Below, piece after piece: positions 1 to 43,349 of a DNA stretch of 43,349 nucleotides (within the stretch, counting starts at the first letter, position 1; each line of letters opens with the position of its first letter). Origin of the DNA: Herpetosiphonaceae bacterium (GTDB lineage Bacteria > Chloroflexota > Chloroflexia > Chloroflexales > Herpetosiphonaceae). The stretch is from positions 1 through 43,349 of the forward strand of contig JABXJS010000193.1 in the NCBI GenBank assembly GCA_013538855.1. Reading direction: 5' to 3'. The position numbers and the translations under genes are program-made. The notes beneath the pieces were generated by a model, which worked only from the letters and a program-made list of their open reading frames with translations, made no database searches and had not been told where the DNA came from.

Positions 1-1
1 C

Positions 2-2185
2 AACCCGGCCGCGCGCTCGATCACCACGCTGCGCGCAACTGGCTCGGAGCCGTATCGCCTGGGCAGCCGCACCATCCTGCTGCCGACGCCGCCAATCGTC
101 ATCACCGACGGCCAGACGCAGACGGTCACGCTGCCGATCAGCGTCGGCCGCGCCTACGCCACCGCCTACAACGACGCGCTGTACATCTTCGTCGAGGAAG
201 GCGCAGGCAGCCATCTCTGGCGCACCGATGGCACCGTCGCCGGCACCACCGATCTGGGCGCGAGCGCGCTGCCAGTCAACACCGCAGCCTACGCGATGTC
301 GCCGGAGCCGTTCCAGCAGCTCGGCAGCAAGGTGCTGGCCTGGAACGACGAGACGCTGTGGGTGCACGATCTGGCGACCAACACGTCCAGCGCCTGGGCC
401 TTTAGCCTGGGCAGTGGCGCATTTTTGACGGGGCAGACGTTTGTGATCGGTGATGTGCTGTACACCATCTCCGTCGGTGCGAGCCAAGTGCTCTGGCGCA
501 GCGACGGCACGCCGGGCGGCACGGCGATGCTGCTGAGCGCGCCGTCGGTGATCGAGGTGCTGGGCCAAGATGCGCAGTCGCTGTATGTGGCGGTCGATGG
601 CAGCGTGCAGCGCACCGATCCGGCCAGCACCAGCATGAAGCAGCTTGGTAGTGTTGCTGGGACAATCCAGCAGTACCAGCAGCTGCCCAGCGGCAGTATC
701 GTGCTGCTGGTTTACAACCTATCGAATAGCCAGGGGACAATCTGGTCCGTCGGTAGCAATGGTTTGGAGCGGCTGTTCGCGCCGCGAACCATCAACATGG
801 GGATGCATTCCAAGAATCTGGGCGCTGTCGTGCTGTTCGAATGGGATGATGGCCAGATTGGCAACGAGCTATGGGTGACCGATGGCACTGTCGCAGGCAC
901 GCAGCCCCTGCTCGAGATGAACCCCGGCCCGGCAGGCGCGTTGTTCGTATTGGTGTCAACTGAACTCCCCACCCGGCAACTGTTTATAGCCTCATCTACG
1001 GCACAGACTGCGCTGTGGAGCACCGACGGCACGCCCGCTGGTACGCACAAGCTCGCCGATGCTGTGACGAGCGAGTTCAATGTGCTTAGTCAGCATCGGG
1101 GCTATATCTACTTCACCATGCGTGATCGGGATGGTGTGCGTGCCCTCTGGGTCAGCGACGGCACGCCCGCTGGCACGCACCGCTTGATCACTGTCGACAT
1201 CGATATTCTGCCATGGCACCGCAGTGTGGACTTTTTCGGCGTCGCTGGCTCTGCCGTCCTGTTCAAGCTTGAGCCTGGGTTCAACCAAGGCTATGAGCTA
1301 TGGGGCACGCAGGCTGGCGCGGCCACGATCAGCCAGCTCGGCGACATCTACCCTGGCCCCGCTGGCTCCGCACCGGAGCTGCTGGCCAGCGCTGCTACGC
1401 ACGTCTTCTTCAGCGCCGACGACGGCACCCACGGCCGCGAGTTGTACGTCACCGACGGCACGCCCGCTGGCACTGTCGCGCTCGGCGACATCTACCCCGG
1501 CCCCCGTGGCTCTGCCGTGACGTTCGCCACGCTGCTTGATGATCAGCTGTTCTTCGCCGCCGACGATGGCGTCCACGGCCTGGAGCCGTGGATCAGCGAC
1601 GGCACGCCCGCTGGCACGTCCATGCTCGCCGACGTGGCCCCCGGCGTTGCTGGCTCCATCGGCGAGCCAGCGCAGCGCTTCGACAGCGATCTCGCCGCCG
1701 CGTTTACGCCGGAGGCCGGCATGCAGCTCTTCACCCTGGTGGGCAGCTATGTGACCTTCACGGCCAACGATCTGGTGCACGGCTTCGAGCTGCACGCCAT
1801 CGCCCTCGACCCTGCGCCGAGCATCAGCGCGCCCGACCATGCCTTTGCGCCGCCGCTGGGCCTGGCCCGGCTGCCGATTGCGCTGCGCAGCGGCGCCCAG
1901 CCGATCTCCGGCGCGGTCACGCTCACGCTCACGCTCGATCCGGCGCTGACCTACGTGGACACCACCGCGAGCGTGACGCCGACGCTCAACGGCACCACGC
2001 TGACCTGGGTGTTCGCGACGCCGCCGGTCGAGCAGCCCTGGCAGGCGCGGGTGCAGCTGCCTGACGGGCCGCTCGGCACCAGCTACGCGCTCCAGTGGTC
2101 GGTGACCACCAGCGCTGGCACGCTGACCAAAGACGTAACCCTGACGAGCGCCGCGCAGGTGTTCCTGCCCAGCGTGCGCCGCTAA
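2..2185 (+). CDS. ELWxxDGT-repeat secreted protein A (5'-partial)
   Basis: The reading frame is open from the window edge, so the N-terminus and signal peptide lie outside; 727 codons are visible. The visible part is a chain of about nine degenerate ELWxxDGTxxGT repeats (forms such as LWRTDGTVAGT, ELWVTDGTVAGT, ELYVTDGTPAGT), each separated by strands that often include DIYPGP. After the repeats comes an Ig/DUF11-like domain (roughly the last 110 residues, starting near APDHAFAPPLGLARLP), and the protein ends in QVFLPSVRR. It is a close paralogue of B (3239-6979): the LPTPPIVITDG segment near the window start matches the middle of B, and the last ~90 residues are almost the same. Function is unknown; repeats of this type occur in large exported proteins, and a beta-propeller or surface-adhesin fold is only an inference. 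Confidence 0.9.
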   Translation, partial: NPAARSITTLRATGSEPYRLGSRTILLPTPPIVITDGQTQTVTLPISVGRAYATAYNDALYIFVEEGAGSHLWRTDGTVAGTTDLGASALPVNTAAYAMSPEPFQQLGSKVLAWNDETLWVHDLATNTSSAWAFSLGSGAFLTGQTFVIGDVLYTISVGASQVLWRSDGTPGGTAMLLSAPSVIEVLGQDAQSLYVAVDGSVQRTDPASTSMKQLGSVAGTIQQYQQLPSGSIVLLVYNLSNSQGTIWSVGSNGLERLFAPRTINMGMHSKNLGAVVLFEWDDGQIGNELWVTDGTVAGTQPLLEMNPGPAGALFVLVSTELPTRQLFIASSTAQTALWSTDGTPAGTHKLADAVTSEFNVLSQHRGYIYFTMRDRDGVRALWVSDGTPAGTHRLITVDIDILPWHRSVDFFGVAGSAVLFKLEPGFNQGYELWGTQAGAATISQLGDIYPGPAGSAPELLASAATHVFFSADDGTHGRELYVTDGTPAGTVALGDIYPGPRGSAVTFATLLDDQLFFAADDGVHGLEPWISDGTPAGTSMLADVAPGVAGSIGEPAQRFDSDLAAAFTPEAGMQLFTLVGSYVTFTANDLVHGFELHAIALDPAPSISAPDHAFAPPLGLARLPIALRSGAQPISGAVTLTLTLDPALTYVDTTASVTPTLNGTTLTWVFATPPVEQPWQARVQLPDGPLGTSYALQWSVTTSAGTLTKDVTLTSAAQVFLPSVRR

Positions 2186-2202
2186 GCACCTGTGTTTGTC
2201 CG

Positions 2203-2245
2203 CAGGCCGCCCAGCGCCATCCTCCAGCGCTGGGCGGCCTGTTTG
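2203..2245 (+). terminator. Strong 3' hairpin after protein A
   Basis: A perfect 15-bp stem (CAGGCCGCCCAGCGC at 2203-2217 with GCGCTGGGCGGCCTG at 2227-2241) has the loop CATCCTCCA and is followed by TTTG. It starts 17 bases after the stop codon of A. The loop and 3' arm recur in the hairpins behind gene B. Confidence 0.8.
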
Positions 2246-3070
2246 TGCGCCCGCGCTCGGCTCACGGGGCGCTGCGGGTACTGTGGCGCGATTGTGCCGC
2301 ATGGCTGGTCGGGCGCTGTCTATTTGAAAAAGAAGCGTCGATGGTTGAGCGTCCGTGGTTCAGCTGCGACGCGGCGCTGGTGCCAACCCCCACGTTCGAT
2401 TGATCGGCGACCACACACGCGGTCGGACCAGCTCACCCTGCACTGTTGCGCGCACAGCGCAATACGTCATAGTACGATGCATCCTCCAGAAAATACTCAC
2501 GGAATGGGTCCATCAAACAAGCTGGCCATGGCGCAGCTCTGGCATCGACGAGCGCTTGCTGCTGTAGCTACTGCTTTGCACATGGCTGCTAACGCTCGGC
2601 TGCTACGGATGCTCACAGTGATGCTTCTTAGCGGGCGGCTTGCTAGCCTGACTACCGCCGCCGCGCCGCTGCCACAGCCAAGCGCCAGCCGCCCGGAGTT
2701 GGCTCGCTCCACGCCAGCAGCGTTGCCTGGTAGGGCCAATTAGCTATGGTGGCCGCGCTGGCGGGGAATCGTTACACTGCGGCGGGGGATTTTTGGGAAA
2801 TGCTGGCTGCTGGTTGGGCCAGCGGCTCAGCATGGTGTCTGCGCTGGTGGTTGCCGCAGCGCTGATTGCCCTGGCAGCGGCTGGCGCTGTGCGGCACCCT
2901 GCTGCGATGGGGTGCGCCGTGCGCTCGGCGGCCAGCGGCTGCGGGGCAGCCCACCCGCAGCCGCAGCGCCCCACCGCGCAACGGGCGGGCCTGATCAGCG
3001 CTGACTCTGCTGGCTGAGCTGTGGCGGTTTTCCACCGCCGCGTCTTTCAGCAACCAGCGGCGCACGGGCA
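2246..3070. other. Non-coding stretch between convergent A and B
   Basis: No ORF here has a ribosome-binding site or recognisable protein. It holds a copy of the dispersed motif (2326-2360, GAAAAAG then TGGTTGAGCGTCCG) and an orphan AATCGTTACAC (2767-2777) that matches half of the promoter motif found upstream of B and D but lacks the partner element. The rest is GC-rich sequence in which I see no structure. Confidence 0.5.
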
Positions 3071-3190
3071 GCCGCCCAGCGCTGGAGGATGGCGCGAGGC
3101 GGCGGTGTGGGGCGGCGAGCGGCGCATGCTGGCAGGAAGACCTGCGCGGCGCTGGTGTGCGTGGCGGCCGCTGCGCCTCCGTTGTGGATA
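3071..3190 (-). pseudogene. Duplicated 3' end of gene B (remnant)
   Basis: This block is a diverged direct copy of 3195-3316, offset by 124 bases. It repeats the hairpin (arms 3071-3082 and 3092-3103, loop TGGAGGATG) and the last codons of B: the minus-strand translation still reads TSAAQVFLP before losing the normal end. The stop of B has been lost in the copy. It has no start and is a non-functional tail duplication; the second hairpin may act as a backup terminator. Confidence 0.65.
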
Positions 3191-3194
3191 GGGA

Positions 3195-3227
3195 GCCGCC
3201 CAGCGCTGGAGGATGGCGCTAGGCGGC
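3195..3227 (-). terminator. 3' hairpin after protein B
   Basis: On the minus strand a 12-bp stem (arms 3195-3206 and 3216-3227, one G.U pair) surrounds the loop CATCCTCCA, 11 bases after the stop codon of B. It is the same hairpin as behind gene A. There is no T tract. Confidence 0.6.
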
Positions 3228-3238
3228 GGTGTGGGGGG

Positions 3239-6200
3239 TTAGCGCCGCACGCTGGGCAGGAAGACCTGCGCGGCGCTGGTGAGCGTAGCGGCTTGGCTGC
3301 GCGTCTCCGTTGTGGACTGCACGGTCCACAGAAGTGCATAGTGGGTGCCGAGCGGCGCGCTTGGCAGGCGCACGCGCACCTGCCACGGCTGCTCGACCGG
3401 CGGCGTTGCGAACACCCAGGTCAGCGTGGTGCTGTCCACGGTCGGCGTGACGCTCGCGGTGGTGTCCACGTAAGTCAGCGCCGGATCAAGCGTCAGCGTC
3501 ACGGTCATTGGGCCGCGCGGGACTGTGATGCCGGAGGTTTGCAGCGCAAACGGCAGCCGCGCCAAGCCCGCTGGCGGCGCATAGCTCTGTGCAGGCGTGT
3601 CGAAGCTCAGCGTATTGAGCGTGATCGCCCACAGCTCGTCGCCGTGCACAAGGTCGTTGGCGTAGAACACAAGGTAGTCGCCGACCGGCTGGAAGCGCGG
3701 CTGGCGTCCGGCCACCGTGGTCGCATGGAAGCGTGGCGCTGGCTCGCTGACGCCGCTGGCGCTGCCGGGAGCGATGTCGCCCAGCCTGAAGGTGCCCAGC
3801 TCGGTGCCGTCGCTGACCCACGGCTCGGTGCCGTGCTGCTCGTCGCTGGCGGCGAAGACGAGGCGGCCGTCGATCAGGGTGGCTGTGGCGGCCTGGGGCT
3901 TTAGGCCAGCGGGGCCAGGTATGCTGTCCTTGACCATGCGCGTGCCCGCCGGGGTGCCATCGGTGCGCCACAGCTCGCGGCCGTGCACGCCGTCATCGGC
4001 GCTGTAGAGCATGGTCTGCGCGTCGAGGGCAGCGAGCGCCTGCGGGTCGCTGCTGGCGGTGCCGGGCTGGCTGTCGCCAAGCAGGATGAGCTGGCTGAAG
4101 TCGGCGCTGGTGGCCCACAGCTCGCGACCAGTGGCGGCGGTGGCCAGGGCCAGGAAAACGTGGTCGGCGCTGGCGGCGAGCACGGTGGGCTGAGCGGTCA
4201 GCGCCGCAAGCTGGTGGGTGCCTGCGGGCGTGCCATCGGTGCGCCAGAGGGTGCTGCCGCTGGTGTCGGTGGCGCTGAACAGCAGCTGGCTGGTGCTGGT
4301 GACGAGCGCGGTTACGCTGCTGAGGGGGCTGGTGCTCAGCGGCAGCGTGCCGCCGGGGGTGCCGTCGGTGCTCCACAGCTCTAGGCCGCTGGGGCCAGTG
4401 CCAGTGAAGAGCTGGCGACCGTTGGTCTGCGCAACAAAGTGGACGTCGGCATCGGCGGGGCCGGGGTTGATGTCGGTCAACTGCACGGTGCCGGTGAGGG
4501 TGCCGTCGGTGGCCCATAGCTCTCTGCCCGTGTCGGGCGAGTGGAAGGGCACGAGCATGATCTGATCGAGCGCGACGGGCTGTTGCAGGTCTATCCGCGT
4601 CGTCGTCAGGAGGATCTGCATCCCGCTTGGTGTCACGCCGCCCAGCGACAGTCCACCGTTGGAATAATCATTATATCCCTCGAAAATGATGGTGCCATTT
4701 GCGAGATTATAGGTAAACGGCAGCCAGAGGCCGCTGGCGAACTGGCCCAGATAGTGTAAGGTCGTACTGGTGGGATCGGTCAGGTAAAAGATATGCAAAG
4801 GGAAGGATCGGGCATTGAAGTAGTAGGCTGATTGGTCGGCGGTGCTGCCGAGCATGGTGAAAGCCAGTGGACTATTAATGGACGTGCTGGTGAGCACGAC
4901 AGTGTTGGTGAGGGTGCCATCGGTCGCCCACAGGGCGCCAGGAGTAAGCGGTGTGAACTCAGCCGAAGGTGGCTTGGCATAGCTGTAGACATACAGCCAG
5001 TTCTCGGTTGCGAGCGTCTGCGCTAGGTTTGCGGGCGGTGATGATACCATGTACGGGCGCGTGGACATGGTGAAGGTGTCCATATTGATGAGGCTGAGTT
5101 GATAGCTGGTGTTCGCTTGAGAGGGCCACAGCACGAGCGTGTGCTTGTAGAGCGTGGCGTAGTCGTTGGTGCGCTGCCCCGCGCCGACCTGCAAGGAGAG
5201 GGCAAACTCTTTGATGAAGGTGGTGCCGCTGCTGGTGCCGTCGGTGCGCCAGAGCCGCGTGTGCGCGCCATCGATATCGACGAAGATGTAGAGTGCGCCG
5301 TTGTACTCTACGCTCAGGGCGGTGCCCGCGCTGATCGGCAGTGTTTCGGTCTCGGTCTGCCCTGCGGTGATCACCAGCGGCGGGCTGGGAAAGATCAGCG
5401 TGTGCGGACCAAACACCACTGGCTCCAACGTGTCTTCTGTGCGTAGCGCCTGCACCGCGTGCTGCGCTGGATCGATGGTGAGCAGGGTCTGGCTGGCGTT
5501 CGCGTTGAGCTGCATGTACTGGATGCCAGCTGTTGTGGTGATGACGCTGCTGTCCGGATCGTTGTAGGCGCTCAGCGAGCCAGGCGCGGCGCTGCTGATG
5601 TCGGTGATCTGCTGCGTGCCCGCTGCGGTGTTGTCGGTGCGCCAGAGGCTATCGTAGGCGTTGAATACAGTCCCCTGACCCCATAGTGTGAAGCCTGACA
5701 CCGCTCCAGCGCTGTCATTGCGCTCAATCAGCCGTTCTAGCCGCGTGCCATCGTAGCTGTGAAGATAGTATTCATCAGGAACTTGGCCAGGCCGAAAGTA
5801 TGAGCTGATGTAGAGGTGATCTGCTGTTGGGGTGAGGCTGATGACACTGTTGATGAGAATAGTGGGTTGAGCATTGGCCTGTGGCTCTAGCACAGCCATG
5901 TACGTTTGAGTTGTCATTAAAAGAACCGCCAGCTTGCCGTTGATCGCATTCAGCTCAACAACTTTCTCATATGGGAATGCGTCAACGGCCTCATAGGCGG
6001 TGACGGTGCTGGCGCTGCCAGGATCGTAGAGCCGGATCACACGCTGGTTGGGGCTGATGTAGGCGAGCTGGCCGTTGATCGGCGTCAGCCCGCTCCCGCA
6101 CTCGGCGGCGATTATCTGCGTGCCGGCGGGCGTGCCGTCCGAGCGCCATAGCCCACACGAGCCATCGGCGCGCGTGGCGCGGAAGTACAGCGTGCTGTCA

Positions 6201-6979
6201 GCTGCGCTGACCTCCTCTACCTGCACATCGGCCTGCACCAGCGTGGTGTTGGCCGTGCTGTGATCGGTGCGCCACAGGCCCCAGCTCGTCCCATCGAAGG
6301 CCGTGAAGTACAGCCAGCCGTTAACCACGATGAACTGCTGCGGGTTGCTGCCCGCCGGGCCGGGGTTGATGTCCTTGACGCGCACGGTGTCGCTGCTCGC
6401 GCCATTGGAGCGCCACAGCTCGGCCCCGCCCGCCGCATCGACGCCCACGAATAGCAGGCGCGCATTCAGCTTGACCAGATCGTCGCCAGCGACGATCGTA
6501 TCCACATAATCGTAGGCCAGCTCAAAGACGTGCGTGCCCGCGGCGGTGCCATCGGTGCGCCAGAGCTGGCGCGGGCCGCCGACGGCATCAAAGGCCCAGA
6601 ACCAGGCTTCGCCGTCGATGGCGTGGAAGAAGCGCGGATCGCTGCTGGCGACACCGGGCAGCAGGTCGGCCAGCAACTGCGTGGTGCTGGCGGTTCCATC
6701 GGTGACCCACAGCTCACGGCCGCTGGCGGGCTGGAGCGCGGTGAAGACGAGGCGCGTGTCAGAGAGCGGCGTGAAGTCGGCCAGAGCCGTATTGACTTCG
6801 CTGGCGGGCACTGGCTCGCTGGCGTAGTCATCGATTAAGAACGGGTGGGTGCTGCTGGCGGCGGCGGACGGCGGGGCTGATCGCGTAGGCTGCTCGGCAG
6901 CGACAGGCGCGTGTGCTGGCATGGCGAGCAGACCGATGAGCACAGTCAGCAGGATGCATGCGAAACGATATGGGCGCAT
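3239..6979 (-). CDS. ELWxxDGT-repeat secreted protein B
   Basis: 1246 residues. The start at 6979 is chosen because AAGGAGAG lies 7 bases upstream and the product begins with a clean signal peptide (MRPYRFACILLTVLIGLLAM, cleavage near AHA); the frame is open further upstream without support. After a short linker (FLIDDY) come about 14 ELWxxDGT-type repeats. Repeats near residue 270 carry a Cys pair (GSCGLWRSDGT and AECG) that is also present in C and D and may form a disulfide. A C-terminal Ig/DUF11-like domain (LDPALTYVDTTASVTPT) is followed by the tail QVFLPSVRR. The N-terminal ~280 residues are close to D, while the middle differs strongly. It is likely exported and cell-surface or matrix associated; ligand and role are unknown. 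It has its own promoter-like motif at 7034-7061. Confidence 0.92.
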   Translation of the reverse strand: MRPYRFACILLTVLIGLLAMPAHAPVAAEQPTRSAPPSAAASSTHPFLIDDYASEPVPASEVNTALADFTPLSDTRLVFTALQPASGRELWVTDGTASTTQLLADLLPGVASSDPRFFHAIDGEAWFWAFDAVGGPRQLWRTDGTAAGTHVFELAYDYVDTIVAGDDLVKLNARLLFVGVDAAGGAELWRSNGASSDTVRVKDINPGPAGSNPQQFIVVNGWLYFTAFDGTSWGLWRTDHSTANTTLVQADVQVEEVSAADSTLYFRATRADGSCGLWRSDGTPAGTQIIAAECGSGLTPINGQLAYISPNQRVIRLYDPGSASTVTAYEAVDAFPYEKVVELNAINGKLAVLLMTTQTYMAVLEPQANAQPTILINSVISLTPTADHLYISSYFRPGQVPDEYYLHSYDGTRLERLIERNDSAGAVSGFTLWGQGTVFNAYDSLWRTDNTAAGTQQITDISSAAPGSLSAYNDPDSSVITTTAGIQYMQLNANASQTLLTIDPAQHAVQALRTEDTLEPVVFGPHTLIFPSPPLVITAGQTETETLPISAGTALSVEYNGALYIFVDIDGAHTRLWRTDGTSSGTTFIKEFALSLQVGAGQRTNDYATLYKHTLVLWPSQANTSYQLSLINMDTFTMSTRPYMVSSPPANLAQTLATENWLYVYSYAKPPSAEFTPLTPGALWATDGTLTNTVVLTSTSINSPLAFTMLGSTADQSAYYFNARSFPLHIFYLTDPTSTTLHYLGQFASGLWLPFTYNLANGTIIFEGYNDYSNGGLSLGGVTPSGMQILLTTTRIDLQQPVALDQIMLVPFHSPDTGRELWATDGTLTGTVQLTDINPGPADADVHFVAQTNGRQLFTGTGPSGLELWSTDGTPGGTLPLSTSPLSSVTALVTSTSQLLFSATDTSGSTLWRTDGTPAGTHQLAALTAQPTVLAASADHVFLALATAATGRELWATSADFSQLILLGDSQPGTASSDPQALAALDAQTMLYSADDGVHGRELWRTDGTPAGTRMVKDSIPGPAGLKPQAATATLIDGRLVFAASDEQHGTEPWVSDGTELGTFRLGDIAPGSASGVSEPAPRFHATTVAGRQPRFQPVGDYLVFYANDLVHGDELWAITLNTLSFDTPAQSYAPPAGLARLPFALQTSGITVPRGPMTVTLTLDPALTYVDTTASVTPTVDSTTLTWVFATPPVEQPWQVRVRLPSAPLGTHYALLWTVQSTTETRSQAATLTSAAQVFLPSVRR

Positions 6980-7316
6980 AATCGCTCTCCTTATGGTGTG
7001 ATGGTGATCTGATGGTGTCGCGTTCATAATCCATGACTCGCCGTGCCGCCGAATCGTTACACAGCTGCTGCTGCCACGTGCGCTGTACCCTTGCACAGCG
7101 TGACGGCACGCTTCAGCGTGGTTGAGCGTCCGCTGGTTGGGCTGGCAGCTGGTGGTGTCGCCCCACGCCGCAGTGCGACGGCAAAGCCGTGGACGGGGCA
7201 AAAAGCGCCGTGGTTATGCGCTGCTCGTGCAGGCGGCCTGCGCGGCACCGCGGGCGCAGCAGCATGGCCGCGCCCTGTAGAGCGGACTGCCTGGTCGTGC
7301 TTCGATTACGATCCGC
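6980..7316. other. Intergenic region between B and C
   Basis: Contains the putative promoter of B (7034-7061) and two copies of the dispersed motif: 7111-7140 (CAGCGTGGTTGAGCGTCCG) and 7199-7222 (CAAAAAGCGCCGTGGTTATG). No ORF with a ribosome-binding site or recognisable product is seen. Confidence 0.55.
7034..7061 (-). promoter_or_regulatory. Conserved promoter-like motif upstream of B
   Basis: On the minus strand TGTAAC (7056-7061), a 15-base spacer, then CGAGTCA (7034-7040). The inner edge is 55 bases from the start codon of B. The same element, with the same spacer, lies upstream of C and D. The layout resembles an ECF-sigma promoter (AAC and GTC cores), but the sigma factor is unknown. 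Confidence 0.55.
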
Positions 7317-10300
7317 CTAGCGCTGCACCAGCGGGACGTGCACCTGATACGCGCTGACCAGCTCGATCTGATGGATAGCTGTGCTGGTCATCTGCGGGCT
7401 GCTGAGCGTCGCCTGGTAGCGGCTGCCGACTGTTCCGCTCGGCAGCTGGAGCTCAACGCTCCAGCTGAAGCGCGCCGCCGCCTGCGCCGGGATGCGCCAG
7501 CTAATCTGCTGTCCGGCAATGCTTGGGGTGAGGCCGCTGCTGTCGCCAAGGTAGGTCACGCCAGGATCGAGCGTCAGCGTCACGCTGATTGGCTGGGCTG
7601 TAAGCTGCTGGTTCTCTAGCGCCAGCGGCAGCACCGTGCGCTCATGCACCAGCACGCGCGCTGGTGCCGCAAGCATGCCCAGCGCCGTCAGCGGCAGATG
7701 CTGCACTGCCGTGCCATGCACAAGGTCGTCGGCGGCCCAAAACAGCTCGCTACCGTTGTCGGTGAAGCTTGGCCATCCGGCCTGCTGTGGATCATCGCCG
7801 CGGTTGATCGGCGCAACGCTCCAGTTGTCGGTTGAACCATAGGAGCCATACGCCGACCATAGCCGCGGGTTGGTCGTGTAGCGATCCTCGAGCCGATACA
7901 GCGAGCTGGCGGGGCCTGGCGCGGTGTCAACAAGCAGCGTGGCCTGCGCGCTGGTGGCGAACCATGGCTCGTAGCCGTGCCGACCGTCGTTGGCGGCCAG
8001 CACGACGCCGCCTGGCACCGCATACAGCGCAAATGGCACAGTGCGCTGCGGAAATATCCACGCCGCATTAAAGGTCGGCTGGGGGTTCACGCCGTCAGCT
8101 GGGCCAGGGTTGATGTCGGCCACCAGATGCGTGTGCGCCGGATCACCGTCGGTGGCCCACAGCTCATGGCCTGTCGCCGCGTCAAAGCCCACGAAGAAGA
8201 GCGTGGCGCCTGACACGCGCCACGAGCCGCCGGGAGAGGCCGCCAACACCGCATCATGAACTCGTTCGGTGACGCTGCCGTTGGAGCGCCACTGCTGCGT
8301 GCCGCTGGCGGTGTCGACGCGGAAGTACAGCCACTCTTGAAACGCCACCAGGTCGTGGATGGAGCTGGCTGGCGGCAGGGCCTCGCTGAAGGTGTGCACA
8401 ACCTCGGTGCCCGGTGGGGTGCCATTGGTGCGCCAGAGCTGCTTGACGCCAGCAAAATAGACATAGTCTTCAACCCGTGTGAGATCGTGAAAGACCGGCG
8501 CGAGGAACGGTGTCGATGTCAGGTAGAGGGTTTGCTGCCAGCCAATTGCCTGGCTCCATAGTTTGTAGCTGACACCGTTGTAGTCGTGGCGAACGGTGTA
8601 GATGATGCGGTCGTCCAGTGCTACCGCCTCGGCGAAGTCATACGAGAGCGTATCGGCTGGCGGCAAGATCTGCGTGCCCGCCGCTGTGCCGTCAGTCTCC
8701 ACTGTATGGCCGCCGTCATCGTTCTTGTAGCCCATCCAGAAGGTGCTAGCGTTGGCGGTGTCGCGCTGGTTGGCGGTCGGCCACGTTGTCAGCGTCAGAT
8801 TGTTCTCCGCTGAGCCATCGCTGCTGAACAGGATCATATTAAAGCCGCTGCTGCATGCGCCAACCAGCCGCGCACTCTGGTTGGTCGGCGTGATCCGGCG
8901 CATGGTTGGGCACCAGGAGCTGCTGCTGTAGTTGCTGGTGCGCGTATCAAGCTGTAGGACGGTTGTGCTGCGGCTGGCGCTCGTCGCCAGCACCGCGTTG
9001 GGCAGCGCGGCGATGCTCAGCAGCGTTGTCGCTGGTGCGCTGCCGCCGATGTCTTTGATGCGATAGGTGCCTGCCTCCGTGCCGTCGCTGAGCCATGGCT
9101 CGCTGTTGACATTGCAGCACCGGTATCCAGCCCGCACATCGCCCTGAAAGATGACGTGATCGCCCCACGCCGCTAGCTCACTCGCGCTGATTCCGGTCTC
9201 ATAGGTGGTCACAGGGTCAAGGCTGCTGCCGTCATACTTGTAGAGCCGGAAGTCCGACCAGTGCGCTCCCCAGTCTAGCTCAGCATAGATGTGCTGATCT
9301 GTGCCGATAAACAGCGTTTCATTGGCCGCGACGATGGTGCTGATCGTCGTCCCATAGCCGTACATACCGCCTTCCATCAGCGGAACTATGCCGTCGCCGA
9401 TGGTGTAGCGCAGCAGGCGCGAGTCGACGCGGAAGGGGCTGCCGTCGGCTTCAAGCCAGCCGATAAATCTGTGCTGGACAAGGTAGACCGAGCTAGCGCC
9501 CAGCGCCCCGCGCCCGGCCAGCATCTGCACAATGCTGCCTGTGTCGCTGTAGACCGCCTGCGCGCTCAGCGCTGTTCCGTCGCTAACGTACAGCGTGTGC
9601 TGGTCGGCACTGGTAAAGGCCAGCGCGCCGCTGACGTCGGTGAGCATGCGTCCACACGCTGTGGCCACTTGCACCGTCCCGGCCTGGCTGCCATCGCTGC
9701 GCCAGACGCCACAGTTGCCCGCTGCATCGCTGCCGCTGAAGTACACGCCCTGCGCGCTGGCGATCATCGCGGTAATCTGGACGCCAGGGTAGATCTGCGT
9801 GGTGTTGGCGCTGGTGCGGTCGGTGCGCCAGAGGCCCCACTGCTGGCCATCGAAGGCGCTGAAGTACAGCCAGCCGCCCACGCCGGTGAAGTGCTGCGGA
9901 TCGCTGCTGCCGGGGCCAGGGTTGATGTCCTTCACGCGCACGGTGTCGGCTGCGCCGTTGGAGCGCCATAGCTCCGCGCCGCCAGCGGCATCCACGCCCG
10001 CAAACAGCAGCCGTGCGTTGACCTTGGCCAGCTCGCCTGACCGAATCTCGCTGACTTTTGCATAGGCCACGCTCAGCGGCATGGTGCCGCTGCTGGTGCC
10101 ATCAGTGCGCCACAGCTGGCGCGGCCCGTCGTCGCCGTCGTAGGCCCAGAACCAGACCTCGCCATCGATGACGGTGAGGTCAATTGGGTCGCTGCTGGCC
10201 GGGCCAGGGTAAAGATCGGCCAGCAGGAGTGTGCCCGTCAGTGTGCCGTCGGTGGTCCATAGCTCGCGCCCCGTCTCCGCAGTGACGGCGGTGAAGAGCA

Positions 10301-10511
10301 CCTGTGTGGCGCTCAGCGGCGTAAAGTCCTGCGGTGCCGAGCCACTGTTTTGCAGCTGTGCGTCGCTTGGGTCGTACAGCAGTGTGTCGTCCGCGAAAGC
10401 TGGCGCGCTGGCTTTCGCTGCCTTCGGTGTCGCTTGTGTTTGGCTGACGCTCGACAGCAGGCCAAGCAGCAGCATGCCGAGTATCAAAAGCAGCATAGAT
10501 CGATTGTTCAT
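7317..10511 (-). CDS. ELWxxDGT-repeat secreted protein C
   Basis: 1064 residues. The ATG at 10511 has GAGGAGG 8 bases upstream and opens a signal peptide (MNNRSMLLLILGMLLLGLLS). The mature part starts with the family N-terminal block (DFTPLS, then GRELWTTDGTLTGT) and contains ELWxxDGT repeats, including the Cys-bearing one (NCGVWRSDGS then ACG). It ends with an Ig/DUF11-like domain (LTLDPGVTYLGDSS) and the tail QVHVPLVQR. C is the most diverged paralogue: the central segments and the last domain share only the pattern with A and B. The C-terminal domain order is as in A and B, unlike D. Exported; role unknown. Confidence 0.92.
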   Translation of the reverse strand: MNNRSMLLLILGMLLLGLLSSVSQTQATPKAAKASAPAFADDTLLYDPSDAQLQNSGSAPQDFTPLSATQVLFTAVTAETGRELWTTDGTLTGTLLLADLYPGPASSDPIDLTVIDGEVWFWAYDGDDGPRQLWRTDGTSSGTMPLSVAYAKVSEIRSGELAKVNARLLFAGVDAAGGAELWRSNGAADTVRVKDINPGPGSSDPQHFTGVGGWLYFSAFDGQQWGLWRTDRTSANTTQIYPGVQITAMIASAQGVYFSGSDAAGNCGVWRSDGSQAGTVQVATACGRMLTDVSGALAFTSADQHTLYVSDGTALSAQAVYSDTGSIVQMLAGRGALGASSVYLVQHRFIGWLEADGSPFRVDSRLLRYTIGDGIVPLMEGGMYGYGTTISTIVAANETLFIGTDQHIYAELDWGAHWSDFRLYKYDGSSLDPVTTYETGISASELAAWGDHVIFQGDVRAGYRCCNVNSEPWLSDGTEAGTYRIKDIGGSAPATTLLSIAALPNAVLATSASRSTTVLQLDTRTSNYSSSSWCPTMRRITPTNQSARLVGACSSGFNMILFSSDGSAENNLTLTTWPTANQRDTANASTFWMGYKNDDGGHTVETDGTAAGTQILPPADTLSYDFAEAVALDDRIIYTVRHDYNGVSYKLWSQAIGWQQTLYLTSTPFLAPVFHDLTRVEDYVYFAGVKQLWRTNGTPPGTEVVHTFSEALPPASSIHDLVAFQEWLYFRVDTASGTQQWRSNGSVTERVHDAVLAASPGGSWRVSGATLFFVGFDAATGHELWATDGDPAHTHLVADINPGPADGVNPQPTFNAAWIFPQRTVPFALYAVPGGVVLAANDGRHGYEPWFATSAQATLLVDTAPGPASSLYRLEDRYTTNPRLWSAYGSYGSTDNWSVAPINRGDDPQQAGWPSFTDNGSELFWAADDLVHGTAVQHLPLTALGMLAAPARVLVHERTVLPLALENQQLTAQPISVTLTLDPGVTYLGDSSGLTPSIAGQQISWRIPAQAAARFSWSVELQLPSGTVGSRYQATLSSPQMTSTAIHQIELVSAYQVHVPLVQR

Positions 10512-10565
10512 GGCTTATGCCTCCTCGGTAGCATGGGTCACGCTCTGATATGCTTCTATACATGC

Positions 10566-10593
10566 TGACTCACCTGGGCGTCATTAAGTTACA
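10566..10593 (-). promoter_or_regulatory. Conserved promoter-like motif upstream of C
   Basis: On the minus strand TGTAAC (10588-10593), a 15-base spacer and TGAGTCA (10566-10572). The inner edge is 55 bases from the start codon of C, the same distance as in B. The spacer differs from those of B and D except for its final GG, so the two boxes are conserved rather than the whole block. Confidence 0.55.
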
Positions 10594-10620
10594 GCCTGCA
10601 AGCGAAACACGCCGCAAGCG

Positions 10621-10650
10621 CCTGCGCCCGTTGCGCCATGTGGGCGCAGG
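10621..10650 (-). terminator. Hairpin downstream of protein D
   Basis: A perfect 9-bp stem (CCTGCGCCC at 10621-10629, GGGCGCAGG at 10642-10650) with a 12-base loop lies 20 bases after the stop of D and before the promoter motif of C. There is no T tract. Confidence 0.45.
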
Positions 10651-10669
10651 CATGCCGAATGCGCTAGCG

Positions 10670-13600
10670 CTAGCGCTTCAGCAGCGGCAGGAATACTTGC
10701 GCCTGCGCCTCCACGCTGGCCCAGGGCAGCGCCCACAGCTCGTAGCCGTGCACGAGATCGTTGGCGTAGAACACGAGATAGTCGCCGACGCGCTCGAAGC
10801 TCGGCTGGCGCTCAGGCACATCGACCGTGAGCAAGCGCTGCGCTGGCTCGTTCACTCCGCTGGCGATGCCCGGCGCGATGTCCGCGAGCATTCGCGTGCC
10901 CAAGCGCGTGCCGTCGCTGACCCACGGCTCCACGCCATGCCGCCCGTCGCTGGCACCGAAGAGCAGCCGCCCGTCGATCACGACCGCCGAGTCGGCCTGC
11001 AGCAGCATGTCTGCTGGGCCTGGTGTGAGCTCGGTGACCATCTGCGTGCCGACGGCGGTGCCATCGGAGCGCCACAGCTCGCGCCCGTGCACGCCGTCGT
11101 CGGCGCTGTAGAGCAGCGTCTGATCGGGCAGGCTGCCGAGGGCCTGTGGATCGCTGCCATCCGGGCCAGGCATGCTGTCGGCGAGCAGGGTCAGGCCGTC
11201 GCGGCTGGGCGTGGTGGCCCACAGCTCGCGGCCGGTGGCGCTGGTGCTCAGCGCGATCAGGTAGCTGTCGTTGAGTATGCCAAGCACGCTGGGCTGATCC
11301 GTGCAGGTGCTGAGCCGATGGGTGCCCGCTGCAGTGCCATCGCTGATCCACAGCCCATGGCCCGCCGCTGTATCGGCGCTAAACAAGAGCGTGTCGCTGG
11401 TCTGGGAGATCACGGTCACATTGCTGATTGGAGCGGTGACCAGCGCCGCCGTGCCGCCGGGCGTGCCGTCGGTGCTCCAGAGCTGTGCGCCGCTGGTGCT
11501 GCGTCCTGTGAAAACCTCGCGGTCCTGCACTTGCCCCACAAATCTGATCTGTGAGTTGTATGGGCCAGGGTTGATGTCGGTCAACTGCACGGTGCCGCTG
11601 ATCGTGCCGTCGCTGGCCCACAGCTCATCGCCACTAGCGCTCGTGCTACTGCGCAGCAGCAGGCGCTCGCCAAGCAGCGCGGGCGCGTAGTAGTCGATGA
11701 TGTAATTAGCGGGGAAGGTCTGGAGCGTTTGCATGCTGCTCGCCGACAGCGCGGAGACGCTGATCTCATTCGTCGTACTGTCATCCGTGATGATCATCAG
11801 GGTGTTGTTAGGCAGCATTTGGTGATAGCGTAGGCGGTCGTCGTTTGTGCCTAGCAGAGTGAGCGTTGATGTGGTTGGATCGGTGCGGTAGAACCGCGTG
11901 GTGTGGTCGGAGAGCGGACCAATGCTCAGGTACAGCGCATCCTGGTCTGCGGTTGCGCCGAGCATGGTTATCTGATCGACGTTGTCATAGAGCAGACGTG
12001 TGTTCTGGGGTGTGCCATCAGTGGCCCAGAGACCAGCGTTGTAGGGGGCCTGCATAGCGCTGTCGATATACAGCATCGTGTTAGTCTGAAAGATGGCCTT
12101 GGTCTGCGTCAGCGTGAAGGGTAAGCTCTGAGCTGTTGCGGTCAGCGTATCGAGGTTGATAAAGATAGCGGTTTTCGGGTACCACAGCACCAGCGTGTTG
12201 CCGAGCAGTGCAATATCATCAGCGCTGTGTGTATCTGATCCGATTGGCAGGGTAAAGTTAAACTGCTTGAGCATGCTCGTGCCGCTGAGCGTGCCATCGG
12301 TGCGCCAGAGATAGCCGCGCCGATCACCAACCTGGAGAGCGTAGACCGCATTGTTGTAGATAAACGGGCGCTGTGCGCCAGCGCCAATCGGCAGCATTGT
12401 TGCTCTGTTCCGGCCCTCGGTGAGCACAATCGGCGGGCTGGGAAACAGCAGAGTGTGTGGCCCAAACTGCGTCTTGTTCCAGTGACTCTCATTGCTCAGC
12501 AGGGCGATGGATGGGTCGCTTGGATTAATCGCAATTGTCTCGTGCTGCTGGGTGTGCGCATCGTACAGGTCCATATATTTAGCACCGCCGATGTTGGCTA
12601 GCTCCTGGCTGTCTGGGCTGTTGTAGAACTGCATGCTCGCCGGTGCAGGGGTGTTAATCGCTTGCAGCTGGCGGGCTGTGGTCGTTCCGGCAGCTAAAAT
12701 CCAGGGATTGCCAGAAAATGCGTCGCTGAAGACAAGCTGGTTGCCCCATGGGGTGATCTGCTTGGCTGGTGCGCGCGCTATCTCTGTCCACGTCTGTCCA
12801 TCATACGTCTGGAGCGAGGAGTCGCGGCCGTAGAAGTCGATCCAGGTGGAGCTAGCGTAGACGAGGTCTGCGGTTGCGGTCACTTCTACGGTATCGTACG
12901 CGCTGCCAACCTGGATCGGCTCAGTATTTGGCTGTGGTGCGACTCGGTAGAGTCCATCCGTTGTGAAAAATACGAGCCGCCCGTGCAGGGTTACGATGAA
13001 GCGCAGGCTGCCGAGTACGTCGCACACTTTGGCGCTGCTGCCGTTGCTGATGTTGTAGAGCCAGATTTCACTCCGCGCTACGTTGAGAAAGACTAGGTTG
13101 TCGTTTACGATGGTTAGCTCAGATCCGCACATATCGCCTAGGTGCTGCGTGCCCGTCGGCGTGCCATCCGAGCGCCACAGCCCACACGTGCCGTCGGCGC
13201 GCGTGGCCCGGAAGTAGAGCGCTGGCCCATCCACCACCATCTCCTCAACCTGCACATCGGCCTGCACCAGTGTGGTGTTGGCCGCGTTGCGATCCGTGCG
13301 CCACAAGCCCCAGCTCGTCCCGTCGAAGGCCGTGAAGTACAGCCAGCCGCCTGCCACTGTAAACAGGTGCGGATCGCTGCCCGCCGGGCCGGGGTTGATG
13401 TCCTTGACGCGCACGGTGTCGCTGCTCGTGCCGTTGGAGCGCCACAGCTCGGCCCCGCCTGCGGCATCGACGCCCACGAACAGCAGGCGCGCGTTCAGCT
13501 TGACCAGGTCGTCGCCCTCGACAATGGCGCTGACGTAGTCGTAGGCCAGGTCAAAGACGTGCGTGCCCGCCGCCGTGCCATCGGTGCGCCAGAGCTTGCG

Positions 13601-14002
13601 CGGGCCGCCGATAGCATCGAAGGCCCAGAACCAGGCTTCGCCGTCGATGGCGTGCAGGTGCTGTGGATCGCCGCTGGCCACGCCGGGCACGAGATCGGCC
13701 AGCAGCTGCGTGGTGGCGCTGGAGCCATCGGTGACCCACAGCTCGCGCCCGCTGGCTGAGTTCAGCGCGCTAAAGACAAGCCGACTGTCCGAGAGAGGCG
13801 TGTAGTCGGCGGCCTGCGCACTGGTGTTGTACGTTTCAACGTGCTGATTGTAGTCGTCGATCAGAAACGCGCCGCCGTTAGTGTGCGCTGCTGTGGGCGC
13901 GTGTTCAGCGGCTGGCGCTGGCTGGCTGTGGCTGCCAAACACGATCATCAGCATCAGGGCCAGTAGACCGCGACCAATGCTCCTACTCTGTATCCAGGCC
14001 AT
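10670..14002 (-). CDS. ELWxxDGT-repeat secreted protein D
   Basis: 1110 residues. Start 14002 is preferred because AAAGGAG lies 7 bases upstream and a signal peptide follows (GRGLLALMLMIVFGSHS, cleavage near PAAEHA); an upstream in-frame ATG at 14092 gives a non-signal extension. The first ~280 mature residues are nearly the same as B (FLIDDY, ELWVTDG, GVDAAGGAELWRSNGTSSDT, TCGLWRSDGT), then the sequence diverges, and similarity returns at FGPHTLLFPSPPI and in the last repeats (HGRELWRSDGT, GVEPWVSDGT). It lacks the Ig/DUF11-like domain that closes A, B and C: after HGYELWALP the chain goes directly into the tail QVFLPLLKR. Exported; role unknown. Confidence 0.92.
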   Translation of the reverse strand: MAWIQSRSIGRGLLALMLMIVFGSHSQPAPAAEHAPTAAHTNGGAFLIDDYNQHVETYNTSAQAADYTPLSDSRLVFSALNSASGRELWVTDGSSATTQLLADLVPGVASGDPQHLHAIDGEAWFWAFDAIGGPRKLWRTDGTAAGTHVFDLAYDYVSAIVEGDDLVKLNARLLFVGVDAAGGAELWRSNGTSSDTVRVKDINPGPAGSDPHLFTVAGGWLYFTAFDGTSWGLWRTDRNAANTTLVQADVQVEEMVVDGPALYFRATRADGTCGLWRSDGTPTGTQHLGDMCGSELTIVNDNLVFLNVARSEIWLYNISNGSSAKVCDVLGSLRFIVTLHGRLVFFTTDGLYRVAPQPNTEPIQVGSAYDTVEVTATADLVYASSTWIDFYGRDSSLQTYDGQTWTEIARAPAKQITPWGNQLVFSDAFSGNPWILAAGTTTARQLQAINTPAPASMQFYNSPDSQELANIGGAKYMDLYDAHTQQHETIAINPSDPSIALLSNESHWNKTQFGPHTLLFPSPPIVLTEGRNRATMLPIGAGAQRPFIYNNAVYALQVGDRRGYLWRTDGTLSGTSMLKQFNFTLPIGSDTHSADDIALLGNTLVLWYPKTAIFINLDTLTATAQSLPFTLTQTKAIFQTNTMLYIDSAMQAPYNAGLWATDGTPQNTRLLYDNVDQITMLGATADQDALYLSIGPLSDHTTRFYRTDPTTSTLTLLGTNDDRLRYHQMLPNNTLMIITDDSTTNEISVSALSASSMQTLQTFPANYIIDYYAPALLGERLLLRSSTSASGDELWASDGTISGTVQLTDINPGPYNSQIRFVGQVQDREVFTGRSTSGAQLWSTDGTPGGTAALVTAPISNVTVISQTSDTLLFSADTAAGHGLWISDGTAAGTHRLSTCTDQPSVLGILNDSYLIALSTSATGRELWATTPSRDGLTLLADSMPGPDGSDPQALGSLPDQTLLYSADDGVHGRELWRSDGTAVGTQMVTELTPGPADMLLQADSAVVIDGRLLFGASDGRHGVEPWVSDGTRLGTRMLADIAPGIASGVNEPAQRLLTVDVPERQPSFERVGDYLVFYANDLVHGYELWALPWASVEAQAQVFLPLLKR

Positions 14003-14413
14003 GCGGGCGCTCCTTTCGCTGTGTGGGGTTTTCTGTTGTCTATCAGGTTGGCGTGCAGGTGATGCTGCTGGCGTACAGTGTGCGGCGCTCAACGCTCGTG
14101 CCAGCTGGAGAAGTCGCAGCGCGAGCCGTATGGAACGTCACGTGGTCCCCAGACAAGCCCGAACCGCGCCAGCGTGCACAGCGTTCTGCATGCTGTTGTG
14201 TACAGATCTGCTGGTTCGCGAACCGTGTTGGCGGGCTGCATAGTCTAGTGCGCATGGGGAGGAGCAGGCTGGAGCGTGTGCGAGATGTTTTGTAGTCCGT
14301 CTGCTATGTATGACTCGCCTAGCCCGCCAATCGTTACACCCGCGCCGAAATTCTTTTAATTGGCGCGCTCCGCGAGGCTGGATAGCGCATACAGGTGCAT
14401 GTATGCTGAAAAA
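14003..14413. other. Long leader region upstream of D
   Basis: Non-coding region between the start of D and the 138-bp repeat array. It contains the promoter-like motif (14311-14338). No ORF with a ribosome-binding site was found between that motif and the start codon of D, leaving an unusually long leader of about 300 bases. Confidence 0.45.
14311..14338 (-). promoter_or_regulatory. Conserved promoter-like motif upstream of D
   Basis: On the minus strand TGTAAC (14333-14338), a 15-base spacer and CGAGTCA (14311-14317). It nearly matches the B element over its full length. The distance to the start of D is 309 bases, against 55 in B and C. Confidence 0.5.
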
Positions 14414-14862
14414 CAGCGCGGTGGTTGGGCGCAGGCGGTGCTGCTGCGGCGTCAGGCCCGTGGTTGTGCGCGCGCGCTGGCCCGTCGCAGGCTGGCGCAG
14501 CACCAGGCTGGCGTGCGCTGGGTGCACAGTCGGCTGCTCGGCTGGAAAAAACAGCGCGGTGGTTGGGCGCAGGCGGTGCTGGGGCCGCGTCTGGCTGGTG
14601 GTGGTGCGCACGCGGCGTGGCCTGGCGCTGGACGGCGCGGCGTGGGGCTACGGCGGGCTGACTGGGCTGGGCGGCAGTGTGTTGAACCACAGCGCGGTGG
14701 TTGGGCGCAGGCGGTGCTGGGGCCGCGTCTGGCTGGTGGTGGTGCGCACGCGGCGTGGCCTGGCGCTAGACGGCGCGGCGTGCGGCTGCGGCGGGCTGGC
14801 TGGGCTGGGCGGCAGTGTGTTGAACCACAGCGCGGTAGTTGAGCGCTGGCGCGTGCTGGAGC
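14414..14862. repeat. Tandem repeat array, 138-bp period
   Basis: CAGCGCGGTGGTTGGGCG recurs at 14414, 14552 and 14690, and a variant starts at 14828: three intervals of exactly 138 bases. Units 2 and 3 are almost the same; unit 1 keeps only the first ~30 bases, and unit 4 is cut short. The unit junction AACCACAGCGCGGTGGTT is itself an inverted repeat (AACCAC/GTGGTT). The period is a multiple of three, so one plus-strand frame stays open, but it has no start signal and its Arg/Gly/Val-rich product resembles nothing known. Confidence 0.8.
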
Positions 14863-14940
14863 GAGGCAGGCGGTGGTAGTGCATCCGTGGCGGCGGCCTT
14901 GGGAGCTTGCTGCCCGCACATCTGTTTGTGCTCTGCCTCA

Positions 14941-15408
14941 TTAAATGCCACAGCAACCATAGACCGAAGTCCGGCCGTCAGTGCGCATACGCAGCGTGAA
15001 TGTACTGCATGGAAGGGGCTTGTACACCAGTTGGTAGATGACCGCATTGGGGGCGTGCATGATCGTTGTTGCCTGCTCAACGCGATCCCATTCAATCACG
15101 TTTTGATCGTTCCGAAAGCTGTCGAGTTCTACCCACCAACCCAAATCGTGGGTGCGCAAGTAGGTGCTGAACTGCTCGCGAGACGTGATCGTTGCGCCTG
15201 TTTCGAATCGATCCTCAGGGCCGCAGTTGGGCGATGAGTCCAGCACAGGCCGTTCAAATGGGTCTTGGGGAATGCTGCATTCCTGTCCCACCGGGTCTTC
15301 CCCGCATGCTGGGAGTGGAATGGGCGATGGTGCGGGCGGCACAGCCTGGCCGCATCCAGTGACGGCGATAAGGAATCCACACAGAAGCCAGCGATGAAAA
15401 CGGTTCAT
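14941..15408 (-). CDS. Small exported lipoprotein
   Basis: 155 residues. The start at 15408 has AGGAGAG upstream and gives a lipoprotein signal peptide: MNRFHRWLLCGFLIAVTGC, with lipobox VTGC, so Cys19 would be lipidated. The mature protein has a Pro-rich linker and several Cys (ACGEDPVGQEC, NCGPED, LPCSTF, YGCCG), suggesting disulfides. A segment with SREQFSTYLRTHDLG and WWVELDSF could be a small globular domain. I do not recognise the family. No clear operon partner: the histidine kinase upstream ends 300 bases away. Confidence 0.75.
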   Translation of the reverse strand: MNRFHRWLLCGFLIAVTGCGQAVPPAPSPIPLPACGEDPVGQECSIPQDPFERPVLDSSPNCGPEDRFETGATITSREQFSTYLRTHDLGWWVELDSFRNDQNVIEWDRVEQATTIMHAPNAVIYQLVYKPLPCSTFTLRMRTDGRTSVYGCCGI

Positions 15409-15711
15409 AGTCTCTCCTAGCACTAGAGTGTATGAGAGACGGTCGTCGTCGTGCTCAGGTTCCAGGTATGCCAATAACTCGTTCTCAAATGGGATTAATC
15501 CGCTTCCTGCCCAGCACCTGCATTGCTGTCACCTGCTACCACGTTGCAGGCTTGTCTATGGAATATGGACAGAACCTATGGTGTTACCGCCGCCGCGCTG
15601 CCGCACCCGCAGCGCCGTGGTCGCCACCCACAAGGCCGGGTTGATTGAGCAACGCAGCCGACCCTGCCGTCTGAGCTGCTTCAGCACAACCACAGACGAT
15701 TCTTTCCCTAG

Positions 15712-16989
15712 CTAGCCCGCCTTGGGCAGGCTCAGGACGACGGTGGTGCCCGCGCCCTCGCGGCTGTCGATGCTCATGCTGCCGTGCTGCGACTCGATCA
15801 GCGCCTTGGCGATCGCTAGCCCGAGGCCCGCGCCAGAGCTGCCGCTGCCGCGCGAGCTATCGACGCGGTAGAAGCGCTCGAAGATGTGCTTGAGGTGCTG
15901 GGCTGGAATGCCCTGGCCCGTGTCGCGGATGCTGATCTGCACACGCTGGCCTTTTGGCTCGGCGGCGAGCGTGATGCTGCCGCCAGCGGGCGTGTGGCGC
16001 AGCGCGTTGTCAAGCGCGATCAGGATGACCTGGCGCAGCCGCGTCTGGTCGGCCAGCACCGCGCCGTCTGCGCTAGCGACAGCGAGCCGCACCTGCTTCT
16101 GCTGCACCAGCACTTGCATCTGGCGCTGCACATCGTGGAGCAGCGTGGCGCTGTCCAGCGGCTTGAGGTCAAACTGAATGCGCTGGGCATCGAGCCGCCC
16201 AAGCAGCAGCAGGTCCTCGACCAGCTGGTTCATGTGGTCGCTCTCGGCGATCACGTCTTGCAGCAGCTCGCGGTTGGGGTCGGCGGCGTCCATGCCGCGC
16301 AGCGCCACCTCGGTGGAGGCGCGCAGCAGCGTCAGGGGCGCGCGCAGCTCGTGGCTGGCGTTGGCGATGAAGGCTTGCTGGCGCTCCCAGGCGAGCTGGG
16401 CTGGGCGCAGCGAGCGCCCGGCGAGCCACCAGCTGGCCCAGCCCAGCAGCACGGCCATGCCCACGCTCAGCGCCAGCAGGCCGCTGACCAGCTGGCGCAG
16501 CACCGCATCCTGATCGCTCAGCACCCGGCCTACCTGGAGCACCGCCGGGCCGTCGCTGCGCGTCAGGCGCTCGGAGAGCAGGCGCACGCGCACGCTGTTG
16601 GAGAGCGTGACCGTGCGCCAGACGCGCTCGCCGCGCAGCGCCTCCAGCGCCGCCTCCTGATCGGGCGGCAGCGGTGGCCGCCACTCATTCGGGTCGTAGA
16701 GCGGGCTGCCGGTGCTGTCAAGTGGGTACACAAACGTGGCCGAGAGCGTCGTGGCCGTGCGCGAGCGCTCATCCTGGCTGACGTTCGGCGCGAACAAGCG
16801 CAGCCCTGGCGAGAGCGGCGCGTCGAGGTAGGTGAACTCAAGCGCCATGCGCTCAAGCAGCGCCCGATCAGTGGCGGCGGAGAAGTGGTTGTCGATCAGC
16901 CAGTAGCTGCCGCCGCCGATGCACACCAGCAGCAGCAGCGCGGCGCTGATGTAGACCAGGGTCAAGCGCCAGCGCAGGCCGTTAAACAT
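15712..16989 (-). CDS. Sensor histidine kinase, two-component system
   Basis: 425 residues. The start at 16989 overlaps the end of the regulator gene by 8 bases, so the two are probably translationally coupled; the open frame further upstream lies inside the regulator. Membrane helices at about 11-32 and 168-190 flank an extracytoplasmic sensor region of ~135 residues. The cytoplasmic part has the H box with phospho-acceptor His213 (ASHELRAPLT), N box Asn328 (IALDNALRHTP), G1 (DTGQGI, Asp356) and G2 (GAGLGLAIA), so all catalytic motifs are intact. A canonical HAMP is not obvious between helix 2 and the H box. It should phosphorylate the regulator at 16982-17665; the signal is unknown. Confidence 0.93.
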   Translation of the reverse strand: MFNGLRWRLTLVYISAALLLLVCIGGGSYWLIDNHFSAATDRALLERMALEFTYLDAPLSPGLRLFAPNVSQDERSRTATTLSATFVYPLDSTGSPLYDPNEWRPPLPPDQEAALEALRGERVWRTVTLSNSVRVRLLSERLTRSDGPAVLQVGRVLSDQDAVLRQLVSGLLALSVGMAVLLGWASWWLAGRSLRPAQLAWERQQAFIANASHELRAPLTLLRASTEVALRGMDAADPNRELLQDVIAESDHMNQLVEDLLLLGRLDAQRIQFDLKPLDSATLLHDVQRQMQVLVQQKQVRLAVASADGAVLADQTRLRQVILIALDNALRHTPAGGSITLAAEPKGQRVQISIRDTGQGIPAQHLKHIFERFYRVDSSRGSGSSGAGLGLAIAKALIESQHGSMSIDSREGAGTTVVLSLPKAG

Positions 16990-17665
16990 CGCTGACCTCA
17001 AGGCGGTAGCCGATGCCGCGCACCGTGCGGATGGGGTCGGGCTGACCAGGCTGGTCGAGCTTGCGCCGCACATAGGAGATGTACACATCCACCAGCCCTG
17101 GCTGCACCTCGCGCTCATATGACCAGACATAATCTAGCAGCTGTGCTCGCGAGAGCGTCTGGCCAGCGTTGCGCATCAGGCACTCCAGCAGCGACCACTC
17201 GGTGGCTGTGAGGTCAAGCGCCTGCGCCCCGCGCCTGGCCGTATGCGCGCGCAGGTCGAGCACAATATCGCCGCAGCGCAGCTCAGAGGCATCGTTGCCG
17301 ATGGCGTTGAAGCGGCGGCCCAAGGCGCGCACGCGCGCGGACAGCTCGTCGAATGAGAATGGCTTGGCCAGGTAGTCGTCGGCTCCGCTGTCGAGGCCCG
17401 CCACACGGTCCTCAACTTGCCCGCGCGCCGTCAGCATCAGCACAGCGAGCGGCAGCCGCCGCTGGCGAATCGCGCGACAGATGGCCGGGCCATCGCGCCC
17501 AGGCAGCATCCAATCGACGATCGCCACATCGTAGATGCCGCGCAGCGCTAGCTCTAGGCCCGTGTCGCCATCGTCGGCCACATCGACGTTGTGGTACTCA
17601 TCGGTCAGCACCCGCTCGATCAGCCGCGCGAGCTTGCGATCATCCTCAATCAACAAAATCTTCAT
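16982..17665 (-). CDS. OmpR/PhoB-family response regulator
   Basis: 227 residues. The receiver domain has the acidic pair Asp8/Asp9, phospho-acceptor Asp51 (VDWMLPG), Thr79 and Lys101 (KPFSFDEL). A C-terminal winged helix follows (LTATEWSLLECL, VDVYISYVRRKL, IRTVRGIGYRLE), typical of OmpR/PhoB DNA binders. The start at 17665 has GGAGG 7 bases upstream. It is the first gene of the regulator-kinase pair and is divergent from the PepSY/ApbE/ferric-reductase operon. A 7-4-7 direct repeat between the two transcripts suggests it controls its own operon and probably its neighbour. Confidence 0.95.
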   Translation of the reverse strand: MKILLIEDDRKLARLIERVLTDEYHNVDVADDGDTGLELALRGIYDVAIVDWMLPGRDGPAICRAIRQRRLPLAVLMLTARGQVEDRVAGLDSGADDYLAKPFSFDELSARVRALGRRFNAIGNDASELRCGDIVLDLRAHTARRGAQALDLTATEWSLLECLMRNAGQTLSRAQLLDYVWSYEREVQPGLVDVYISYVRRKLDQPGQPDPIRTVRGIGYRLEVSDV

Positions 17666-17682
17666 GGGCTACCTCCGCACTC

Positions 17683-17717
17683 TATAGTAGAGCAGCATTC
17701 TTGGAATTTGCTTGGAA
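17683..17717 (-). promoter_or_regulatory. 7-4-7 direct repeat and -10 box (regulator binding site)
   Basis: On the minus strand TTCCAAG, 4 bases, TTCCAAG (11-bp period; 17711-17717 and 17700-17706), then 10 bases, then TACTAT as a -10 box. OmpR/PhoB regulators bind two such half-sites one helical turn apart and replace a -35 box. The site sits between the divergent regulator gene and the PepSY operon. Confidence 0.55.
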
Positions 17718-17833
17718 AATTACCGTACCATTCTAAGGACTCGTCAGCCGAAACTCGCTACACTAGAGGCACGATGAGCAACCAAGCCGACAGCGCAGCA
17801 CGCACAGTCGCGCTATGCTGCAGGAGAATCACT

Positions 17834-18547
17834 ATGAAAACCCGTGTCGCCCTGTTCCTATCAGCGTTGATCACCACCTTTGTCCTGGTGCTCGTGGGCA
17901 GCGTCGTGAGCCGCTTATCACAGCCCGCCCCCGCCGCGCTGGCGGCAACCGCCGATGCGCTGAGCAGTCCGCCAGCGCCTGCGCTCGCTGATGCAACCGT
18001 CGCTGCGCCCACGCCCGATCAGTCTGCGGCCTACCAGCAGATGCTCGATGAGGCCCGCACCCGTCTAGATCAGGCCAATCAGCAGCTCACCGATGCTTAC
18101 GCGAGCCAGAGCACGCCGATTGTGGTGCCTATTCCTGCGCCCGCCGCCCAGCCCGCCGCGCCGCCGAGCCAATCCGCTGCGCCCGTCGCCCAGCCCGCCG
18201 CGCCGCCCGCCAGCAATCCTAGCCCGGTTCAGCCTGCTGCGCCTGCTGTAGCGCCCGCTGGGCCTGCCGCCGAGCCGGACGAGCCAGGCGAGCATCCGGA
18301 AGAGCCGGTTGCGCCTGCCGCGCCTGATCTAATCAGCGCCGATCAAGCGGTGGCTGTGGCTGTCGCCTACCTTGGCGATCCCGCTGTCGAGCGCGTGGAG
18401 CTGGAGCACGAGTCGAACACGCTGGTCTACGAGGTGCGTTTCGCCAGCGGCAGCCGGGTCTATGTTGATGCCTATCAGGGCGTTGTGGTGTATGCGCGCG
18501 TTGAGCAGCCCAAGGGCGGCGATGGCGAGCACGACGATGACGACTAG
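17834..18547 (+). CDS. Membrane-anchored PepSY-domain protein
   Basis: 237 residues. The ATG at 17834 is chosen because AGGAGA lies 7 bases upstream and an N-terminal signal anchor follows directly (VALFLSALITTFVLVLVGSV); an in-frame ATG at 17774 has no such signal. After the anchor there is a short helical, Gln-rich stretch (YQQMLDEARTRLDQANQQL), then a long Pro/Ala linker. A C-terminal PepSY domain follows (about 160-225: ISADQAVAVAVAYLGDPAVE, then VYEVRFASGSRVYVDAYQG). It ends with an acidic DDDD tail. PepSY domains occur in extracytoplasmic proteins, including those of flavin and haem redox systems, fitting the ApbE and ferric-reductase genes that follow. First gene of a four-gene operon. 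Confidence 0.85.
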   Translation: MKTRVALFLSALITTFVLVLVGSVVSRLSQPAPAALAATADALSSPPAPALADATVAAPTPDQSAAYQQMLDEARTRLDQANQQLTDAYASQSTPIVVPIPAPAAQPAAPPSQSAAPVAQPAAPPASNPSPVQPAAPAVAPAGPAAEPDEPGEHPEEPVAPAAPDLISADQAVAVAVAYLGDPAVERVELEHESNTLVYEVRFASGSRVYVDAYQGVVVYARVEQPKGGDGEHDDDD

Positions 18548-18582
18548 CCGCGCATTCTAGCCAGCACTGCAAGGAGCATTCT

Positions 18583-19029
18583 ATGAGCAAACGATCCCAT
18601 CCAGCGTCCCATATCAACAGCGTGGTCACAACAGCGTCGATCGCCGCAACCGTTATCGGCTGGGCTGTGCTCAGCCACGTCGATGCCGCCCAGCAGGCCG
18701 CTAGCGCTCCGCCAGCCCCGATTGTGGCCGCTGTCGAGCTGGCCGCGCCGCCGCCGACACTTGCACCGCTGCCAACCTTGGAGCCGCTGCCGACGGTGGT
18801 GCCGCCCCAGGCCCATACACCGCGCGTGGTGCTGGTGCCCCAGGCGGTCCCAGCAGCACCGGCAGCGCCAGCGCGCCAGCCTGTAGCAGCAGCGCCAGCA
18901 GCAGCACCAGCACCGGCAGCGCCAGCACCGGCAGCGCCAGCGCCAGCAGCGCCAGCGCCAGCAGCAGCGCCAGCAGCAGCGCCAGCACCGCCACCGCCAC
19001 CAGTCCGCCGCACGCGCTCATCACGCTAG
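18583..19029 (+). CDS. Ala/Pro-rich membrane-anchored protein, unknown
   Basis: 148 residues, 35 bases after the PepSY gene, with AAGGAG upstream of the ATG. One hydrophobic segment near the N-terminus (INSVVTTASIAATVIGWAVL) is followed by a long Ala/Pro-rich stretch with APAAP repeats and a basic end (RRTRSSR). No catalytic domain is visible. The FMN-attachment motif expected of an ApbE substrate (D-x-[ST]-[GA]-[AS]-T) is absent. It may be a spacer or partner protein in the redox operon, but this is only inferred from position. Confidence 0.7.
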   Translation: MSKRSHPASHINSVVTTASIAATVIGWAVLSHVDAAQQAASAPPAPIVAAVELAAPPPTLAPLPTLEPLPTVVPPQAHTPRVVLVPQAVPAAPAAPARQPVAAAPAAAPAPAAPAPAAPAPAAPAPAAAPAAAPAPPPPPVRRTRSSR

Positions 19030-19040
19030 GAGCGATATCG

Positions 19041-19973
19041 ATGTATGAGCATACCTTTCGCGCCATGGGCAGCGGCATAACGATGCTGGTCGAGAGCGCC
19101 AGCCCGCCCGATCTCGCCGCTGCCGAGCAGTGGTTCCACGACTGTGAGCGCAGCCTGAGCCGCTTCAACCCCGCCAGCGAGCTGAGTCAGCTCAACACGC
19201 AGGGTGCGCTCAGCGCCAGCCCTATTCTGTGGGCGGCCCTGGACCATGCGCTCGCTGCGGCGCGCTGGAGCGCTGGCCTGGTTACGCCCACAGTCCTGTC
19301 GGCGCTGGAGGCGCATGGCTACTCCGCATCGTTTGACCAGCTTCGCCCGAGCGCTGGCGCACCTGTGGCCCGCCCAGCGAGCGCATGGCAGGCGATCACC
19401 TGCGAGCCAAGCACGCGCCACATCCAGCTGCCACCTGGCGTGCGCATTGATCTCGGTGGCACCGCGAAAGGCTGGGCCGCCGACCAGGCCGCCGCACTGC
19501 TGGCCCCCGGCGGCTCGGTGCTCGTCGATGCTGGCGGCGATATTGCGCTCGCCGGTGCAGCGCCAGCCGCAGGCGGCTGGCCGATTGGCGTGCCCCACCC
19601 GCTCGACGAAGAGCGCCAGCTGGCGCTGCTCTGGCTGGCGTCCGGCGGCGTGGCGACCTCTGGCCGCGATTTTCGGCGCTGGCAGCAGGCCGACCGCTGG
19701 CAGCACCACTTGATCGATCCCGCGACTGGCGCACCGAGTGCGAGCGATGTGCTCAGCGCAACGGTCGTCGGCCCCAATGCCGCCGCCGCCGATGTCGCCG
19801 CCAAAATTGTGCTGCTGCTTGGTCGCGCCGCTGGCCTCGACTGGCTCGATGCGCGCCCTGACTTCGCTGGTCTGGTCGTGCTGGACGATGGCCGCGCCGC
19901 GATGAGCCAGCGCTTTGCTGACTATTGTTGGCCCAACACCTTTGATGCATTGCTTGCCGGAGGCCCCCAATGA
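19041..19973 (+). CDS. apbE: FAD:protein FMN transferase (ApbE family)
   Basis: 310 residues. ApbE enzymes move FMN from FAD to a Thr or Ser of extracytoplasmic redox proteins, using Mg2+. Visible family motifs: FRAMGSGI (N-terminal), FNPASELSQLN, DLGGTAKGWAAD (about 137-148), DAGGDIA (about 163-169), ATSGRDFR and HLIDPATGAP. AGGAG lies upstream of the ATG, which follows the previous stop by 11 bases. The stop overlaps the next start (ATGA), so this gene and the ferric-reductase-like gene are coupled. No signal peptide is obvious, whereas many ApbE proteins are exported; this leaves its side of the membrane uncertain. Confidence 0.93.
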   Translation: MYEHTFRAMGSGITMLVESASPPDLAAAEQWFHDCERSLSRFNPASELSQLNTQGALSASPILWAALDHALAAARWSAGLVTPTVLSALEAHGYSASFDQLRPSAGAPVARPASAWQAITCEPSTRHIQLPPGVRIDLGGTAKGWAADQAAALLAPGGSVLVDAGGDIALAGAAPAAGGWPIGVPHPLDEERQLALLWLASGGVATSGRDFRRWQQADRWQHHLIDPATGAPSASDVLSATVVGPNAAAADVAAKIVLLLGRAAGLDWLDARPDFAGLVVLDDGRAAMSQRFADYCWPNTFDALLAGGPQ

Positions 19974-20878
19974 CCGACGAGAAAGCCGCGCGCCTGGCCG
20001 CGATCCGCGCGCAGAACAGCGCCAAAGCGCCACAGCCCGCCAGCCCGACCAGCGACGAGAAAGCCGCGCGCCTGGCCGCGATTCGCGCACAGAACAGCGC
20101 CAAAGCGCCACAGCCCGCCAGCGCTGCCAGCAGTACAGAAGCTGCTGCTGGTGCGCATAGCCGCCCCAGGTCTAGCGCAGCTCCGTCGCTCGCTGCGGAG
20201 GAGCCAGCCGTGCGCGGCGCGCTGGTCGCGCTTCTGTGTGCGGCGGTGGTGCTGGGCGCGCTCGCTGCCACGCTCGTGATGCCACGCTGGGTGCCTGCGT
20301 TGCAAGCTTCGCTCAGCGGCGCTGAGCCGAGCGCCTTCTGGTATATCTCGCGCTCAAGCGCGCTGGTCGCCTACAGCCTGCTGTGGCTGTCCATGCTGTG
20401 GGGCTTGACGCTCTCGGGGCGCGTTGCGCGCATGTGGCCGGGCGGGCCGACTGCGCTTGATCTCCATCAGCACGCCAGCATTCTGGGCCTGGCCTTTGCC
20501 TTGCTCCACGCGCTGATCCTGCTTGGTGATCACTACATCGGCTACAGCCTCGCGTCTGTGCTGATTCCATTTACGGCGGTGAGCTATCGTCCGCTGTGGG
20601 TCGGGCTGGGCCAGGTTAGCCTCTACCTGATGGCGCTGATCGTGGCCAGCTTCTATGTCAAAAAGACCATTGGCCGCCGCGCCTGGCGGACCATTCACTA
20701 CCTGAGCTTTGGCCTGTTTATGCTCACGCTGGTTCACGGCGTCGCCAGCGGCACCGATACGCAGGCCGCGCCTGTGCAGCTGTTCTACTGGTTCAGCGGC
20801 GGCAGCGTGCTCTTTCTGACATGCTTTCGTATTCTTGGCAGCGCGCTCAAGCCGTCGCAGCGCAGCCTTAGCCGGTGA
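19970..20878 (+). CDS. Ferric-reductase-like transmembrane haem protein
   Basis: 302 residues. A cytoplasmic N-terminal segment carries a 26-residue exact repeat (DEKAARLAAIRAQNSAKAPQ and following), then about seven membrane helices. Candidate haem-ligand His residues lie in LHQHASILG, FALLHALILLGDH, RTIHYLSFG and LTLVHGV, the pattern of the ferric reductase/YedZ-like transmembrane family. There is no NADPH or FAD domain at the C-terminus, so electrons must come from or go to another protein, plausibly a flavinylated partner. It is coupled to apbE by an ATGA overlap. It converges with the hydrolase gene, and their stop codons overlap by 11 bases. Confidence 0.85.
   Translation: MTDEKAARLAAIRAQNSAKAPQPASPTSDEKAARLAAIRAQNSAKAPQPASAASSTEAAAGAHSRPRSSAAPSLAAEEPAVRGALVALLCAAVVLGALAATLVMPRWVPALQASLSGAEPSAFWYISRSSALVAYSLLWLSMLWGLTLSGRVARMWPGGPTALDLHQHASILGLAFALLHALILLGDHYIGYSLASVLIPFTAVSYRPLWVGLGQVSLYLMALIVASFYVKKTIGRRAWRTIHYLSFGLFMLTLVHGVASGTDTQAAPVQLFYWFSGGSVLFLTCFRILGSALKPSQRSLSR
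19976..20131 (+). repeat. 78-bp tandem duplication in the ferric-reductase gene
   Basis: 19976-20053 and 20054-20131 are near-perfect direct copies, differing at a few bases. They encode two 26-residue units with the same first 23 residues (DEKAARLAAIRAQNSAKAPQ plus PAS). Apparently recent. Confidence 0.9.
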
Positions 20879-22397
20879 AGGGCAGCGCCACTGCCAGAAA
20901 CCAGCCAAAGATGATCGCTGCGGCCAGCACCTGCGGCCAGCCGTGCTCTACCCGCCGCAGCCAGCTGCCAACCAGCCCAAGCAGCCCAAAGCACAGCACG
21001 AACACTGGCAGCACCAGCAGGATGAAGCCTGTGTCTGGCCGCAGCATTGTTGCGCCCAGCAGCGCTAGCACAAAGCTACAGCGCGCGCCCAATCGCCCCC
21101 AGCCGCTGCGCTGAATCAGCGCGTCGACGCTGAAGTATGGCAGCATTCCCAGCACTGCCAGCCCCAGCCACGGCCAGCGCCCGGCTGTCGGCCAGACGTT
21201 GAAAAATGTTGTTTGGGCTGGCACGCCGATCAGCAGCAGCAGCACCAGCGCTACGCCTAGCCCTAGCCCCCACAGCTGCAGCGGGGCGGTGCGCGCCAAG
21301 CGCCATGGCCGCAGCCGCACCCCCGCCACCCAGGCCAGCAGCAGCTGCAGCAGCCCATACACGGCGAAAAATGCCACGATGAAGCCAGCGAGCAGCATCG
21401 GCATCCAGTTGGCCGGCAGCGGCAGCAGCACCAGCGGTGTGAGCAGCGCTGGCCCCAGCTCGATGAGCCAGCGCCGCCACCCGTGCACCGCCGCTTGATC
21501 CGCTGCTTGAGCGGCGGTTACTGGTGGCGGCCAGCGGCGCAGGAGCCGCCATAGTGCGATCAGCCCGCCCGCCAAGATCAGCGCTACCCATAGCATATGC
21601 GTCGAGTCCACAGCTACGAGCGTCGCACGGTTGCCTGCTAGCCCCGCGCTCTCCCGCGACCAGGCTGTCGCTGAGCGCAGCATCGCTCCAGAGAACAGCA
21701 CCGCGATGTGTTCAACGCCCGGCACCCACTCCAGCCGCCGCGCTGTGCCCGCTGCTAGGCTGCCCGCCGTTGTTCCTGGCGCTGGTGGCGTGCCGCTGCT
21801 GGCGTTGGCCAGCGCTGCGAGGCTGGCCTGCTTAATGTTGGCAAACTCCAGCGCGCCGGTTGTGATCAGCAGGTTGTGGGGCAGCGTCGGCGTGGTCTGG
21901 TCGCTCACCAGCGAGATGCCGATGGTCGCCGCAACCTCTGGATGCTCACGCCCATACTCAACCACCACGGCGGACCCCATCGAGTGACCAGCCAGCATCA
22001 GCGGCGCATCGGTGCTGCTTCTGGCGCGGGTGTAGCCGACGACCTGGTCCAGCGCGGCTATGAGCTGGCTCGAGTTGGGGCGTTGGCCGCTGCTGTCGAT
22101 CATAAATGGCTGCGGATTTTGCCCATGGCCAGGAAAATCGAAGGTGACCGCCAGCAGACCGTTATGCGCCAGCGTGGTGGCGAGCGGATACATCAGCTGC
22201 TGCGAGCCGGCAAATCCATGTGCGATAACCACCGCCCCATGTGCGCGGGGTGGGATGAATAGCGTCACTGGGATACCATCGACATTGGTATGCTGCACCG
22301 CGATACGGCCATTAAACTGCTGCCAGAGCTGAGCCGCGCCCAGCCCGATCAGCGCGCAGGCCAGTGCTGCCCACGCTAGTTCACGAAGTCGCTGCAT
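20868..22397 (-). CDS. Alpha/beta hydrolase with polytopic membrane C-terminus
   Basis: 509 residues. Start 22397 (MQRLRELAW) has GGAG about 6 bases upstream; an ATG 5 codons earlier falls inside the hairpin at 22414-22440 or abuts it and lacks a binding site. An N-terminal anchor helix is followed by an alpha/beta hydrolase: HGFAGS (oxyanion region, about 60-65), GHGQNP, and nucleophile elbow GHSMG (Ser about 139). A His follows in VPGVEHIAVLF. About seven membrane helices make up the C-terminal half (LVLLPLPANWMPMLL, LGLGVALVLLLLIGV, LVLPVFVLCFGLLGL and others). A soluble hydrolase domain fused to a polytopic module is unusual. Substrate unknown; esterase or lipase-type activity is only inferred. 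Confidence 0.85.
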   Translation of the reverse strand: MQRLRELAWAALACALIGLGAAQLWQQFNGRIAVQHTNVDGIPVTLFIPPRAHGAVVIAHGFAGSQQLMYPLATTLAHNGLLAVTFDFPGHGQNPQPFMIDSSGQRPNSSQLIAALDQVVGYTRARSSTDAPLMLAGHSMGSAVVVEYGREHPEVAATIGISLVSDQTTPTLPHNLLITTGALEFANIKQASLAALANASSGTPPAPGTTAGSLAAGTARRLEWVPGVEHIAVLFSGAMLRSATAWSRESAGLAGNRATLVAVDSTHMLWVALILAGGLIALWRLLRRWPPPVTAAQAADQAAVHGWRRWLIELGPALLTPLVLLPLPANWMPMLLAGFIVAFFAVYGLLQLLLAWVAGVRLRPWRLARTAPLQLWGLGLGVALVLLLLIGVPAQTTFFNVWPTAGRWPWLGLAVLGMLPYFSVDALIQRSGWGRLGARCSFVLALLGATMLRPDTGFILLVLPVFVLCFGLLGLVGSWLRRVEHGWPQVLAAAIIFGWFLAVALPFTG

Positions 22398-22413
22398 ATG
22401 TGCTCCAAACATA

Positions 22414-22440
22414 AAGGGCAGATCACCGTGATCTGCCCTT
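22414..22440 (-). terminator. Terminator of the Thr/Pro-rich protein operon
   Basis: A perfect 12-bp stem (AAGGGCAGATCA at 22414-22425, TGATCTGCCCTT at 22429-22440) with a 3-base loop, followed on the minus strand by TATGTTT. It lies 24 bases after the stop of the gene at 22464-25241 and just before the hydrolase start. Confidence 0.8.
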
Positions 22441-22463
22441 GCTGCGTTGATTGTTGGGTGCCG

Positions 22464-25241
22464 CTAGCTCCGCTCAGGTGGCTCGTCGAGCGTCCAGCGC
22501 AAGCAGCCAACCATAATCACGCCAAGTGCCGCAATCAAGATAAACGCCCATGATCCGCTGGTCGCCACACCGCTGGTGACGACTGGCGGAATATCGCTAT
22601 CCTTCGGCTGCGGCGTTGGCGCTGGGACCACATCTGGCATAGGCGCAACAGGCGGAGCCTCGATCGGCGCTGGATCGGCAGGCGCTGCTGTTGCTGGCGG
22701 AGCCTCGATCGGAGCCGGCTCAGTTGGCGCTGGCTCAACGGGCGGAGCCTCAGTCGGCGCTGGATCGGCAGGTGCTGCTGTCGCTGGTGGAGCCTCAATC
22801 GGCGCTGGCTCAGTTGGTGCTGGCTCAGCTGGCACTGACTCTGTTGGTGCGACCTCCGTTGGCTGTGGCACGCTGGTGGCTGGCACCTTGGTTGCGTCCG
22901 GCTCATTTGGCTGCTCGTCCATGAATGTTAGCACGGTGAAGCTGATTGACTCGCGTGCGAAGGCGGCATTCGTGGCATCAAAGGTCGTTGTAAAGTTACA
23001 CGCGCCTTTTGAGCCGCCAACGACATCGACGGACATCGAGCGGCTCTGACCGGCGTTCATCGGTGTTAGGTTGGCCGCGCCCGGCGTATAGCTGGCGATA
23101 CAGTTGCCGCCCGAGACGCTGTCAACAACGTGGTTGAGCGACAGATTGACCGCCACCGAGCCAACCTCGCCATTGTTGCCGTAGACCACTGTCACGCTCT
23201 TGTGCTCACCTGGTAGCACCACAACATTGCTCGGGCTAACCTGCCCATCGACGATGTGGAAGACGAACAGCGCTGGCTGTGGCACCGGCGTGGCCGTTGC
23301 TGTCGCTGTGTTCGTCGGCGTTGGCGTGTTGCTCGGCGTCGGCGTGTCCGTCGGTGTATTCGTCGGCAGCGGCGTGTTGGTCGGTGTGCGCGTTGGCGTC
23401 GGTGTGCGTGTGTTGGTCGCTGTTGGTGTGTTGCTCGGCGTCGGCGTGTTGCTCGGCGTCGGCGTAATTGTTGGCGTGTTCGTCGGCAGCGGTGTGTTGG
23501 TCGCTGTCGGCGTATTGCTTGGCGTTGGCGTGTTGCTTGGCGTCGGCGTGTTGCTTGGCGTCGGTGTATCCGTCGGTGTGTTCGTCACCGTCGGTGTATT
23601 GGTCGCCGTTGGCGTGTTGCTCGGCGTCGGTGTATCCGTCGCTGTCGGCGTATTGCTCGGCGTCGGTGTGTTCGTCGGCGTGTTCGTCGGCGTGTTCGTC
23701 GGCGTTGGCGTGAACGTCGGCGGCATTGGTGTGACTGTCGGCGTGTTCGGCGCGCTCACAAACCACGTGGTTGTCGCAGTCTTGGTCGGCGCATTGGCGG
23801 CACTGATTGTTGCCGTCATCGTACAGCTGCCGTTGCTGATTGCTGTGATTGTTGGACCAAGCACATAGCCCTGGTGGGCGGCGACTGTCGGTAGCCCCGT
23901 GCCGCCAGATGACGAGACCACGCACTCTGGCGAGCTAACATCGATGGTGAGCACAACATTCAGCGCCGCGACGTCACCTGAGTTGCCGAAGATCACCGAG
24001 ATCTCGTCGCTTGTGCCTAGCTCTAACCCTGGATTGAATGGGTTGATCTGCCCCCGAATCAAGAGCGCCACGTATAGCTCTGGCGTCGGTAGCGGCGTTG
24101 GCGTCGGCGTACTTGTTGGCGTCGGCGTACTTGTTGGTGTGTTCGTCGGCGTTGCTGTCGGCGTGTTCGTCGGCGTGTTCGTCGGCGTTGCTGTCGGCGT
24201 GTTCGTCGGCGTGTTCGTCGGCGTGTTCGTCGGCGTGTTCGTCGGTACGACCGGCGTGTTGGTCGGTATAACTGGTGTGTTGGTCGGCACGACCGGCGTG
24301 TTGGTCGGTATAACTGGTGTGTTGGTTGGTACGACCGGCGTGTTGGTCGGTATAACTGGCGTGTTGGTCGGCACGACTGGCGTGTTGGTTGGTATAACTG
24401 GCGTGTTGGTTGCGATCACCGGTGTGATTGGTGTGCGTGTTGGCCGTGGCGTAGCCGAAGGCACAGCCGTGCTTGTTGGCAAGCTTGTCGGTGTCGATGT
24501 CGGTAGGCTTGTGCCTGTGGCTGTTGGTTCCGCCGTCGGTGTTGTTGTTGCGGCCACAGCCGTAGCCGTTCGTGTTGCTGGCACAGCCGTTGAGGTCGGA
24601 TTAACGCGTGCTGTTGCCGTTGCTGGCCGTTGGGTCGCTGGATTGGACTGTGGCGTTGCCGTTGCCGGGCGCTGTGTTGCTGGATTCGTCACCGTGCTAG
24701 GTGTGCTGCTCGGTGTTTGTGTCGCTGGTGTTGCTGAGCTGCTGCCGCTGCCGCCGCCATCGCTGGATGCAGTCGGTGTGCTTGTTGCTGTCGTGGTGGC
24801 CCCAATCGGAACGCCGCCGGCGGCGTTGGTGGCCTGCGCGGTTGCCGTGGCCTGAATTGCGGCTACAGGCTCCAGGGTTGGTGATGGCGTGACCAAAATG
24901 ACCCCAATTGGTATAGGTGTCTCGCCAAGAATCACGCTTGGCTGCTGCTGTTGTTGCTGCAGCGCCTGCAGCTCGCGATCGCGCTCATCAACGGCCTGCT
25001 GCTGAATCGGGAACGGTGCTGTGCCCTGCCACTCGCTATAGTCCACAAATGCTGGCTGCAAGATATTTGGCCCAGCCGCATTGATCGGTGTTGTCCAGCG
25101 CCGCATCAGCCCTGCTGTTGCACACAAAATCAGCAGCAGCAAGAGCATAACCAGGCCGCCGATGATCAGCAGCAGGCGATCACGCCGCTCATCATCAGCG
25201 TAGGCGAGGGGTGAGTTAGATTGACGAATTGATTTTTGCAT
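22464..25241 (-). CDS. Thr/Pro-rich double-anchored surface protein
   Basis: 925 residues, GGAG 7 bases before the ATG. An N-terminal anchor (about 23-46: DRLLLIIGGLVMLLLLLILC) is followed by long low-complexity stalks: an NTPVVPTNTPVIP tract, then TPTNTPTNTP and PSNTPT repeats. Two similar DUF11/CARDB-like beta domains interrupt them (PELYVALLIRGQINPFNPG and PALFVFHIVDGQVSPSNVV). Next comes a Pro/Glu/Ala tract with two near-identical modules (EAPPATAAPADPAP) and a C-terminal helix (WAFILIAALGVIMVGC) with a short charged end. Both ends are in the membrane, so the middle would loop outside the cell. It is the last gene of an operon with two histidine kinases, 17 bases behind the second. Role unknown; surface scaffold is an inference. 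Confidence 0.85.
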   Translation of the reverse strand: MQKSIRQSNSPLAYADDERRDRLLLIIGGLVMLLLLLILCATAGLMRRWTTPINAAGPNILQPAFVDYSEWQGTAPFPIQQQAVDERDRELQALQQQQQQPSVILGETPIPIGVILVTPSPTLEPVAAIQATATAQATNAAGGVPIGATTTATSTPTASSDGGGSGSSSATPATQTPSSTPSTVTNPATQRPATATPQSNPATQRPATATARVNPTSTAVPATRTATAVAATTTPTAEPTATGTSLPTSTPTSLPTSTAVPSATPRPTRTPITPVIATNTPVIPTNTPVVPTNTPVIPTNTPVVPTNTPVIPTNTPVVPTNTPVIPTNTPVVPTNTPTNTPTNTPTNTPTATPTNTPTNTPTATPTNTPTSTPTPTSTPTPTPLPTPELYVALLIRGQINPFNPGLELGTSDEISVIFGNSGDVAALNVVLTIDVSSPECVVSSSGGTGLPTVAAHQGYVLGPTITAISNGSCTMTATISAANAPTKTATTTWFVSAPNTPTVTPMPPTFTPTPTNTPTNTPTNTPTPSNTPTATDTPTPSNTPTATNTPTVTNTPTDTPTPSNTPTPSNTPTPSNTPTATNTPLPTNTPTITPTPSNTPTPSNTPTATNTRTPTPTRTPTNTPLPTNTPTDTPTPSNTPTPTNTATATATPVPQPALFVFHIVDGQVSPSNVVVLPGEHKSVTVVYGNNGEVGSVAVNLSLNHVVDSVSGGNCIASYTPGAANLTPMNAGQSRSMSVDVVGGSKGACNFTTTFDATNAAFARESISFTVLTFMDEQPNEPDATKVPATSVPQPTEVAPTESVPAEPAPTEPAPIEAPPATAAPADPAPTEAPPVEPAPTEPAPIEAPPATAAPADPAPIEAPPVAPMPDVVPAPTPQPKDSDIPPVVTSGVATSGSWAFILIAALGVIMVGCLRWTLDEPPERS
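23290..23720 (-). repeat. Simple repeat: TPSNTPT-coding tract
   Basis: Degenerate in-frame repetition of GTGTTGCTCGGCGTCGG and GTGTTCGTCGGCG units inside the stalk protein, coding TPSNTPTxTNTPT on the minus strand. Prone to length variation. Confidence 0.85.
24085..24425 (-). repeat. Simple repeat: NTPVxPTNTP-coding tract
   Basis: Alternating units of the type GTGTTGGTCGGTATAACTGG and GTGTTGGTCGGCACGACCGG, with short GTTCGTCGGC units beside them, code PTNTPVIPTNTPVVP on the minus strand. Confidence 0.85.
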
Positions 25242-25258
25242 AGATGCTCCACCCCTTC

Positions 25259-27922
25259 TTAGGCAGTTGCTACCGCTGGATAGTCCTCATCGGCGTGTTG
25301 AAAACGCTCTGGAGCAAGCGGAAAAACCACTGAGAAGGTTGATCCCTCGTTCACAGAGCTGTCCACCCATATGCGACCTTGCTGGCTCTCGACAAGCTGG
25401 CGTGCAATTGCCAGCCCTAAGCCTGCGCCACGTTCACGAACTGCCAGACCGCCCTGCTCGCCACCGCGCTGAAAGCGGGTGAAGAGTCGTTTTTGATCTT
25501 CTGGGGAGATGCCGCGCCCGGTATCTCGAATATCAATTTGCACGCCATCGTTGGTTTGGTGCGCCTGAATGGAGACAGAGCCGCTGTCCGTATAGCGCCG
25601 TGCATTATCTAAAAGCTGTGTCAGAACTATTTTAACATGATCTCGGTCAACCATCACGAGTGGGAGATCTTCTGGCACCTCAACGTTGAGCGCCAGCTTT
25701 TTCTCTTCGATAGATTTCTGCGTTGTGGCCAGCGCCTGCTGCACCAAGCTATGCACCTGATACGGTTGGAGATCGGGCTTCATGGTGCCTGCCTCGATGC
25801 TGGCGATCACAATCACGTTTTGCAGCACGTCAACCATCGACTGCGCCTGCTGCCGGATCGTCCCCAAGAACTCGCGCTGCTCCTCCTCGAGCGCGCCGGC
25901 AAACCCGCGCAGCAGCAGGTCGGTGTAGCCACAGATCGAGGTCAGCGGTGTGCGCAGCTCGTGCGAGATGGTGGCGATAAAATCGGTCTTGGCCCGATCT
26001 ACCTCGCGCTCAGCGGTGACATCGTGCAGCACCAGCACCTCGCCGCCCTCGCGGCCCTCAACTGTGCGAATCGGGGCTGCGCTGACGCTCAAGATGCGCT
26101 TGCCGCTCTGGTAGAGCGTTGGCGTCGCCAGATCAGGCGACTGCGCGAATAGCTCTGGCGCGGCTTCCAGCGGCTCCAGCGGCAGCTCTGCAAATGTCTT
26201 GCTGTTGAGATCGCTTACGGTCATGTTGAGCATTGTGGCTGCCGCACTATTCGTGAGGATCACGCGGCGCTCTGTATCGACCACAACCACGCCATCGGCG
26301 ATACTTTGTAGGATCGCCTGCTTGCGCAGCGCCTCGTCCTGCACCGTGGAGTACAGCAAGGCGTTGTTCATGGCGGTGGCGGCCATGCTGGCGATGGCGG
26401 TCAGCGGCTCAAAGAGCGGCTGGCTGTCTGCTAGCGGCTCGGGCATGGCCAGCACCAGCACACCAATCGACTGCTGCTGTGTGCGCAGCGGCAAGATCAG
26501 CTGGGCATTCGGCTCCATGCTGCGCACTGGCGCGGCGAGATCAGGCAGCTGCTGCGCATCGATCACCGAAGGCAGCTCACCTAAGGTGCTGCTGTCAAAA
26601 GGCGGGCTGATCGGCATCTGCTGGTTAGGTGTATACGCCTCCCAGTTGCCTGCTTGCACCACCAGCGCCGAGAGCGACAGCTGCGGCAGCAGCCGCTGAA
26701 GCGCCAGCTCGGTTTGCTCCAGCACGCCGCTGATCGATAGCTCGCCGCCAAGCTGACGGCTGGTGCGATACAGCTCAAGCAGCCGGTCGGTCATCTCGTT
26801 AAGCACGCTGGCCAGCGTGCCTAGCTCATCGTTGCGGGCTACATCGCTGCGCCGCTCAAGATGGCCGCTCTTAACCTCCAGCGCTGTCGATGCTAGCTCG
26901 CCAAGCGGGCGGGTGATCTGTCTGGTGACCCGTGCGCCCATCGCCAGCACGCTTAGCAGCGCCAGCAGCGCTACCAGCGCCACCGCCACCTGACTCTCTT
27001 GCCAGGCATCGCTGATCGCGCTGCGTGGGAGGCCAACGGCGAAGAAGCCATCGAGGGCGCGCCGAATGCGCAGCGGGTTGTAGAGCACCTGAAAGGCCAG
27101 ATCGCCGCGATCAATGTTGGTCGACAGCGAGCCGCCGCTCTTCAGGCTTTCCAGCTGCTGCGCTGTGAGCTGAAACTCGTTGGCCTCCGGCGGAAAGCTG
27201 ACAAGCACCTCGCCGCGGCCATTGAGCACGGCGGTGATCGAGGCACCACTTTGCCGATTGAGCGTGCTGACGATCAGATCAAGCGGCTGTGCAAAGATAA
27301 GCGCGCCAACCACTGTCTCGTTGCCGTTCTGTGTCTGCTTGACTGGCGCAATGACAAACAGCATCGTGTAGGGGTTTTGATCGCCAAACTGCAGCAAACT
27401 GGTGTACTTGTCGCCAAGCTTATCGACGCGGCCGCTCAGCACCGCCTGAACGAGTGGATTGGTAGCCAGCGCACCGGAGCCAACCAGCGATGGGCTGTGC
27501 TGCTCGACTTCACTCTTGGCTGCATCGGCGATCACGGTGCCGCTGGCATCGATCGCGATCACCCGCGAAATGTCGTTCTTATAAAAATCGAGCGCCAGTT
27601 TGGCGATCTCTTGTACCTGTTGCTGATCGTTAGATGCAAACGCATCTGCTGTTGACAACGCGCCCGTGCTTGGGTCGCCTGGCGCGATGGTCGCTAGCCG
27701 CAGATCGTCAAGAATCGTTGCTTCAATCTGCTCCAGCCTGGCCCCGGTGTTGGTCGCGCTCGTCTGCAGTGACTGGTTGAGTTGATCCTGCAGGTTATTG
27801 GCGATAATCCAAAACGAGAGCGCGCCAAGCAGCACCAGCAGCGCTGCCGCCAAAATCATGTACGGCAGGATGATGGTGTAGCGGATACGGCTTGTGAGCT
27901 TGTCTTGAAGCTTGTGCAACAT
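25259..27922 (-). CDS. Transmembrane sensor histidine kinase (Cache-like, HAMP, GAF, PAS)
   Basis: 887 residues. Helices at about 15-41 and 310-330 enclose a ~260-residue extracellular region with Cache-like features (ISRVIAIDASGTVIAD, DKYTSLLQFG). Then: HAMP (about 331-385, RVTRQITRPLGELAS), a GAF-like region (395-520), PAS (530-635, SIADGVVVVDTERRVILTNS), HisKA with His654 (ISHELRTPLTSI), N box Asn773 (LLDNARRYT), G1 DTGRGI and G2 GAGLGLAIA. All catalytic motifs are present. The start codon follows the previous stop by 3 bases without a clear ribosome-binding site, so coupling to the upstream kinase is likely. No response regulator is adjacent; its partner lies elsewhere. Confidence 0.93.
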   Translation of the reverse strand: MLHKLQDKLTSRIRYTIILPYMILAAALLVLLGALSFWIIANNLQDQLNQSLQTSATNTGARLEQIEATILDDLRLATIAPGDPSTGALSTADAFASNDQQQVQEIAKLALDFYKNDISRVIAIDASGTVIADAAKSEVEQHSPSLVGSGALATNPLVQAVLSGRVDKLGDKYTSLLQFGDQNPYTMLFVIAPVKQTQNGNETVVGALIFAQPLDLIVSTLNRQSGASITAVLNGRGEVLVSFPPEANEFQLTAQQLESLKSGGSLSTNIDRGDLAFQVLYNPLRIRRALDGFFAVGLPRSAISDAWQESQVAVALVALLALLSVLAMGARVTRQITRPLGELASTALEVKSGHLERRSDVARNDELGTLASVLNEMTDRLLELYRTSRQLGGELSISGVLEQTELALQRLLPQLSLSALVVQAGNWEAYTPNQQMPISPPFDSSTLGELPSVIDAQQLPDLAAPVRSMEPNAQLILPLRTQQQSIGVLVLAMPEPLADSQPLFEPLTAIASMAATAMNNALLYSTVQDEALRKQAILQSIADGVVVVDTERRVILTNSAAATMLNMTVSDLNSKTFAELPLEPLEAAPELFAQSPDLATPTLYQSGKRILSVSAAPIRTVEGREGGEVLVLHDVTAEREVDRAKTDFIATISHELRTPLTSICGYTDLLLRGFAGALEEEQREFLGTIRQQAQSMVDVLQNVIVIASIEAGTMKPDLQPYQVHSLVQQALATTQKSIEEKKLALNVEVPEDLPLVMVDRDHVKIVLTQLLDNARRYTDSGSVSIQAHQTNDGVQIDIRDTGRGISPEDQKRLFTRFQRGGEQGGLAVRERGAGLGLAIARQLVESQQGRIWVDSSVNEGSTFSVVFPLAPERFQHADEDYPAVATA

Positions 27923-27925
27923 AGT

Positions 27926-29980
27926 TTATGCCGGTGTATAGGGTGTGGTAAACGAGAATGTACTGCCCTGACCTTCGACGCTCTCAACCCAAATGCGCCC
28001 GCCGTGCGCCTCGGTTACCAGCTTCGAGAAGGCCAGGCCCAACCCGGTGCCCTTCTTCTGGCCAACCTGGACGAACTTATCGAAAATGCGCCCCAGATAC
28101 TCTTCAGGAATACCTGGGCCGTTATCGATAACGCTCCAGCGCACCACGACGCCATCATTCGTATCCTCTGCTTCCTCTAGCAGTATTGCCTCAACCACCA
28201 CTTCACCATTCAGTGGCGTAAACTTAATTGCATTATCCAGCAAGTTTTGCAGCACACGCACCAGCTTATCTTGGTCTACCTCGATGATCGGTAAGTTCAG
28301 CGATAGATCTTGGCGCACCGTGATGTTGGCGCTCTTCGCCGAGACAATGATGCGCTCGACGGCGCGCTCGACAATCTCGTACACCGAGCACGGTGTGCGA
28401 TTTAAGACCAGCTGGCCCGCCTCCATCTTGCTGATATCAAGCAGCGTATTGATCATGCCGACCATCTCTTGGCTGCTGTTGTTGGCCAAGTCAAGCAGCT
28501 CGCGCTGCTGGTCGTTGATCGGCCCGGCGAAGCCCCGTCGCACCATGGTCAGGCCGTTGATGATGGCTGTCAGCGGTGCGCGCAGGTCGTGCACGAGCAT
28601 GCCGGTGTAGTCGTCGCGCATGCGCACTAGCTCGCGCTCCTGCGTTACATCGTGAAAGACGATCAGCTGACCGATTTGTTCGCTGTTGGTGTTATGCACT
28701 GGCAGACGCACCAGGTGCACAAAGCGATGCTGCGGTCGCAGCACCTCTAGCTCGATGTTGTCGGTCTCGGTGATCGCAGTTTCGAGCGCCTGGCAGCGCT
28801 CAGCGATCTGCTCTAAGATGGCCGATCCCGCTTGGCCAACCAGCTTTTGCCAGCGCAGCCCAAACAGCTGCTCGATCATTGGGTTGGCTGTTACAACGGT
28901 GTCGTTGTTGTCAACCGTGATGATGCCGTCTTCGGTTGAGTTCAGGATCGCCTGCAGCCGATTGCGGTTTTGGGCCACTTCTTGGAAGAGGTTCGCGTTA
29001 TCGATGGCGACGGCGATGGTGTTGGCCATGGCGCTGAGGCGCGCCGCGTCCTCCTCGGTGAACTCGCCATCGACCTTGTTGAGCAGCTGGATGACGCCGA
29101 TCTCGCGGCCTTTGACAAACATCGGCACGCACAGCACAGAGCGCGTGACAAAGCCCACATCCTCGCTAACTTTTTTGTAGAAGCGCGGGTCGCTTTGCGC
29201 GTCGGCGACGATCAACGGCTTGCGGGTGCGAATAGCCTCGCCTACCAGGCCCTGGCCCGGCGGCACGCGCACGTTGGCGAGCTTCTCTGCGCCAGCCTCA
29301 AGCGTCATCACAAAGACAAGCTCGTCGGTTTGCTGGTCGAGTAGGAGCAGCGAGCCGGCCTCGACGCGAAAATACTCGTTGATCTTTTGCACCACCAGCC
29401 GATACACATTACGCGGGTCGAGCGTTGACGTGATCGTGGCCGCAATATCGTTGAGTGTGGCAATCTCGGCACTGCGCCGCTCAGTACGCTCTGTCAGCAA
29501 GAACAGCGCCAGCGAAGAGGCCACCTGCGATGCGATCATCTGTAGTACAGCGAGGTCGGCGTCGGTCCAGCTCCGGCGGCTGCGCTCGGATGCAAGCTCC
29601 AGCACGCCAACCACCTCTTTGTGCGCAATCAGCGGCAGGATCACGCCTTGCTGGAGGCCCTTATCGGTGTAGGGCTGCTTGCTTGCGGCGTCGGCGGCTT
29701 TTGTCAGCACGAACGGCTGGCCAGTGCGCAAGATATCGCTGGGCAGAAACCCTGCCATCACTGTATTGTCTGGATACTCTTTATTAATGTGCACATGATC
29801 AGCGTGATCGGTGAGCACCAAGAGGCGCACGTGGCTCACATTGAAGTGCTCACGGCAGATCTCAAGAATACCAGTGGCCAGCTCGTCTTGCGACGTGATG
29901 CGCTGATTAAGCTCGGCGATCGTGGCAGGTACGCTGCTTAACAGCGTAGTTGCACGGCTGGTCGCGACGCTGCTTGTCAT
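27926..29980 (-). CDS. Soluble GAF-GAF-PAS sensor histidine kinase
   Basis: 684 residues from the preferred start at 29980 (MTSSVATSR); an in-frame ATG at 30049 has no binding site, and the chosen start has only a weak one (AGAAGTGGGA). No membrane helix. Order: GAF1 (about 27-157), GAF2 (about 177-332, LLLLDQQTDELVFV, GQGLVGEAI, SVLCVPM), PAS (337-447, STEDGIITVDNNDTVV), HisKA with His464 (LVHDLRAPLTAI), N box Asn583 (LLDNAIKFTP), G1 DNGPGI and G2 GTGLGLAFS. Catalytic residues are intact. First gene of an operon with the transmembrane kinase and the Thr/Pro-rich surface protein. The ligand of the GAF domains cannot be told from sequence. Confidence 0.92.
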   Translation of the reverse strand: MTSSVATSRATTLLSSVPATIAELNQRITSQDELATGILEICREHFNVSHVRLLVLTDHADHVHINKEYPDNTVMAGFLPSDILRTGQPFVLTKAADAASKQPYTDKGLQQGVILPLIAHKEVVGVLELASERSRRSWTDADLAVLQMIASQVASSLALFLLTERTERRSAEIATLNDIAATITSTLDPRNVYRLVVQKINEYFRVEAGSLLLLDQQTDELVFVMTLEAGAEKLANVRVPPGQGLVGEAIRTRKPLIVADAQSDPRFYKKVSEDVGFVTRSVLCVPMFVKGREIGVIQLLNKVDGEFTEEDAARLSAMANTIAVAIDNANLFQEVAQNRNRLQAILNSTEDGIITVDNNDTVVTANPMIEQLFGLRWQKLVGQAGSAILEQIAERCQALETAITETDNIELEVLRPQHRFVHLVRLPVHNTNSEQIGQLIVFHDVTQERELVRMRDDYTGMLVHDLRAPLTAIINGLTMVRRGFAGPINDQQRELLDLANNSSQEMVGMINTLLDISKMEAGQLVLNRTPCSVYEIVERAVERIIVSAKSANITVRQDLSLNLPIIEVDQDKLVRVLQNLLDNAIKFTPLNGEVVVEAILLEEAEDTNDGVVVRWSVIDNGPGIPEEYLGRIFDKFVQVGQKKGTGLGLAFSKLVTEAHGGRIWVESVEGQGSTFSFTTPYTPA

Positions 29981-30121
29981 GCTAAAAATCCCACTTCTAA
30001 AGAACGCTAGAATAGGAAAATTATACTGTATCAATTTAGGCTTTAGCAACCCATGACGCTAGTACCAAATTGAGGGATGCGTGTGGGGGAAGGAATGGTG
30101 ATAGTATGACTATCTATCGTA

Positions 30122-30153
30122 GCAGGCTAGAGGTTATGCAACCAATAGCCTGC
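30122..30153 (-). terminator. Hairpin downstream of the acidic orphan gene
   Basis: Outer 8-bp stem GCAGGCTA/TAGCCTGC (30122-30129 with 30146-30153) encloses an inner GGTT/AACC stem. It starts 9 bases after the stop codon of the gene at 30163-30795. There is no T tract. Confidence 0.5.
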
Positions 30154-30162
30154 CCACGATCA

Positions 30163-30795
30163 CTACCACAAAATGAGAGGGAGCTTGAACTCGATGCTCT
30201 TGGCGGCGGCTTCACGGAAGGTGCGCAGCGCTTTTAGCGCGCTCTCGGCATCCGCGCCGCTAACCTTGGCCAGCATTGGCTCAAGCTCGTTGAGCTCGCG
30301 GGCCAGCGCAACCGAGGATCCAAATGACACAACCTCTTCTTCCTCCCAGTCCTCCTCGTCGCTCTCCTCGCCCTCGTAGCTGAGCCAGATCGGCTCGTCG
30401 AAGTCGACCGGCAGATAGTAGCCACCCTCGCCCTGGTGGTTGATCAGGTGCGTGAACTTGGTCGGCTCGGCACCCTCCCAGATATCGGCCAGCAGCGGGT
30501 CGATCTCGTCCTCGTCGTTGGCATTAAGGGCGCTGACATCGTTGCCGCGCTCGAGGTGGGCCGCAAAACGGCGCAGATTATATAGGTCGGCAAATGCGTC
30601 GATGCCACCAACCCACTCCTCGGTGCCTGGAGCGCTGGTTAGGTTGACGTCGATACCTTCGTCGCGCAGGAGATCTTGGACGTCTTCGACCCAAGATTTT
30701 TCTTCTTCGTACATGGCCCGGTCTTCATCCGGGCTGACAGAGATCATTGATCCAACCACGAGGTCAAGCTTGTGGGTGGGCATGCCATCAGACAT
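30163..30795 (-). CDS. Acidic soluble protein, unknown family
   Basis: 210 residues, AAGGAG upstream of the ATG. No signal peptide or membrane helix. The N-terminal half (HKLDLVVGSMISVSPDEDRA, then DVQDLLRDEGIDVNLTSAPG and GIDAFADLYNLRRFAAHLER) looks like a folded domain. A centre with HLINHQGEGGYYLPVDFDEP is followed by a very acidic stretch (EGEESDEEDWEEEE) and a helical C-terminus (LARELNELEPMLAK, ALKALRTFREAAA). The layout resembles small immunity or SUKH-type proteins in style, but I cannot assign a family and do not claim one. It stands alone between the kinase operon and the RDD genes. Confidence 0.75.
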   Translation of the reverse strand: MSDGMPTHKLDLVVGSMISVSPDEDRAMYEEEKSWVEDVQDLLRDEGIDVNLTSAPGTEEWVGGIDAFADLYNLRRFAAHLERGNDVSALNANDEDEIDPLLADIWEGAEPTKFTHLINHQGEGGYYLPVDFDEPIWLSYEGEESDEEDWEEEEVVSFGSSVALARELNELEPMLAKVSGADAESALKALRTFREAAAKSIEFKLPLILW

Positions 30796-30861
30796 GAAAT
30801 GCTCCTTATTCCTGAGTGATGCTTATCCGGCGACAAGCGTTCCTCATTATACCATGGCCGC

Positions 30862-31803
30862 TCAGGCGTACACTACCACAGTGTTGGCGAGCTTATCATG
30901 CAGCGTCTGCTTCTCGATGTCCCAGAAGGCCCATAGGTAGTCGAGCAGCGAAAACAGGCTTACCGCGCTGGTAAGCACCGAGTAGGTGCTGAGCTGCGAG
31001 AATGCGCTAAGATTGCGCAGTAGTACGAAGCTGAATATGGTGCTGATGAGGCTCGGTAGCAGAATAATGATCGTCCGACGCAGCCCTGTGTTCCAGTCGA
31101 GCGGCTGGTTGTCCCGCCGGATCACCCGAATGCCGACGGCGCGCTTGCCGATGGTTTGCCCATTGGTTGAGTAGAAGTACGTGTAGTAGGCAAAGTAGAT
31201 GCTGATCGACACTAGACTGATCCAGAATGATCCGCGCACTACCGCCGCCGCACTGTTGAAGTTGAAAAAGGTGGGATTAGCTAGATTGCTTAATCCTGTG
31301 AAAAGCCCTAGCAAGCCCATGGCAAAGCCGAGAATCAGTGCATCAAGCAGGTAGGCCCCAAAACGGCGCCCAACGGTCGCGAGGCTCCCTGCCGCATTAA
31401 CCGGTACGACGTAGCCCTGCATCCCACCATACACTGGCGGCATCTGTGCCCCATGGGGCGCTTGGCCATATGGCTGCTGACCATACGGCGGTGGCCCGTA
31501 TCCATACGGCTGATTAGGGTTGGGTGGGCCATAGGGCGGTTGTCCGCCGTAGGGCTGATTGGGCGGCGGCGGGCCGTAGGGTGGCTGATTGGGCGGCGGT
31601 GGCCCGTAGGGCGGGCCATACTGTGGCTGATTGGGCGGCGGTGGCCCGTAGCCGTAGGGCGGGCCATACTGTGGCTGATTGGGCGGCGGTGGTCCGTAGG
31701 GCTGACTATACTGCGGCTGGCTGTACTGATCTTGACCATAGCCTTGCTCAGGCTGGCTGTTGTAAGGATTGTTGGGATCGGATGGTTGGTTGGGGTTGCT
31801 CAT
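30862..31803 (-). CDS. RDD-family membrane protein with Pro/Tyr/Gly-rich tail
   Basis: 313 residues, AGGAGAGG upstream of the ATG. The first ~130 residues are low complexity (PPPPNQPQYGPPYG units). The C-terminal half is an RDD domain: RRFGAYLLDALILGFAMGLL, a middle helix, then GKRAVGIRVIRRDNQPLDWN and a last helix pair ending with FWDIEKQTLHDKLANTVVV. RDD proteins are small polytopic membrane proteins of mostly unknown, probably transport-related, function. It is the downstream member of a tandem pair with 31954-32730; the two RDD domains are clearly related and the tails differ in repeat unit. Confidence 0.88.
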   Translation of the reverse strand: MSNPNQPSDPNNPYNSQPEQGYGQDQYSQPQYSQPYGPPPPNQPQYGPPYGYGPPPPNQPQYGPPYGPPPPNQPPYGPPPPNQPYGGQPPYGPPNPNQPYGYGPPPYGQQPYGQAPHGAQMPPVYGGMQGYVVPVNAAGSLATVGRRFGAYLLDALILGFAMGLLGLFTGLSNLANPTFFNFNSAAAVVRGSFWISLVSISIYFAYYTYFYSTNGQTIGKRAVGIRVIRRDNQPLDWNTGLRRTIIILLPSLISTIFSFVLLRNLSAFSQLSTYSVLTSAVSLFSLLDYLWAFWDIEKQTLHDKLANTVVVYA

Positions 31804-31898
31804 AACCCTCTCCTGTGTTCTACTGCGGCTGACGTGTGCTGCTGGTGTGTCAACAGCGAGGGGGAGATCGCGTGTGCTGTGGGTTTATAACAGCAAAT

Positions 31899-31935
31899 GG
31901 CTGCACTGCTAGCGTTTAATGCCAGCAGTGCAACC
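31899..31935 (-). terminator. Terminator between the two RDD genes
   Basis: A 15-bp stem (31899-31913 with 31921-31935, two G.U pairs on the minus strand) around a 7-base loop, followed by AT-rich sequence. It lies 18 bases after the stop of the upstream RDD gene, suggesting the two genes are not fully co-transcribed. Confidence 0.7.
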
Positions 31936-31953
31936 ATACATGAGCAGCGGCGA

Positions 31954-32730
31954 TTAAGCGTTTACAACGACGGTGTTGGCGAACTTATCGTGCAGTGTTT
32001 GCTTCTCGGCATCCCAGAAGGCCCACAGGTAATCGACTAGCGAGAACAGGCTCACCAGACTGCCAAGCGATGAGCCTGCCGCGCTCGCACTTCCAAAGAG
32101 CAGCGCCAGCAACAGACCCACAATGTTGGAGATTTGAATCACCAGCGTGCGCCGAATGCCGGTGTTCCAGTCAAGCGGCTGGTTATCGCGGCGGATCACC
32201 CGAATGCCGACCACGCGCTTGCCAATCGTTTGACCAGTCGTGGAGTAGAAGTAGGCATAGTAGCCAAAGGCCAATAGCGCCAGTACAACGCTGGCCCCAA
32301 TCGTGGTGCGCGCAAGCGCGCCTGCGCCGAATGCTCCGACTCCGGCCATCGCTGTGGCACCAAAGATTAATCCGACTACCACGCCAACAACAATGAAGAT
32401 GACCGCATCAACTAAAACGGCCAGGAAGCGCTGCCCGATCGAGGCCAGGCTGCCCGCCGCATTGGCTGGCACCGCGTAGCCCATAGGCGGCTGACCATAC
32501 GGCTGCTGCGGCTGACCATACGGCTGCTGGCCATACGGCTGCTGTGGCTGACCATACGGCTGCTGCGGCTGACCATACGGCTGCTGTGGCTGACCATACG
32601 GCTGCTGTGGCTGACCATACGGCTGCTGCGGCTGACCATACGGCTGCTGCGGCTGGCCGTAGCCTTGGCCTTGTTCGGGCTGACTGCCATAGGGGTTGTT
32701 AGGGTCGTAGGGCTGATTGGGATTGCTCAC
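31954..32730 (-). CDS. RDD-family membrane protein with Tyr/Gly/Gln/Pro tail, GTG start
   Basis: 258 residues. The start codon is GTG (32730), with TAGGAG 8 bases upstream. The N-terminal tail is eight or so units of YGQPQQP (about residues 24-80). The RDD domain follows: GQRFLAVLVDAVIFIVVGVV, an Ala/Gly-rich helix, GKRVVGIRVIRRDNQPLDWN and FWDAEKQTLHDKFANTVVV. The paired RDD motifs match the neighbour at 30862-31803, so the pair arose by duplication. The tail is predicted cytoplasmic and disordered. Confidence 0.88.
   Translation of the reverse strand: MSNPNQPYDPNNPYGSQPEQGQGYGQPQQPYGQPQQPYGQPQQPYGQPQQPYGQPQQPYGQPQQPYGQQPYGQPQQPYGQPPMGYAVPANAAGSLASIGQRFLAVLVDAVIFIVVGVVVGLIFGATAMAGVGAFGAGALARTTIGASVVLALLAFGYYAYFYSTTGQTIGKRVVGIRVIRRDNQPLDWNTGIRRTLVIQISNIVGLLLALLFGSASAAGSSLGSLVSLFSLVDYLWAFWDAEKQTLHDKFANTVVVNA
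32489..32659 (-). repeat. 21-bp tandem repeats (YGQPQQP-coding)
   Basis: Unit GGCTGACCATACGGCTGCTG plus one base is repeated in frame about eight times, with one shortened unit (CTGGCCATACGG), and codes the Gln/Pro-rich tail of the RDD protein. Confidence 0.9.
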
Positions 32731-32751
32731 GGCATGCTCCTAGAAAATAAT

Positions 32752-32777
32752 CCCCAACCTTCTCTCTGTGGTTTGGG
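32752..32777 (-). terminator. Weak hairpin after the holin-like gene
   Basis: Imperfect stem (CCCCAACC at 32752-32759, GGTTTGGG at 32770-32777, one bulge), followed on the minus strand by ATTATTTTC. It lies between the holin-like gene and the RDD gene and could end the former. Confidence 0.35.
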
Positions 32778-32833
32778 CTTGTTGAAATTACCTCTACGTA
32801 CGTCTGTGGTGCTCAATAGTTACAGGGATGGCG

Positions 32834-33220
32834 CTAGTCTTCGTCGTCGTCGCGGACAAATGTGTTGAGGACAATGCTTACCAGCGAGATAATGATCGAG
32901 CCGATGAGGGCTGAGCCGAACCCATCTACGTAGAACTGTAGGCCCAGGCTCGTAGCAATTGATGAGGTGAGCAGCAGCATGGCTGCGTTGATCACGAAAA
33001 TAAATAAGCCCAACGTTAAGATGATCAGCGGACATGAGAGCAGCTTGAGGATCGGCCGGATAATTGCATTGATCAGTCCAAAGATCAGCGATACACCTAG
33101 CAGGGTGCCGATGTCGATGCTCAGCGAGCCGGCTTCATCGCCGCGGATGCCTGGAACAAGCACCACGGTGATTGCAATTGCTATCGCCAAGATCACCCAG
33201 CGTGTCAAGATTTTTGTCAC
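32834..33220 (-). CDS. Phage-holin-IV-like membrane protein, GTG start
   Basis: 128 residues, the usual size for this family. The GTG at 33220 is chosen because AAGGGAG lies 8 bases upstream and the first helix begins soon after (TKILTRWVILAIAIAITVVL); longer ATG starts at 33268 or 33391 lack a binding site and add an unlike N-terminus. Four membrane helices are visible: the first as above, then GTLLGVSLIFGLINAIIRPI, CPLIILTLGLFIFVINAAML and GSALIGSIIISLVSIVLNTF, with an acidic DDDED end. Members of this family are widespread in bacterial chromosomes and are named after mycobacterial phage holins, but most have no lytic role. Divergent from proS. Confidence 0.82.
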   Translation of the reverse strand: MTKILTRWVILAIAIAITVVLVPGIRGDEAGSLSIDIGTLLGVSLIFGLINAIIRPILKLLSCPLIILTLGLFIFVINAAMLLLTSSIATSLGLQFYVDGFGSALIGSIIISLVSIVLNTFVRDDDED

Positions 33221-33306
33221 TGACCAGTCTCCCTTCTTGGCAGCAGATGCATATGGGTATAGCCGCATTATCGCAAAAACTAGACCACAATACAAGCCAA
33301 GACTTT

Positions 33307-33335
33307 TTGTCAAGGCTCTGGCTTTCTCGTACAAT
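33307..33335 (+). promoter_or_regulatory. Sigma-70-type promoter of proS
   Basis: TTGTCA (33307-33312), a 17-base spacer, and TACAAT (33330-33335): five of six matches in each box. It lies 72 bases upstream of the proS start. Confidence 0.7.
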
Positions 33336-33407
33336 GGCCGCGTTACACGCCAGCATCGAGCGCTGTGGATGCCTCGATCTGGCCTAGCCATTCGCTAAGG
33401 AGGATGC

Positions 33408-34850
33408 ATGGCAAAGGAAGGCATTCATACCCGTGCCGATAACTATGCACAGTGGTATCTCGATATTGTGGAGCAGGCCGATCTCGCCGAGCCTTCAGGG
33501 GTCGTGCGCGGCGCAATGGTGATCAAGCCGACTGGCTACGCTGTCTGGGAGGCAATTCAGCGTGGGCTGGATCAGCGCATCAAGGCCACCGGCCACGTCA
33601 ACGCCTACTTCCCGCTGTTTATTCCACAGAGCTTTCTGCAGAAAGAGGCCGAACACGTCGAGGGCTTTGCGCCCGAGGTCGCTGTGGTCACCCACGCCGG
33701 TGGCAAAGAGCTTGAGGAACCCTATGTGGTCCGCCCAACCTCGGAGGCGATCATCGGCCACACCTACGCCCGCTGGATCCAGTCATGGCGCGATCTGCCG
33801 ATCTTGATCAACCAGTGGGCCAATGTGGTGCGCTGGGAGCTGCGCCCGCGCCCCTTCCTGCGCACCACCGAGTTTCTCTGGCAGGAGGGCCACACCGCCC
33901 ACGCCACCGAGGCCGAGGCCGAGACCGAGACGCTGCGCATTTTGCACGAGGTGTATGCCGACTTCGTCGAGAATGTGATGGCGATCCCGCTCTATCGCGG
34001 CCTCAAGAGCCGTCGCGAGACGTTCGCCGGCGCGCTGCGCACCTACGCCATCGAGGCCATGATGCAGGACGGTCGCGCCCTTCAGGCCGGCACCTCGCAT
34101 AACCTGGGCCAGAACTTCGCCCGCGCCTTCGAGATCACCTATCAGACGCCCAGCAATGAGCGCGAGTATGTTTGGACAACCAGCTGGGGCGCTTCGACGC
34201 GCTTGATCGGCGGGCTGATCATGGTGCACTCCGATGACGACGGCCTCGTCCTGCCGCCGCGCTTGGCCCCCATCCAGGTGGTGGTGGTCCCGATCTTCAA
34301 GAATGATAGCGAGCGCGCCACGGTGATGGCGGCCATCGAGCGCATCACTGCGCCCTGGCAGGGCAAGCTGGCCTTTAAGATCGACGACCGCGATCATCTC
34401 TCGCCAGGCTTCAAGTTCAACGAGTGGGAGCTGAAAGGCGTGCCGGTGCGCGTTGAGGTCGGCCCGAAAGATGTGCAGAAGGACAGCGTCGCCATCGCCC
34501 GCCGCGATGTCCCTGGCCGCGAGGGTAAATCCTTTGTGCCCCAGGCGGGCCTGACCGAGCGCTTGGTCGCCCTGCTCGATGAGATCCAGCAGAGCCTGTT
34601 TGATCGCGCGCTGGCCTACCGCAATCAGCGCACCGTCGATGTGCGCACCTACGAGGAGCTGGCGGCGGCTGTTGAGCAAGGCTTCGCCCGCGCCTACTGG
34701 GACGGCAACGACGCCGACGAGGCGCGCATCCAAGAGGAGCTGAAAGCGACCATTCGTGTGATACCCTTTGATCAGCCAGAGACAGCTGGCACGTGTGTGC
34801 TCACCGGCCGCGAGACAACCAAGCAGGTGCTGTTCGCCCGCTCATACTAG
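33408..34850 (+). CDS. proS: Prolyl-tRNA synthetase (archaeal/eukaryotic type)
   Basis: 480 residues. It charges tRNA-Pro with proline using ATP. Class II motifs are seen: RPTSEAIIGHTYARW (ATP-site region), motif 2 RWELRPRPFLRTTEFLWQEG, and motif 3-like LIGGLIMVHSDDDGLVLP with its Arg. An anticodon-binding domain follows (IQVVVVPIFKN). The C-terminal end TGRETTKQVLFARSY, with a terminal Tyr, is typical of the archaeal-type ProRS, which lacks the bacterial editing insertion. AAGGAGG is 5 bases before the ATG. It is a single gene with its own promoter (33307-33335), divergent from the holin-like gene. Confidence 0.97.
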   Translation: MAKEGIHTRADNYAQWYLDIVEQADLAEPSGVVRGAMVIKPTGYAVWEAIQRGLDQRIKATGHVNAYFPLFIPQSFLQKEAEHVEGFAPEVAVVTHAGGKELEEPYVVRPTSEAIIGHTYARWIQSWRDLPILINQWANVVRWELRPRPFLRTTEFLWQEGHTAHATEAEAETETLRILHEVYADFVENVMAIPLYRGLKSRRETFAGALRTYAIEAMMQDGRALQAGTSHNLGQNFARAFEITYQTPSNEREYVWTTSWGASTRLIGGLIMVHSDDDGLVLPPRLAPIQVVVVPIFKNDSERATVMAAIERITAPWQGKLAFKIDDRDHLSPGFKFNEWELKGVPVRVEVGPKDVQKDSVAIARRDVPGREGKSFVPQAGLTERLVALLDEIQQSLFDRALAYRNQRTVDVRTYEELAAAVEQGFARAYWDGNDADEARIQEELKATIRVIPFDQPETAGTCVLTGRETTKQVLFARSY

Positions 34851-34913
34851 CGCTTGTCGCGCCGCCGACTCTCACTCGCAAGCATGATCTGAAGTACCAA
34901 GGAATAACGGGAC

Positions 34914-34938
34914 TGCGGCAGCGCTGTGTGTTGCCGCA
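34914..34938 (+). terminator. Hairpin between proS and the DUF4388 gene
   Basis: Perfect 7-bp stem (TGCGGCA/TGCCGCA, 34914-34920 with 34932-34938) around an 11-base loop, without a T tract. Possible terminator of proS. Confidence 0.35.
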
Positions 34939-34979
34939 ACCCGTGGTAGCATAGACTCACTATCCCTGGGAGGCTGATC

Positions 34980-35708
34980 ATGGAACTGACTGGAACATTT
35001 GAGAGTTTTCCGCTCAGTGAGTTGCTCGAAATGATGCAGCATAGCTCGATGTGTGGCGTGCTGGAGATTCAGGGCCGCCACGGCGCTGGCTATGTCTGGA
35101 CGCGTGATGGTGTTATCTGCCAGGCGCAGTATGCCGGCGAACAAGGGCGTACTGCCATCGGCCGCATGTTTGAGGAGGGCAAGGCCGCCTTCACGGTGCG
35201 CGCCGATGGTGCGCATCCCTGGGGGCCGCCTGGCCTTGGCGATGCCGCAACGCTTATCGCCGAGGGCAAGCAGCTGGCGCGCCTCTGGTATCAGATTCGA
35301 CGGCGCATTCCCGATCTGGGCTTGGTGCCAGTCGTGCGCTCACGCTCCTTCAACCGCCAAGATTTGAGCGATCTCGATATGGTGGTGCTAACGGCGATTG
35401 ACGGTCAGCACACCATTCGCGACCTGACTGAGCCAACGGTGCTGGAGCTGATCGATATCTGTCGCTCGCTGATTCGGCTGATCGACGCTGGCGTTGTGGA
35501 GCTAACGCAGCGCGGTGGGCTGTCGCAGCCTGTGTCGCCGCATGTGCCTGGTCCGCTGCCGGAAAGCGCGCCGCCGTTCGCTCCCGCACCCAGCCCGCCG
35601 ACTGGCGGCGGCCTCTTCAAGCGCCCGCTGGGCCAAGATGGCGGCGAGAGCAGCAGCAAGTCCGGTCTGCTCTCCCGCTTGCAGCAGCAGGCGCTCCGCC
35701 AGGGCTAA
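34980..35708 (+). CDS. DUF4388 (PatA-N-like) domain protein
   Basis: 242 residues, GGGAGG upstream of the ATG. Residues 1 to about 95 are a DUF4388 domain (MELTGTFESFPLSELLEMMQ, then GVLEIQGRHGAGYVWTRDGV), the module found in PatA-like regulators and gliding or signalling proteins. Residues about 120-180 form a helical region resembling a winged helix (DLDMVVLTAIDGQHTIRDLT, LIRLIDAGVVEL). The rest is a Pro/Gly/Ser-rich, basic tail. It is probably a cytoplasmic signalling adaptor; no enzyme motif is visible. Stand-alone gene. Confidence 0.85.
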   Translation: MELTGTFESFPLSELLEMMQHSSMCGVLEIQGRHGAGYVWTRDGVICQAQYAGEQGRTAIGRMFEEGKAAFTVRADGAHPWGPPGLGDAATLIAEGKQLARLWYQIRRRIPDLGLVPVVRSRSFNRQDLSDLDMVVLTAIDGQHTIRDLTEPTVLELIDICRSLIRLIDAGVVELTQRGGLSQPVSPHVPGPLPESAPPFAPAPSPPTGGGLFKRPLGQDGGESSSKSGLLSRLQQQALRQG

Positions 35709-35911
35709 TCTGTACATCTTTTGGGACGTTGGTCGGTGCCGCCTGCGCGTTTGCGCGGGCGGTGGCGTTTAACCAGGGGTACAATGAGGGAACCGTATCC
35801 ATCAATCACATCCGGTTGATGGCTGATTCAGCACCTCAGTCGCTGTGCCCCACCCCATCCATCCCATCAGCCTGCATGTGGCACAGCCGACTAGGCAGCA
35901 AGGAGGAGTGC

Positions 35912-36889
35912 ATGCGCTATCGCACGTTGGGCCGCACTGGGCTGAAAGTTTCTGAGCTGTGCTTGGGCACGATGACCTTCGGCTGGAGCGTCGACGAGGA
36001 CGAGGCATACCGCATCATGTCCACAGCTCTTGAGCACGGCATCAACTTTTTTGATACCGCCGATATCTACTCGCGCTGGTCCGAGAAGTCGTACGCTGGC
36101 AAGACCGAGGAGATCATGGGCCGCTGGTTTGCCGCCGACTCGTCGCGCCGCGAGCAGGTCGTGCTCGCCACTAAGGTGCGTGGCCCCATGGGCGACCGCC
36201 CCAACCAGCAGGGCCTCTCGCGTCGCCACATTATGGAGGCCGTCGACGCTAGCCTGCGCCGTCTACAGACCGACTACATCGACCTCTATCAGACCCACTT
36301 TCCCGATGAGGAGACGCCGATCGAGGAGACGCTGCGCGCGCTCGACGATCTGGTGCGCTCCGGCAAGGTGCGCTACATCGGCTGTTCAAACTATCGCGCT
36401 TGGCAGCTGATGGAGGCGCTTTGGACCAGCGACAAGTTTAATCTGGCCCGCTATGACTCGCTGCAGCCCCACTACAACTTGCTCACACGCGCCGAGTTCG
36501 AGCGCGAGCTACAGGCGGTGTGCCTGAAGTACGGCGTCGGTGTGATTGTCTACAGCCCGCTGGCTGGCGGTCTGCTCACCGGTAAGTTCCGCCGTGGCCA
36601 GCCGATCCCCGAGGGCACGCGGGTGGCCGAGCGCGGGCGCAACGACAAGCGCCTCAACGAGAACCTGTGGACGCTGATGGATCGCATGGAGGAGCTGGCC
36701 AAAGAGCGCAGCGCCACCATTCCGCAGCTGGCCGTGGCCTGGGCCAGCGGCGCGCCCGCCATCACCTCGGCGATTATTGGCGCTACCAGCGTCAAGCAGC
36801 TCAACGACACGGTGGGAGCCGCCGGTCTTGAGCTGACGGATGCCGAGCGCGCGACGCTCGACGCGCTCACTGACTGGAAAGAGCAGTAG
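35912..36889 (+). CDS. Aldo/keto reductase
   Basis: 325 residues. The ATG at 35912 has AAGGAGG upstream; the longer open frame from 35729 codes a non-conserved stretch. Catalytic tetrad of the family: Asp48, Tyr53 ([11 protein letters not shown]), Lys88 (LATKVRG) and His129 (LYQTHFPD). The NADPH-binding end is also visible ([14 protein letters not shown], and [16 protein letters not shown]). The family reduces aldehydes and ketones with NADPH; the true substrate cannot be told. It converges with the EamA gene at a shared hairpin. Confidence 0.93.
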
Positions 36890-36920
36890 CGTTTATCTAA
36901 GGAAAGCAGCCGCGTAGCCA

Positions 36921-36954
36921 CAGCGGGCATCGTGCAGCGCCACGGTGCCCGCTG
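36921..36954. terminator. Bidirectional hairpin between two convergent genes
   Basis: A 14-bp stem with one G.U pair (outer part CAGCGGGCA/TGCCCGCTG, inner CGTG/CACG) and a 6-base loop. It begins 32 bases after the stop of the aldo/keto reductase and abuts the stop of the EamA gene, so it could end both. Confidence 0.6.
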
Positions 36955-37767
36955 CTACATGCGCCACAGCACCACCGCCCACGTTGCCATCATCACCGCC
37001 AGCACCTTCTTTGGTGTCACGCGCTCTTTGAACAGCGGCACGGCCAGCAGCGCGGTCAGCGGCGTCTTGATGTTGAGCGCCAGCAGCACAAGCGGTGCGT
37101 TGTTTGCGCTCAGCGCCAGCGCCTGCAGCAGCGACCAAAACGCGCCGAACATACACACGCCGAGCAGCAGCCCCCAGCGCAGCTCGGTGTGCTTGATCGT
37201 TGGCAGCTTGCGCCAGTTGATCAGTGCGCCAACCACGTGATTGACGGCGATATAGAACAAAATCTCTTGGAAAAAATGCGTGTAGAAGGTGTAGGTGATG
37301 GTGCAGAGCGCCAGCAGCAGCAGCGCCACCAGCACCGACCGCGACAGACGGTCAACTTGGTCGAGCTTAAGACTCAGCAGGATGGCCGCGCCGGCCACCA
37401 TGATCGCCAGCACGCGCGGCAGCGTCAGGTCGGTGTCGAACATTGGCACAAAGAGCACCAGCATGCCCGCCAGCACGAGATTAAGGCTGGTGATCGCAAA
37501 GACCATCGATGTCGATGAGGTTCGGAGGGCCTGGAGCTGATACACAGACGAAAAATAAAAGAGCACGCCAGCGCTCACTGCCAGCATCGCCCCTTGCCAG
37601 GAGCCAGACCACTCATTGCGCCACGCCATCACCCCGACTGCGCACAGGGCAACCACCAAGGTTGCGACTGTGACAACCTGATCGGGGCGCGTGCGGCTGG
37701 ACGCGAATTTAAACAAACAAGCGAGCAATGTATAGAGCAGCACCGCTGCCAATGTTAACCCTATCAT
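36955..37767 (-). CDS. EamA/DMT-superfamily transporter
   Basis: 270 residues, AAGGAGG before the ATG. About nine to ten hydrophobic helices in two related halves (FSSVYQLQALRTSSTSMVFA in the first half, ALALSANNAPLVLLALNIKT in the second), the layout of drug/metabolite and EamA transporters. It ends with basic VTPKKVLAVMMATWAVVLWR. Substrate unknown. Divergent from sucC; the ~200-base gap holds the sucC promoter. Confidence 0.85.
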   Translation of the reverse strand: MIGLTLAAVLLYTLLACLFKFASSRTRPDQVVTVATLVVALCAVGVMAWRNEWSGSWQGAMLAVSAGVLFYFSSVYQLQALRTSSTSMVFAITSLNLVLAGMLVLFVPMFDTDLTLPRVLAIMVAGAAILLSLKLDQVDRLSRSVLVALLLLALCTITYTFYTHFFQEILFYIAVNHVVGALINWRKLPTIKHTELRWGLLLGVCMFGAFWSLLQALALSANNAPLVLLALNIKTPLTALLAVPLFKERVTPKKVLAVMMATWAVVLWRM

Positions 37768-37860
37768 CGGGCCTCCTTGAGGAATGAGGTCTGCGTATCA
37801 TACCCGTTAAGACCCATGATGCAAAGAGTGCACCACGCCTTTCTGTGCGCCTAGCTGTAT

Positions 37861-37889
37861 TTGCCAACTTTCTTGGGGCCTGCTACCAT
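37861..37889 (+). promoter_or_regulatory. Sigma-70-type promoter of sucC
   Basis: TTGCCA (37861-37866), a 17-base spacer and TACCAT (37884-37889), 77 bases before the sucC start. Confidence 0.6.
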
Positions 37890-37966
37890 ACCCACGGCAT
37901 CACGCAACTGCGTTGCGTCCCTACCTTTTAATCAACCATCTCAATAACTGCACATTCGGAGGTGCA

Positions 37967-39103
37967 ATGAAGCTTCACGAATACCAGGCTCGCGAGATTG
38001 TCGCCAAGTACGGCATTCCAGTGACGGGCGGCGGCGTCGCGAGCACGCCTGCGGAAGCCCGCAAGCTAGCGGAGGAGATCGGCGGTAAAGTTGCGGTGAA
38101 AGCCCAGGTCCACGTTGGTGGTCGTGGCAAAGCTGGCGGCATCAAGCTCGCCGATACCCCGGAGGCCGCCGAGCAGGCCGCGCAGCAGATCCTCGGCATG
38201 GATATCAAGGGCCTGACGGTGGAGAAGGTCATGATCGCCGAAGCCGTCACCTACGAAAAAGAAATCTACCTCGGTGTGATCCTCGATCGCGGCACCAAGC
38301 GCATCATGCTGATCGCCTCCTCTGAGGGCGGCGTCGAGATCGAAGAAGTCGCTAAAACCAACCCCGATGCCATCATCAAAATTGCCGCCGACCCGCTGCT
38401 CGGCCTCCAGCCCTTCCAGGCCCAGCAGCTGGCCTTTGCCATCGGCCTGACCGACGGCAAGCAGGCGCGCCAGTTCGCCAGCATCGCCATGGCGCTCTAC
38501 AAAGCCTTTATCGAAAACGATGCCGAGCTGGCCGAGATCAACCCGCTAGTGGTGCTCGCCGATGGCTCGCTCAAGGCCCTCGACTCCAAGATCGTCCTCG
38601 ATGATAGCGGCCTCTTCCGCCACAAAGACCTTGCCGCCCAGCGCGATGACTCGGCGGACCCGGCGGCCGAGATCAAGGCCCGCGAGCATGGCCTGACCTT
38701 CATCAAGCTCGATGGCACCATCGGCTGTATGGTCAATGGCGCTGGCCTGGCCATGGCCACCATGGACGTGGTCAAGCTGTTCGGCGGCGAGCCGGCCAAC
38801 TTCCTCGACATCGGCGGCGGCGCGAACGCCGAGAAGGTCGCTGCGGCGCTCGATATCATCCTTGATGATCCAAATGTGAAGGCCGTTATGGTTAATATTT
38901 TTGGCGGCATCACCCGCTGCGACGAGGTCGCCCGCGGTATCGTCGAGGCGCAGAAGATTATCAAGCGCCAGGTGCCCATGGTCGTGCGGCTGGTCGGCAC
39001 CAACGAGGCCGAGGGCCAGCGCATCCTCGCCGATGCGAGCCTGATCCCAGCCAACACGCTGGCCGAGGCTGCCCAGAAGGCCGTCGAAATCGCGCAGGGC
39101 TAG
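37967..39103 (+). CDS. sucC: Succinyl-CoA synthetase beta subunit
   Basis: 378 residues, GGAGG 4 bases upstream of the ATG. It forms the nucleotide-binding subunit of succinyl-CoA synthetase, which makes ATP or GTP in the TCA cycle. Visible features: N-terminal [22 protein letters not shown]-grasp region ([17 protein letters not shown]), [16 protein letters not shown] and [16 protein letters not shown]. Length is normal for the family. Its partner sucD lies 1.7 kb downstream, separated by an XRE regulator and gmd. The stop codon shares CTAG with the stop of the regulator on the other strand. Confidence 0.97.
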
Positions 39104-39534
39104 CTGGCGAGCTGGCGCAGTGCCTGAGCTAGTAGCTGCCGCTCACGCTCGTCGTGGCTGGCGGCGTGCAGTGCGCTCAGGCGCTCGCGCCACTCGTGGC
39201 ACACCTGCGCCGCTGCCTGTGGCACTTGTGCGATCCAGTGCAGATCACGCTCAAGCAGGCGCAGCTGTAGCTCTGTCTCGGTGTAGCGCGGCGCAACCGT
39301 CGGCAGGCGCATGGCCTTGCCCGCTGGGTAGAATGTCGCCGCCACCAGCTCGGCTGGCTCACAGCGAAAGATGCCCGCCAGCAGGATAACGGTGCGCTCG
39401 GATGGCACGGCTAGATCGGCTTCGAAGTGCGATAGCGCCACCCGCGACAGCCCCAGCCGCTCTGCCAGCGCCTGCTGGGTCCAGCCGTGCGCCTGGCGCA
39501 GCTGTGCTAGCCGACGTCCTAGTGATTCAGGCAT
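39100..39534 (-). CDS. XRE-family HTH transcriptional regulator
   Basis: 144 residues from the ATG at 39534, which has AAGGAG upstream; a longer ATG at 39573 adds a poor N-terminus. Residues about 6-60 form a Cro/CI-type helix-turn-helix ([20 protein letters not shown], then [16 protein letters not shown]). The C-terminal ~80 residues are helical ([33 protein letters not shown]) with no recognised ligand domain. It sits between the two halves of the succinyl-CoA synthetase pair and is divergent from gmd. The palindrome at 39611-39639 in the shared promoter region is a candidate operator. Confidence 0.88.
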
Positions 39535-39594
39535 GCCTGCTCCTTGTACTGGTACAGCGTCTCGCGCGAGCACACTGCGCGCGCATTTCTATTG

Positions 39595-39639
39595 TTGACA
39601 ATATTTCTCTCAGCAGTGCTAACTAGGTTAGCAGCGCTG
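39595..39639 (+). promoter_or_regulatory. gmd promoter with overlapping palindrome (candidate operator)
   Basis: TTGACA (39595-39600), itself inside ATTGTTGACAAT, is followed by a large palindrome: CAGC, 2 bases, TGCTAAC, TAG, GTTAGCA, 2 bases, GCTG (39611-39639). The palindrome covers where a -10 box would fall, so a protein bound here would block gmd transcription. The divergent XRE regulator is the natural candidate. Confidence 0.5.
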
Positions 39640-39662
39640 AGGCGCAATCTGCGCTAGGCTGA

Positions 39663-40688
<1,026 letters not shown>

Positions 40689-40788
40689 CAGCTCTTTCTG
40701 CGTGGGGCCGCGCTCCACGCTCTGTCATAACTCTCAAGCTGGCTCGCCAGCGCCATGGCAGCCAATACGTCACATAAGGAGGACTCCG

Positions 40789-41670
40789 TTGAGTATTTTG
40801 GCCGATAAAAATACCCGTGTGCTGGTCCAGGGCATCACGGGCCGCGAAGGTGAGTTCCACTCGCGCCAGATGTTGGAGTACGGCACAAATCTTGTGGCCG
40901 GCGTAACGCCAGGCCGCGGCGGGCAGAAGGCTGTCGATAATCGCGTGCCAGTGTTCAACACGGTGCGCGAGGCGGTCGAGGCCACCGGCGCAAACGCCTC
41001 GGTGATCTATGTGCCAGCCCCGTTCGCCCCCGACGCCATCCGCGAGGCGGCCGAGGCCGGCATCCCGCTGATTATCTGCATCACCGAGGGCGTGCCCGCG
41101 CTCGATATGGTCGCAACCTATGAGTATGTCAAGGCCAAGGGCGCACGCCTGATCGGCCCCAACTGCCCCGGCCTGCTCACCCCCGGCCAGGCCAAGATGG
41201 GCATCATCCCCGGCTCGATCGCCTCTCCCGGCCCGGTCGGCGTGGTCTCGAAGTCGGGCACGCTCACCTATGAGGCTGTCGATGCTCTGACGCGCATCGA
41301 CCTCGGCCAGTCCACCATCGTTGGTATCGGCGGCGATCCGATCATCGGCACCAACTTCATCGATGTGCTGCGCCTGTTCCAAGACGACCCCGAGACCAAG
41401 GCGATCGTGCTCATCGGCGAGATCGGCGGCTCCGCCGAGCAGGAGGCCGCCCAGTTCATCAAGGAGTATGTCACCAAGCCGGTCGTCGCCTTCATCGCTG
41501 GCCAGTCGGCCCCTCCCGGCAAGCGCATGGGCCACGCCGGCGCGATCATCGGCGCTGGCGGCGAGGGCACGGCCCAGGAGAAGATCGAGGCCCTGGAGGC
41601 CGTCGGCGTCAAGGTCGCCAAGCTGCCCACCGACATCGCCGAGCTGGTCCGCGAGCGCCTGAGCGCCTAG
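40789..41670 (+). CDS. sucD: Succinyl-CoA synthetase alpha subunit, TTG start
   Basis: 293 residues. The start is TTG at 40789, with AAGGAGG 6 bases upstream, giving [20 protein letters not shown], the usual N-terminus; ATG-initiated extension from 40672 overlaps gmd and is not family-like. CoA-binding Rossmann part ([20 protein letters not shown]), the [13 protein letters not shown] segment and the phospho-His site [15 protein letters not shown] are visible. It pairs with sucC, which lies upstream beyond gmd and the XRE gene. Confidence 0.97.
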
Positions 41671-41676
41671 CGTTCA

Positions 41677-41713
41677 GCGGCGACGCACCACCTCTGCACT
41701 GGTGCGTCGCCGC
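41677..41713 (+). terminator. Hairpin after sucD
   Basis: Perfect 14-bp stem (41677-41690 with 41700-41713) with a 9-base loop, 6 bases after the sucD stop. It has no T tract and is followed by the ribosome-binding site of the next gene, so it may attenuate or trim the transcript rather than end it. Confidence 0.6.
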
Positions 41714-41731
41714 CCCTGGAGGAGGTTCACC

Positions 41732-42196
41732 ATGAAGCTTGCCGAGGCCCTTGTCGAGCGCAAGGCCACCCAGGAGAAAATCCACGATCTGACGGTGCGC
41801 CTACAGCGCGTCGCGCTCATTCAAGAGGGCGAGACGCCCGCCGAGAATCCTACGCTCCTGCTGCAGGAGCTAGAGTCAGCTACCTCGCGCTTTGAGCGCC
41901 TGGTGACGGCGATTAATCAGACCAACAGCCTCGCGCTTTTGCCCTCGGGCCAGACGATCACCGCCGCCCTGGCACAGCGCGATGCGCTCACTCTGCGCAT
42001 GCGCGCCTTTGATACGCTGCTCTCAATCCTGGGCACATCAACGCAGCGCGCCCGCGGCAGCGAGATTCGCCTCCAGCGCACGCTCGATGTCACCGAGCTT
42101 CAGCGCCAGCGCGATGCCCTCGCCCGCCAATATCGCGAGTTGGACTCCGCGCTTCAGGCGGCGAACTGGTCGATCGATCTGGCCGCCGAGGTCTAG
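41732..42196 (+). CDS. DIP1984/septicolysin-like family protein
   Basis: 154 residues, GGAGGAGG upstream of the ATG. The chain is mostly helical and charged (MKLAEALVERKATQEKIHDL, RFERLVTAINQTN, LQRTLDVTELQRQRDALARQ), the pattern of the DIP1984 family, sometimes labelled septicolysin. No membrane helix or signal peptide is seen. Biochemical role unknown. It follows sucD by 61 bases. Confidence 0.8.
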   Translation: MKLAEALVERKATQEKIHDLTVRLQRVALIQEGETPAENPTLLLQELESATSRFERLVTAINQTNSLALLPSGQTITAALAQRDALTLRMRAFDTLLSILGTSTQRARGSEIRLQRTLDVTELQRQRDALARQYRELDSALQAANWSIDLAAEV

Positions 42197-42400
42197 TCGC
42201 CAGTCGGTAGCGGCCGTTGGTCGGGTGCGTGCTCACCCCGTGGCGCAAGCGGGTAATCTTGACGCAGAAGATTACGTATCTTCCCTATGCAGCTCACGCG
42301 GCACGTGGCACATAGCACATGCGCAGGCCGCACCGAGCACAACGCACTACCAAGCACGAACGATCAGCGCCGTGAGGGTGGGTCAGGGGACCTGGCGACT
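42195..42400 (+). ncRNA. Candidate ~200-nt structured RNA
   Basis: The ends pair perfectly over 9 bases: AGTCGCCAG (42195-42203) with CTGGCGACT (42392-42400). Inside, three further 5-bp segments stack as a second long helix: TTGGT/ACCAA, GTGCG/CGCAC and TGCTC/GAGCA (42217-42234 with 42335-42353). Its loop holds a perfect 8-bp hairpin GTAATCTT/AAGATTAC (42253-42275), a CCCG/CGGG hairpin and a GCGGC/GCCGC pair. A clear terminator follows 12 bases later. No hallmark of tmRNA, RNase P, SRP RNA or 5S rRNA was found; a 6S-like RNA is possible but unproven. An independent promoter was not found. Confidence 0.5.
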
Positions 42401-42411
42401 TTCCCCGCACG

Positions 42412-42440
42412 GGCCGTGTCGCGAAAGACACGGCCTTTTT
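42412..42440 (+). terminator. Intrinsic terminator
   Basis: GGCCGTGTC (42412-42420), loop GCGAAA, GACACGGCC (42427-42435), then TTTTTGTTG: a perfect 9-bp stem with tetraloop-like loop and T tract. It ends the transcript carrying the DIP1984 gene and the candidate structured RNA. Confidence 0.93.
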
Positions 42441-42721
42441 GTTGTTCGGTGTAAAGTATTGTTGCCGCACCCGAGGTGCAGCGCAACACCGAGCTGACCG
42501 TCAACAACTTTTTGTTGTGCGGTGTCAAGGATTGTGTCGCACAGTCTGCGTGTCTGCCAATCAGGCGACGGTTTTGCGCTGCCGCTCTGTCCTAAACCGA
42601 CAACCGTTTTTCGACTGTCTGCGTGCCCAGCGGCGCAACAGTGTTTTTTACTGCTTGTGTCCGACTCAACGTGCTACGAGTGTGGGATTCGTCAGTGCTG
42701 AGCGAGCCGGGCCAAGGTTTT
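42441..42721. other. Non-coding stretch with degenerate T-tract repeats
   Basis: No supported gene. TTTTTGTTGT(T/G)CGGTGT recurs at 42436 and 42509, and TCTGCGTG segments recur near 42546 and 42619. Further TTTTT runs occur near 42607 and 42645. The pattern looks like decayed repeats. Confidence 0.4.
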
Positions 42722-42962
42722 TAGAAAAACTGCGCTGTGGTTGCGCGCCAGCGGTGCTGTGAGCGCCTGCGCCGCTGCCAACTCTCTCGCCCATTGGCTC
42801 ATGGCCCAACGGCTCCACCCTGCGCTCCCGTGCGATGGCGTGAGCAGTGGGCTAGCTCCGCGTTGGCTCGCATCTGTTGGCCGCAGCAGTTTAAGAAAAG
42901 CAGCGCTGTGGTTGCGCGCCAGCGGTGCTGTGAGCGCCTGCGCCGCTGCCAGCTCTCTCGTC
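42722..42962. repeat. Direct repeat pair, ~65 bp, 171-base spacing
   Basis: GCGCTGTGGTTGCGCGCCAG begins at 42732 and again at 42903; the match runs for about 58 bases (to CTCTCTCG) with one mismatch. A GAAAA run precedes each copy. The core resembles the 138-bp array unit at 14414 and the motif at 7199. Confidence 0.8.
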
Positions 42963-43060
42963 CATTTGCCCTAGTCACTGTGGTAGCGCCTACAGTTCAC
43001 GTGCGACTGCTTGAGGAGTGCGTTTAATTCGTGTATACCGCAGCCGCCGCATCCACGGCG

Positions 43061-43349
43061 CAGCGGTTCAGCCTGCGTCAGCCGTGACCGTCGCCGCACG
43101 GCGCGAGGTGACGCAGCCCCGGCGCTCGGCAATCGCGGCCAACGAGCGAGCGTGCGCGGCCTGCGCTACGCCGCGCCAAGCTGGATCAACCACAGCGCAG
43201 CGGTTCAGCCTGCATCGGCCGTGACCGTCGCCGCACGGCGCGAGGTGACGCAGCCCCGGCGCTCGGCAATCGCGGCCGCGGCCAACGGGCGAGCGTACGC
43301 GGCCTGCGCCACGCCGCGCCAAGCTGGATCAACCACAGCGCAGCGGTTC
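43061..43349. repeat. Tandem repeat array, 137/143-bp period, runs off the window
   Basis: CAGCGGTTCAGCCTGC starts at 43061 and 43198, and the third copy (CAGCGGTTC) starts at 43341 as the window ends. The intervals are 137 and 143 bases; the extra 6 bases come from a repeated GCGGCC. The copies are otherwise nearly the same. The junction ATCAACCACAGCGC resembles that of the 138-bp array near 14.7 kb. Confidence 0.85.

Follow-up and report, generated by a model that had tools for sequence, protein, structure and literature searches.

The 6.3-Mb genome of a Herpetosiphonaceae bacterium contains a two-box element, TGTAAYGNTT-N12-GAGTCAT, that probably serves as the core promoter of a small regulon under a single alternative sigma factor, most probably an ECF one. 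What was computed directly comprises the motif with its fixed spacing, the closed set of sites that it forms genome-wide, the placement of these sites before genes for exported proteins, and a purine pair downstream of them.

A two-box element before genes for exported proteins

Three copies of the element lie in the window, by which we mean the whole stretch of 43,349 nucleotides that was analysed, where they precede three of its four genes for ELWxxDGT-repeat proteins (B, C, and D). The relevant features are as follows.

1..2185, plus strand: gene A, ELWxxDGT gene truncated by the contig end, 3' part only (TIGR04534, 238 bits)
3239..6979, minus strand: gene B, exported ELWxxDGT-repeat protein of 1246 aa, C-terminus VFLPSVRR (TIGR04534 in 13 stretches, E 4e-125, 408 bits)
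7033..7061, minus strand: putative promoter element of gene B, TGTAAC-GATTCGGCGGCACGGC-GAGTCAT, 0 mismatches to the extended logo, predicted +1 at ~7024-7025
7317..10511, minus strand: gene C, exported ELWxxDGT-repeat protein of 1064 aa, C-terminus VHVPLVQR (TIGR04534 E 6e-81, 266 bits)
10565..10593, minus strand: putative promoter element of gene C, TGTAAC-TTAATGACGCCCAGGT-GAGTCAG, boxes only, predicted +1 at ~10556-10557
10670..14002, minus strand: gene D, exported ELWxxDGT-repeat protein of 1110 aa, C-terminus VFLPLLKR (TIGR04534 E 2e-121, 396 bits)
14310..14338, minus strand: putative promoter element of gene D, TGTAAC-GATTGGCGGGCTAGGC-GAGTCAT, predicted +1 at ~14301-14302 with a leader of ~300 nt

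A preliminary description of this DNA had reported TGTAAC-N15-YGAGTCA at 7034-7061, 10566-10593, and 14311-14338 on the minus strand, and all three copies are indeed exact, with 0 mismatches and a spacer of 15. The distance of 55 nt that it gave from the inner edge of the element to the start codon was likewise recovered for genes B (ATG at 6979) and C (ATG at 10511), and for gene D the inner edge lies ~310 nt from the ATG at 14002. The ~300 nt between the D element and this ATG (window positions 14002-14310) have no clear reading frame, and D might have a long leader or a second promoter there. No fourth copy of the strict pattern was found in the window, even with up to 2 mismatches allowed, and its 3 matches in the whole genome are all inside the window, with 0.1 expected under a dinucleotide model built from 184 kb of the same genome, which was also used for the other expected count given below.

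The region upstream of a fourth paralogue, located on contig C58, suggested that the pattern be relaxed to TGTAAY-N16-GAGTC, which has 11 matches in the genome (1.4 expected and 3 in a reversed control). The outcome named beforehand as refuting, a random scatter of hits over the genome, is not what was observed: each of the 11 sites has a gene for an exported protein downstream of it in the same orientation, signal peptides and lipoprotein signals being judged by eye from the N-termini of the products. The targets are listed below.

Window: ELWxxDGT paralogues B, C, and D, one site each
Contig C58: ELWxxDGT paralogue C58-2 (TIGR04534, 366 bits), and a divergent ELWxxDGT gene bearing two tandem sites
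Contig C192: two related exported proteins of 470 and 486 aa
Contig C156: an exported protein of 943 aa with a weak beta-propeller match
Contig C153: a Pro/Thr-repeat lipoprotein, and another exported protein, truncated at the contig end

Genes A, B, C, D, and C58-2 all exceed the curated TIGR04534 cut-off of 65 bits that was used for family membership. The lipoprotein on C153 (L074:1399-2282) has 294 aa, mostly Pro/Thr/Trp-rich repeats (TATPVWP-like), and its gene adjoins genes for an ornithine/aspartate carbamoyltransferase-family protein and an argininosuccinate-lyase-like protein. Further matches on C256, C31, C205, and C88, which have other spacing or mismatches, were set aside; the one on C256, which lies inside a coding frame, is the single extra site gained when one mismatch is allowed.

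The sites on C58 precede further ELWxxDGT genes, and one of these is probably the missing part of gene A. The divergent C58 gene reaches the contig end (L060:414-1, minus strand) and is preceded by tandem elements at L060:681 and L060:600, also on the minus strand. When aligned to the paralogue C58-1, the window fragment of gene A covers residues 510-1228 (51% identity) and the C58 end fragment covers residues 22-132 (61%), and these non-overlapping parts therefore probably belong to one gene. If they do, the C58 fragment and the window fragment being its 5' and 3' parts, the two tandem elements are probably the promoter region of gene A, and C58 probably adjoins the window in a single ELWxxDGT cluster, ~1.1 kb of which is missing between the two.

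Considering that a pattern of two short boxes was picked after looking at the sequence, and that three matches are also reached by 2 of 100 shuffled versions of the window with 2 mismatches tolerated, the three window sites could be thought a post hoc pattern arising by chance. This explanation is hardly credible, because the 8 sites outside the window are independent of that choice (against 1.4 expected) and all of them precede exported-protein genes, and because the mismatch spectrum has a clean gap. Scored with the extended logo, the genome contains 4, 6, 0, and 16 matches with 0, 1, 2, and 3 mismatches, respectively, and 16 is the level of the control. The 11 sites that supplied the logo were later scored with it; what makes the test informative is that no match has two mismatches, a gap that separates 10 sites (0-1 mismatches) from the background (3 mismatches), so that the set can be regarded as closed. 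The sample consists of 11 sites from one genome, and some pairs (B and C58-2) possibly have a common origin and may not be independent.

Anatomy of the element and its reading as a promoter

The logo built from the 11 sites is TGTAAYG-N-TT-N12-GAGTCAT with fixed spacing. Box 1, TGTAAY, is present in all of them (the final base is C in 4 and T in 7), and conservation extends beyond it to G at +6 (9/11), T at +8 (8/11), and T at +9 (9/11). When spacers of 12-20 between TGTAAY and GAGTC were scanned, 9 matches fell at 16 and 2 elsewhere, with enrichment at 16 only. The consensus first proposed, TGTAAC-N15-YGAGTCA, is real in its strict form, but the base given as the first of box 2 can be any of C, T, A, and G, box 1 may end in C or T, and the conserved G+6, T+8, T+9, and the T after GAGTCA had been missed. 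The observation that only the boxes are kept upstream of gene C holds, since the extension beyond them is absent from that element, which is the most degenerate of the 11 (score 19 versus 26-33 for the others).

The copies might also be remnants of duplicated genes or of a mobile element that became dispersed, devoid of promoter function, and it is true that B, C, D, A, and C58-2 are paralogous and that B and C58-2 are alike around the element. However, 5 of the 11 sites precede genes that are not homologous to the ELWxxDGT paralogues, no longer repeat was found around the sites, and the flanks outside the boxes are at most 43% identical among sites while the boxes are invariant, implying that only the boxes have been kept. 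We therefore regard such an origin as very improbable. The same distribution bears on the earlier proposal that the element co-regulates the paralogues, which is not supported as it was worded, being both too narrow, in view of the unrelated targets, and too broad, as the motif is absent from the ELWxxDGT paralogues C58-1, C16, and C161.

The geometry of the sites gives good support to the ECF-like promoter reading made in the preliminary description, which holds up in substance. In addition to the fixed spacing and the TGTAAY box followed by a T-rich stretch, alignment columns 36-37, which follow the C of GAGTC by 10-11 nt, hold purines in 11/11 sites, a result reached by 0 of 20,000 row-shift permutations. 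With +1 at these columns, the boxes would be located at about -36/-31 and -14/-8, which is the usual geometry of sigma-dependent promoters. No TATAAT-like sigma-70 -10 was found at a constant position across the 11 sites, and a scan for sigma-70 promoters upstream of B, C, and D found none. On C153, the ATG follows GAGTC by just 36-37 nt, which leaves scant space for a further -10.

A different possibility is that the element is a binding site for an activator or repressor acting on a sigma-70 promoter, for instance the OmpR/PhoB-type response regulator encoded beside gene D (15712-17665). The first base of TGTAAC and the first base of GAGTC are 22 bp apart, which corresponds to two helical turns, and genes for a histidine kinase and an OmpR-type regulator adjoin D. 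Yet the boxes are neither repeats nor a palindrome, the orientation of the sites is always the same, conserved purines at a constant 10-11 nt are not expected of an operator, and the sigma-70 -10 that it requires is missing both at a constant distance and in the promoter scan upstream of B, C, and D. An operator is unlikely on these grounds, although less so than the other alternatives, and we infer that the element is a promoter rather than an operator and that its sigma factor is of the ECF type.

As a core promoter, the element would comprise a -35 TGTAAYGNTT and a -10 GAGTCAT with 16 nt between TGTAAY and GAGTC. Release of the sigma factor would let RNA polymerase initiate at the purine pair that follows the C of GAGTC by 10-11 nt and transcribe single genes, namely A, B, C, D, C58-2, two on C192, one on C156, and two on C153, and the output would presumably be a change in cell surface or secreted proteins.

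Candidate sigma factors and comparison with known promoters

Some observations count against an ECF promoter: no sigma gene has the motif nearby, the -10 is unfamiliar, and the D site is ~310 nt from its ATG. With regard to the first, the preliminary description had asked whether matches precede an ECF sigma gene, and none do; among the 22 Sigma70_r2 loci of the genome, none has the motif within ~1.5 kb. Many ECF sigma factors drive their own gene, but not every one is autoregulated, and since autoregulation is common rather than obligatory, its apparent absence here is compatible with the ECF class.

When 17 ECF-like proteins were compared with 20 ECF loci from the sister genus, those on C231, C275, C110, C67, C65, and C72 had no close counterpart among the matches listed. 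On C231 (L026), the ECF-type sigma gene is followed by a gene for a MucB/RseB-like domain and is divergent from the gene of an exported G8/CEMIP-like protein. The adjoining MucB/RseB-like gene and the lack of a close match among the sister-genus ECFs compared are weak grounds on which this sigma factor might be put forward as a candidate for the cognate one.

Several described ECF promoters resemble the element in part. Bacillus subtilis SigX recognizes a -35 of TGTAAC and a -10 of CGWC (PMC12153292). The -35 hexamer is common to both, but the -10 GAGTCAT has A where SigX has C, and the hosts belong to different phyla. With a spacer of 17 in SigX promoters, AGTC of the element would align where CGWC falls. 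ECF16/EcfF promoters, tGTAACc-N16-CGAA and GTAAC(g/a)-N14-15-(c/t)CG(t/a) (PMC3420878), share a GTAAC -35, a short fixed spacer, and a small regulon with the present system, whereas their -10 is different and EcfF controls its own gene, the motif having been found at no sigma gene here. RpoE-type promoters of Escherichia coli, GGAACTT / TCAAA (PMC12153292), have in common with the element an AAC core, a T-rich stretch after it, and a short -10 with TCA, but the -35 here is TGTAAY and not GGAAC, and box sequence and regulon content differ. Compared with the -10s of these ECF promoters (CGTC, CGAA, and TCAAA), GAGTCAT shares GTC or TCA with some and is identical to none, so that the cognate sigma factor would be useful for testing how -10 specificity evolves.

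Lineage distribution and the exported proteins

TGTAAY-N16-GAGTCAT has 8 matches in this genome and no more than 1 in any of 81 further genomes from the order, and the extended logo was found in 0 of 399 other Chloroflexota genomes searched. The upstream regions of ELWxxDGT genes in other genomes, read by eye, revealed no common element. The regulon in its present form seems to be restricted to this lineage. Among the prolyl-tRNA synthetases found, those closest to that of this organism (70-73% identity) belong to an uncultured Roseiflexus bin and to 'Chloroflexi bacterium AL-N1'. A broader proposal, to which we would give even chances, is that a lineage-restricted sigma factor with the new specificity TGTAAYGNTT-N12-GAGTCAT runs a closed set of ~10 genes that code solely for exported, largely repeat-rich proteins of unknown function, as a surface-coat switch that brings paralogues and unrelated genes together.

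No ECF promoter or regulon for this part of Chloroflexota and no shared promoter for the ELWxxDGT family were found in the literature searched. By their profile scores, A-D and C58-2 belong to the uncharacterised family TIGR04534, on which nothing was found in PMC. If the promoter reading is correct, these proteins gain co-regulated partners, suggesting one inducible surface or secretion programme, and given the closed set of 11 sites and the clear gap to the background, each site offers a direct test.

Short C-terminal tails of the VFLPAVRR, VFLPLLKR, YLPMLLN, or YLPLTAKP type are common to many exported proteins of this organism, including B, C, D, A, C58-1, C58-2, the C156 and C192 proteins, and an RCC1-like protein (L016:2075). 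Nothing directly relevant on C-terminal sorting signals in Chloroflexi was found in PMC. Homologues in other genomes have similar ends (LYLPLAQQ, FLPLVIR, and YLPLVWR), and the tail may be a C-terminal sorting or anchoring signal.
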